Shown piece by piece: positions 1-40,514 of a stretch of 40,514 nucleotides of DNA. Position 1 is the first letter of the stretch. Every line of letters begins with the position of its first letter. The position numbers and the translations under genes were made by a program. The DNA is from Synergistaceae bacterium (GTDB lineage Bacteria > Synergistota > Synergistia > Synergistales > Synergistaceae). The stretch spans positions 1 through 40,514 of the forward strand of contig JAISZL010000011.1 in NCBI GenBank assembly GCA_031269245.1, written 5' to 3'. Below the pieces are notes generated by a model, which saw only the letters and a list, made by a program, of their open reading frames with translations, was not told the origin of the DNA and ran no database searches.

Positions 1-87
1 GATTATGTCCTCAAGCTTGTGTCGGAGATTACCGTAAGCCCGACGTGGATCGCTCACTTTCGACGCCTCTTATCTCAATCTTTGTAT

Positions 88-123
88 ATTCATTCATTCA
101 TTCATTCATTCATTCATTCATTC
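88..123. repeat. (ATTC)9 tetranucleotide microsatellite
   Basis: Nine uninterrupted copies of ATTC lie about 95 bases upstream of the flavin-reductase-like gene. The same bases fall in an open stretch running from base 1 to a stop at 145-147, so they could also be the tail of a gene that begins outside the window. Perfect tetranucleotide arrays slip during replication and can switch reading frames or promoter spacing. No gene before 217 can be supported. Confidence 0.9.
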
Positions 124-216
124 TGTCTCTTATTCCTGCAAAAGTAAATGCTGTCGCCCTGGCGCCGGCAAACGTGATATACTTCTTCCAAAATCACTGA
201 GGAGGGATAAATCGAG

Positions 217-810
217 ATGTTCACGGGCAAGACAAACATGGGGGCCAGCTCGTTCCTGTACCCCACTCCTTTGGTGCTGTGCGGCACGTATGACTCGGAG
301 GGGCGGCCAAACCTGGCGGCGCTGGCGTGGGCCGGCCTCTGCTGCAGCGAGCCTCCGGCAATTCAGATATCCATTCGCAAGCAGAGGCTCACGTACTCAT
401 CGATAGTGGAGCGCCGCGAGTTCACAGTGAACGTGCCGTCTTACGAATACGTCGCTCAAGCCGACTTCTGCGGCATGGTCTCCGGCCGGTCGGTCGACAA
501 ATTCGAGCGCGCACGGCTGACGCCCCTGCGGGGCCAGCACGTCAACGCGCCCTTAGTCGACGAGTTCCCCCTCTGTCTGGAGTGCGGACTGCTCCACACC
601 TTCGCGGTGGGCAGCCACGATATCTTCGTGGGGGAGATATTGGCGTCATGGGTGAGGGATGAGTGCCTGGACGACGACGGCGTCCCCGCTCCACTCAAGA
701 TCTCCCCTATTGCCTACGCACCCCTCAAGGGCGGCGGGAGATACTTCGCGCTGGGGAAGCGGTCGGTCAAAGCGTTCGAAGTCGGCAGAGCGCTGGCGGA
801 GAGGGAATGA
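217..810 (+). CDS. flavin reductase-like (flavoredoxin/DIM6-NTAB family) FMN-binding protein
   Basis: This 197-residue protein has the flavin reductase-like split-barrel layout. It has an N-terminal segment (SSFLYPTPLVLCGTYD), then GRPNLAALAWAGLCCSEPP and ISIRKQRLTY, the region that holds FMN in this family, then EFTVNVPS and, near residue 90, the SGRSVDKFE segment. The family binds FMN and moves electrons in the cytoplasm, often from NAD(P)H or a small redox protein; the partner here is unknown. The ATG follows GAGGAGG at a normal distance. The gene stands alone, with an ATTC array upstream and three stem-loops downstream. The family is secure; the substrate is not. Confidence 0.8.
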   Translation: MFTGKTNMGASSFLYPTPLVLCGTYDSEGRPNLAALAWAGLCCSEPPAIQISIRKQRLTYSSIVERREFTVNVPSYEYVAQADFCGMVSGRSVDKFERARLTPLRGQHVNAPLVDEFPLCLECGLLHTFAVGSHDIFVGEILASWVRDECLDDDGVPAPLKISPIAYAPLKGGGRYFALGKRSVKAFEVGRALAERE

Positions 811-822
811 CGGCCCCCAGTG

Positions 823-943
823 CCTCCATGCCGGCGGCGCGGCGGCTGCATGGAGGATAGGCGCGGGGATGCCCGCCGGAGGAGACGGCGACCCGGCGGG
901 CATCGGAGGGAAACTGGCCGCGCGCGTCCCGGATTTTCCCTCC
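823..943. other. three consecutive stem-loops after the flavin reductase-like gene
   Basis: Three perfect inverted repeats follow each other: 823-831 with 848-856 (9 bp), 868-879 with 893-904 (12 bp), and 905-913 with 935-943 (9 bp). The first begins 13 bases after the stop codon. None is followed by a T-run, so they are not standard terminators. They may protect the mRNA 3' end or form a repeat-type structure. The rest of 811-1117 shows nothing recognisable. Confidence 0.6.
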
Positions 944-1117
944 ATCATAATAGACTCAGCCCACTGAGGCGGCCCGCGCCGCGAGCAAAGTCTGAATCTC
1001 CTGATTTTACGGAGTTGTAATACCGAATCCTCGTGTTTACCGAACGGCGTTGAAAATCCACGGCAATAAAGCTACTATTGTTCCGCTAAAAGGCTCCATA
1101 AATTTCGAGGTGGACGT

Positions 1118-1948
1118 ATGAGGCGGTTTCTTCTGACTCTGTTGTGCATCGCCGCGATCAGCGCGGCAGTATTTTACGTCGTTTCCGTGCCGCGAGTGCG
1201 GACGGACATTCGCGCGGTTGAGGGAATCATTGATCTCCGCGGCGCGGATTTTGCCGGAGGTCTGTACGCCCTCGCCGGCGAGTGGGAGTTTTATTGGGAT
1301 CGCTTCTGCACACCGGAGGAATTGAGAGCCCAAGGCGGCGAAAACAACCCCAATCTCCCAACTCTTGACTCCGCGCTCGTTCACGTCCCCGGTTCCTGGC
1401 ACGGCGCGGGATTTTACCGGCTCGGACACGGCACGTACAGACTGACGGTTCTCATACCGGAAGCGAATGGCCTCACGATCTACGTCCCGGAGATACGGTC
1501 GGCCTCGGCGGTGTGGGTGAACGACCGGAAAATTCACGGCGCCGGGCGCGTAGGGACAGACAGGGACGAGGAGATCCCGCGCCCCAAAAACGGAATTTAC
1601 GATTTGCGCGCCGATAACGGCTGCGCTCCGCTCAGCGAGATGGAAATCGTCGTCCAGGTCTCCAGTTATGACCGATTCTTCGGAGGCATCCGCAATAATT
1701 TTCATATCGGCGCGGACTCCATGTTATTGCGTTGGGCGGTTGGGCGATGGGCCTCCGCCGCAAGTCTCGCTGGGGCGTTCCTCGTCATCGGGCTGTACCA
1801 TTTCATGCTGTGGCTGTTTCAGCGCCCGAGGTACAGCGTATACCTCATGTTCGCGATACACTGCGCTGTGGAGGGCGTCCGCTTTCTCATCGAGAAGGAC
1901 AGCGTGGTTCAGTATCTTGCGGACGAATCCCGATATATGCCATATTAA
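1118..1948 (+). CDS. 7TMR-DISM-type sensor, C-terminally truncated (likely broken gene)
   Basis: The 276-residue product has an N-terminal membrane anchor or signal (residues 4-23) and then a beta-rich extracytoplasmic region of the 7TMR-DISM extracellular type (GEWEFYWDRF near 52, VPGSWHGAGFYRLGHGTYRL near 90, then SASAVWVNDRKIHG). The membrane block then begins: one helix in the segment SLAGAFLVIGLYHFMLWLF and a second in YSVYLMFAIHCAVEGVRFLI. Intact relatives have seven helices and a cytoplasmic kinase, cyclase or phosphatase output domain. Here the frame stops right after helix two, and an insertion-sequence-like end begins 43 bases later. The product is therefore probably non-functional as a sensor. 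The ATG follows a CGAGGTGG ribosome site. Confidence 0.7.
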   Translation: MRRFLLTLLCIAAISAAVFYVVSVPRVRTDIRAVEGIIDLRGADFAGGLYALAGEWEFYWDRFCTPEELRAQGGENNPNLPTLDSALVHVPGSWHGAGFYRLGHGTYRLTVLIPEANGLTIYVPEIRSASAVWVNDRKIHGAGRVGTDRDEEIPRPKNGIYDLRADNGCAPLSEMEIVVQVSSYDRFFGGIRNNFHIGADSMLLRWAVGRWASAASLAGAFLVIGLYHFMLWLFQRPRYSVYLMFAIHCAVEGVRFLIEKDSVVQYLADESRYMPY

Positions 1949-1990
1949 ACCTTTTTCGATGAAGCGGGGAAGCGTTGCGCTAAACCGTTT

Positions 1991-2244
1991 GGGTCTGTCA
2001 AGAAAACTGTGTGAAGTTTGGAATTGGGTTCCAGGCGACCCATTTGATTTTTTTCGACCTGTTTGAGTGCGTTTTTACGCTTTAACGCTTTGAGAAAGTC
2101 ATTACGTTTGTAGCTTGAGTATATTTTGCGGATTTTTTTGTCGAGCTTATCACCGCGCAGACATACGCAATCGTAGTGAATTACGCCGTAGTGCTTGGCA
2201 AACGCACATGGCACACGATAGGCAAATATCCCGTGATTAAACAC
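1991..2244 (-). mobile_element. insertion-sequence scar (IS256/mutator-like end plus degenerate reading frame)
   Basis: At 1991 the plus strand reads GGGTCTGTCAAGAAAACTGT, which resembles the terminal inverted repeats of IS256/mutator-family elements. Reading leftward on the minus strand from 2244, a lysine-rich open frame of 99 codons runs through this end (its tail is KLHTVFLTDP), a pattern seen when a transposase frame reads into the repeat. No complete transposase domain or DDE triad can be recognised, and no matching second end was found nearby. I read this as the decayed remainder of an element that cut the sensor gene. The family call is tentative. Confidence 0.4.
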
Positions 2245-2548
2245 CCCTGAACGGAGATTCGGCCGTCATTTTGCGTAAACTTCAAACTCTTGTCATAGAC
2301 GAAATCTCAGCGGACGCACTTGGAACTTGACTATATCGGAGGCGGGGTGTAGGATTGTCGGGTCATGAGATATCTTTGGGCTCATTGATTTATAGGGATG
2401 TTTCATTTTAGCGACTCGATTAAGTAGAATAAGTTTGCGTTATTGGGCCGGTTAGGTTGTGTTAGGGGCTGTGTTCGTCGATTTTCATATATGACGTGCC
2501 GAGCTATCGCTCTATAAAAACGGGAGAATTAAAAGGTGGCGCTGTCTT
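2245..2548. other. intergenic stretch without a recognisable gene
   Basis: This region is AT-richer than its surroundings and interrupted by stops in all frames. On the minus strand a short out-of-frame peptide (KSLKFTQNDGRISVQG) resembles transposase-type sequence, which would extend the scar to about 2310. That resemblance is weak. It also holds the leader of the next gene. Confidence 0.4.
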
Positions 2549-2908
2549 ATGAAAAACATAGGTAGATGCGCATGGCTTGTGACTCTGGCTTCGGCGTTTC
2601 TGTTGGGTATTGCGGGTGTCGCGTTTTCACACCCTCCGAGGGAAATAGCCCTTTCACTGAAGCCGGGAGGAGTTCTGGTTGTCGACGTCGCGCACTCCGT
2701 GGACAACCCACAGAAGCATTATATATTTCGCGTAACCGTGTACGTCGACGATAAGATCGCGGAGCAGAGGGAATATGGTTCCCAGCAGAACGCGGAATCA
2801 ATGACCGATAATTTTTCTCTTGGTGCGCTCCCGAGCGGCGCTAAAATAAAGGTAGAGGCTTCCTGTGTCATAATGGGTTCAGCTGCTTCTTCGATCACTG
2901 TGCCGTAA
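2549..2908 (+). CDS. small secreted protein, desulfoferrodoxin/SoxZ-like immunoglobulin fold (putative)
   Basis: This 119-residue protein has a clear signal peptide (MKNIGR, then a hydrophobic run to about residue 27, AFSH). The mature part reads HPPREIALSL, then VAHSVDNPQKHYIFRVTVYVD, then GAKIKVEASCVIMG. The order of His-Pro, a His in a beta strand, HYI and a late Cys resembles small periplasmic proteins with a superoxide-reductase-like or SoxZ-like Ig fold. The full iron-binding set of desulfoferrodoxin (four His and one Cys in the known order) cannot be confirmed, so no activity is claimed. The gene stands alone, with AAAGGTGG upstream of the ATG. Secretion is well supported; the fold is a suggestion. 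Confidence 0.6.
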   Translation: MKNIGRCAWLVTLASAFLLGIAGVAFSHPPREIALSLKPGGVLVVDVAHSVDNPQKHYIFRVTVYVDDKIAEQREYGSQQNAESMTDNFSLGALPSGAKIKVEASCVIMGSAASSITVP

Positions 2909-2993
2909 TTGACAGGGGGCAACCGCCCGGTCCCGCGGTCCCACTGTGATTTTCCCCTTTATTTATTGATTGGCCAGGATACGTAACCCTCGC

Positions 2994-3022
2994 TTTTCAG
3001 TCCTTGATTTGTGTTCTATAAT
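2994..3022 (+). promoter_or_regulatory. candidate promoter of plsY
   Basis: A perfect TATAAT lies at 3017-3022, with TTTTCA 17 bases upstream as a weak -35. It sits about 40 bases ahead of the plsY start. Confidence 0.45.
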
Positions 3023-3063
3023 AAAACAAATTATGCGGCGATTGTCGTCCGGGAGGTTTTTCG

Positions 3064-3705
3064 TTGGGAGACGCGGGCATGGTGAGAGTCGCGCTTTGGA
3101 TGGTATTTGGATATATCGTGGGTTCGTGCCCCACAGGTTATATTTTGGCAAGAATTATCAGGGGAGTGGACATAAGAGAATTTGGATCGGGAAACGTGGG
3201 TGCAACGAACGTCGGGAGGTTGCTTGGACGGAAGTGGGCGATCGTCACGGCGATAATTGATATCTCCAAAGGCGGGGCGGCCATACTGCTCGCTATGGCG
3301 CTTGGCGTTGGTTCCCCCGCTGTGCTTTCGCTCATCGGCGCGGCAGGGGTAGTAGGCCACGACTACCCCGTGTGGATCGGCTTCAGGGGAGGCAAAGGGG
3401 TCGCGACTACATATGGGGTGTTCGCCTGCTACGATTTCTTCAACCCGATGCCAACGATCCTTGCGGGAGCGGCGTGGTTTATCGTCAGGGAGTTCAGCGG
3501 GTACGCCTCTCTGGCATCGCTGACATCGTTGGCGGTTGCGGCGATGTTGATGCCGATATTTATGGAAAGCGGAATTTACTTTTTTTTTGGTTTCTTTTTG
3601 GTGGTAATATGCGCGTGGCGCCACAGGGGAAATATAAGGCGCCTCGCATCTGGCACGGAGGTCAAGGTAAAGCCCGTATTTCTCAGGAGGAAGGTTGGCG
3701 AATAA
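3064..3705 (+). CDS. plsY: glycerol-3-phosphate acyltransferase PlsY
   Basis: PlsY is an inner-membrane enzyme that moves an acyl group from acyl-phosphate to glycerol-3-phosphate, the first step of phospholipid synthesis. The 213-residue sequence carries the family motifs in order: GSCPTGYILAR near residue 20, the loop FGSGNVGATNVGR near 40, GHDYPVWIGFRGGKGVAT near 98, and a final CAWRHRGNIRRL. Several hydrophobic segments between them match the usual multi-helix topology. I chose the TTG at 3064 because GGGAGG ends seven bases before it. An ATG at 3079 is the alternative and would remove five residues. The gene precedes the ctsR operon but has its own promoter. Confidence 0.92.
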   Translation: MGDAGMVRVALWMVFGYIVGSCPTGYILARIIRGVDIREFGSGNVGATNVGRLLGRKWAIVTAIIDISKGGAAILLAMALGVGSPAVLSLIGAAGVVGHDYPVWIGFRGGKGVATTYGVFACYDFFNPMPTILAGAAWFIVREFSGYASLASLTSLAVAAMLMPIFMESGIYFFFGFFLVVICAWRHRGNIRRLASGTEVKVKPVFLRRKVGE

Positions 3706-3755
3706 AAATACACTCGCTCATGTTCGTGAATAAAGGACAGTGAACGTCAAATAAT

Positions 3756-3784
3756 CTTGACTTATTTTGACCATGTTCTATAAT
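3756..3784 (+). promoter_or_regulatory. ctsR promoter overlapped by a CtsR-box direct repeat
   Basis: A direct repeat CTTGACT-TAT-TTTGACC occupies 3756-3772. It has the 7-3-7 spacing of the known CtsR operator read on its complementary strand. The -35 TTGACT (3757-3762) lies inside the first half-site, and a perfect TATAAT (3779-3784) follows after 16 bases. CtsR binding would therefore block polymerase, giving autoregulation of the whole operon. The central spacer base differs from the published NAN preference. Confidence 0.82.
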
Positions 3785-3816
3785 CACTGAAACGATTCGC
3801 GAATGGGAGTGAATGT

Positions 3817-4296
3817 ATGAACAGCCTTACCAAGGTCATCGGTGATTACATAGTGACGTTGTTTGACGATTCCGACAGTAGCGAGGTCGTTTTGAGCAGA
3901 AAGGATCTGGCTAAGAAATTTGGTTGCGTGCCGAGTCAAATAAACTACGTGCTGAGGAGCCGCTTTTCCCCGGAGCAGGGTTTTTTGATACAGAGCCAGC
4001 GCGGAGGGCATGGGTTCATCCGAATTATGCAGCTTCGTTTCTCGGATTGCGACGAATACGCCGAGCACCTTGAGGATCTGGTCGGCAACGCGATATCCGA
4101 ACAGGACGCAAGGCGCCTTTTGGCGCGGCTTCAGGATAGGGATGCCATCGCGCCGCGGGAGAGATTGCTGGTCGAGGTTGCCATTCGCAATCTGGACGAA
4201 AACGGGAGATCCCTTTTCGATCTTCCTCCATATAAACGGGATACGCTTCGAGCGGATTTGCTCAAAAAAATATTGGTCAGTCTCGCGATGTTTTAA
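3817..4296 (+). CDS. ctsR: CtsR, heat-shock repressor of class III genes
   Basis: CtsR is a dimeric winged-helix repressor of clp and related heat-shock genes. It releases DNA when heated and is then removed by McsB and Clp proteases. The 159-residue protein has the family length and hallmarks: FGCVPSQINYVLRSRFSPEQG (helix-turn-helix, residues about 35-55) and the glycine-rich wing SQRGGHGFIRI (about 61-71), including the Arg that McsB phosphorylates in Bacillus. The C-terminal half is the dimer and McsB-binding domain. It is the first gene of ctsR-mcsA-mcsB-clpC, with a CtsR box on its own promoter. The wing Arg is kept although McsB here looks inactive. Confidence 0.95.
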   Translation: MNSLTKVIGDYIVTLFDDSDSSEVVLSRKDLAKKFGCVPSQINYVLRSRFSPEQGFLIQSQRGGHGFIRIMQLRFSDCDEYAEHLEDLVGNAISEQDARRLLARLQDRDAIAPRERLLVEVAIRNLDENGRSLFDLPPYKRDTLRADLLKKILVSLAMF

Positions 4297-4308
4297 GGGG
4301 ATGCTTTG

Positions 4309-4911
4309 ATGCTATGCGATAATTGCGGAAAAAAAGATGTGGAGATATTGATAAAGCAGGTTGTGAACCAGGATGTCCATATACTGCGCCTGTGCCGCGC
4401 GTGCGCGGAGGAGTTGGGGTTCGTGTCGCCCGACATCCCCAGCGTCACGATAGTGTTTTCGGGCATGTCTTCTGATTTTCAAAAAACTAAGAAGGTAAAG
4501 CGCGTTCAGCCCAAAAAAAAGGAGCAGTTCTTCGACAGCTTGGTCTGCTCGTCCTGCGGGATAAAGTTCGGCGAGTTTCGTGAGATCGGATTGCTCGGTT
4601 GCCCAAAGTGCTACGAGGCGTTCAGGGCTCCCCTCGGCGCTTATCTTCAAAGGACCCAAGGCGCGGAGAGCCACTGGGGCGTGACGTCGGCGGAGCTCTT
4701 CGAGCAATTGAGTCAGGAGGCTCCCCCGGAGGAAACGGCGGATGTGGACGCGTCCAAGAGGGAGTGCCTGAATGACGAGCGTGAGAGAAATATGATTGAG
4801 TTGCAGATCGAGATGAGCGAGGCAGTATCGCAGGAAAATTACGAGAGGGCTGCCGAACTCAGGGACATTATGGCTTGTCTGCGCGGAGAGGGCAGAATCA
4901 ATGGCAGTTGA
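4309..4911 (+). CDS. mcsA: McsA, zinc-finger activator and adaptor of McsB
   Basis: The 200-residue protein carries four CxxC pairs: CDNC (residue 3), CRAC near 31, CSSC near 80 and CPKC near 97. These form the two zinc sites typical of McsA. At the C-terminus is a UVR motif (MSEAVSQENYERAAELRDIM, about 168-187), also found in UvrB and ClpC. McsA binds and stimulates McsB and links it to ClpC and CtsR. I placed the start at ATG 4309, eight bases after AAGGGG; a TTG at 4306 directly precedes it. The gene begins 12 bases after ctsR and overlaps mcsB by 11 bases, so the products are probably made together. Confidence 0.93.
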   Translation: MLCDNCGKKDVEILIKQVVNQDVHILRLCRACAEELGFVSPDIPSVTIVFSGMSSDFQKTKKVKRVQPKKKEQFFDSLVCSSCGIKFGEFREIGLLGCPKCYEAFRAPLGAYLQRTQGAESHWGVTSAELFEQLSQEAPPEETADVDASKRECLNDERERNMIELQIEMSEAVSQENYERAAELRDIMACLRGEGRINGS

Positions 4912-5980
4912 TTTGTTTTCAAGGGCTGAGCCTGCTTGGCTGAGCGTTCCGGACTCTGAGGCCAAATCCGATCCCATAACCTTGCTGAGCAGCGTCAGGG
5001 TGAGAAGGAATATAGATGGTTTCCCGTTTCCCGCCAGGTGCGGCAAGTCGGACCTTTATGACTTGGCCGCCATCATTCTGGGGTGCCTAGGCAGAAGCTC
5101 TGCGTGGGGCGAGTGTGAGTTTCGCATGATAGATAACCTCGACAACCTGTCGAGGCACCTGTTGCTCGAGATGAAGATGATAAGCTCCAGATTCGCGCTC
5201 GGCGGGGTAGGTCGGTTTTTGCTGCGCGACGACGAGGGAACCATGACGTGCATGATAAACGAGAACGATCATGTCACTTTGTCCGCGGTTTACCCCGGTT
5301 TTGACCTGAATTCGGCTCGTGAGAGGACTGAGCGTCTTGGGGAGTCGATAGACGTAAAGCTGGCGCACGACCCGGTTTTGGGCTATCTGACATCGAACCC
5401 CGCCTACGTCGGTACAGGTGTCACGGCGTCTGCGCTCTTTCACCTGCCCGCATTGGACGTCACCGACGATATATCCAAGGTTGCGGCCAATTTTCAGAAG
5501 GACTGGAAAAACCTCGATTTTTTCAAACTTTTGTCCGACAAGGGCGCTTCATGCGGCAGTTTTTACCTCTTGTCGAACAAAACTACGCTATCCGTCTCAG
5601 TTGAGGATATAATAGAGAGCGTAGAGAAGGCGTCTCAGTCGTTGGTGGCGAGCGAACTGTTTTCGCGTCAGAAAATACAGAAAACGCGGGAAGGGGAGAC
5701 GGCGGACAGATTCTGGAGAGCGTGGGGGTTGTTGCGGCACGCGAAGAAACTCGCGTTTCCCGAGGCTGCGGAGGCGTTCTCCTTCATCAAGCTGGGATCG
5801 GATCTGGGGATGCTGCCGCGGGTTGACAACAGGGAATGGCGCAGGATGCTGATCGGCGCTCAGAGATATCATCTGAGCCTAAACAGTCCGGAGATATTGG
5901 ATATGTCGGAGGAACCGTACGTCCGGGCGGCTATGTTCAGACAGTACATCGAGAACAGAAGCTCCTCCACTAATAATTAA
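4901..5980 (+). CDS. mcsB: McsB homologue with degenerate active site (probable pseudo-arginine kinase)
   Basis: Length (359), position and conserved blocks identify McsB, the kinase that marks proteins with phosphoarginine for ClpCP. Compared from memory with Bacillus McsB, the key residues are altered. SSRIRLARN is SSVRVRRN (first phosphate-binding Arg missing, residues 30-37). NEEDHIR is NENDHVT (120-126: catalytic Glu and an Arg gone). TSCP is TSNP (164-167), and GTGLRAS is GTGVTAS (171-177). The VRGIYGEGSEA stretch is replaced by a shorter unrelated one near 210-225. The C-terminal receptor RDxxRA is EPYVRA (338-343). Structural residues such as GYLTS, VGTG, FHLPAL, LSN and VEDII remain. 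The fold seems kept while catalysis seems lost. An adaptor role with McsA, CtsR and ClpC is inferred. Confidence 0.85.
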   Translation: MAVDLFSRAEPAWLSVPDSEAKSDPITLLSSVRVRRNIDGFPFPARCGKSDLYDLAAIILGCLGRSSAWGECEFRMIDNLDNLSRHLLLEMKMISSRFALGGVGRFLLRDDEGTMTCMINENDHVTLSAVYPGFDLNSARERTERLGESIDVKLAHDPVLGYLTSNPAYVGTGVTASALFHLPALDVTDDISKVAANFQKDWKNLDFFKLLSDKGASCGSFYLLSNKTTLSVSVEDIIESVEKASQSLVASELFSRQKIQKTREGETADRFWRAWGLLRHAKKLAFPEAAEAFSFIKLGSDLGMLPRVDNREWRRMLIGAQRYHLSLNSPEILDMSEEPYVRAAMFRQYIENRSSSTNN

Positions 5981-5995
5981 GGAGGTGCAATAATA

Positions 5996-8542
5996 ATGTG
6001 GCAGTTCTTCAACGAAAAAGGGAAACGGGTCGTGCAGCAGGCGCATAAGGAGGCTTTGCGCCTCGGTCACGACGTCATTGGCACTGAGCACCTGCTCTTG
6101 GGCATCCTGGACGAGATGGATATATTGGTGTCGGGGTTGTTCGACACATACAGCGTAGGGGCGGATGACATAAGGGCGCAGATGGATGCCCTCTTGGAGA
6201 AATCGCAGCCGAAGGACAAGATAGTAGACCTGCCCCTCTCTCAAAGGGCGAAGAGGGTTCTCGACATATCGATGAAAGAGGCCCGCAGCATGGGGGTGAA
6301 CTATGTAGGCGCCGAACACATCCTTCTCGGGCTCGTATCGGAGGGGGAGGGGCTCGCGGCGCAGATCCTCGGCCATTTCGGCTTCAACGTGCCGCGTCTC
6401 CGGAAGGACATTCAGAGCATGTCCTCAGATGGCGGGGAGATGCAGTTTGCCGCCATCAACTCGGCGCCGTCGCCAGAAAACAGCCGCAAGTCTGACGTAT
6501 CCAAGACTCCCACTCTCAACCAGCTCTGCACCGACCTGTCGGAGATGGCCCGTAAAGGGGAGCTGGATCCTGTAATAGGCCGTGACAAGGAGATATCCCG
6601 CATCTCTCAGATACTGACGCGCAGGACCAAGAACAACCCAGTTTTGATAGGCAATCCAGGCGTTGGGAAGACCGCTGTAGTCGAGGGCCTAGCTCGCAAA
6701 ATCGCCAGTGGCGCCATACCCGACATGCTCAAGGACAAGCGGGTAGTCCAGCTGAACGTGACGAACTTGATAGCTGGGACCAAGTACCGCGGCGAGTTCG
6801 AGGAGCGGATGCGCAGGATTCTGAAGGAGCTCAAGGACTCCAAGAACGTGGTGCTCTTCATAGACGAGATCCATACGATCATAGGCGCCGGAGGCGCCGA
6901 GGGAGCGGTCGACGCCGCCAATATCCTGAAGCCCGGGTTGGCGCGCGGCGACATACAGGTCATCGGAGCCACGACGATGGACGAATTTCGCAAATACATC
7001 GAGCGCGACAGCGCGCTGGAGCGGCGTTTCCAACCGGTGATGGTGGACGAGCCGAACGAGGAGAACACGGTGCTTATTCTTCAGGGACTTCGCGAGCACT
7101 ATGAAGCGCACCACAAGGTCAAGTACACGGACGATTCCCTGGTCTCCGCGGCCAAACTCTCCAGCCGTTACATTTCTGGTCGTTTTCTGCCGGACAAGGC
7201 GATCGACCTTATAGACGAGGCCGCCGCACGGGTGCGGCTCGACGCGATGGAGGCGCCTGACGAGCTGAAGGAGATGGAGCGCAAGCTGGCGGACATGCGC
7301 CACGAGAAGGAGGACATGGTGGTAGCACAGGAGTTCGAGCGGGCGGCCGGCCTTCGCGACGACGAACGCCGCATGATGGAGGACATAGAGGCTTACCGCA
7401 AGAACTGGCAGCTCCAGCGCAGCATGATAACGCCCGTTGTAGCGGTGAACGACATAGCGAATGTGGTGGCGGGGTGGACCGGCATTCCAGTGGTGCAGAT
7501 GACCGAGGAGGAAGCTCAGAGGCTTCGTCGTATGGAGGAGGAGATACACAAGCGGATGGTCGGCCAGGACGAGGCGATCGGAGTTGTCTCTCGCGCTATA
7601 CGCCGGGCGCGAAGCGGCATGAAGGACTCGCGCAGGCCCGTTGGAAGTTTCCTCTTTCTCGGGCCGACAGGGGTGGGCAAGACCGAGCTCGCCCGTTCGC
7701 TCGCCGAGTTCATGTTCGGCAACGAGGATGCCCTGCTGCGCTTCGACATGAGCGAATATATGGAGCGACATGAGGTTGCGAAGCTGATAGGCGCGCCTCC
7801 GGGGTACGTCGGCTATGAGAGCGGCGGCAAGATGACGGAGATGGTTCGCCGCAAGCCGTACTCGGTGATTCTTTTCGACGAGATCGAGAAGGCGCATCCT
7901 GACCTGTTCAACCTTCTGCTGCAGATATTGGAGGATGGGCACGTCACCGACTCGCAGGGGCACAAGGTCGATTTCAAGAACAGCGTTATAATCATGACCA
8001 GCAATGTGGGTGCGGAGAACATCGTGAAGGGGCAGACCCTTGGATTCGGGCTCGACCAGAAGCAGGACGGGGAAGGAGACCTGGGGAAGGAGAGCCACGA
8101 ATGGCGAAGGATGAAGTCCGGCATCTTGGACTCGGTTCGAAAGCTGTTCAGGCCGGAGTTTCTGAACAGGATCGACGACATAGTCGTCTTCAAGCCGCTT
8201 GATAAGTCCGAGTTGCTGCAGATCACCCACGTCATGCTGAAGGATGTCGTTCGCCGCGCGGCGGATCAATCCGTCGAGCTGTCCATAAAGGACGATGCCT
8301 GCCAGCTGCTGCTTGACAAGGGGTTCGACCCGAAGTACGGGGCTCGTCCGCTTCGCAGGACCATACAGAGGATGGTCGAGGACAGATTGGCCGACATGTT
8401 GCTTGAGGGCGCTTTGTCTCCCGGCGACCACGTGTCGCTTGCCACGGGAAAGAAGGCGGCCAACGCGATTTCGATCGAAAAGGGACAGAGGGACTTAGAG
8501 ACGTACGAACTATGCTTCCACAAGGAAACGAACATGGCATGA
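5996..8542 (+). CDS. clpC: ClpC, AAA+ unfoldase of the ClpCP protease
   Basis: ClpC unfolds substrates with ATP and feeds them to ClpP in the cytoplasm. The 848-residue protein has two Clp-N repeats (1-145) with GTEH (29-32) and GAEH (105-108), where the Glu residues line the phosphoarginine pockets known in Bacillus. The first AAA+ module has Walker A GNPGVGKT (219-226) and Walker B VVLFIDE (285-291). The middle domain has a UVR motif (about 436-470), which separates ClpC from ClpB. The second module has Walker A GPTGVGKT (556-563) and a ClpP-docking LGF near 682. The ATG follows AAGGAGGTG, 15 bases after mcsB. It overlaps the next gene by an ATGA. Phosphoarginine pockets are retained although McsB looks inactive. 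Confidence 0.96.
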   Translation: MWQFFNEKGKRVVQQAHKEALRLGHDVIGTEHLLLGILDEMDILVSGLFDTYSVGADDIRAQMDALLEKSQPKDKIVDLPLSQRAKRVLDISMKEARSMGVNYVGAEHILLGLVSEGEGLAAQILGHFGFNVPRLRKDIQSMSSDGGEMQFAAINSAPSPENSRKSDVSKTPTLNQLCTDLSEMARKGELDPVIGRDKEISRISQILTRRTKNNPVLIGNPGVGKTAVVEGLARKIASGAIPDMLKDKRVVQLNVTNLIAGTKYRGEFEERMRRILKELKDSKNVVLFIDEIHTIIGAGGAEGAVDAANILKPGLARGDIQVIGATTMDEFRKYIERDSALERRFQPVMVDEPNEENTVLILQGLREHYEAHHKVKYTDDSLVSAAKLSSRYISGRFLPDKAIDLIDEAAARVRLDAMEAPDELKEMERKLADMRHEKEDMVVAQEFERAAGLRDDERRMMEDIEAYRKNWQLQRSMITPVVAVNDIANVVAGWTGIPVVQMTEEEAQRLRRMEEEIHKRMVGQDEAIGVVSRAIRRARSGMKDSRRPVGSFLFLGPTGVGKTELARSLAEFMFGNEDALLRFDMSEYMERHEVAKLIGAPPGYVGYESGGKMTEMVRRKPYSVILFDEIEKAHPDLFNLLLQILEDGHVTDSQGHKVDFKNSVIIMTSNVGAENIVKGQTLGFGLDQKQDGEGDLGKESHEWRRMKSGILDSVRKLFRPEFLNRIDDIVVFKPLDKSELLQITHVMLKDVVRRAADQSVELSIKDDACQLLLDKGFDPKYGARPLRRTIQRMVEDRLADMLLEGALSPGDHVSLATGKKAANAISIEKGQRDLETYELCFHKETNMA

Positions 8543-9390
8543 TACGCGCGGCGCTCATTCTGTGCGCGTTGGTCTTCGCCTCTCTGGCAGGCGCGGCGGA
8601 TCGCGAGGTTGTGCGGGTTGGGGACGAGACGATATCGGAGGCGGACATGCTCTTCATGATATCGAGCAGCGCCGGGGACAGCGGTGACGGAATGAGGACA
8701 GGGCTTGCGCTGGTTCAGATGGGTATGCGCGAGCGCACCGAGATGGCGGGCCAGATGGCGAACGAGCTGATGTACGCGGAAGCGGCGCGGGCCGCGGGGC
8801 TCCACAAAAATCCAGATGCGGAGCGTATGTTGCGCTGGCAGGAGATTCGGGCTTTGGCCGGGATTTATCTCGCTGAAATCAGCGCAAGCTGGGATCTGAG
8901 TGACACTGCGGCTAAAAAATATTACGAGGGGCATCCTGATGAATTCGTTCAAGCCGAGGCGGTCAAAATGAGATATCTGGCGCTGCCGCCCAGTTTCAGT
9001 GAGGCGTCGGCCAAATCGCTATCGCCGGATTTGACCACTATTGAGTCATATGCGGCGAGGTGCGGTATATCTGTGGATTTGTCAGTCATATCGCAGTCCG
9101 ATTGGATGGAAAAAGGGCTCGTTCGCGCGGAGTTCGAGGCCCCGTTTTTTTCCAAAGACCGCATCGGGATCATAGAGCCGATCAAATCCGAAGGGGTATA
9201 CTATCTGATAGAGATCACGGAGAGGAGGCCCCCCAGGCAGATGTCCTGGGAGAAGTCCTCGACAGAGGCGAAACAGCGGCTCCAGCGATATCTGCTGGTC
9301 CTAGAGGCGGAAAAGCTCAAGTCTAGGTACCCCGTGAGCATCGACGAGAGAGCTCTGGCTGAGCTGGGTGCCGCGCAACCGGGAAAATAA
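8539..9390 (+). CDS. secreted SurA/PpiC-like periplasmic chaperone or peptidyl-prolyl isomerase
   Basis: I start this gene at ATG 8539 because it overlaps the clpC stop as ATGA and begins directly with a signal peptide (MIRAALILCALVFASLAGA); an upstream ATG at 8512 would hide that signal. The 283-residue product has a short region with VVRVGDETISEADM and then a helical SurA-N-like block (about 45-125: ANELMYAEAARAAGL, YYEGHPDEF). A poorly conserved parvulin-like part follows (VKMRYLALPP, then IIEPIKSEGVYYLIEITERR). Proteins of this type help exported proteins fold outside the inner membrane. The isomerase residues are not clear, so it may be chaperone-only. Coupling to clpC puts it under CtsR control. 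Confidence 0.75.
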   Translation: MIRAALILCALVFASLAGAADREVVRVGDETISEADMLFMISSSAGDSGDGMRTGLALVQMGMRERTEMAGQMANELMYAEAARAAGLHKNPDAERMLRWQEIRALAGIYLAEISASWDLSDTAAKKYYEGHPDEFVQAEAVKMRYLALPPSFSEASAKSLSPDLTTIESYAARCGISVDLSVISQSDWMEKGLVRAEFEAPFFSKDRIGIIEPIKSEGVYYLIEITERRPPRQMSWEKSSTEAKQRLQRYLLVLEAEKLKSRYPVSIDERALAELGAAQPGK

Positions 9391-9466
9391 AGGGTGAACA
9401 GCGTATCTCAGTGCAAAAATTAGCCGCGCATTTAATCCATCGAGTGATTGCTTGCGCGGTTGATTT

Positions 9467-9494
9467 TTGTATTTTTGTATCAGAGACGTATAAT
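9467..9494 (+). promoter_or_regulatory. candidate promoter of the DUF815 gene
   Basis: TTGTAT (9467-9472), a 16-base spacer and a perfect TATAAT (9489-9494) lie about 95 bases before the DUF815 start, in the AT-rich gap after the PpiC-like gene. Confidence 0.5.
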
Positions 9495-9589
9495 GGGCAT
9501 GTTGTCAAGACGCGGTGTTTCAAAAAATATAATATGACTGATCGAAAGAATACTCGGGGACGAAGGAACTATTTCACTCAGAACGGGGG

Positions 9590-10861
9590 ATGTTGCGGTT
9601 GTTTTTTAAGGACATGTCTAAAAATAGCGTGTTTGCGAGGTTGAGGCGCGCTGTGTCGGTGGATGCGGTGTCGAACAACGAGACCCCTGACATTGTTTAC
9701 GAGATTGCCGGGACGATCATCTCCGAGGCCGAAAAGAACTCATTTTACGGGGACCTGTGGGAGATCATGTTCGCGCGCTCGCTCGTGGAGGATGATAATC
9801 TCCTCTGGCGCTCCTTTGAGCGCTCGTCGGTCTCGCGAGGCTCTATTTTGGACATCGCGGCCAACAACATCTGGAACCAGCACAAGATCGTGGTGGGCGT
9901 CAAATCCCTCGTCGATTACGGGGACGAATACGAGATGCTCCGGCCTCTGTCGAACTACCTCCCGGTGAACGGCACGGTCGGGCCCTACAGCCAGGTTCTT
10001 AGGGATATCATGACTGTGGCGAAACGCATATCGAAGGCCGAGGCCCCCAGGGAGATGCTCTCCGCGCTGGCCGATTTTTACGAGTTGCACGGCGCGGGGG
10101 CGTACTCCATAGACTACGCATTCAGATGGTCCGGCGCCGACAAGGCGTTGATACCGTTGCGTGACCTCGACCGATTGACACTTGATTCATTGATAGGGTA
10201 TGAGGCGCAGAAGCGCATCCTGCTCGCTAACACCGAGGCGTTTTTGAACGGTCTGCCCTCGAACAACATCCTGCTCTACGGAGACAGCGGGACGGGCAAA
10301 TCGTCGTCCGTGAGGGCTCTTTTGAACGAGCCGACGTTCACTCAACGCGGCCTTCGGATAATCGAATTGCAAAAGGAGCAGTTCGTTGACATCCCCGATC
10401 TTCTCGGGATGATACGCGGGAGGAATTATAAATTCATACTCTTCATGGACGACTTGTCGTTCGAGGAATTCGAGGTGGAGTACAAGCACCTCAAGTCACT
10501 GATCGAGGGAGGGTTGGAGCGCAAACCCGACAACGTGCTGCTCTACGCCACGTCGAACAGGAGAAACATCGTGAGGGAGGTATGGTCCGACCGCAGGGTT
10601 TCGAGCGACGACGTTCACGGCTGGGATACTATGCAGGAAAAACTCTCACTGGCGGATAGGTTCGGCATTACAATATGGTATGGAGCTGTTAGCAAGGCGC
10701 AGTATATGGAGATAGTGAGGTCATTCGTCAAGGATGCCGGTCTCTCCGTCGCGGACCCGGACTTGGAGAGGCTCGCGCTCAGATGGGAGATCGAGAAGGG
10801 CGGCTTTACTGGCAGGACCGCGAAGCAGTTCGTATTTAGCCTGCTCTCCGGAGGACTATAG
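9590..10861 (+). CDS. DUF815-family AAA+ ATPase
   Basis: The 423-residue protein matches the DUF815 family of uncharacterised AAA+ ATPases. Residues 1-200 are a helical family-specific region. LIGYEAQKRILLANTEAFL follows, then Walker A GDSGTGKS (231-238) and Walker B FILFMDDLSF (about 283-292). The family block EVEYKHLKSLIEGGLE comes next, then YATSNRRNIV (sensor 1 region) and a C-terminal helical lid. Such proteins bind ATP; their substrate is unknown. The ATG at 9590 is almost touching the GGGGG upstream, so initiation may be at ATG 9614 or a nearby TTG. The gene has its own promoter, separate from the clpC operon. Confidence 0.85.
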   Translation: MLRLFFKDMSKNSVFARLRRAVSVDAVSNNETPDIVYEIAGTIISEAEKNSFYGDLWEIMFARSLVEDDNLLWRSFERSSVSRGSILDIAANNIWNQHKIVVGVKSLVDYGDEYEMLRPLSNYLPVNGTVGPYSQVLRDIMTVAKRISKAEAPREMLSALADFYELHGAGAYSIDYAFRWSGADKALIPLRDLDRLTLDSLIGYEAQKRILLANTEAFLNGLPSNNILLYGDSGTGKSSSVRALLNEPTFTQRGLRIIELQKEQFVDIPDLLGMIRGRNYKFILFMDDLSFEEFEVEYKHLKSLIEGGLERKPDNVLLYATSNRRNIVREVWSDRRVSSDDVHGWDTMQEKLSLADRFGITIWYGAVSKAQYMEIVRSFVKDAGLSVADPDLERLALRWEIEKGGFTGRTAKQFVFSLLSGGL

Positions 10862-10997
10862 AAAATAGAGAAACGGGGCGTGTCCTCAATGTCATATGTA
10901 GGCGCGTAATTTTGAATGATACAGGGCTTTGCGGCAATGGCGGAAGGAACTTGCGGCCTTGAGGGGATCACGGTTGGCGTCGCGGCGGCGGCGGTGC

Positions 10998-11026
10998 TTG
11001 ACAATTGGGATTTTCTGGTTTATAAA
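10998..11026 (+). promoter_or_regulatory. strong sigma-70-type promoter in the 10862-11324 gap
   Basis: A consensus TTGACA (10998-11003), exactly 17 bases, then TATAAA (11021-11026). Transcription would begin near 11033 and run into the terminator at 11216-11249. The upstream part of the gap (10862-10997) shows nothing recognisable. Confidence 0.7.
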
Positions 11027-11062
11027 TTTAGTCAGTAAAAATACGGAAGGAGGCGCAGGGAC

Positions 11063-11173
11063 ATGATCACAGGCGGCGGATGCGAAACTGCGATGCCCCG
11101 TCATGCGGCACTGTTCTCCTTTACCGGCACGGATCCCGCCTCGCTGGGGTCTGTGTGGAGGTGCGCCTCTTAA
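11063..11173 (+). CDS. possible 36-residue small protein
   Basis: An ATG at 11063 follows a perfect AAGGAGG (11047-11053) by nine bases and lies 30 bases behind the likely transcription start. It encodes 36 residues (start MITGGGCETAMPRHAA, end LGSVWRCAS) with no recognisable domain or signal. The ribosome site is a good reason to consider it, but the site also takes part in the long stem of the candidate RNA. It may be a leader peptide, a small protein or chance. Confidence 0.3.
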   Translation: MITGGGCETAMPRHAALFSFTGTDPASLGSVWRCAS

Positions 11174-11215
11174 GAAGGAAGAAGGGGTATGGCTGAAACA
11201 CAATCCAGAGCGCAG

Positions 11216-11249
11216 GGCCGGGGTCACGTTTTTCGACCCCGGCCTTTTT
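11216..11249 (+). terminator. intrinsic terminator
   Basis: A perfect 10-bp stem (GGCCGGGGTC with GACCCCGGCC), a nine-base loop and five T residues. It ends the transcript from the promoter at 10998-11026, upstream of the acylphosphatase gene. Confidence 0.88.
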
Positions 11250-11324
11250 CATGGCCGATGAGGCGGTTCAACTTATGGTAATCTTTACACCTGCGCATCA
11301 TCTTATGTCAGGGGTGAGAGTCTC

Positions 11325-11579
11325 ATGAGCGAGAAGGACGGCATATTCAGGCGGCACGCGGTGATATCGGGCAGAGTCCAGGGCGTCGGGTTCAGGTGGT
11401 TCACGAGGTCTAGGGCGGGCGAGCTGGGGTTGACCGGATGGGTTCGCAACATGCCGGACGGTGCGGTGGAGGAGATGGCGGGCTGGTGTCATCTCGGATC
11501 GCCCCAGGCGCGCGTCAGCGGCGTCTCGATGACAAAGGAGCGTCCGTTGGATGGGGAGAGGGGGTTCGAGATCAGGTGA
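11325..11579 (+). CDS. acyP: acylphosphatase with an internal deletion
   Basis: Acylphosphatases hydrolyse acyl phosphates in the cytoplasm. The 84-residue protein shows the signature [20 protein letters not shown] (catalytic Arg in VGFR) and GWVRNMPDG (catalytic Asn), and ends with the usual GFEIR. Family members usually have about 90 to 95 residues. Here the segment between GAVEEM and [16 protein letters not shown] lacks roughly 10 to 13 residues, namely a central strand and part of the second helix. Both catalytic residues remain, but the fold may be disturbed. The stop overlaps the GTG start of the DedA gene, so the two are translationally coupled. Confidence 0.85.
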
Positions 11580-12190
11580 GTTGGCTGGCCGATGCTTTTC
11601 ACGCGCTCGTCGCGCTGCTTGTGGACGTCGTGGGGGCGATGGGGTACCCGGGCGTCGTGGCTCTGATGTTTCTGGAGTCATCTTTCTTTCCATTCCCGAG
11701 CGAGGCCGTGATGCCTCCGGCGGGCTATCTAGCGAGCAAGGGGCTGATGAACCCGGTCGCGGTCGTAGCGTGCGGGATCACGGGCAGCGTGCTCGGGGCG
11801 CTTTTCAACTACTTCATAGCTGTAAGGTGGGGGAGGAGGTTCTTCGACCGATATGGGAAATATTTTTTCGTATCCCCGGAGGCACTGGACAGGGCCGAGG
11901 TCTTTTTCGACCGCCACGGCCACATAAGCACCTTCACGGCGCGCCTCCTGCCGGTCATCAGGCAGTACGTGTCACTCCCCGCCGGGCTCGCCCGCATGGA
12001 CCTGACGAAGTTCTGCTTTTACACGGCGCTCGGGAGCGGGATATGGGTCGCGGCACTGACCGCCCTCGGGTACTTCGTAGGGGGGGCGGGCGAGGCGATG
12101 TACGAAGGGCTGAACAAAATCACGGTCGGCCTCGTTGCCCTCTGCGCCGCGCTGGCAGCGGCGTATCTGTTTTTCGTCAAGCGCGGGTAG
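11576..12190 (+). CDS. DedA-family inner-membrane protein
   Basis: The 204-residue protein starts at GTG 11576 overlapping the acylphosphatase stop; an earlier in-frame ATG at 11438 would lie inside that gene. DedA motifs are clear: [20 protein letters not shown] near residues 25-45, [21 protein letters not shown] near 65-90, and [20 protein letters not shown] followed by LPAGLARM near 110-145. Hydrophobic helices flank these, including a C-terminal one. DedA proteins flip lipids such as undecaprenyl phosphate or phosphatidylethanolamine and support envelope integrity. The exact lipid cannot be read from sequence. It sits in a compact group with acylphosphatase and a secreted glycosidase-like gene. 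Confidence 0.9.
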
Positions 12191-12198
12191 CCGGGGTG

Positions 12199-13272
12199 AT
12201 GGCCTTGCGGACCGGCACTCCGGCTCGAATTCTCATATGCGCCGTGTGCGCCGCGCTTGCTGTGCCCGCGGCGGCGCCAGCCGGCATCAAGCTCCTGCCT
12301 CCCGAGGCCGGCGCGTATCACTCGGCCCACCCGGACTTCGGGGTCAGGGACGACCTCGCGACGCGGGACAGCGTGAACTCCTTCGCCGGCATGGCCGGGA
12401 AAAAGATCGTCTGGGCTTACGTCTCCTCCCATTGGGACGGCGGGATAAAGTTCCCGGTCGAGTCGTGCAGGGAGCTGAACGGCGCGGGGGTCGTCCCGCT
12501 CGTTGGTATAATGCCGTGGAGCGAGCTCGCGCAGGGGAGGGCGGAGAGACTCTACTCGCTCGAGCGCGTATTGAGCGGCGACTTCGACCGCGAGATAGAG
12601 AGCTGCGCCGCTGCCGCGCGCGACCTGGGTTTCCCCGTGATGATCGAGTTCGGGCCGGAGGCCAATGGCTCTTGGTTTCCCTGGAGCGGGGCGTGGAATG
12701 GGCGCTCGGCTGACGAGTACGGGGAGCGCTCGGTCCCGGACGGCCCTGAGCGCTTCAGGGACGCGTATCGCCGTGTGGCCGGAATTTTCAAGCGCGCCGG
12801 TGCGCTGGACGTCACTTGGGTGTTCCACATATCGTCTGACGCCGCGCCGGACGAGCCGTGGAATTCCGCTCGGTGGTATTACCCCGGAGACGAGTGGGTG
12901 GACTGGATAGGAGTGAGCGCGTATGGCCGGCTGAGGGGCCCTGACTTAAGGCCTCTCGACGAGATAATGAGGCGAGTGTATCCGGGGATGGCCGCGCTCT
13001 CCGCGTCGAAGCCGGTAGCCCTGCTGGAGCTCGGGGTTTCGGACGGACCGGACAAGCCAGGATGGATCATGGATGCGATGAACCTCGTTGCGTCTGGACG
13101 CTACCCGAGGCTCAAGGCCGTGAGCTGGTGGAACAAGATATACAGGTCCGACGGCAGCCGTTCTACACTGGAGATCGACAGCTCGCCCGAGAGCCTGGCA
13201 TCGTATCGCGAGGGGGTAAAGACCTTGGCCGACTCCCCTCGCTGGGGGGTGATTGACGACCCAGTCCCCTGA
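12199..13272 (+). CDS. secreted glycoside hydrolase family 26-like protein
   Basis: I place the start at ATG 12199 (GTG 12196 is adjacent), nine bases after the DedA stop, because it opens with a signal peptide (arginines, then ILICAVCAALAVPAAAPAG). The 357-residue product resembles GH26 enzymes such as beta-mannanases. A FGPEANGSWFPWSG block around residues 151-164 matches the acid/base motif (Glu 154), although the usual His before it is replaced by Pro. WVDWIGVSAYG follows near 233-243, and KPVALLELGV near 271-280 carries the likely nucleophile Glu 277. It would act outside the cytoplasm on a beta-linked polysaccharide. Substrate unknown; it could also be a GH26-like binding protein. Confidence 0.75.
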   Translation: MALRTGTPARILICAVCAALAVPAAAPAGIKLLPPEAGAYHSAHPDFGVRDDLATRDSVNSFAGMAGKKIVWAYVSSHWDGGIKFPVESCRELNGAGVVPLVGIMPWSELAQGRAERLYSLERVLSGDFDREIESCAAAARDLGFPVMIEFGPEANGSWFPWSGAWNGRSADEYGERSVPDGPERFRDAYRRVAGIFKRAGALDVTWVFHISSDAAPDEPWNSARWYYPGDEWVDWIGVSAYGRLRGPDLRPLDEIMRRVYPGMAALSASKPVALLELGVSDGPDKPGWIMDAMNLVASGRYPRLKAVSWWNKIYRSDGSRSTLEIDSSPESLASYREGVKTLADSPRWGVIDDPVP

Positions 13273-13284
13273 GCCGCGGAATAT

Positions 13285-13330
13285 GGGAGAGCGCTGACCG
13301 ATGCCGATTCGGTCTCAACAGGGCTCTCCC
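13285..13330. terminator. double stem-loop after the GH26-like gene
   Basis: Outer arms GGGAGAGC (13285-13292) and GCTCTCCC (13323-13330) enclose an inner GACCGAT/ATTCGGTC pair. There is no T-run, so termination would be weak or factor-assisted. It lies 12 bases past the stop codon. Confidence 0.5.
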
Positions 13331-13403
13331 CGGCGCGCCTGAGGGCTATGTTTGTGCTTTTTGTTGGTTTGGTTCCAAAATAATACGCAAAGGTGGGAAA
13401 ACT

Positions 13404-14699
13404 GTGAATTACTATCATCCTGACATGGAATGCGCTTCCCGCGAGAAATTGAGGGACCTCCAGTCCGAGCGGCTGGCCAGGACGGTGAGACACGTTTACG
13501 AGAACGTGCCGTACTACAGGGGTCTTATGGACAAGAGGGGATTGGTCCCGGGAGACGTCAAGTCGCTCGACGACCTGCCGAAACTTCCGTTCCTCACCAA
13601 GGACGATCTGAGGGACGCATACCCCTACGGCCTACTAGCAAAACCGCTCGCCGACGTCATCCGCATACAGTCGACCAGCGGGACCACCGGCAAACGGGTC
13701 GTGGCGTTTTACACGCAAAACGACATAGACCTGTGGGACGAGTGCTGCGCTAGGGCGATTATAGCGGCCGGCGGCGGCAGGGACGACGTCGTCCACGTCT
13801 CCTACGGCTACGGACTCTTCACGGGAGGTCCTGGGTTGAACGGCGGGTCGCACAGGGTTGGCTCCATGACCCTTCCCATGTCCTCCGGCAACACGGAGCG
13901 TCAGATACAATTCATGGTGGACCTCGGCTCCACGATACTCTGCTGCACCCCGTCATACGCCGCGTACCTGGGTGAGACGGTGATAAGCATGGGGCTTCAG
14001 GACAGGATCAAACTGAAGGCGGGCATCTTCGGCGCGGAGGCGTGGAGCGAGGAGATGAGGCGCGACATAGAGAAAACCCTGCGCATCAAGGCTTACGACA
14101 TATACGGCCTTACCGAGATATCCGGGCCCGGCGTGTCGTTCGAGTGCTCCGAGCAGACTGGGATGCACATCAACGAGGATCACTTCATCGCGGAGATCAT
14201 AGACCCCGACACGGGCGAGGTGCTGCCGGAGGGGACGAGGGGCGAGCTGGTGTTCTCCTGCATCACCAAGGAGGCGTTCCCGCTGCTGCGCTACAGGACG
14301 CGCGACATATGCGTCCTCACGCGGCGCGAGTGCTCGTGCGGCAGGACGTTCATAAAGATGACGAAGCCCATGGGCCGGAGCGACGACATGCTCATCATCA
14401 GGGGCGTCAACGTGTTCCCGTCCCAGATCGAAACCGTCCTGTTGAACAGCGGGATGACGCCGAATTATCGTATAATGCTCGACAGGGTGAACCACATGGA
14501 CACGTTCGAGGTACAGGTCGAGATGACGCCGGAGATGTTCTCGGACACGGTGAAGCAAATATCCACGAGGGAGCGCGAGCTCGTGGCCGCCCTCCGCACC
14601 ATGCTGGGCATATCCCCGAAGGTGACGCTCACGGCGCCGCGCAGCATTGCCAGAAGCGAGGGCAAGGCCGTCCGTATCGTCGATAACCGCAAAATTTGA
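13404..14699 (+). CDS. paaK: phenylacetate-CoA ligase family enzyme (PaaK-like)
   Basis: This 431-residue cytoplasmic enzyme belongs to the ANL superfamily. It would activate an aryl acid such as phenylacetate with ATP and CoA. The ATP loop STSGTTGKRV is at residues 90-99. The second motif AYDIYGLTEISGPGVSFEC lies near 230, YRTRDIC near 300, and the hinge/C-terminal domain with SDDMLIIRGVNVFPSQIE near 330. The C-terminal part has KAVRIVDNR in the position of the catalytic Lys loop. The GTG at 13404 follows AAGGTGGG. The ACT-domain gene begins 15 bases downstream. In amino-acid-fermenting anaerobes such ligases often convert arylacetates derived from aromatic amino acids; that role is inferred. 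Confidence 0.88.
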   Translation: MNYYHPDMECASREKLRDLQSERLARTVRHVYENVPYYRGLMDKRGLVPGDVKSLDDLPKLPFLTKDDLRDAYPYGLLAKPLADVIRIQSTSGTTGKRVVAFYTQNDIDLWDECCARAIIAAGGGRDDVVHVSYGYGLFTGGPGLNGGSHRVGSMTLPMSSGNTERQIQFMVDLGSTILCCTPSYAAYLGETVISMGLQDRIKLKAGIFGAEAWSEEMRRDIEKTLRIKAYDIYGLTEISGPGVSFECSEQTGMHINEDHFIAEIIDPDTGEVLPEGTRGELVFSCITKEAFPLLRYRTRDICVLTRRECSCGRTFIKMTKPMGRSDDMLIIRGVNVFPSQIETVLLNSGMTPNYRIMLDRVNHMDTFEVQVEMTPEMFSDTVKQISTRERELVAALRTMLGISPKVTLTAPRSIARSEGKAVRIVDNRKI

Positions 14700-14714
14700 C
14701 AGGAGGTCGTGGAG

Positions 14715-15146
14715 ATGACGATTGATCAAATTTCCGTTTTTGTCGAGAACAACCTTGGGCGCCTGGCGGAGGTGACGGGGATACTCGGGGATGCCAACGT
14801 CGACCTGCGCGCGATGTCCATAGCGGACACCACGGACTTCGGCATACTTCGCCTCATAGTTGACGACCCGGCGCGGGCAATAGAGATCCTCCGCTCCGCC
14901 GGGTGCGTCGTGTCGGTGACACAGGTGCTGGCCGTGTCCCTGAAGGACGTCCCGGGCAGCCTCGCTAAGGTGCTGGCGATCTTAGCCGACGAGAACATAA
15001 GCGTCGAGTACGCTTACGCGTTCATCACCCGCAAGAAGGACGACGCGTATGTCATTTTCCGCGTGGAGGACAACGAGCGCGCGGCGGAGGTCTTCGCCCG
15101 GCACGGCGTGAAGACAGCGGGCGCGGGAGAGCTCTTCGATCTGTAG
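14715..15146 (+). CDS. tandem ACT-domain protein, companion of PaaK
   Basis: The 143-residue protein is made of two ACT domains. The first (residues about 1-65) contains ISVFVENNLGRLAEVTGILGD and the second (about 68-135) contains VSLKDVPGSLAKVLAILADEN followed by ISVEYAYAF. ACT domains bind amino acids and usually regulate enzymes. I chose ATG 14715 because AGGAGG lies eight bases upstream; a GTG at 14709 is too close to it. No enzyme domain is attached. Its position behind the ligase suggests it senses an aromatic amino acid or controls the ligase, which is inference. A 20-bp hairpin follows. Confidence 0.85.
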   Translation: MTIDQISVFVENNLGRLAEVTGILGDANVDLRAMSIADTTDFGILRLIVDDPARAIEILRSAGCVVSVTQVLAVSLKDVPGSLAKVLAILADENISVEYAYAFITRKKDDAYVIFRVEDNERAAEVFARHGVKTAGAGELFDL

Positions 15147-15165
15147 GCCCGCCGGAGATGTTTGG

Positions 15166-15213
15166 GCGACGAGGCCGGAACCGCGGCGCTATGCGCGGTT
15201 CCGGCCTCGTCGC
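15166..15213. terminator. perfect 20-bp stem-loop without T-run
   Basis: Arms 15166-15185 and 15194-15213 are perfectly complementary around an eight-base loop. The hairpin begins 20 bases after the ACT gene stop. Being GC-rich and lacking a T-run, it may stabilise the 3' end or stop transcription with a factor. Confidence 0.65.
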
Positions 15214-15250
15214 TTGCCGGCGCGCGGGCTAGGGAGAAGTTTGTTCCGAT

Positions 15251-15409
15251 TTGAAATCAAAGGCCTGAAGGGTGGAGCGTTAAAACCAGTTTGGAGAACC
15301 GCGAGAGCCGCATCAAAAACAGCTTGTTGATCGCGAATTGGTATTATTCTTATCCTCCGCAGACGCTTTTAAGGAAACGCTGAACCCTTTAGGTCCTTAA
15401 CAATAAATC
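15251..15409. repeat. interspersed repeat copy 1 with inverted ends (MITE-like)
   Basis: Bases 15251-15340 match 31877-31966 with about ten differences in 90, and match 36303-36393 in reverse. This copy also has an inverted right end: 15376-15398 is complementary to 15259-15281 at 18 of 23 positions. The core is CCTGAAGGGT/ACCCTTTAGG. Bases 15384-15409 recur almost exactly at 17255-17280. No reading frame lies inside. The shape fits a small non-autonomous element or a structured intergenic repeat. Confidence 0.65.
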
Positions 15410-15462
15410 GATGTTTTATTGATGGAGTGCTGAATTGCCTGCTGAAATGCCTGGCAAAAATA

Positions 15463-15502
15463 TTTGACTTGTCTTGACAATTAGCAAATAGACTGATATT
15501 CT
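15463..15502 (+). promoter_or_regulatory. hrcA promoter with CtsR-like direct repeat
   Basis: TTGACA (15474-15479), a 17-base spacer and TATTCT (15497-15502) form the promoter. The -35 is the second half of a direct repeat TTTGACT-TGT-CTTGACA (15463-15479), which has the same 7-3-7 spacing as the repeat on the ctsR promoter. The first half-site is perfect and the second has five of seven bases. CtsR control is plausible but weaker than at ctsR. Confidence 0.6.
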
Positions 15503-15521
15503 TATCGCGGCCACCGGGCAT

Positions 15522-15548
15522 TTAGCACTCAATATGTTCGAGTGCTAA
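15522..15548 (+). promoter_or_regulatory. CIRCE operator (HrcA binding site)
   Basis: A perfect inverted repeat TTAGCACTC, nine bases, GAGTGCTAA. It matches the CIRCE consensus exactly and lies just downstream of the -10, where HrcA blocks the start of transcription. It ends 35 bases before the hrcA start. Confidence 0.97.
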
Positions 15549-15583
15549 TAAAGCCGGAGCGGTGCGCATGGGGAGGTTTTCGT

Positions 15584-16624
15584 ATGCTGACTGAGAGGCA
15601 GTTGGAGGTTTTACTCTCCGTCGTTCACGAATTCATAGAGAGCGGGGAGCACGTCGGGTCGAGGACCCTCTCGAAGAGGTATTTGACCGGGCGGAGCGCG
15701 GCCACGATCAGAAACGAGATGGCCGATCTGGAGGAGATGGGGTATCTCGTCCAGCCTCACGCCTCCGCGGGCCGCGTACCGACCACGAGGGCGTACAGGC
15801 TCTTCGTCGACACGGTCCTCCAGCGCAGACAGCCGGGCGATCGCGCGAGCGTCGCGTGGGTGGACAACCTTAAGGCCCACAGAAACGGCGTGGAGGGCGC
15901 ACTCACCAGCGCGTCGGAGCTGTTGTCACAGCTCTCCAGCTACGTCGGGATGGCTGCGGTGACCCAGCTGAAGCAGGCGCGGCTGACCAAGATAGATTTC
16001 ATCCGCGTCGACACGTCGCACTTCCTGCTTCTGGTCATCTTGGAGGGCGGCGTCGTGCACCACAGGGTTGTGAACATGCCGTGTGACCTCTCTCAGGAGA
16101 TTTTGGAGGATCTGGCGCGCAGGATAAACACCCTGTCCGGGCATCAGTGGGGCGAGGTGAGGGCGATACTGCAAAACTACATTATGCAGGAGCTGGGGAA
16201 GTACGCGGACTCGTGCAGAAAGGCCCTCTGCGAGCTCGACGCCATCCTGGAGGGCGAACGCACCATTCTCTTCACCGGGGCGCTCTCCAACCTCCTCGAC
16301 GTCCCCGATTTTCAGGACATCGGGCGTTTCCGGGCACTCTTCTCGATACTGGAGCAGGAGCAGGAGCTGGCGAAGCTGATACGGAACTACGGTGTCAGCG
16401 ACGGCATCGAGGTTATCATAGGGGAGGAGAACAACGTGCCGGAGCTCGATAACTGCTCGGTGGTGCTGTCGAGCTCCAGCTCCGAGGGGCAGCAGACGAT
16501 ATTGGGTGTCATAGGCCCCAAGAGGATGAACTACGAAAAAGTCATATCGGCGCTTGACAGGGTGTTGCGGGATATAGCGAACATATCGGAAGATATCAGG
16601 GGGGAGAGGCATGATGTCCGCTGA
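15584..16624 (+). CDS. hrcA: HrcA, heat-inducible repressor of class I heat-shock genes
   Basis: HrcA binds CIRCE and represses hrcA-grpE-dnaK and similar genes; it needs chaperone help to stay active, which makes it a folding sensor. The 346-residue protein has an N-terminal winged helix (MLTERQLEVLLSVVHEFIES, SAATIRNEMADLEEMGYL, near 1-60). The conserved PHASAGRVPTTRAYRLFVD follows near 62-80, then the GAF-like dimer domain, with LGVIGPKRMNYEKVISAL near the end. Start ATG 15584 follows GGGAGG by seven bases; the longer frame from 15542 would begin inside the CIRCE site. It overlaps grpE by 14 bases. Confidence 0.96.
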   Translation: MLTERQLEVLLSVVHEFIESGEHVGSRTLSKRYLTGRSAATIRNEMADLEEMGYLVQPHASAGRVPTTRAYRLFVDTVLQRRQPGDRASVAWVDNLKAHRNGVEGALTSASELLSQLSSYVGMAAVTQLKQARLTKIDFIRVDTSHFLLLVILEGGVVHHRVVNMPCDLSQEILEDLARRINTLSGHQWGEVRAILQNYIMQELGKYADSCRKALCELDAILEGERTILFTGALSNLLDVPDFQDIGRFRALFSILEQEQELAKLIRNYGVSDGIEVIIGEENNVPELDNCSVVLSSSSSEGQQTILGVIGPKRMNYEKVISALDRVLRDIANISEDIRGERHDVR

Positions 16625-17219
16625 AAGACACGACGCCTCGGCGGGACGGGCCGAGGGGGAAAAGGATAAAAGCCGCGCCGATGCCGGCGAGGCTAGGGAG
16701 AGGGACGTGGAATCCGCAGGGCGGCCGGACGAGCCGAACGAGTGCGGCGCCGACGCGGCGAGCCTGGCCAAACAGCTCGAAGAGGCGCGGCGCGAGGCTG
16801 AGGAGTACAAGGACGAGGCCGTGAGGGCTAAGGCGGACTTCTACAATTACAGGGCCAGGGTCGAGAGGGACAGGGCGCGCGACAGGGCGCTGGCGGCCGA
16901 GGGAGCTGTGGATGCGCTGCTGCCGGTACTGGACAACTTCGAACGAGCGCTGGGTGCCGTCCAGGACCGCGACTCGGCGATATATAAGGGGGTGTCCATG
17001 GTGCAGAGACAGTTCTTCTCTGCGCTGCAGAGCTTGGGCCTCAAGACGATAGAGGCGGCCGGGCGGTTCGACCCCGCCCTGCACGAGGCCGTGATGGCGG
17101 TTGACGTGGAGAGTGACGAGGAAAACGGGGCGATACTGGAGCAGCTCCACGTCGGGTACATGCTGGGGGATAAGGTTCTGAGGGCCTCCCAGGTCAAGGT
17201 CGGAAGAAAAAGGGCATGA
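16611..17219 (+). CDS. grpE: GrpE, nucleotide exchange factor of DnaK
   Basis: GrpE releases ADP from DnaK and resets the folding cycle. The 202-residue protein begins with a charged disordered region (1-40). A long coiled coil follows (LAKQLEEARREAEEYKDEA, then ADFYNYRARVERDRARD, near 43-85), then the beta-domain (DALLPVLDNFERAL, GLKTIEAAGRFDPALHEAV, and the C-terminal GYMLGDKVLRASQVKV). Two adjacent ATG codons (16611, 16614) follow GGGGAG; either could start translation. It overlaps hrcA. Unlike many genomes, grpE is separated from dnaK by 142 bases that hold a repeat end and a tandem duplication. Confidence 0.95.
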   Translation: MMSAERHDASAGRAEGEKDKSRADAGEARERDVESAGRPDEPNECGADAASLAKQLEEARREAEEYKDEAVRAKADFYNYRARVERDRARDRALAAEGAVDALLPVLDNFERALGAVQDRDSAIYKGVSMVQRQFFSALQSLGLKTIEAAGRFDPALHEAVMAVDVESDEENGAILEQLHVGYMLGDKVLRASQVKVGRKRA

Positions 17220-17254
17220 TGCGCCCGGCGGATGCCGGAGTGGTTTGAATCATT

Positions 17255-17280
17255 ACCCTTTAGGTCTTTAACAATAAATC
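17255..17280. repeat. isolated end of the interspersed repeat
   Basis: This 26-base stretch matches 15384-15409 at 25 positions and in the same orientation. It contains the ACCCTTTAGG core of the repeat family but none of the interior. Together the two copies bracket hrcA and grpE as direct repeats. Confidence 0.75.
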
Positions 17281-17321
17281 AGCTTCCAAAAATTAAATTT
17301 CAGCTTCCAAAAATTAAATTT
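17280..17321. repeat. two tandem copies of a 21-bp unit before dnaK
   Basis: Bases 17280-17300 and 17301-17321 are identical (unit begins CAGCTTCCAAAAATTAAATT), and a partial third copy (CAGC) follows. The unit is AT-rich and ends about 20 bases upstream of the dnaK ribosome site. It may be a slippage product or change the dnaK leader. Confidence 0.9.
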
Positions 17322-17361
17322 CAGCGTTCCGCGAGATAGAAGGAGAAGGAAGGGACTCTCA

Positions 17362-19203
17362 ATGGCAAAGACAACAGGCAAGGTAATAGGGATCGACCTT
17401 GGAACAACAAACAGCTGCGTGGCGGTCAAGGAGGGCGACAACATCACGGTTATCCCCAACTCCGAGGGCAACCGGACTACGCCGTCGGTGGTGGCCTTCA
17501 CCAAGGAGGGCGAGCGGCTGGTCGGGCAGCTGGCGAAGCGCCAGGCTATAGTGAACACCGACCGCACCATAATTTCCATAAAGAGGAGGATGGGCTCCGA
17601 CCACAAGGTCAGGATAGACGACAAGTCCTACAGCCCGCAGGAGATATCGGCGATGATCCTGCAAAAGCTGAAGCGCGACGCCGAGGAGTATCTAGGGTCG
17701 TCCGTCAGCCAGGCGGTCATAACCTGCCCCGCTTATTTCACAGACGCCCAGCGCCAGGCGACTAAGGACGCCGGCACCATCGCAGGGCTCGATGTCCTTC
17801 GCGTGATCAACGAGCCCACCGCCGCGTGCCTGGCCTACGGCGCCGACAAGGAGGGTGAGCACAAGATACTCGTCTTCGACTTGGGCGGCGGCACGTTCGA
17901 CGTGTCGATACTCGACGTCGGCGACGGGGTCTTCGAGGTTCTGGCCACCTCCGGTGACAACATGCTCGGGGGTGACGACTGGGACAACAAGATAGTCGAC
18001 TGGATGGCGGACGAGTTCAAGAAGAGCGACGGGGTGGACCTCAAGAGGGACCGTATGGCTGTCCAGAGGCTCCGCGAGGCTGCGGAGAAGGCGAAGGTGG
18101 AGCTGTCGTCTATGGCCGAGACCACGATCTCGCTGCCGTTCATAACGGCCGACCAGAACGGCCCTAAGCACCTGGAGCTGACGCTGACCCGCGCCAAGTT
18201 CGAGGACCTGACGAGGGACCTGCTGGAGCGCGTGGTGAAGCCGACTCAGTCCGCGTTGAGGGACGCCAAGCTCAGCTCCGGTGACGTCGACAAGATACTC
18301 CTGGTAGGCGGATCGACCCGTATGCCGATGGTGCAGAAGAAGGTCAAGGAGCTGCTCGGCCACGAGCCGACGAAGGGGATAAACCCCGACGAATGCGTAG
18401 CTATAGGCGCCGCTCTCCAGGGCGCCGTCCTCTCCGGTGAGCACAAGGACATAGTCCTCGTTGACGTGACGCCCCTGTCGCTCGGCCTCGAGACGATGGG
18501 AGGCATCTTCACCAAGATAATTGAGCGCAACACGGCCATACCGGCGTCGCGCAGCCAGATATTCACGACGGCGGCAGACAGTCAGCCGCAGGTCGAGGTG
18601 CACGTGCTGCAGGGCGAGCGCGGCATGGCCTCCGACAACATAACCCTGGGCAAGTTCACGCTCGACGGGATCCCGCCCGCGCCGCGCGGCGTGCCTCAGA
18701 TAGAGGTCACGTTCGACATAGACGCCAACGGGATAGTGAACGTGACGGCGAAGGACAAGGGGACGGGCAAAGCGCAGCACATCACCATACAATCGTCGAG
18801 ACTCTCAGAGTCCGACATAGAGAAGATGAAGCACGACGCCGAAAACCATGAGGACGAGGACAAGCGCAGGAGGGAGCTCATAGAGGCCCGCAACGAGGCC
18901 GACTCCTTCATATACAACGCCGAGAAGTCCCTGAGGGACATGGGGGACAAGATATCCAGCTCGGAAAAGGCGGACGTCGAGGGGAGAATATCGTCGCTCA
19001 GGGACGCGATAACCTCCGACGACCTGTCGCGCATCAACGAAGCCCGCGAGGATTTGGCGAAGGCGATGCACCCGCTGGCGGAGAAGCTCTATGCGACACG
19101 TGCCGAGGATTTTCAGGCAGGTCAGGCTGGGGACGCGGGAGTGCCCCAGGGCGCGGCGGAGGCCGAAACGGTCGACGCCGACTTCAGCGCGCCGCGGCAG
19201 TGA
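17362..19203 (+). CDS. dnaK: DnaK, Hsp70 chaperone
   Basis: The main cytoplasmic Hsp70 has 613 residues. The nucleotide-binding domain shows [14 protein letters not shown] (near 8-21), [23 protein letters not shown] and the adenosine motif [16 protein letters not shown]. The linker [13 protein letters not shown] leads to the substrate-binding domain, with [19 protein letters not shown] and the helical lid, and the C-terminus is rich in Ala and Glu. It works with GrpE (upstream) and DnaJ (downstream). AGAAGGAGAAGGAAGG precedes the ATG. It lacks its own CIRCE; expression probably comes from the hrcA promoter, unless the repeat-bearing gap holds another start site. Confidence 0.97.
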
Positions 19204-19302
19204 GGCGCGATCCGCCGATTGGTATTGGCGGGCACCGAGGGTCTTCAAATCGAGCTTGCCGGGTGCGAGTTCGATTCAGAACTTGAATAAGGGGTGGGCG
19301 CA

Positions 19303-20457
19303 GTGGCTGCACCGGGCAAAAAAGACTATTACGAAGTTCTGGGCGTGCCTCGGAGCGCTGCTTCGGACGAGATAAAGCGCGCTTACCGAAAACTTGCCAG
19401 AAAGCATCATCCTGACGCCAACCCCGGCAGCAAGGATGCCGAGAGGAAGTTCAAGGAGATAAACGAGGCAAACGACGTATTGGGTGACCCCGAGAAGAGG
19501 GCGCGGTACGACCAGTTCGGTTTCGTCGGCGACGCCCCCACAGGCGCAGGGTTCGGCGGCAGCCCCTTTCATGGTGGTTTTGGGGATGCTGGGGGGGATA
19601 TATTCGGAGACATATTCGGCAGCTTTTTCGGCGGAGGGCCGGGGCGGGCCGGCGCCGACCCGAACGCGCCGAGGCGTGGCTCCGACCTTGAGATGTCAAT
19701 GCGGATCACCCTCGAGACGGCATACAGGGGAGCGGTCAGGGATGTGGAGATACCGCGCGAGGAGAACTGCCCCCGCTGTTCAGGCAGCGGAGCTGAGCCT
19801 GGCACCAAGGTAGAGACGTGTCAGGCGTGCGGCGGGACGGGCAAGGTCGAGCGCGCGGTGAGCACGCCGTTCGGGAGGATGGCTCAGGTTACGCCGTGTG
19901 CCGCGTGCGGTGGCAGGGGACAGGTTGCCAAAACGCCCTGCAAGGAGTGCGGGGGCTCGCGCAGGGTGAAAAAAAACCGCAAGCTGGAGGTGAGGATCCC
20001 GGCTGGGGTTGACACCGGGACTAGGCTCCGCGTCTCGGGTGAGGGTGAGGCGGGAAGGAACGACGGCCCGCCCGGGGATCTCTTCATCCTGCTCGAGGTG
20101 ATGTCGGACCACAGGTTTCAGCGCGACGGCGCCGACCTTCACGCCAAGGTTGACATAGAGGTCCCTCAGGCGGTCCTGGGCGCTTCCGTCTCGATACCAA
20201 CGTTCGACGGAATCGAGAAACTTGACATACCGGCTGGGACACAGCCCGGATCGGTGCTGCGGATAAAGAACCGCGGAATGCCCAGGCTTCGCGGGAGCGG
20301 CAGCGGCGACCTCCACGTCCACGTCCGCGTCAGCGTGCCGAAGAACCTCTCCGAGAGGGGCAGGCAGCTCATGACGGAGCTCGCTGCCGAGATGAGGGTA
20401 GACGTGGCCGAGAGCAAGGGGATATTCGACAGGATAAAGGATAAATTCTCGAGCTGA
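19303..20457 (+). CDS. dnaJ: DnaJ, Hsp40 co-chaperone
   Basis: DnaJ delivers substrates to DnaK and triggers its ATPase. The 384-residue protein is a complete type I DnaJ. It has a J-domain (about 7-70) with HHPD, and a Gly/Phe region (about 75-120: [16 protein letters not shown]). The zinc-finger domain has four CxxCxG repeats ([31 protein letters not shown]), followed by two beta-barrel C-terminal domains. I chose GTG 19303 because AAGGGG lies nine bases upstream; GTG 19294 is the alternative. It begins 99 bases after dnaK in a gap with no obvious promoter. A hairpin with a T-run follows. Confidence 0.96.
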
Positions 20458-20496
20458 TCGGGAGCGTTCACGCCTTATAAGGGCAATATGATGTAC

Positions 20497-20541
20497 AATG
20501 GAGGGAGGACGAGTTTTCTCGTTCCTCTCTCCATTATTTTT
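20497..20541 (+). terminator. terminator or attenuator between dnaJ and prmA
   Basis: Arms 20497-20513 and 20518-20535 pair with one mismatch and one bulge around a TTTT loop, and are followed by ATTTTT. It ends five bases before the prmA ribosome site, so it may either end the heat-shock transcript or attenuate prmA. Confidence 0.75.
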
Positions 20542-20558
20542 GATTGGAGGCGTGGCTG

Positions 20559-21446
20559 ATGGGCAGCTATTGGTGGTATATCACCGTCCTTGTGCGGGAC
20601 GATTTGGTGACGGCGGAGGAGAACGAGGAGATGCTGTACTCCGCCGCGGACCTGTCCGGCAGCATAGGCACTGAGGTCCAGGAGCTGCCGAACGGGGTTC
20701 GGATGCGCGTATATTACCGCTCCGACGAGGAACTGACCTATTGGAGGGGGAGGTTGCTCGACGCGCTCGCCGAGTGGCCGGAGGCGAGGCTGGAGGACAT
20801 GGGCAAGATAGAGAGCCAGCCGTGGTCCCGCCAGAGCGAGAACGCCTTTCCTCCGCTCGACGTCGGCGGCAGGATGACGGTTCTGGCGCCGTGGCATAAG
20901 GGGACTGAGCCGAAGGACAGGATTCCCATATACATCAACCCGGGCAGCGCGTTCGGCACCGGGTATCACGAGAGCACGCAGGTTGCGCTGGAGCTGTTCG
21001 AGCGTCACCTTGAGGCGGGCGGCCGCGCCAAGAGTGTGCTGGATGTGGGCACGGGCTCCGGGATACTGACGATAGCGGCCATCAAGCTCGGCGCCAGGAG
21101 CGTCCGCTCCCGCGACGCGGACCCCGCCGTAATAGACGAGGCGAGGGCCAATCTTCAGTTGAACGGAGTCGATCCCGCCAGTGTAGAGCTCGAGACAGGC
21201 GACCTCCTGTCGGGGGTAGACGGCGCGTTTGACCTGCTCTTCGCCAACATCCTGCTCGATCCCCTGCTGGAGATGCTTCCGAATGTCAAGAGAGTGCTGT
21301 CGCCCGACGGCGCCGCTATTTTTTCGGGTATGACGATCTGGGAAAGGGAGCACTTCCTCCAGGCGCTGTCCGAGTCAGGGCTGGCGGTGAGATATGAGTT
21401 GACCAAAGAGGAGTGGTGGGGTGTCGCTGCCCAAAATCAGGCTTGA
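20559..21446 (+). CDS. prmA: PrmA, ribosomal protein L11 methyltransferase
   Basis: PrmA trimethylates lysines and the N-terminus of ribosomal protein L11 using S-adenosylmethionine. The 295-residue protein starts at ATG 20559, eight bases after GGAGG (a TTG at 20544 overlaps that site). The N-terminal substrate domain opens with SYWWYITVLV. The connecting motif INPGSAFGTGYHESTQVALE is followed by the SAM-binding VLDVGTGSGILTIAAIKLGA near residues 160-180, and the catalytic-site motif LLFANILLDPLLEML near 225. The acidic residue that holds the SAM ribose is probably Asp in RDADP. It sits between dnaJ and rsmE as in many Firmicutes and overlaps rsmE by 26 bases. Confidence 0.94.
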   Translation: MGSYWWYITVLVRDDLVTAEENEEMLYSAADLSGSIGTEVQELPNGVRMRVYYRSDEELTYWRGRLLDALAEWPEARLEDMGKIESQPWSRQSENAFPPLDVGGRMTVLAPWHKGTEPKDRIPIYINPGSAFGTGYHESTQVALELFERHLEAGGRAKSVLDVGTGSGILTIAAIKLGARSVRSRDADPAVIDEARANLQLNGVDPASVELETGDLLSGVDGAFDLLFANILLDPLLEMLPNVKRVLSPDGAAIFSGMTIWEREHFLQALSESGLAVRYELTKEEWWGVAAQNQA

Positions 21447-22152
21447 GCGCTGCGAAAAACTGGATGGTGGCCTGTGGCGCCTCGACGAGCGTCAGGCCAG
21501 GCACTTGGTCCGCAGTCTTCGCTCCTGCGACGGGGCATCGGTGGAGGGTCTCCTGCCGCGGGGGGAGGGCGTCAGGATGTTGATGATGCTAGACGCGCGC
21601 GGCGGGGGCTTTTTCCTGCGCGAGGCAAACCAGGTCTTGGCCGAGGTGAGAGACTCCCTCTCGATAAACCTGTTGGTTGGCCTGCTGAAATCCGACCAGT
21701 TCGACGCGGTGCTCAAGGCCTCCTCCGAACTGGGGGTGAACTCCATATGGCCGATTGTGTGCGAACGGTCGGTGCCCCGCTTGAGCGGAGACGATGCCGG
21801 GAGAAAAACCGCTCGCTGGCAGAGGGTGCTTGACGAGGGCTCCAAGGTGTCCGGCGACGTATTCCCCCCCCAAATCCTACCTCCGGCCAAGTTCGAAGAT
21901 TTTCAGTGGGATGGGCTGCCCGGCGAGCGCTACGCCGCCATGACGGATCCGAATACGCCCCGCATATCCCGCGTGAGACCCGAGTCTGGCCGCATCGTCT
22001 ACGCTGTGGGGCCCGAGGGCGACTGGAGTTGTGGTGAGGCCGCTTTCCTGATTGAAAAGGAATTCAAGCCCGTCAGCCTGGGGCGCAGGATCATGCGCGC
22101 TTCGACGGCGGTCATAGTCGGTTGCGGCTGGTTCAGGCTGAACTCGAAGTAG
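21421..22152 (+). CDS. rsmE: RsmE, 16S rRNA m3U1498 methyltransferase
   Basis: RsmE methylates N3 of uridine 1498 in 16S rRNA. The 243-residue protein has an N-terminal PUA-like domain (LDERQARHLVRSLR), then the SPOUT knotted fold. Its signatures are LLKSDQFDAVLKASSELGV, CERSVPR, VYAVGPEGDWSCGEAAFL and LGRRIMRASTAVI; the last two form the SAM-binding knot. The usual GPEGG is GPEGD here. The GTG start lies within prmA behind GGAGTGG. The short distances indicate a joint transcript with prmA and mtaB. Confidence 0.93.
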   Translation: MSLPKIRLERCEKLDGGLWRLDERQARHLVRSLRSCDGASVEGLLPRGEGVRMLMMLDARGGGFFLREANQVLAEVRDSLSINLLVGLLKSDQFDAVLKASSELGVNSIWPIVCERSVPRLSGDDAGRKTARWQRVLDEGSKVSGDVFPPQILPPAKFEDFQWDGLPGERYAAMTDPNTPRISRVRPESGRIVYAVGPEGDWSCGEAAFLIEKEFKPVSLGRRIMRASTAVIVGCGWFRLNSK

Positions 22153-22187
22153 GATTTTCTGACCGTCAGGAAGCTGGCAAGCCATCC

Positions 22188-23576
22188 ATGTCATCCACGT
22201 CCGCTTTTCGCAGCATCGCTGGTAAGACGTTTTCCGTGATAACCCTGGGCTGCAGGGTCAACCACTACGAGTCGGAGGCCATAGCCTCGATGCTGGAGGG
22301 ATGCGGGGCGGTTTTCATCCGCAATGAAACGCGTCCGGCTCGCGCCCCGGACATCGTGGCGGTGCTGACCTGTTCGGTGACGTCCGCCGCGGACAACAAA
22401 ACCCGCAAGACATTGCGCCGCGTGAGGCGGGAGAACCCATCGTCGCTCATTATCGCTCTAGGTTGCTGGGCCCAGGCCGCCTCGCCTGACGACGCGAGGT
22501 CCTTGGGGGCCGATATCCTGATCGGCAGCCGGACGAAGGGTTTCATCCTGGAGTCCGTCGACGAGTGGTTCGAGTCGAAAGGGGCTTTTCTGGAGCGGCG
22601 GGCTGGTGTCCTTGGGAACAGGTCGTGGGACGGTCTGTCGCTCGACCGGCCCAGGTTGCACACGAGGGCTTTCATAAAGATTCAGGACGGATGCGACAGG
22701 GTGTGCGGTTACTGCGTCGTGCCGTCCCTCAGGGGCGGGCAGGTCTCGCGGGACCCGGAGGACGTTTGCCTCGAGATCAGGCGCGTCGTGTCGAACGGCT
22801 GCGCGGAGGCCGTGCTGACCGGAGTGCACCTCGGCGGTTACAGACATGGCGGTACGTCCCTCACCGGCCTCGTCAGAAAAATTTCGTCCATCGAAGGGCT
22901 GCGGCGCCTCCGATTCGGCTCCCTCGAGCCCTTCGCGGTGACGGAGGATCTGCTGACCGCCCTGGCGGAGTCCGACATATTCTGCCGCCACCTGCACCTG
23001 CCGTTGCAGAGCGGGGACGACTCGATACTCGCCTCGATGAGGCGCGGGTACGCATCGTCCGATTTCGCGCGCATAACTGATTTGGCGAGGGAGATCCTCG
23101 ACCCCGACGTCCACATATCCACCGATTTGATAGTGGGATTTCCGGGGGAGGGCGACGCGGAGTTTCGCCGCAGCCTCTCGGCGCTGGGCAGCCTCGGGAT
23201 TGGAAGGGCGCATATATTCCCGTACTCGGCCAGACGCGGCACGGAAGCGGCGTCGATGGCCGGCGCGGTCGAAAGGGCGGTCGTCAGGGAGCGCGTGGCC
23301 GAGGCCGTCGAGCTCTCTCGCAGCTTGCTCTCAGCTTACGCGAGACGGCGGCTGAATCGAGCGGACTCCATTTTGGTGGAGGCATCCGGGGGGGGACTGT
23401 CCTCTGGATGGAGCGAGCGCTACTTGAAGGTATACGTTGCTGAGACGCAAAGTACGAAAAATGACGGATTCGGAAATGTGCGGGAGGTATGCCCTGAAAG
23501 GGAGCTTGGAGGTATACTTTTATGCGGCGGGGTGGACGAACGAATGATCCCCGTTCGCCCTGACGATCAGATTTAG
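22188..23576 (+). CDS. mtaB: MtaB, tRNA t6A37 methylthiotransferase
   Basis: MtaB is a radical-SAM enzyme that turns t6A37 into ms2t6A37 in tRNAs reading ANN codons. The 462-residue protein has the N-terminal UPF0004 domain with three cluster-binding cysteines (TLGCRVNHYESEA near residue 19, VLTCSVTSAADNKTRK near 63, ALGCWAQ near 99). The radical-SAM motif CDRVCGYCVVPSLRGG follows near 170, then VLTGVHLGGY and the LHLPLQSGDDSIL and STDLIVGFPGEGD segments. A C-terminal TRAM-like region follows. I start at ATG 22188, since the longer TTG frame from 22122 lies inside rsmE and lacks homology; its ribosome site is weak, so coupling to rsmE is likely. Confidence 0.9.
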   Translation: MSSTSAFRSIAGKTFSVITLGCRVNHYESEAIASMLEGCGAVFIRNETRPARAPDIVAVLTCSVTSAADNKTRKTLRRVRRENPSSLIIALGCWAQAASPDDARSLGADILIGSRTKGFILESVDEWFESKGAFLERRAGVLGNRSWDGLSLDRPRLHTRAFIKIQDGCDRVCGYCVVPSLRGGQVSRDPEDVCLEIRRVVSNGCAEAVLTGVHLGGYRHGGTSLTGLVRKISSIEGLRRLRFGSLEPFAVTEDLLTALAESDIFCRHLHLPLQSGDDSILASMRRGYASSDFARITDLAREILDPDVHISTDLIVGFPGEGDAEFRRSLSALGSLGIGRAHIFPYSARRGTEAASMAGAVERAVVRERVAEAVELSRSLLSAYARRRLNRADSILVEASGGGLSSGWSERYLKVYVAETQSTKNDGFGNVREVCPERELGGILLCGGVDERMIPVRPDDQI

Positions 23577-23631
23577 GGAAACGCCGATTGAGGGAGCTAG
23601 ATCCCTGGCGGGTGACGTTCCCTTGTTTTTT
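23576..23631 (+). terminator. terminator or attenuator between mtaB and the second Hsp70
   Basis: GGGAAACGCC (23576-23585) pairs with GGCG...GTTCCC (23607-23622) across a six-base bulge. An inner AGGGA/TCCCT pair extends the structure, and TTGTTTTTT follows. The GGAGG of the next gene starts right after the T-run, so read-through would be controlled here. Confidence 0.7.
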
Positions 23632-23646
23632 GGAGGTAACTTTGTT

Positions 23647-25221
23647 GTGAGCGACGACATCACTGTGGGGATCGACCTCGGCACGAGATACGCCCAGATA
23701 GCGATAGACGTTCCCGGAAGGGGCGTCACGCACATACCGAACAGGTGGGGGGGAACGCGCACCCCATCGATGGTAGCTTTCTCCAGGGACGGCCTCGTCG
23801 CCGGGGAGGACGCAGCCAGGATTGCCCTCGCTGATCCGGCGAACGTCTGGTGGGACATGAAGCGCAATCTTGGGACTGAGTGGGTCGCCAGGGTCGGAGG
23901 CCGGGCGTACACGCCCGAGGAACTTCTGCTTCCGTTGCTCGTTCTGCTCAGGGAGGACGCGGAGGCGAATTTGAAGGTCTTCATCTCCTCCTGCGTCCTG
24001 GCGGCACCGGCACACTTCAGCTTCCCGGAGAGGGGCGCCATGACGCGCGCGGCGCGCATGGCGGGCTTCGAACGAGTGAGGATAGTGAACGAGCCGACCG
24101 CGGCTGCCCTCTCCGTCGGGATAAACGGCCGTTTCCTGATAATCGACTTCGGCGCCGGCACACTCGACCTGTCGATGGTCGAAGGCGACACCGGAGTCTT
24201 CCAGGTGATGGACAGCAGGGGACGCAGGGATATCGGCGGGTTGGACATAGATAGATTGCTCGCCGAATTTATGTGCCGAGGGGCCGGGGTTCCCATCTCC
24301 CGGCCGGAGGACCCGAGGGCCTCTCTCATGATGCGCGAGGCGGAGGCGGTCAAAATCGCGCTCTCCGGTTCCATTGCGGAGACCTGGAGGGTCCCCGCCG
24401 GCCTCTTGGGCCGCGAAAGCAAAGTGGACGTCTCGAGGGCTGATTTCGAACTGTTGATAGGCCCGCTGATGGAGGAGATAGTGAGGATGGTCGAGAGCAT
24501 GTGGCGCAGGTATACCCCGGAGCGCCTGCTGCTGATAGGCGGGAGCGGGCGCATTCCCCTGCTGAGGCGTATGTTGGCGGCTCGGGTGAGGGAGCCGGAC
24601 CGGATCCGTCCAGCCCCGGAGGACGCGGTCGTGACGGGTAGCGCCCTCTATGCGAACCAGGGACGGGAGCGGTTGCTGATAGACGTTCTGTCCAGGAGTC
24701 TTGGCGTAATGAACGCCGACGGCGGGGTTGTGCCTGTCCTATCGCGCGGCACGCCGCTTCCCGCCGAGGCCAGGAGGAGCTTCACCGCGCTCGGCAGCGG
24801 CAGCGTAGAGGTGACCATAGTGCAGGGCGAGGGCCGCGTTCGCAGCGCTGGGAGGATCCTGCAGACGATCTCCGCGGAGGGTGTGTCCAACGGCGAGGCG
24901 GTGGAGGTCCTCTTCAAGGTTGACGGCGGGGGACTGCTGCACGTTGAGGTGCGCCGCGCGAAGGGAACCAGCAGGCGGACGATCGCGCTCGAGAGCGACG
25001 AGCTGGGCACGGCGTCGTGCGACATATCACGGGAGATCCGGGCGAGGCAGGAGAGGCTTGTCCGCGTGTCGGCTAAGTACCCGGACAACTTCCAGCAGCG
25101 CCTGCGCGACTTGACGAGGAGCGCTCTGTCGCTGAAGAACGAGGACTCGTCGCTCCAGTGGCAGGCGCTCGAAGTGCTCGACAGGATGATATCCGAGCTG
25201 GAGCGGGTGACGCGGCCATGA
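23647..25221 (+). CDS. divergent Hsp70-family chaperone (DnaK paralogue)
   Basis: A second, shorter Hsp70 of 524 residues. The nucleotide-binding domain is recognisable: GIDLGTRYAQIAI (residues 8-20, where DnaK has TTNS), the ATPase Lys in WDMKRNLG (72), VNEPTAAALSVG (147-158), DFGAGTLDLSMV (167-178) and IGGSGRIPLLRRM (near 297). The substrate domain is present (SRGTPLPAEARRSFTALGSG, VEVTIVQGEGRVRSAGRIL) but the linker is SRSLGVMNADGG and the lid is short. It starts at GTG 23647, ten bases after GGAGG. It ends as ATGA overlapping a J-domain gene. No CIRCE or CtsR repeat lies directly upstream. The pair probably serves a dedicated set of clients; that is inference. Confidence 0.88.
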   Translation: MSDDITVGIDLGTRYAQIAIDVPGRGVTHIPNRWGGTRTPSMVAFSRDGLVAGEDAARIALADPANVWWDMKRNLGTEWVARVGGRAYTPEELLLPLLVLLREDAEANLKVFISSCVLAAPAHFSFPERGAMTRAARMAGFERVRIVNEPTAAALSVGINGRFLIIDFGAGTLDLSMVEGDTGVFQVMDSRGRRDIGGLDIDRLLAEFMCRGAGVPISRPEDPRASLMMREAEAVKIALSGSIAETWRVPAGLLGRESKVDVSRADFELLIGPLMEEIVRMVESMWRRYTPERLLLIGGSGRIPLLRRMLAARVREPDRIRPAPEDAVVTGSALYANQGRERLLIDVLSRSLGVMNADGGVVPVLSRGTPLPAEARRSFTALGSGSVEVTIVQGEGRVRSAGRILQTISAEGVSNGEAVEVLFKVDGGGLLHVEVRRAKGTSRRTIALESDELGTASCDISREIRARQERLVRVSAKYPDNFQQRLRDLTRSALSLKNEDSSLQWQALEVLDRMISELERVTRP

Positions 25222-26261
25222 CGGGCGGCGCGCACTTCAAGGTGCTCGGCCTCCCGCAGGACGCCAGCTGGGACGAGGTGAAGAAGTCCTTCAGGCGCCT
25301 CGCGCGCACATACCACCCGGACGTCGCTGGGCCTTCCAGTGCGCGCAAGTTCGCCGAAATCACCGAGGCCTACATGACGCTGAAGGCAGCCATCTCGCCC
25401 GAGGCGTTTTCCGGCGTGACTCGCGCGGGAGGGCGTGCCCAGCCCCGCGGACAGGCGGGGCGAAAGGCCGGGGCGGCATCCGGGCGGGCCTCCCTGTTCA
25501 AGGTGTTCTGGAACGGGCTGCTCCAGAGGCTGCGGAGGAGACATCGCCCCGGCTGCGGGGAAAACGCCGGCGCGGATGAGGTATCCACGGCCAGGACGCG
25601 CTTCATCGGGAGCGTCATATCGAGGGCCGAGTCCCAGATGTGCGAAATACTCTCCATGCGCGGCGAGTTCAGCGAGCGCGACAGGACTTCGGCGATCGTC
25701 CGGAGGCTCGGCAGCCGCCGCCCGGAGGTGGTCATACTTGCGTTGAAACGCGTGTCACGCCGCAACCAGAGCGACGACGTGTCGCGGGCCATAATAGAGA
25801 ATATCAAGCGCGGCATGCCCACTACGGAGATACTGGGGATAGTCCTTGAGATTTTCTCGTGTTTCACGGAGCCGTCGGGACGCTCCTCGCTTGCGCGTGC
25901 CATCATTCCCAACGCGAATAAGTTTTCCGACGCCGACGCCGTGACGATATTGAAGTATTTCAAGAGGTGGAAGCTGGAGCCTGAGTGCAACGCCGCTTTT
26001 CTCTCGCACGATTCCGAAAACGTCGTCGCCACCGCTTTGCACTGCTGGCCCGCCGAGAGCGGCGCTGGCGGTGCGCGGGGCCTCCTCAATCTTCTCAAGC
26101 GCGACGACGAGAGGATTCTCGTGCCGCTCCTCAGACTCCTCAGGAGGGAAAAAATGCCCCCCTGGGCTCTGCTGAGGCTCTCCGGGTTGATGCGTGACAG
26201 CGCGTCCCCGGCTGTCAGAGTATGGGCTTCCGCTATTGTGCGAGATCAAAACGTGAGTTAA
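25218..26261 (+). CDS. J-domain protein with helical-repeat C-terminus, partner of the second Hsp70
   Basis: The 347-residue protein begins with a J-domain (residues 5-67): HFKVLGLPQDASWDEVKKSF, RRLARTYHPDVAG with the HPD that activates Hsp70 (33-35), and KFAEITEAYMTLKAA. A basic Gly/Arg/Ala-rich linker follows (about 68-112). Residues 120-347 are predicted helical and look like a HEAT/ARM-type solenoid (RRLGSRRPEVVILALKRVSR, EILGIVLEIFSCF, ATALHCWPAESG, LLNLLKRDDERILVPLLRLL). There is no Gly/Phe region, zinc finger or DnaJ C-terminal barrel, so the tail probably binds the client. The ATGA overlap with the Hsp70 gene argues that the products act together. I know no named family with this exact architecture. 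Confidence 0.82.
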   Translation: MTGGAHFKVLGLPQDASWDEVKKSFRRLARTYHPDVAGPSSARKFAEITEAYMTLKAAISPEAFSGVTRAGGRAQPRGQAGRKAGAASGRASLFKVFWNGLLQRLRRRHRPGCGENAGADEVSTARTRFIGSVISRAESQMCEILSMRGEFSERDRTSAIVRRLGSRRPEVVILALKRVSRRNQSDDVSRAIIENIKRGMPTTEILGIVLEIFSCFTEPSGRSSLARAIIPNANKFSDADAVTILKYFKRWKLEPECNAAFLSHDSENVVATALHCWPAESGAGGARGLLNLLKRDDERILVPLLRLLRREKMPPWALLRLSGLMRDSASPAVRVWASAIVRDQNVS

Positions 26262-26403
26262 AATATGTTTGATAGTGTCACCCAAATGAGGGCTACGCTT
26301 TTTTTGGCGGATGGCTGGGCTCGGCGGAGGCGTAAGGTATGGTCCCCTCACGCGTTCGGCAGGAATGATGCCCAACATGGCACAAAGGGAGGGGGGACAA
26401 AGG

Positions 26404-26589
26404 ATGACCAGCGTTGTTCGGCGTGAGAATGAAACAATCGAAGATGCATTGAAACGTTTTAAGCGCGAGCTTCGCAAGGTTGGTGTGCTCAGAGAGGCGA
26501 AGAAGCATGAGCACTATGAAAAACCTAGTGAAATTAAAAAACGTAAGAAGGCTGCTTCTGTTCGAAACAAGCACAGGAGGCCGGAATGA
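26404..26589 (+). CDS. rpsU: ribosomal protein S21
   Basis: S21 is a small basic protein of the 30S subunit that helps start translation. The 61-residue sequence fits the family from end to end: VVRRENETIEDALKRFKREL, LREAKKHEHYEKPSEIKKRK and the basic tail. The ATG at 26404 follows GGGAGGGGGG. It overlaps yqeY by an ATGA, as in many Firmicutes. It normally follows mtaB closely; here two chaperone genes intervene. The 140 bases before it hold only a T-run (near 26300). Confidence 0.95.
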   Translation: MTSVVRRENETIEDALKRFKRELRKVGVLREAKKHEHYEKPSEIKKRKKAASVRNKHRRPE

Positions 26590-27047
26590 TGGTTTGCCAG
26601 CTTGCGGACAGAATCCAAAGGGACATGGTCTCCGCCATGAAGGCTAGGGACGAGAAGACCCTGTCGGTGCTCCGAATGCTGAAGGCGTCCATGCAGATGG
26701 CGGAGGCGGAGAGGAGCAGAAAGGGCGAGCTCGAGGACGAGGACGTGCTTGTCCTCGTCAGGCGAGCCGTAAAACAGCGCGAAGAGGCGTCTCAGCTCTA
26801 TAAGAGCGGCAACGCGCCGGAGCGTGCCGAGGCTGAGCTGGAGGAGGCTAAAATTCTAGAGGGGTATCTGCCTCTTCAGCTTGACGACGGCGAGTTGAAC
26901 GACATAGCCGCAGGGGTCGTCGGGGCTATGGGTGCTGTTGGGCCAAAGGACATAGGGAGGGTGATGGGGCGCGTCATGCAGGAGGTTTCGGGAAGAGCCG
27001 ACGGCAAAAGGGTGAAAGAGGCCGTCACGAAGTTGCTTGGCAACTAA
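26586..27047 (+). CDS. yqeY: YqeY, GatB/YqeY-domain protein
   Basis: The 153-residue protein is a stand-alone YqeY domain, which resembles the tRNA-binding tail of the amidotransferase subunit GatB. Conserved stretches are AMKARDEKTLSVLRMLKASM, LVRRAVKQREEASQLY, EEAKILEGYLPLQL and the C-terminal GRVMGRVMQEVSGRADGKRV followed by VKEAVTKLL. A role in tRNA handling or aminoacyl-tRNA control is proposed but not proven. Two in-frame ATG codons (26586, 26589) follow AGGAGG; either is possible. It is coupled to rpsU. Confidence 0.92.
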   Translation: MMVCQLADRIQRDMVSAMKARDEKTLSVLRMLKASMQMAEAERSRKGELEDEDVLVLVRRAVKQREEASQLYKSGNAPERAEAELEEAKILEGYLPLQLDDGELNDIAAGVVGAMGAVGPKDIGRVMGRVMQEVSGRADGKRVKEAVTKLLGN

Positions 27048-27058
27048 AAATATTCTAA

Positions 27059-27109
27059 AGGGGGTAGGGCGCCAATGCCTTATCCCCATCTTCTTGACCT
27101 GTGGCGCCC
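27059..27109 (+). other. two mutually exclusive hairpins downstream of yqeY
   Basis: GGGCGCCA (27067-27074) pairs perfectly with TGGCGCCC (27102-27109). A second pairing, GGGGGTA with TATCCCC near 27081-27087, overlaps it and cannot form a simple nested structure. There is no T-run, so it may be a weak terminator or a switch-like RNA. Bases 27110-27197 show nothing else. Confidence 0.4.
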
Positions 27110-27197
27110 GCCTGGAGTCGAATTGGTGTTTGGTTCCGAACGCTGCCGGTCGTCAGCGCGCGAGCTTGCCGTATTGATTCATTATTTCCGCCCTTCT

Positions 27198-27226
27198 TGC
27201 AATCTCGTGGATTCTATAGTATATAT
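27198..27226 (+). promoter_or_regulatory. candidate promoter of the unknown two-gene operon
   Basis: TTGCAA (27198-27203), 17 bases, TATATA (27221-27226), in a very AT-rich patch. It would give a leader of about 60 bases before the start at 27296. Confidence 0.45.
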
Positions 27227-27295
27227 TTTCATATAATATTTTATGTGCCGCGCTAAACCAGCACAGTAGGCATGTAAGTTTCAGGGGTGATATGT

Positions 27296-28465
27296 TTGGT
27301 ATCGGGCGAATTCACGACTGTAGCTGAGATTGATGTTGACGACGACCTGACTCTCCTCCTCGCGACAAGCGGAGGGGTACCGAGGTTGGGCATATACAAC
27401 ACATACAACGACAAAAAAAAGTTCGTGTCGCTCTCTTGGCTCGAGGATGCCGGCAGGAGCCTAAAGATCAAGATAGGGCGGTCGACCAAGGAATACCAGA
27501 TGAAGCTGCTGATGGACGGCGTATCGTCCCTCATACAGGCGGGGGCGTCCGCGATATCCCTCAACACCATGGCGTGGAGAGGCGTCCAGCTCTTGGGCGA
27601 TTTGATCCATGTCCCGAAAACGGCGAGAAGCGAGGCTGATCTCGCCCTTATAGCCGACAACAAAAAGGAGACGCTTTGGTACGCTTACACGCCGAAGAAG
27701 GGAAATTGCCGCGTGAAGCCGTGCTTTGTCGTCGACGAGCTGGAGAGGAGTGTCATCGGCTCCGCTATGGAGGATGGGAGGCCGTGGCCGGCTCCAGCGC
27801 TTTCGATACCAAACGGCGGCTTGCCGTTCACCATGAGGAACGTATCGATCGTGAAGGAGCTTGCGATCGCCAACCCGGCGAGGTGGAACGAGTTCATGCT
27901 GCCCGTCGCGAAGGGGATGCTGCTTGGTTTCAGCGATTGGTCGATGGGAGGGGAGCACATCTTCGCAGACGCGCTCTGGAAGCACCTGCCCAGTCCGAAC
28001 TACAGGTCGGAGGATACGATACAGGCGGTATCGTCGGCCGGCCGCCAGCTCGTGATAAAGATCATGGCGTATCTCCGCCTTTGGCCGGTATTGAGGCGGG
28101 TCGGGACGGAGCATGTGCCCGACTCCATCAAGGAGTGCTCGGAGCGCGGCTTGAAAAAGCGTGAACGCTTCGAGATGACCGCGCCTAACCTCGGCGACAA
28201 GGTCTTCAGGGTCACGAGGCTATCGGACGAGGGGACGTCTGTCGCTTTTTCGATAGTGCCGCAGACGAGGCTGCCGGGTGAGCAGGATCGCATAATCACC
28301 CTCACCGAGGAGGACTGGGAGACATGCCTCGACGCGTGTTCACTCGGCGGCGAGCGCGATCCTCAGTACACGTGCAACTCCATCCTCGGAGGTGTAGAGA
28401 CGATAGATTGGTATGCCCGCATAAAGGAGTGTATGGAGTGGCAGCCGGAGGAGGGGGAGGAGTAA
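27296..28465 (+). CDS. protein of unknown function, first gene of a two-gene operon
   Basis: I do not recognise this 389-residue protein. It has no signal peptide or membrane helix and looks cytoplasmic. The N-terminal part is beta-rich (VAEIDVDDDLTLLLATSGG, PRLGIYNTYNDKKKFVSLSW), then an Ala/Gly-rich helix (GVSSLIQAGASAISLNTMAW). A middle region has KPCFVVDELERSVIG and SDWSMGGEHIFADALWKHL, and the acidic tail ends EEGEE. No nucleotide-binding loop, zinc site or known catalytic motif is visible. The TTG at 27296 sits eight bases after a very strong AGGGGTGAT site; GTG 27287 lies inside that site. The next gene begins immediately after its stop. Confidence 0.75.
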   Translation: MVSGEFTTVAEIDVDDDLTLLLATSGGVPRLGIYNTYNDKKKFVSLSWLEDAGRSLKIKIGRSTKEYQMKLLMDGVSSLIQAGASAISLNTMAWRGVQLLGDLIHVPKTARSEADLALIADNKKETLWYAYTPKKGNCRVKPCFVVDELERSVIGSAMEDGRPWPAPALSIPNGGLPFTMRNVSIVKELAIANPARWNEFMLPVAKGMLLGFSDWSMGGEHIFADALWKHLPSPNYRSEDTIQAVSSAGRQLVIKIMAYLRLWPVLRRVGTEHVPDSIKECSERGLKKRERFEMTAPNLGDKVFRVTRLSDEGTSVAFSIVPQTRLPGEQDRIITLTEEDWETCLDACSLGGERDPQYTCNSILGGVETIDWYARIKECMEWQPEEGEE

Positions 28466-30208
28466 GTGAGACAAGACCTCGACAACGCTATCGGCTGTAT
28501 AGTCGAGAAGTGGAAGGACGATAAGGAGATATCCACCCTTGCCAGGCAGATGGAGGTGCTGGGCAGGAATATGTCGAAGCTCCGGGACGGCAAGGACTCA
28601 GAGACTCGCAAGAAGGCCCGCATAGTGTGGCAGAAGGCGGCGGCACAGTACTGGGATCTCTTATGGGCGATAGTGGAGGCTAAAATCGACGTCGGTCCCC
28701 CGGACGAGCTCGAATTCGACGACGCCGAGCGTCTTTTCATAGATTATGGGCACCTTTCGTCGAAGTACACGACCCCCAACCCCTTCTTCGAGGAACAGCT
28801 CGCCGCCACGTCCGCTGTGGACATGTATCAGTACAACAGGATGACGGACTACATAAAGGAGAACTACGCCCTGATCTTCGGCAAGCCATACAAGGGGCCG
28901 TCTGGAGGGGTCACGCTCGAGGAGAAACTCAAACGCTTCAACGACGAGCTGCGAATGACTAAGGCGCGCCGCAGGACGGCCCTCAGCACGCTGGTCTCCA
29001 AGATTGATCTGATCGAAAAATCCGAGCTGAATGAGACGTTGCTGCACCTCGAGGAGGGGCTTCAGGACGCGGTGGAGACGGATATGCGCACTAAGCGCGT
29101 CCGCGAGGCGGACAACGCCGCTAGAAACGTCATAAAGGATCACTGCAAGAGATATGAGGTGGCGGAGAGGACGTTCTGGTACCTGATCGACAGCTTGGAG
29201 CGCAAGCTGATCAAACAGGAGGAGCCGAAGCAGGAGGATTCTCCTGCCGAGCCGTCCCCTCCCGCCGACGGGAGTGAGCCGCCAAAAAGGGAGGTCATAT
29301 TCGACCCGTTCGCCGAGATAGAGGACGACGACTGCTACAGCTCGCCCGCCTTCAACGCCCCGCCGCCCGACATCGACGAGACGCTCCCGGAGCACGAGCG
29401 CATGGCGGATATGTCTGAGGAGGAGGGTTTTCAGGACTCAGAGGCCACCGCCGAGACGATGCGGGAGGAACCGTCCAGGGAGGATCATGCTGAAGCCCCG
29501 GACCAGTCGCTCAAGATAATACAGAACGTGCTCTCCCTCCACGACAAGACGAAGTTTTTGGCCGGCCTGATAGTCCACGTGACGAACGAGTCCGAGCGCT
29601 GGAGAACTCGCTGCGAGATGTCGAAGAACAAGCACAAGGGCCAGGGTCTGCCTGCCCTCAAGCTGGAACTGAGGGAGGGCCTCAACCACAAGAAGGAATT
29701 CATGATGCTGGCGGCCCGCACGGCGCGAGTGGATCCCTCGCCTCTCTGCCAGAACAAGAACAAGCCCATCTCGACCGCCAGGGCTGGCGAGGTAATGATG
29801 GACCTCACGCCGCTAGACCCGGATATGCTCCGCGCGTCGCGCATAAGGATGTACGGCATCCCGCGGGTCATACTGGTTCCGGGCCAGGGCTTAGGAGTGT
29901 ATGACTGGGAGGACAACAGCCTGATAATACCGATCTTCGACGTCGTGTCGGACGTGAAGGACTTCTGCTTCGCCCTGGCCTCGTTCCGCTGGGACAACGA
30001 CGAGGACAGGACGCTCAAGGACACCTACGCGCTCCTTAAGGTGAACAAGGGCAAGGGTATCAGGGCGCTTCAGGAGTCCTTCATGACCGACTACTTCCTG
30101 TGGATATCGAAGGAGCGCAAGGGCTACAGGATACTTCCGCGCGAGGTATCGAAGTGGTTCAAGACGTTCTTCAAGCAGAAGTCGGGTACCGGCGCGGACA
30201 AAAAGTAA
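28466..30208 (+). CDS. large cytoplasmic protein of unknown function, second gene of the operon
   Basis: This 580-residue protein is not recognised. Residues 1-250 are highly charged and helical with likely coiled coils (LARQMEVLGRNMSKLRDGKD, LLHLEEGLQDAVETDMRTKR). Residues about 250-350 form a Pro/Glu/Asp-rich, probably disordered linker (EDSPAEPSPPADGSEPP, PPPDIDETLPEHER). Residues about 352-580 are a separate domain with alternating strands and helices (LAGLIVHVTNESERWRTRCE, IPRVILVPGQGLGVYDWED, LPREVSKWFKTFFKQK). No signal or membrane segment is seen. The GTG start directly follows the upstream stop behind GGAGGAG, so the products are probably made together. The domain layout suggests a scaffold or regulator; that is a guess. 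Confidence 0.78.
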   Translation: MRQDLDNAIGCIVEKWKDDKEISTLARQMEVLGRNMSKLRDGKDSETRKKARIVWQKAAAQYWDLLWAIVEAKIDVGPPDELEFDDAERLFIDYGHLSSKYTTPNPFFEEQLAATSAVDMYQYNRMTDYIKENYALIFGKPYKGPSGGVTLEEKLKRFNDELRMTKARRRTALSTLVSKIDLIEKSELNETLLHLEEGLQDAVETDMRTKRVREADNAARNVIKDHCKRYEVAERTFWYLIDSLERKLIKQEEPKQEDSPAEPSPPADGSEPPKREVIFDPFAEIEDDDCYSSPAFNAPPPDIDETLPEHERMADMSEEEGFQDSEATAETMREEPSREDHAEAPDQSLKIIQNVLSLHDKTKFLAGLIVHVTNESERWRTRCEMSKNKHKGQGLPALKLELREGLNHKKEFMMLAARTARVDPSPLCQNKNKPISTARAGEVMMDLTPLDPDMLRASRIRMYGIPRVILVPGQGLGVYDWEDNSLIIPIFDVVSDVKDFCFALASFRWDNDEDRTLKDTYALLKVNKGKGIRALQESFMTDYFLWISKERKGYRILPREVSKWFKTFFKQKSGTGADKK

Positions 30209-30213
30209 AAGCT

Positions 30214-30246
30214 AAAAAAACAGGGTCCAGAGAACTAGTTCCCTGG
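30214..30246 (-). terminator. terminator of the MATE gene, in the convergent gap
   Basis: On the minus strand CAGGG and CCCTG pair around a loop and are followed by seven T residues. The structure overlaps the MATE stop codon and lies just past the stop of the convergent plus-strand gene. A near-palindrome around AACTAGTT sits in the loop. Confidence 0.7.
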
Positions 30247-31623
30247 CGGGTTTGGGCAGAGCCCAAGGTCCTCCCCGCGCTTCAGCTTCATTATTGTGCG
30301 GAACATGAAGATGCCCGACACGATCGAACCGCATATGTCGGAGACGGGGAAGCTGATCCACGCGCCGATCAGGCCGAAGAAGCGCGGCAGCGTCAGGAGC
30401 GGGACCCACAGGAACAAACCGAAGCGTATCACCGCGAGCATCAACCCCTCGCGCCCTCTGCCGAGGCCCTGCAGGAGCGCAGTCGTGAGGAGCGTCACGG
30501 ACATCACCGGGATGCCCAGGTTCGCGAATCGTATGGCCCGCGCCGCTATCTCGATCAGGTGCTGGTCGGTGGAGTTGAAGAGCATCACCATGTACTCCGC
30601 GTACCTTATGAGCGCCGCGAAGCTCACGGCGTAAAATATAGTCGTCGCCACGAGACCCGCCTTGATCGTCGCTATGACTCTGTCGCCCCGCCCCGCCCCG
30701 TAGTTGTAGCCGACTATCGGCTGACACGCCTCTGATATCGCCACGGCGGGCATGAACAAAAGGGAGTCCATGCTCATGAATATGCCGGTCGCGCTCACCG
30801 CCAAGTCGCCGCCGTAAGTGCTGGACGCGTTCGTGATCATGCCGTGGACCATAACGAAGTTCAGGTTGACGAGGCACGCCGGGGTCCCGACGGCGAAGAT
30901 GCGGGTGATGGTCTTGACGTCCGGCCTCAGGACGAACGGCAGGCGCAATTTCAGCGCGGCCTTCGGCAGTTTGAAGTAGGCCAGGACCCAGCACATTGAG
31001 ATGAACTGACTCATTACCGTCGCTATCGCGGCACCCCTAACGCCCATGTCGAGCGCTATGACGAAAATCGCGTCGAGCAATACGTTCGAAATGGCGCCTA
31101 TCACCTGAGTGCAGCTCGCGTAAAGGGGACTGCCGCACGCCCTTATCTGGTACGACATCGAGAAGCTCACTGTCCCGAAGATAATCCCGTAAATTATGAC
31201 AGAGAGATATGCCGCAGCCTCTGGGAAGAGCGTTTCGCTGGCGCCCGAGAGGAAGAGTATGCGCTCGAAGAGGAATCGCGCCGCCAGCATCATCGCGAGA
31301 CTGACCGCCAGAGACAACAGGAGGGAGTTCCCAAGTGTCTGCTCGGCTCGTTTCCTCCTGCCCTCACCCATGAGGATGGAGACCCGCGAGGCCCCGCCAA
31401 CCCCTATAAGAAAGGAGACTGATATGAAGAACAACATGCACGGGAACGATATAGCTATCGCCGCTATCCCCTGAGGTCCGACTATCTGCCCGACGAATAT
31501 CCTGTCTACTATGTTGTAAAGCGCGTTGGCTATCATCCCGACGAGCGCTGGCACGGCGAACCTCCGGATCAACCGGGGTATACTCTCGCTCTCCATGAAA
31601 GTTTTATCCGTTTGCTGGTTCAT
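30235..31623 (-). CDS. MATE-family multidrug/sodium antiporter
   Basis: A 462-residue inner-membrane protein with about twelve hydrophobic segments in two similar halves. MATE features include FAVPALVGMIANALYNIVDR (first helix), FVGQIVGPQGIAAIAISFP, the repeat-like FAVGTPACLVNLNFVMVHG at the start of the second half, and GYNYGAGRGDRV in the linker typical of DinF/MepA-type members. MATE proteins export drugs, metabolites or peptides in exchange for Na+ or H+. I start at ATG 31623 (MNQQTDKTF), eleven bases after AAGGAG; the longer frame from 31683 would overlap a TATAAT. It is a single gene on the minus strand, convergent with the unknown operon. Confidence 0.92.
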   Translation of the reverse strand: MNQQTDKTFMESESIPRLIRRFAVPALVGMIANALYNIVDRIFVGQIVGPQGIAAIAISFPCMLFFISVSFLIGVGGASRVSILMGEGRRKRAEQTLGNSLLLSLAVSLAMMLAARFLFERILFLSGASETLFPEAAAYLSVIIYGIIFGTVSFSMSYQIRACGSPLYASCTQVIGAISNVLLDAIFVIALDMGVRGAAIATVMSQFISMCWVLAYFKLPKAALKLRLPFVLRPDVKTITRIFAVGTPACLVNLNFVMVHGMITNASSTYGGDLAVSATGIFMSMDSLLFMPAVAISEACQPIVGYNYGAGRGDRVIATIKAGLVATTIFYAVSFAALIRYAEYMVMLFNSTDQHLIEIAARAIRFANLGIPVMSVTLLTTALLQGLGRGREGLMLAVIRFGLFLWVPLLTLPRFFGLIGAWISFPVSDICGSIVSGIFMFRTIMKLKRGEDLGLCPNPPGN

Positions 31624-31671
31624 TCTTAAATTTGCTCCTTTTTTGTTTTTCCGTTTTTTATTTTGCGCACG

Positions 31672-31677
31672 ATTATA
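31672..31677 (-). promoter_or_regulatory. candidate -10 of the MATE gene
   Basis: A perfect TATAAT on the minus strand, about 49 bases before the start at 31623. The -35 (about TTTTTT) is poor. The remaining bases up to 31876 show nothing recognisable. Confidence 0.35.
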
Positions 31678-31876
31678 GCCCATGCACCCCTTTTAAAAAA
31701 CATGATTTTTACCGTTATCCAAAAAATCATGCGGAAAGCCGCTAGCTCCCATGCGCGCGGAACGAATCTGCCGCACGTCTTGGCCGGCCCGTGGTTTCCC
31801 GTTTGGTTTTTGCTATGGTTAGAGGCAAGCGTCAGGAGAACGCTGATTTATAGTCGTTTCGATCATTTGATATAAT

Positions 31877-31966
31877 TTGAAATCAAGGGCCTAAAGGGTA
31901 AAACGTTAAAACAGGTTTGGACAACCGCGAGAGCCGCATCAAAAACAGCCTGTTGACCGCGAATTG
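31877..31966. repeat. interspersed repeat copy 2
   Basis: This 90-base copy is nearly identical to 15251-15340 and inverted relative to 36303-36393. The centre (CCGCGAGAGCCGCATCAAAA) is exactly conserved with copy 1. It lacks the right inverted end of copy 1 and ends 25 bases from the metI stop, in the intergenic space between metI and the MATE gene. Confidence 0.85.
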
Positions 31967-31991
31967 CTATGATCAGTGTTTCCTCAATTAT

Positions 31992-32663
31992 TCAATCGGA
32001 CAAATCTTTTCTGTCGTGCCGCGTTATCGAGGCGAGCTTGTCGCCCGCTATCTGGCAGAGCTGGACCATTATCACGAGGATGACGACAGTGGCCAGCATT
32101 ACCTTGGGCATGAACCGTTGATACCCGTATCTCACGGCTATGTCCCCGAGCCCGCCGGCTCCCAGCGTTCCGGCCATAGCGGAGTAGCCGACCAGGTTGA
32201 TAACCGTGAGGGTCAGGCCGCCGATGATCCCCGGCAGTCCCTCCGGGAGGAGGACTTTGCGGATGATCTCGAACGGGGTCGCGCCCATTGACTCGGCGGC
32301 CTCTATTATGCCCTGATCGATCTCGCGCAGCGAGGTCTCGACCACGCGCCCGACAAAGGGTATGGCGGCAACGGAGAGCGGGACGACCGCCGCGTTTATG
32401 CCGATGGACGTGCCGACGACCCATCGCGTGAAGGGTATTATGGCTATCATCAGGATGACGAACGGAGCCGACCTGCCGATGTTGACGGCCAGCGACAGCA
32501 CCGCGTTCACGGGCTTGTTCCGGAGGATTCCCCCAGGGGACGTGACGGACAGGACGACGCCGAGCGGCAACCCTATGGCGAAGGCTATCAGCGACGACAT
32601 GGCGACCATGTATGCAGTGTCGCGCGATCCCTCAAGAAGCAAGTTCAACAGATCTTGCGACAT
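31992..32663 (-). CDS. metI: methionine ABC transporter permease MetI
   Basis: MetI is the membrane channel of the methionine importer MetNIQ. The 223-residue protein has five hydrophobic helices. The permease EAA loop AAESMGATPFEIIRKVLLPE (residues about 140-160) contacts the ATPase. Family blocks include NIGRSAPFVILMIAIIPFTR and GYSAMAGTLGAGGLGDIAVR near residue 175. The ATG follows a perfect GGAGGTGAT that lies inside the end of metN, and the genes overlap by 32 bases. No MetQ binding protein follows; the repeat and the MATE gene come next. Confidence 0.93.
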   Translation of the reverse strand: MSQDLLNLLLEGSRDTAYMVAMSSLIAFAIGLPLGVVLSVTSPGGILRNKPVNAVLSLAVNIGRSAPFVILMIAIIPFTRWVVGTSIGINAAVVPLSVAAIPFVGRVVETSLREIDQGIIEAAESMGATPFEIIRKVLLPEGLPGIIGGLTLTVINLVGYSAMAGTLGAGGLGDIAVRYGYQRFMPKVMLATVVILVIMVQLCQIAGDKLASITRHDRKDLSD

Positions 32664-33708
32664 ACCCTATCACCTCCACCTTGAGTTTCATGTCGAGCAT
32701 GTATTCTAAAGCCGCCTCCTTCTCCTCGCCAGACAACTGGATAACCAGCGTGCCGAAGGGCGTCGAACGGATGTGGTCTATGTGCGCGACGAGGATGTTT
32801 ATGTCTACGTTGAACTTCCTGGCGAGGTCAGAGATGATGGGCCTGGTCGCCAGGGTCCCGAAAAACGACAGCTGCAGTGTGAGGTCCGCGCCCTGGAACG
32901 GCGCCTTGGAGAATTGGAGGTCCGCGAACGATTCCGGCAGAGGCGAGTGTATGACGTGGCTCAGCATCTCCTTCGTCGCGCTCTTCTCCGGCCGCGTGAA
33001 CACGTTGAGCACGGAGCCCTCCTCGACGACCTGGCCGGATTCGAGGACGGCCATCGAGTGGCATATCTCCTTTATGACGTTCATCTCGTGCGTTATCAGA
33101 ACGACGGTGAGGCCGAGCTTTTCGTTGATGTCCCGTATGAGCCGAAGGACGGATTTTGTCGTCTGTGGGTCCAGCGCGCTGGTGGCCTCGTCGGAGAGCA
33201 GCACGTCCGGCCGGTTTGCCAGCGCCCTCGCTATCCCGACGCGCTGTTTCTGCCCGCCTGAAAGCTGCGCTGGGTACTGATCCAGTTTCCCGTCTATCTC
33301 GACCAGCGACGCTATCTCGCGCACCCTGTCGCGCATGTCCGATTTGCCCCACCCCTCCAGCTCGAGCGGAAAAGCTATGTTGCCGTACACAGTCCTGTTG
33401 ACGAGCAGGTTGAACGACTGGAAGATCATGCCTATCTTTCGCCGCGCAGTGCGAAGCTCCGCGCCGGACAGCGAGGTCATCTCCATGTCGTTCACGAAAA
33501 CCTGTCCCGAAGTAGGGCGTTCGAGCATATTTACGCACCTGATGAGAGTGCTCTTGCCCGCACCGCTTCGGCCGATTATCCCATATATCGAGCCATCCTC
33601 AATGTCGAGCGACACGTCCCTGAGCGCGTGGAAATCCCTCATCCCGCCCGACTCCGCGTCCTTTATGCTGTAAACTTTGCTGATGCCGCGCAAACGTATC
33701 AACCGCAT
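32632..33708 (-). CDS. metN: methionine ABC transporter ATPase MetN
   Basis: MetN powers methionine import. In the 358-residue protein, Walker A GRSGAGKS is near residue 46, the Q-loop is FQSFNLL, the signature LSGGQKQRVGIARALAN near 140, Walker B VLLSDEATSALD near 160, and the H-loop His LITHE near 195. The C-terminal 80 residues form a NIL domain (LTLQLSFFGTLATRPIISDL, VEVIGYV), which binds methionine and inhibits transport when the cell is full. I start at ATG 33708; GGGAG is very close, and TTG 33717 is an alternative. The promoter is close by with a leader of only about 12 bases, leaving no room for a SAM riboswitch. Confidence 0.94.
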   Translation of the reverse strand: MRLIRLRGISKVYSIKDAESGGMRDFHALRDVSLDIEDGSIYGIIGRSGAGKSTLIRCVNMLERPTSGQVFVNDMEMTSLSGAELRTARRKIGMIFQSFNLLVNRTVYGNIAFPLELEGWGKSDMRDRVREIASLVEIDGKLDQYPAQLSGGQKQRVGIARALANRPDVLLSDEATSALDPQTTKSVLRLIRDINEKLGLTVVLITHEMNVIKEICHSMAVLESGQVVEEGSVLNVFTRPEKSATKEMLSHVIHSPLPESFADLQFSKAPFQGADLTLQLSFFGTLATRPIISDLARKFNVDINILVAHIDHIRSTPFGTLVIQLSGEEKEAALEYMLDMKLKVEVIGYVARSVELAS

Positions 33709-33726
33709 CTCTCCCAACCGACTGTT

Positions 33727-33754
33727 AGTATATTTGGCAATTACTTATTGTCAA
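33727..33754 (-). promoter_or_regulatory. metNI promoter
   Basis: On the minus strand TTGACA (33749-33754), 16 bases, TATACT (33727-33732). Both boxes are near consensus. Transcription would begin about 12 bases before the metN start. Confidence 0.8.
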
Positions 33755-34044
33755 GCCTATCCGAACGCGCGCCAAAACCTCCGTATCCAGCGCCGAGCAA
33801 CGCGAGAGGGCTCGGGCCGTATCGGTCCTTACGGAAAAATGGATGAGCGCGATGGTTTGGTCCCATAGCGGGAGCGGCGCCGTGGTTTTGTCTTGCGGCT
33901 CTATTGGGGATTGCTGGATGGGCCTACTTGATCGCCCCGTCCTCGAGGAGGGGGAAGGACGCGCGCGCACGTTCAGCCATGCCCAAATTGGCGCCCGCCG
34001 TCACGACGGTCTCCCGCCGGATCGACGCGGTCCGTGTTGGATTG
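33755..34044. other. intergenic stretch between the metN promoter and the prepilin gene
   Basis: No gene, RNA or clear regulatory site could be supported on either strand. In particular no metQ-like frame is present. A short plus-strand frame at 33843 shows no family features and no ribosome site. Confidence 0.5.
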
Positions 34045-34533
34045 CTATCGCACCCTGATTAGAATTTGTTTGTTGCCGTTGTTAAAATTGATGCCGTAGT
34101 CCGATCTCCAACCCTCTATCGTCTGCGCGATCAGATTCGACTCGGCGGCTACGCTTGAAGGGAGATTCCACGGTCCGCTGAACCCTATCTCGATCCTGCC
34201 GGCGTCGTTGGAAGTTACTATAATCCTGCCGTATTTGGATACCTCCTCCGTCCAAGAGCGATCCGAATACCGGCGGATGTTTTCCATGAGGCCGTCGTTG
34301 TCGAGCCACATCACATATTTGTCCGCATAGTGCGCGAGCCACGCTGAACGCAGGGACTGCAATGCCCTAACTATCTGCTTCGCCTCGCTCTGCGCGCCGC
34401 TGCTTCGGATGGAGGCCCCGCTCAGGGTCACAAGAGCCGTGATGATTGCCATAATCACGATGACCAGCAACAACTCCACCAGCGAGAAACCAGCCCGCCT
34501 TTTTTGGGAAATGAGATTCATTAATACTGTCAT
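34045..34533 (-). CDS. type IV prepilin-like protein (pseudopilin)
   Basis: The 162-residue protein has a class III signal: a short basic leader, then RRAG|FSLVELLLVIVIMAIITA. Cleavage by a prepilin peptidase would fall after Gly 15, and Glu at mature position 5 is present, as needed for assembly. The rest is a small alpha/beta head (EAKQIVRALQSLRSAWLAHY, GRIEIGFSGPWNLPSS) similar to pseudopilins of type II secretion or type IV pili. No other assembly genes are nearby, so it may be an orphan minor pilin. GGAAGG precedes the ATG by three bases. Confidence 0.85.
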   Translation of the reverse strand: MTVLMNLISQKRRAGFSLVELLLVIVIMAIITALVTLSGASIRSSGAQSEAKQIVRALQSLRSAWLAHYADKYVMWLDNDGLMENIRRYSDRSWTEEVSKYGRIIVTSNDAGRIEIGFSGPWNLPSSVAAESNLIAQTIEGWRSDYGINFNNGNKQILIRVR

Positions 34534-34596
34534 CGTCCTTCCAACATAAAATTATAAAACCTTACCTATATTATAAGGTATAAACGTCCCGGCACA

Positions 34597-34614
34597 ATAG
34601 TCTTTTGAGACTAT
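34597..34614. other. small palindromic hairpin upstream of the prepilin promoter
   Basis: ATAGTCT (34597-34603) pairs with AGACTAT (34608-34614) around TTTG. Next to it on the minus strand lies a promoter candidate (TTGTGC, 16 bases, TATAAT) that would serve the prepilin gene. The palindrome could be an operator or a weak terminator of the upstream gene. Confidence 0.4.
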
Positions 34615-34674
34615 AATATATGGCATTTTCCGGCCTGGTTGTTGGGGGATTTTCGCCAAGGGATCGCTGACCTG

Positions 34675-34717
34675 CGGCGCGAACGGCTGGCGCGCGTTAC
34701 CGCTGCCGTTCGCGCCG
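34675..34717. terminator. 13-bp perfect stem-loop after the secreted unknown gene
   Basis: CGGCGCGAACGGC (34675-34687) and GCCGTTCGCGCCG (34705-34717) pair perfectly. It lies 24 bases past the stop of the minus-strand gene at 34741. There is no T-run. Confidence 0.6.
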
Positions 34718-34740
34718 GATGTTCATCTACTCCTCGCTGG

Positions 34741-35181
34741 TCAGAGCTTCACGTCGATGATGGCGGTCACGCCGATGCCCTGGACCCGGCGGAACTGCTT
34801 CACCGGGTTTTCGGAGTCGATGGGGATCAGCGCGCGCGCCCTGATGCTTTTGAAGTCGCCCTCCAACTGGGCGACCGCCTTCGTCCTGTCCACCGCGCTC
34901 TTGGTCGTCCCTCCCACCTGGGCCGCGCCGATGTGCGCGCCGCTGCCTATGGAGACTATGGGGACGACCTTGGTGTAGCCCTCGAACTTCGCGCCCTTGT
35001 TGAAGGTTATGGTGTTGATAAAATCATTTAGTTGAGGGCCGAGCGTCTTCACGAGAGCCCCTCCGCCTATGATTATCGCGCCGTCCTTGATCACGTCCTT
35101 CAAGTCTATAGCCTGCGATGCGACCCCGCCGGAAAAGGCCAGGAAAGTCACCGCAAGCAAGATTGAGATGAACTTTTTCAA
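34741..35181 (-). CDS. secreted protein of unknown function
   Basis: A 146-residue protein with a clear signal peptide (LKKFISILLAVTFLAFSGG, then VASQA). The mature part includes LKDVIKDGAIIIGGGALVKT, then FINTITFNKGAKFEGYTKVV and PIVSIGSGAHIGAAQVGG, alternating strands with many Gly and Val, which suggests a compact beta-rich domain outside the cytoplasm. I do not recognise the family. The TTG at 35181 is chosen because GGAGG lies eight bases upstream and the signal peptide starts there. A TTG at 35202 would put the ribosome site inside the gene. The prepilin gene lies downstream on the same strand, about 200 bases away. Confidence 0.75.
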   Translation of the reverse strand: MKKFISILLAVTFLAFSGGVASQAIDLKDVIKDGAIIIGGGALVKTLGPQLNDFINTITFNKGAKFEGYTKVVPIVSIGSGAHIGAAQVGGTTKSAVDRTKAVAQLEGDFKSIRARALIPIDSENPVKQFRRVQGIGVTAIIDVKL

Positions 35182-35368
35182 ACAATTTCCCTCCCTTTGC
35201 AAAGAAATTTACCCGCATGTTATCATCTCAATGTCCGCTCACAAAGGAGCGCTGGATATAATCAGCAAATATGCTTATAAATTGAAATTGATGCACTCCG
35301 TCGCGAACGCTCCCGAGGCTGCGGGGGATGAATAAGTAGTTTTGCCTATCAGCAATTCTTGAAACGAT

Positions 35369-35374
35369 TATAAT
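35369..35374 (+). promoter_or_regulatory. candidate -10 of the peroxiredoxin gene
   Basis: A perfect TATAAT about 50 bases before the peroxiredoxin start. The -35 is weak (TTGCCT, 21 bases away). The sequence around it resembles a PerR half-site, but the second half has wrong spacing. Confidence 0.4.
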
Positions 35375-35424
35375 TTATTGTGAGTGTCTGAAAGTATCCG
35401 ACATCAAACAAAGGAGTGGTTATA

Positions 35425-36060
35425 TTGGATTCCGTTTGCAAGATCACGTGCATAGGCAAAGAGGCGCCAAATTTCAAAGCTCCCGGATTCGACGCGGTGA
35501 AGGGCAGTTTTGAGACGTATTCATTGGCGGACTACAAGGGCAAGTACGTCCTGCTGTTCTTCTACCCGGGAGATTTCACGTATGTCTGCCCCACGGAGCT
35601 GGTGGCGCTTGCCTCGCTCAAGGACAAATTCCAGGAGATAGGCGTGCAGGTGTTCGTCGTCAGCACGGACAGTAAATTTTCCCACAAGGAGTGGAACGCG
35701 AACGAGTTATCCAAGGCGGTGAACGGCGCCTATCCATACCCGATGCTCTCGGACACTCTGGGGTGGATCGGCCGGTCATACGGCATCTTCAACGACGAGA
35801 CCGGTGTTGACCTGCGCGGTGTGGTGCTGATAGACAAAAACGGCCTTGTGCAGCTCGTCTACGTTAACGCGCCGCCTATAGGAAGGAACCCGAAGGAGTT
35901 GCTGCGTATGGCGCTGGCGCTCAAGGAGCACGACGACAACGGCGGGAAGGTCATCCCCGCCTGTTGGATGCCGGGAGACGATACAATAGATCCGTCTTAC
36001 GACAACTCCGGCAAGATGTGGGACAACTACAAGGAAATCCTCGAGAAAGAGCTGAAATAG
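35425..36060 (+). CDS. typical 2-Cys peroxiredoxin (AhpC/Prx1 type)
   Basis: The enzyme reduces hydrogen peroxide, organic peroxides and peroxynitrite in the cytoplasm. In the 211-residue protein the peroxidatic Cys 55 lies in FYPGDFTYVCPTE and the resolving Cys 180 in GGKVIPACWMPGD, so it is a typical two-cysteine form acting as a dimer or decamer. Other family blocks are VVSTDSKFSHKEWN and YPMLSDTLGWIGRSYGI. I start at TTG 35425, eight bases after AAGGAG. No reductase (AhpF, thioredoxin) is adjacent, so the electron donor is unknown. It is a single gene followed by a 14-bp hairpin. Confidence 0.93.
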   Translation: MDSVCKITCIGKEAPNFKAPGFDAVKGSFETYSLADYKGKYVLLFFYPGDFTYVCPTELVALASLKDKFQEIGVQVFVVSTDSKFSHKEWNANELSKAVNGAYPYPMLSDTLGWIGRSYGIFNDETGVDLRGVVLIDKNGLVQLVYVNAPPIGRNPKELLRMALALKEHDDNGGKVIPACWMPGDDTIDPSYDNSGKMWDNYKEILEKELK

Positions 36061-36166
36061 CGTCCATCTCTAATTTGCGGTCCATTGGTATTAATGGCTG
36101 TGTTTGCGCGCCTGGTTGGAATCGGAACGGAATGGCGCTCTCGAGGCAGTGATGCGGAGACATGAA

Positions 36167-36204
36167 AAGCGGCTGCGAGGGGCATAGCCTCCTCGCAGCC
36201 GCTT
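36167..36204. terminator. 14-bp perfect stem-loop after the peroxiredoxin gene
   Basis: AAGCGGCTGCGAGG (36167-36180) pairs with CCTCGCAGCCGCTT (36191-36204). No T-run follows on either strand. Fragments of the interspersed repeat (AATTTGCGATC near 36212; AATTTGCGGTC near 36072) flank it. Confidence 0.65.
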
Positions 36205-36302
36205 GTGGCTCACAATTTGCGATCAGGCGACCGAAGACCTCGGAAGATTCAGCGGCGCTGTTCCCGGTGCCCTCAGGCGTACCGCTGATGCCTGATAGAC
36301 AC

Positions 36303-36393
36303 CAATTTGCGATCAATAGGCTGTTTTTATAATGTGGCTGAGCGGTTGTCCAAACCTATCTTAACGCTTCACCCTTTAGGCCTTTGATTTCAA
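36303..36393 (-). repeat. interspersed repeat copy 3 (inverted)
   Basis: Read on the minus strand, this copy matches copies 1 and 2 along about 90 bases but is more diverged. It keeps the ends TTGAAATCAAAGGCCTAAAG and ATCGCAAATTG. It lies between the convergent peroxiredoxin and MOSC genes. Its AATTTGCGATC end recurs nearby as short fragments. Confidence 0.75.
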
Positions 36394-36416
36394 AATGGCA
36401 TGAAACCGCACTGGTA

Positions 36417-36863
36417 TCAGATCAGCGCTATTTCGTCGCCCGCCTCGACGTTTCCCCCGGTTATAACGCGACAGAAGATGCCCTTCTTTGGCATTATGCA
36501 CTCGCCGCTCCGTTCGAATATCTGGCACTTCGCGTGGCACTCCTTGCCTATCTGGCTTACCTCCAGCAGACAGGTTCCGCCCAACTTGAGCCTGTCGCCT
36601 ACCTCGAGCGAGGCCAGGTCGAAGCCCTCGGTGGTGAGGTTCTCGGCAAAGCTGCCCGGAGCGAGATCGGGGAGCTTCTCCCTCATCAGGTCTATGTCCT
36701 CGGAGGCGATCAGGCTGATCTGTCTGTGCGCGAAGCCCCCGTGCGCGTCGCCCTCGATGCCGAAATCCGCGATCAGCGTCCCCGAACCTACGTTCTCCTT
36801 GGCCGTCCCCTTGGCGGCGCTGGTGCACACGGCGATGATCCTGCCCCTATGACCGGTTCCCAT
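36417..36863 (-). CDS. MOSC-domain protein
   Basis: The 148-residue protein is a single MOSC domain, the C-terminal module of molybdenum cofactor sulfurase and of amidoxime-reducing proteins, thought to bind sulfurated molybdopterin or carry sulfur. Family features are DFGIEGDAHGG, RQISLIASEDIDLM, GSFAENLTTEGFDLASLEVG, and the Cys-containing CHAKCQIFERSGECIMPKKG. The invariant MOSC Cys is probably in that segment. It begins nine bases after nifU in the nifS-nifU-MOSC operon, which suggests that sulfur from the desulfurase passes to it. Confidence 0.85.
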   Translation of the reverse strand: MGTGHRGRIIAVCTSAAKGTAKENVGSGTLIADFGIEGDAHGGFAHRQISLIASEDIDLMREKLPDLAPGSFAENLTTEGFDLASLEVGDRLKLGGTCLLEVSQIGKECHAKCQIFERSGECIMPKKGIFCRVITGGNVEAGDEIALI

Positions 36864-36872
36864 GCCGTAAGG

Positions 36873-37349
36873 TCAGTCCGCAACTCTGGAGGTTTCCGCT
36901 ATGAATGCTTCCTCCTCCTCGTGATCGTTCCCCGAGCAACCGTCGCAGCAGATGCTGCACGGAGGGGTGACGGTCTGGTTGTTCTTGCGTTCGCGGTAGT
37001 TCTCCACAGCGGCCCGCAGTGCTTCCTCGGCGAGCAGGGAGCAGTGGAGCTTCTCGGGCGGCAACCCTCCCAGCTCCCCGGCCACGTCCTTGTTCGTGAT
37101 CTTGAGCGCCTCGTCGATGGTCATTCCCTTCACCATCTCCGTCGCCATCGAGCTGGTGGCTATGGCCGCCGCGCAGCCGAACGTCTCGAACTTCACATCT
37201 CTTATGACCTCATTTTCGTCGACGTCTAGATAAATCTTCATTACATCGCCGCACCTCGGGTTGCCCACCTCTCCGACGCCGCTGGCGTCCGCCATGCCCC
37301 CGACGTTGCGCGGGTTCATAAAATAATCTATGACCTTCTCGTTGTACAT
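36873..37349 (-). CDS. nifU: NifU/IscU-type iron-sulfur scaffold with an extra cysteine tail
   Basis: The scaffold builds Fe-S clusters with sulfur from the desulfurase. The 158-residue protein has the IscU-type domain with three cluster cysteines: GEVGNPRCGD (Cys 33), FETFGCAAAIATSSM (Cys 59) and KLHCSLLAEEAL (Cys 103). The HscA-binding LPPVK motif of IscU is represented only by LPPEK. After residue 125 there is a tail with four more cysteines, CSICCDGC (131-138), and an acidic stretch. The tail is neither the [2Fe-2S] domain nor the C-terminal domain of full NifU. The gene follows nifS after six bases. Confidence 0.9.
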   Translation of the reverse strand: MYNEKVIDYFMNPRNVGGMADASGVGEVGNPRCGDVMKIYLDVDENEVIRDVKFETFGCAAAIATSSMATEMVKGMTIDEALKITNKDVAGELGGLPPEKLHCSLLAEEALRAAVENYRERKNNQTVTPPCSICCDGCSGNDHEEEEAFIAETSRVAD

Positions 37350-37355
37350 CGTCGT

Positions 37356-38525
37356 TCAGCCTCCTTTATAAGGCGACATTTTGCGGAGCGTGTCGACTAT
37401 CCGCGGGAATTCCTCCAGCACGTAGTCGATATCCTCCTCAGTGGTGTCCTTTCCCAGAGTCAACCTGACCGACCCATGCGCCGTGGCGTGGTCCAAACCC
37501 ATCGCCAGCAGGACGTGACTCGGCTCCAAACTGCCGGACGTGCACGCACTCCCGCTCGACACACCTATGCCGACGTAGTCCATCCGCAACAAGATCCCCT
37601 CGCCCTCAATCAGCCGCACACACACGCTCCCGTGATACGGCAAGCGCTCGACGCGATGACCTGTTACGAAAGAGTCCGGTATGCGTTCTATTATACCATC
37701 CAGCAATTTGTCACGTAAACCCGAAATTCGGTCGGTCTCGCCCCTCTCGTGAAGCCGGCGCGCGAGACGGGCGGCCTCGCCAAATCCGACTATGCTCGGC
37801 GTGTTTTCGGTGCCGGAGCGGATGCCGTACTCCTGGCCTCCGCCGTGGACCAATGGGGTCAGCTTTATCCCCTTACGGATGTAGAGCGCGCCGATGCCCT
37901 TCGGCCCGTACATTTTATGCGCGGATATCGTCAGCATGTCTACGGGGAGATGCGACACGTCAATGGGCATGTGCCCCGCCGCCTGAACCGCGTCCGTGTG
38001 GAATAGGACCTTGCGCTCGCGGCATATCGTGCCCAGCTCGGCGATCGGGTTTATCGTGCCGACCTCGTTGTTGGCGTACATGATGCTGACCAGGATGGTG
38101 TCGTCGCGAATGGCTTCCTTGAGGGATTCTGGATGGACCATGCCGTACTTGTCGACCGGCAGGAAGGTCACGTCGTATCCCTTTTTGCCAAGCCACTTGA
38201 ACGTGTCCATGATGGCGTGATGCTCGACCGCGGAGGTGATTATATGCTTGCCCACCCGCTTGCTCGCCCAGACGGCCCCCTTTATCGCGAGGTTGTCCGA
38301 GGCGCTGCCGCTGCCCGTGAACACGATTTCGTGCGGACCTGCGCCGACCAGGCCGGCCACGCTCTCTCTCGCCTCGTCGATGGCTCGCCTCGCGTCGCGG
38401 CCCCATTGGTGCAGGCTGTTGGGGTTGCCCATCCCCTCCGTGAAGTAGGGGATCATCGCATTTAAAACTTCTTCGGCCACCGGAGTGGTGGCTGAGTGAT
38501 CCAAATAAACTTTACGCGTTTCCAC
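37356..38525 (-). CDS. nifS: cysteine desulfurase (NifS/IscS family)
   Basis: This PLP enzyme removes sulfur from cysteine and hands it to the scaffold as persulfide. In the 389-residue protein the N-terminus is VYLDHSATTPVAEEVLNAM, the PLP-stacking His is in EHHAI (near 103), the PLP Lys 204 lies in SAHKMYGPKG, and the active Cys 328 is in the long flexible loop GSACTSGSLEPSHVL, as in group I enzymes. Other marks are VHGGGQEYGIRSGTEN and TDAVQAAG. It heads the operon nifS-nifU-MOSC. No IscR-type regulator is adjacent. Confidence 0.95.
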   Translation of the reverse strand: METRKVYLDHSATTPVAEEVLNAMIPYFTEGMGNPNSLHQWGRDARRAIDEARESVAGLVGAGPHEIVFTGSGSASDNLAIKGAVWASKRVGKHIITSAVEHHAIMDTFKWLGKKGYDVTFLPVDKYGMVHPESLKEAIRDDTILVSIMYANNEVGTINPIAELGTICRERKVLFHTDAVQAAGHMPIDVSHLPVDMLTISAHKMYGPKGIGALYIRKGIKLTPLVHGGGQEYGIRSGTENTPSIVGFGEAARLARRLHERGETDRISGLRDKLLDGIIERIPDSFVTGHRVERLPYHGSVCVRLIEGEGILLRMDYVGIGVSSGSACTSGSLEPSHVLLAMGLDHATAHGSVRLTLGKDTTEEDIDYVLEEFPRIVDTLRKMSPYKGG

Positions 38526-38950
38526 TGCCTCTCACCTCGTCTTTAGCTTGTCGCAACGCGCGGCTAATTTAGATTGTCGTGCTTTTGCCGTCACATTATT
38601 ATACATCAAATTCATACTAATTAAGTGGGAGAAAGAAGAAAAAATTCGAAGGTATTTTTCCTGTTGTGTCACCTACCTCCCCATTCCTCAAGTTGTTTGA
38701 CGTGCTACGGCGATAAAATTTATGCCGTCTGATGGTGTAAAATAAAATCGCTCCAGGCCGGGGAGAAATTTCGCGTCCGCGCCCTGGGCGCGCGCCGCCG
38801 ACCGTTCGGAGGGAGCGGCGGCTTAGGGCAGTATTATAGCGCCGAGGCTGCCATTTTTTGCGATTTACTCGACACAAGTGTAAAAAAACAAAGCTTGTCG
38901 CGTGCGGCCGTCCGCCGCGGGCTTTGGATTGTTTCGCGGTGGGGGGGGGA
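38526..38950. other. intergenic stretch between nifS and citX, with a G9 tract
   Basis: The gap is AT-rich near nifS (a TATAAT-like site at 38598-38603 on the minus strand may serve nifS) and GC-rich around 38790-38825. A run of nine G residues lies at 38941-38949, immediately before the citX start. No gene is supported inside. Confidence 0.55.
38941..38949. repeat. homopolymer of nine G residues
   Basis: An uninterrupted G9 tract directly in front of the GTG start of citX and overlapping its ribosome-binding region. Such tracts change length by slippage and can alter translation initiation. Confidence 0.9.
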
Positions 38951-39511
38951 GTGAGGCGTTTGGCGGTTCCATTCTTTCGTACCGTGTGTTCGCCCGAGCT
39001 GATGGCGCTGCTTGATGCCAGGGAGGAGCGAGCGTGGATTCAGCGTAAATTTTTGGACGCGGCGGCACCCCCTCAATGCGTCGTTCAGATATCTCTCAAC
39101 GTGCCGGGACTGCCGAAGAGGATCAATGGGGACTCCGCCGCCACCGCCGAGGCGCGCGGAATTTTCCTCTCGGCGCTGGGCGCCGCGCCGTCGTTCGAGG
39201 TCTCTCTTTCGAATTGCGCGGGGATAGCTCATTTGATAGTCTTTTCCGTGATCGACGCGAGGCGCGTGAAAAAAGCGGCCATGCTGGTGGAGGAAGGGAG
39301 CGAAGCGGGGCGCGCGCTCGACATTGATGTGATAACAAGCCAAGGCCAAATCTCCCGATCCGACCTCGGCATGGCCGCGCGAAAGTGCGTGATCTGCGGC
39401 GAGGATGCGAAGACGTGCACGCGCTTGCGCAATCACACCGTTTGTGAGACAAGGGACGTCATGAGGCGTCTCCTGAGCCGTTTTCAGTGGGCTCGTCGGG
39501 ATTCCGGGTAG
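38951..39511 (+). CDS. citX: CitX-like holo-citrate lyase acyl carrier protein synthase
   Basis: CitX attaches the phosphoribosyl-dephospho-CoA group to the acyl carrier subunit of citrate lyase. The 186-residue protein has the family pattern: LMALLDAREERAW, VVQISLNVPGLPKR, VKKAAMLVEEGSEAGRALDI, DVITSQGQISRSDLG, and the cysteine block RKCVICGEDAKTC followed by RLRNH. I place the start at GTG 38951, where homology begins; a TTG at 38858 would run through the G9 tract. No citrate lyase genes (citDEF, citC, citG) are nearby, so its substrate is encoded elsewhere or it has another target. It overlaps the convergent small membrane gene by 53 bases. Confidence 0.82.
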   Translation: MRRLAVPFFRTVCSPELMALLDAREERAWIQRKFLDAAAPPQCVVQISLNVPGLPKRINGDSAATAEARGIFLSALGAAPSFEVSLSNCAGIAHLIVFSVIDARRVKKAAMLVEEGSEAGRALDIDVITSQGQISRSDLGMAARKCVICGEDAKTCTRLRNHTVCETRDVMRRLLSRFQWARRDSG

Positions 39512-39737
39512 TCTGAGACAGCAACTCCAGGTCTGAGAGGTAGCCCTTCCAGATGAGAACGGCCGCGAGAGCCAGCACGCTGCCGGAGACGACGCCGGCT
39601 GCCGCCGCGAAGGGCCGCCCTTGCCCGACGAGATATCCCCCGACTCCGCCCAACGCGTAGCCGTAACATGTGATGGCCCCCATCGACGCCATAAGCGTCA
39701 AGAGGCGTTTGGCGGTCGCCCGCGTATCGAGATTCAA
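39459..39737 (-). CDS. small two-helix membrane protein
   Basis: A 92-residue protein with two predicted membrane helices: LLTLMASMGAITCYGYALGG with VGGYLV, and FAAAAGVVSGSVLALAAVLI. A charged C-terminal tail follows. Two-helix proteins of this size include AtpI/AtpZ, which often precede ATP synthase genes, but the sequence lacks a convincing match and no ATP synthase gene is near. I start at TTG 39737 because GGAGGGGGGG lies upstream; a longer frame would begin at 39812. The function is unknown. Confidence 0.65.
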   Translation of the reverse strand: MNLDTRATAKRLLTLMASMGAITCYGYALGGVGGYLVGQGRPFAAAAGVVSGSVLALAAVLIWKGYLSDLELLSQTTRNPDEPTENGSGDAS

Positions 39738-39828
39738 AGAAATCCCCCCCTCCCTCCCGCAAACGCGGGATAGTTTTGTCCGATTATAACAAAGTTCACA
39801 GGCGCACAACAAGTAGCGATTTTGGCAC

Positions 39829-39856
39829 TTGACGTATGGGGAAAACCATGTAAAAT
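39829..39856 (+). promoter_or_regulatory. promoter of the tRNA cluster
   Basis: TTGACG (39829-39834), 16 bases, TAAAAT (39851-39856). It lies about 45 bases before the first tRNA and probably drives all three. Confidence 0.7.
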
Positions 39857-39900
39857 ACGGAATGTTCGGCGTCCGACGCTGGATTCGGATGCGTGGATAT

Positions 39901-39976
39901 GCCGGTGTAGCTCAGTTGGTAGAGCAGCTGACTTGTAATCAGCAGGTCGTCCGTTCAAATCGGATCGCCGGCTCCA
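39901..39976 (+). tRNA. tRNA-Thr (anticodon UGU)
   Basis: Acceptor GCCGGTG (39901-39907) pairs with CGCCGGC (39966-39972) with one G-U pair. The anticodon loop is CTTGTAA inside GCTGA/TCAGC, the T-loop is TTCAAAT, and CCA is encoded (39974-39976). The D-arm has AGTTGGTAG. All cloverleaf arms can be drawn. Confidence 0.97.
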
Positions 39977-39988
39977 GTGCGCGATTGT

Positions 39989-40074
39989 GGTGGGGTGGCC
40001 GAGTGGTCAAAGGCAACAGACTGTAAATCTGTCGGCATACGCCTACGTAGGTTCGAACCCTACTCCCACCACCA
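39989..40074 (+). tRNA. tRNA-Tyr (anticodon GUA)
   Basis: Acceptor GGTGGGG pairs with TCCCACC, the loop CTGTAAA gives anticodon GTA, and a long variable arm follows, as expected for tRNA-Tyr. T-loop TTCGAAC; CCA encoded at 40072-40074. It lies 12 bases after tRNA-Thr. Confidence 0.97.
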
Positions 40075-40095
40075 CTTTTATAACTTTGTCGGTCC

Positions 40096-40171
40096 GCCGA
40101 CTTAGCTCAGCAGGTAGAGCACATCCATGGTAAGGATGGGGTCTCCGGTTCGAGTCCGGAAGTCGGCTCCA
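40096..40171 (+). tRNA. tRNA-Thr (anticodon GGU)
   Basis: Acceptor GCCGACT pairs with AGTCGGC. The loop ATGGTAA inside CATCC/GGATG gives anticodon GGT, the T-loop is TTCGAGT, and CCA is encoded. With the UGU isoacceptor it reads most threonine codons. Confidence 0.97.
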
Positions 40172-40180
40172 CTCTTTCTT

Positions 40181-40220
40181 AAGAGATCCGGCCTCCAGGT
40201 AGAGGGCGCGGATCTCTTTT
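40181..40220 (+). terminator. terminator or attenuator between the tRNAs and tuf
   Basis: AAGAGATCCG (40181-40190) pairs with CGGATCTCTT (40209-40218), with an inner GCCTC/GAGGGC pairing and a TTTT end. It would end the tRNA transcript or limit read-through into tuf. Confidence 0.8.
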
Positions 40221-40347
40221 GCTCTAGTGTCAGCGCGCGTTTGTCGCGGTTGAATTATACCGGGCGCGTGTCCGGCGAGGCCCCTCTATTGGGGCGCATA
40301 TCTCCCCCCTGATTGCCGGGGAGAAAAATTTGGGGAGGTTAGTAGAG

Positions 40348-40514
40348 ATGGCAAAGGCGAAGTTTGAGAGGAACAAGCCGCATTTGAACATAGGAACGAT
40401 AGGGCATATCGACCACGGCAAGACGACGCTGACAGCGGCGATAACGAAGACGCTCGCGCGCCGTGGATTTGCGGATTTCACGCCGTTCGACATGATCGAC
40501 AAGGCGCCGGAGGA
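40348..40514 (+). CDS. tuf: elongation factor Tu, 5' part (runs off the window)
   Basis: EF-Tu brings aminoacyl-tRNA to the ribosome with GTP. The 55 visible residues start [20 protein letters not shown] and continue into the GTP-binding P-loop GHIDHGKTT with TLTAAITK, the canonical start of EF-Tu. The ATG lies nine bases after GGGGAGG. The gene sits directly downstream of a Thr-Tyr-Thr tRNA cluster, a common tuf context in bacteria. The frame is open to the end of the window. Confidence 0.95.

Follow-up and report, generated by a model that had tools for sequence, protein, structure and literature searches.

A predicted pseudo-arginine-kinase McsB in the CtsR-McsA-ClpC operon of a Synergistaceae clade

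We analysed a 40,514-nucleotide stretch of DNA from a Synergistaceae bacterium (NCBI GenBank assembly GCA_031269245.1, contig JAISZL010000011.1, positions 1 to 40,514; hereafter, the window) and found that it encodes an McsB homologue that has very probably lost arginine-kinase activity. On balance, we favour a lineage with a kinase-free CtsR/Clp circuit, in which McsB would be gated by McsA and would regulate CtsR, ClpC or both without catalysis. The original prediction of a pseudo-arginine-kinase in an otherwise intact CtsR-McsA-ClpC operon was strongly supported by the lack of a second McsB, the lack of a phosphatase, the dN/dS values of the gene, and zinc finger 2 of McsA.

An McsB homologue in an operon with a CtsR box

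The window contains four forward-strand genes in the order ctsR-mcsA-mcsB-clpC, under a CtsR box. ctsR (positions 3817-4296) encodes a 159-amino-acid repressor with both CtsR Pfam domains, which we aligned with its relatives; mcsA (4306-4911) encodes a 201-amino-acid protein with both zinc fingers and the UVR motif; and clpC (5996-8542) encodes 848 amino acids. The mcsB homologue (4901-5980), a putative pseudo-arginine-kinase gene, is a 359-amino-acid reading frame with no internal stop; its start overlaps the 3' end of mcsA by 11 nt, and 15 nt separate it from clpC. The CtsR operator-like box, GGTCAAAATAAGTCAAG (3756-3772, reverse strand), has a single mismatch to RGTCAAAN3RGTCAAA. It is located about 50 bp upstream of ctsR and overlaps the -35 element of the ctsR promoter, a sigma70-like element read from the sequence as TTGACT-16 bp-TATAAT (3757-3784, forward strand). 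We observed a CtsR box with one or two mismatches in all 18 related pseudo-McsB operon loci, in addition to the window. Within CtsR itself, the wing near RGGHG reads IQSQRGG in the clade, versus VESQRGG or a close variant outside it; this change adjoins the winged-helix Arg and may be compensatory.

We identified the McsB homologue by Pfam, NCBIfam and PDB sequence searches, alignments and an AlphaFold2 model. It belongs to the PF00217 superfamily (90.4 bits, with a gathering cut-off of 22.4). It also matched the NCBIfam McsB models, with scores well below their cut-offs. For the equivalog model, NF053707, the score was 172 bits against a cut-off of 500, which canonical Synergistales McsBs also miss (268-383 bits). 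The closest solved structure was 6fh1, and alignment to the canonical McsB profile with hhalign gave P=100. As had been proposed, we modelled the fold: the AlphaFold2 model (pLDDT 88) has a TM score of 0.86-0.88 to 6fh1 (Foldseek), and the window protein is thus predicted to be a full-length McsB fold, with phosphotransferase and dimerisation domains.

Several features lie elsewhere in the window. A gene for a DUF815 (AAA-type) protein (9590-10861) is near the clpC operon. A perfect CIRCE element (15522-15548) overlaps the start region of hrcA and is followed by hrcA-grpE-dnaK-dnaJ-prmA. A short way upstream of CIRCE is a CtsR-like box with two mismatches (15463-15479), a match near chance in a whole-window scan; together with CIRCE it would make dual CtsR/HrcA control possible. 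Apart from dnaK-dnaJ, the window has another Hsp70-like gene, divergent in sequence, with a DnaJ-domain gene after it (23623-26261), and two long adjacent reading frames of 392 and 580 amino acids (27287-30208) have no Pfam match at 1e-5.

Catalytic residues of McsB are replaced in the window protein

We mapped active-site residues in B. subtilis numbering using MAFFT and a profile-profile alignment, the latter running without gaps across the catalytic segments except near the lid. Relative to canonical McsB, S27 is replaced by Leu and catalytic R29 by Ser (Ser31, 4991-4993; supported by the alignments and by the same strand register in two AlphaFold2 models). The alignment places Asn122 (5264-5266) at the position of the catalytic base E121, Thr126 (5276-5278) at that of R125, Asn166 (5396-5398) at that of C167, and Thr175 (5423-5425) at that of R176, all on the forward strand. 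R31, R34, E120 and R341 are unchanged. The original prediction had listed altered SSRIRLARN, NEEDHIR, TSCP and GTGLRAS segments, and software alignment converts these into losses of R29, E121, R125, C167 and R176. In B. subtilis McsB, R29K, R125K, R176K and R207K each abolish kinase activity, and C167S is kinase-inactive (PMC7235348). The features of an active kinase that are missing from the window protein are R29, R125, C167, R176 and R207, together with the glutamates E121 (Asn) and E212 (Asp).

The VRGIYGEGSEA segment, which had been described as shortened, proved instead to be a rewritten lid (5501-5548, forward strand), with a two-residue insertion, Asp201-Trp202, just upstream of residues 203-216. 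Within this region R207 is replaced by Phe, with a Lys next to it (G208 to Lys), and E212 by Asp. In the AlphaFold2 models, the lid loop of 11 residues in the canonical control is a 5-residue turn between longer strands in the window protein, in a region modelled with moderate confidence.

We also considered a shifted register, in which the S-x-R-x-R of SSVRVRRN would restore R29 and R31. This was rejected as the default because the profile alignment is gapless there. It is also opposed by the AlphaFold2 models, in which strand 27-36 of the window protein and that of a canonical relative have the same position with respect to invariant R33, R36 and N37; the two models share an alignment holding both groups and are not fully independent.

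A clade of McsB proteins lacks the same residues

We next extended the comparison to related genomes, with clade sequences obtained by tblastn-anchored ORF extraction. Among 53 Synergistaceae genomes searched, 20 genomes from five genera encode a pseudo-type McsB; order-wide, McsB was found in 50 of 183 genomes, with 20 pseudo-type and 30 canonical. Isolate codes suggest that the clade may come from insect guts. The pseudo-type proteins are monophyletic on the McsB tree (support 100/100), and the ClpC proteins of these genomes likewise form one group. All 31 distinct C167-bearing McsBs retain R29, R31, E120, E121, R176, R207 and E212, and 30 of them retain R125, the remaining one having Ser125. 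S27, R29, R125, C167 and R207 are missing from every pseudo-type sequence that is readable at the site; R176 survives in two clade members and is absent from the others that are readable. Since these losses recur in 20 genomes of one clade, they are more than chance, and they are best explained by an active site dismantled once, in an ancestor of this Synergistaceae clade.

We searched the window genome twice for a second, canonical McsB, and each search returned a single match. A canonical McsB elsewhere in the genome, or misassembly or contamination of the sequence itself, could be imagined in a 2.34 Mb draft of 98 contigs that is 96.7% complete. Given these searches, and given that 19 other genomes encode this type of protein, each with a single McsB match, we regard such an artefact as hardly credible. 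A control-genome panel was disregarded; it had scored B. subtilis as lacking McsB and CtsR, and B. subtilis has both.

Two of the replaced sites carry less weight than first thought. Loss of the catalytic Glu had been predicted, and this is correct for E121 of the window protein. As a trait of the clade it fails, because Asn at E121 is found only in the window protein and Asp in two relatives, with Glu in the other 16 readable members. The window protein is thus the most degraded clade member at this site. Similarly, the receptor motif RDxxRA is replaced by EPYVRA as predicted, with Glu-Pro (5912-5917, forward strand, by alignment) at R337/D338 and R341 kept. R337K inactivates B. subtilis McsB (PMC7235348). 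Nevertheless, R337 and D338 are also missing from many canonical Synergistales McsBs, with R341 kept throughout, so their loss is not diagnostic and gives no evidence of inactivity. The R337/D338 pair is often missing even where the active site of a canonical Synergistales McsB is intact (loci L024-L030 and L127-L133), and allosteric control may differ in this phylum.

The clade also shows constraints of its own. An Arg at the position of canonical A33 (Arg35 of the window protein, 5003-5005, forward strand) is new and invariant in the clade, and the Asp-Trp insertion precedes the lid. A Lys or Arg adjoins the R207 column in 18 of 19 members, and E212 is Asp in many.

Clade mcsB genes are under purifying selection

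Clade mcsB is under purifying selection. Pairwise dN/dS values were about 0.07-0.27 for pairs with finite dS, several dS values being high, and reading frames are intact in all 20 clade genomes. These data uphold the earlier argument from the intact frame that the gene is no decaying pseudogene. Sequence identity among clade members averages 0.61 in the dimerisation domain and 0.58 in the kinase domain, such that the dimerisation domain is conserved at least as well as the kinase domain. The order is reversed in canonical McsB, with values of 0.43 and 0.52, respectively. The lid hardly varies between canonical pairs (dN 0-0.08) and evolves rapidly between clade pairs (dN 0.07-0.29). Conservation of the NEEDH segment in the clade equals that in canonical McsB. 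A test of whether relaxed sites concentrate in the active-site segments was given no weight, as many generally conserved positions outside these segments are relaxed too.

The mcsB gene was not found in 29 of the 53 family genomes, indicating that its loss is tolerated in the family, and ctsR-mcsA-clpC is retained in those examined (loci L163-L168 and L062-L089). The clade gene could therefore be decaying towards the state of these relatives. This is contradicted by the selection estimates and the intact frames, and the clade is several genera deep with a conserved box and operon; we judge decay highly improbable.

The YwlE-type phosphatase is missing from the clade

Following the suggestion to look for a YwlE-type arginine phosphatase, we found none in the window genome. 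The low-molecular-weight phosphatase family (LMWPTP, PF01451) was present in 30 of 30 canonical-McsB genomes versus 0 of 20 clade genomes. We then searched for the pArg-type P-loop as a DNA pattern, C-x-G-N-T-C-R-[ST]-P-M, in which the Thr directs phosphoarginine specificity (PMC8001253). The pattern was found in 29 of 30 canonical-McsB genomes, in none of the 20 clade genomes, and in 1 of 133 genomes without McsB; this one is 56% complete and belongs to a canonical genus. Four McsB-free relatives in which we read the P-loop (loci L090-L092 and L099) have the Ile form. The absence of any LMWPTP from the clade refers to 20 drafts that are 55-97% complete, most of them fragmented, and the co-occurrence counts are phylogenetically non-independent, with about one loss event within the clade.

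The phosphatase data also bear on whether the site has been remodelled and is still catalytic, using R31, R33, R34, the basic residue next to R207 and, in most relatives, E121 for a weak or altered phosphotransfer or for some other activity that depends on a nucleotide or phosphate. The window protein keeps R31, R34 and E120, most clade members keep E121, and the new Arg33 and the basic residue adjoining the R207 column are found alongside them. These retained or shifted basic residues suggest that the site may still bind anions or nucleotides to some extent, and the conservative Asp at E212 and the canonical degree of NEEDH conservation agree with a remodelled catalyst. However, C167, R29 and R125 are lost throughout and R176 mostly, constraint on the lid is relaxed, the YwlE-type phosphatase is missing, and in three members E121 has drifted to Asp or Asn with no further damage apparent. 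We consider residual catalysis unlikely. A dead site might instead serve as a sensor, binding arginine, nucleotide or phosphate and tuning McsA or CtsR binding without turnover. Residual pocket features and the continued conservation of the flanking GTG and NEEDH residues fit this idea, but such residues may be merely structural, and we find a ligand sensor quite improbable. Our preferred reading is that the ATP/guanidinium site of this McsB has been dismantled and the protein is probably held by selection for binding functions. With the tagging parts and the tag-removing enzyme both gone, the protein is probably a pure binding partner.

McsA zinc finger 2 accompanies McsB, catalytic or not

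McsB is bound by the second zinc finger of McsA (PMC12467219). Among genomes with a readable McsA, zinc finger 2 was present in 19/19 with pseudo-McsB, 14/14 with canonical McsB and 0/22 without McsB, the last group lacking its second half. Because zinc finger 2 is found wherever McsB is present, whether canonical or pseudo-type, it is the best evidence for binding between the pseudo-kinase and McsA, and its retention suggests that pseudo-McsB still binds McsA. Together with the loss of the phosphatase, it indicates that the lineage probably gave up both writing and erasing of phosphoarginine and kept the partnership of McsA with McsB.

The retained pocket glutamates of ClpC had been offered as support for the circuit. 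We found the same residues in the McsB-free genomes examined, so their retention is not diagnostic and that support falls away. In a comparison of the ClpC N-domain (window positions 5996-6480; loci L039-L056 and L149-L168), the first repeat has its EG[ED]G loop in 14 of 14 canonical operons and has lost it in 18 of 18 pseudo-McsB operons and in all 6 McsB-free operons examined.

Discussion

The best reading of these data is that pseudo-McsB is an McsA-gated partner of CtsR and/or ClpC, with a non-catalytic role. We hold this specific binding-partner reading with fair confidence. From the patterns described above we infer the loss of activity itself, an McsA-McsB complex and an effect on CtsR or ClpC. 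According to a review (PMC5506225, citing Elsholz 2011), reduced McsA holds McsB in B. subtilis, oxidation of McsA thiols frees it, and freed McsB strips CtsR from DNA while unable to act as a kinase; the review and PMC7235348 also attribute the release of McsB for CtsR removal to oxidation of zinc finger 2. In B. subtilis, McsB needs kinase activity to stimulate ClpC but not to remove CtsR from DNA (PMC5506225), so that a role in CtsR release is no less likely than one as a ClpC adaptor. Some of the adaptor effect survives in the kinase-dead C167S McsB of B. subtilis: the half-life of MgsR is 12.3 min with C167S versus 17.7 min in the deletion (PMC7235348). Based on the B. subtilis switch, the C167S mutant and the ClpC data, the most economical role is that of an McsA-gated, non-catalytic CtsR regulator; a ClpC-adaptor role is possible, and an adaptor for unmarked clients is plausible.

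We propose that pseudo-McsB would be co-translated with McsA and held through its second zinc finger, with CtsR continuing to repress the operon via the conserved box. Oxidation or unfolding of zinc finger 2, or clients competing for the finger, might then release pseudo-McsB, which would strip CtsR from its operator and/or present it to ClpC with no phosphoarginine mark.

If this is true, the window protein would be the first phosphagen-kinase-fold pseudoenzyme in proteostasis within the literature searched. Our literature search found no description of an inactive McsB lineage, with subscription papers mostly outside its coverage, and no paper joining 'pseudokinase' and 'phosphagen kinase'. 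The clade would occupy a stable intermediate position, with active McsB on one side and related genera that have lost mcsB altogether on the other. Evolution would have separated, in 20 genomes, two McsB roles that have been difficult to distinguish, and the phosphatase and the zinc finger of McsA would serve as the corresponding controls at the genome level. Pseudo-McsB would also be a ready-made protein for studying McsB function without phosphoarginine, and annotation of an mcsB gene need not imply arginine phosphorylation.

The window protein shares its fold, two-domain layout and operon with the McsBs of B. subtilis, G. stearothermophilus (6fh1) and S. aureus (8gqd), as well as an upstream mcsA with an McsB-binding finger and residues R31, R34, E120 and R341. 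It differs from active McsB in lacking C167 and the catalytic Arg residues that have been tested, in its rewritten lid, and in having no YwlE-type phosphatase in its genome. The laboratory kinase-dead mutant C167S of B. subtilis has likewise lost C167 and keeps a partial adaptor effect on MgsR (PMC7235348), whereas the window lineage has lost many catalytic residues, naturally, clade-wide and under selection. For the redox switch that acts on CtsR through McsA and McsB in B. subtilis, the window contains CtsR, zinc finger 2 of McsA, McsB and the CtsR box; in B. subtilis the switch operates alongside an active kinase and YwlE, and here it would be the remaining function of McsB. Serine/threonine pseudokinases offer a parallel, in that a kinase fold is kept and catalytic residues are lost under selection, as in this clade, where the fold and purifying selection persist. 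Their fold is unrelated, however, and the window protein would be a pseudoenzyme of the phosphagen-kinase type.
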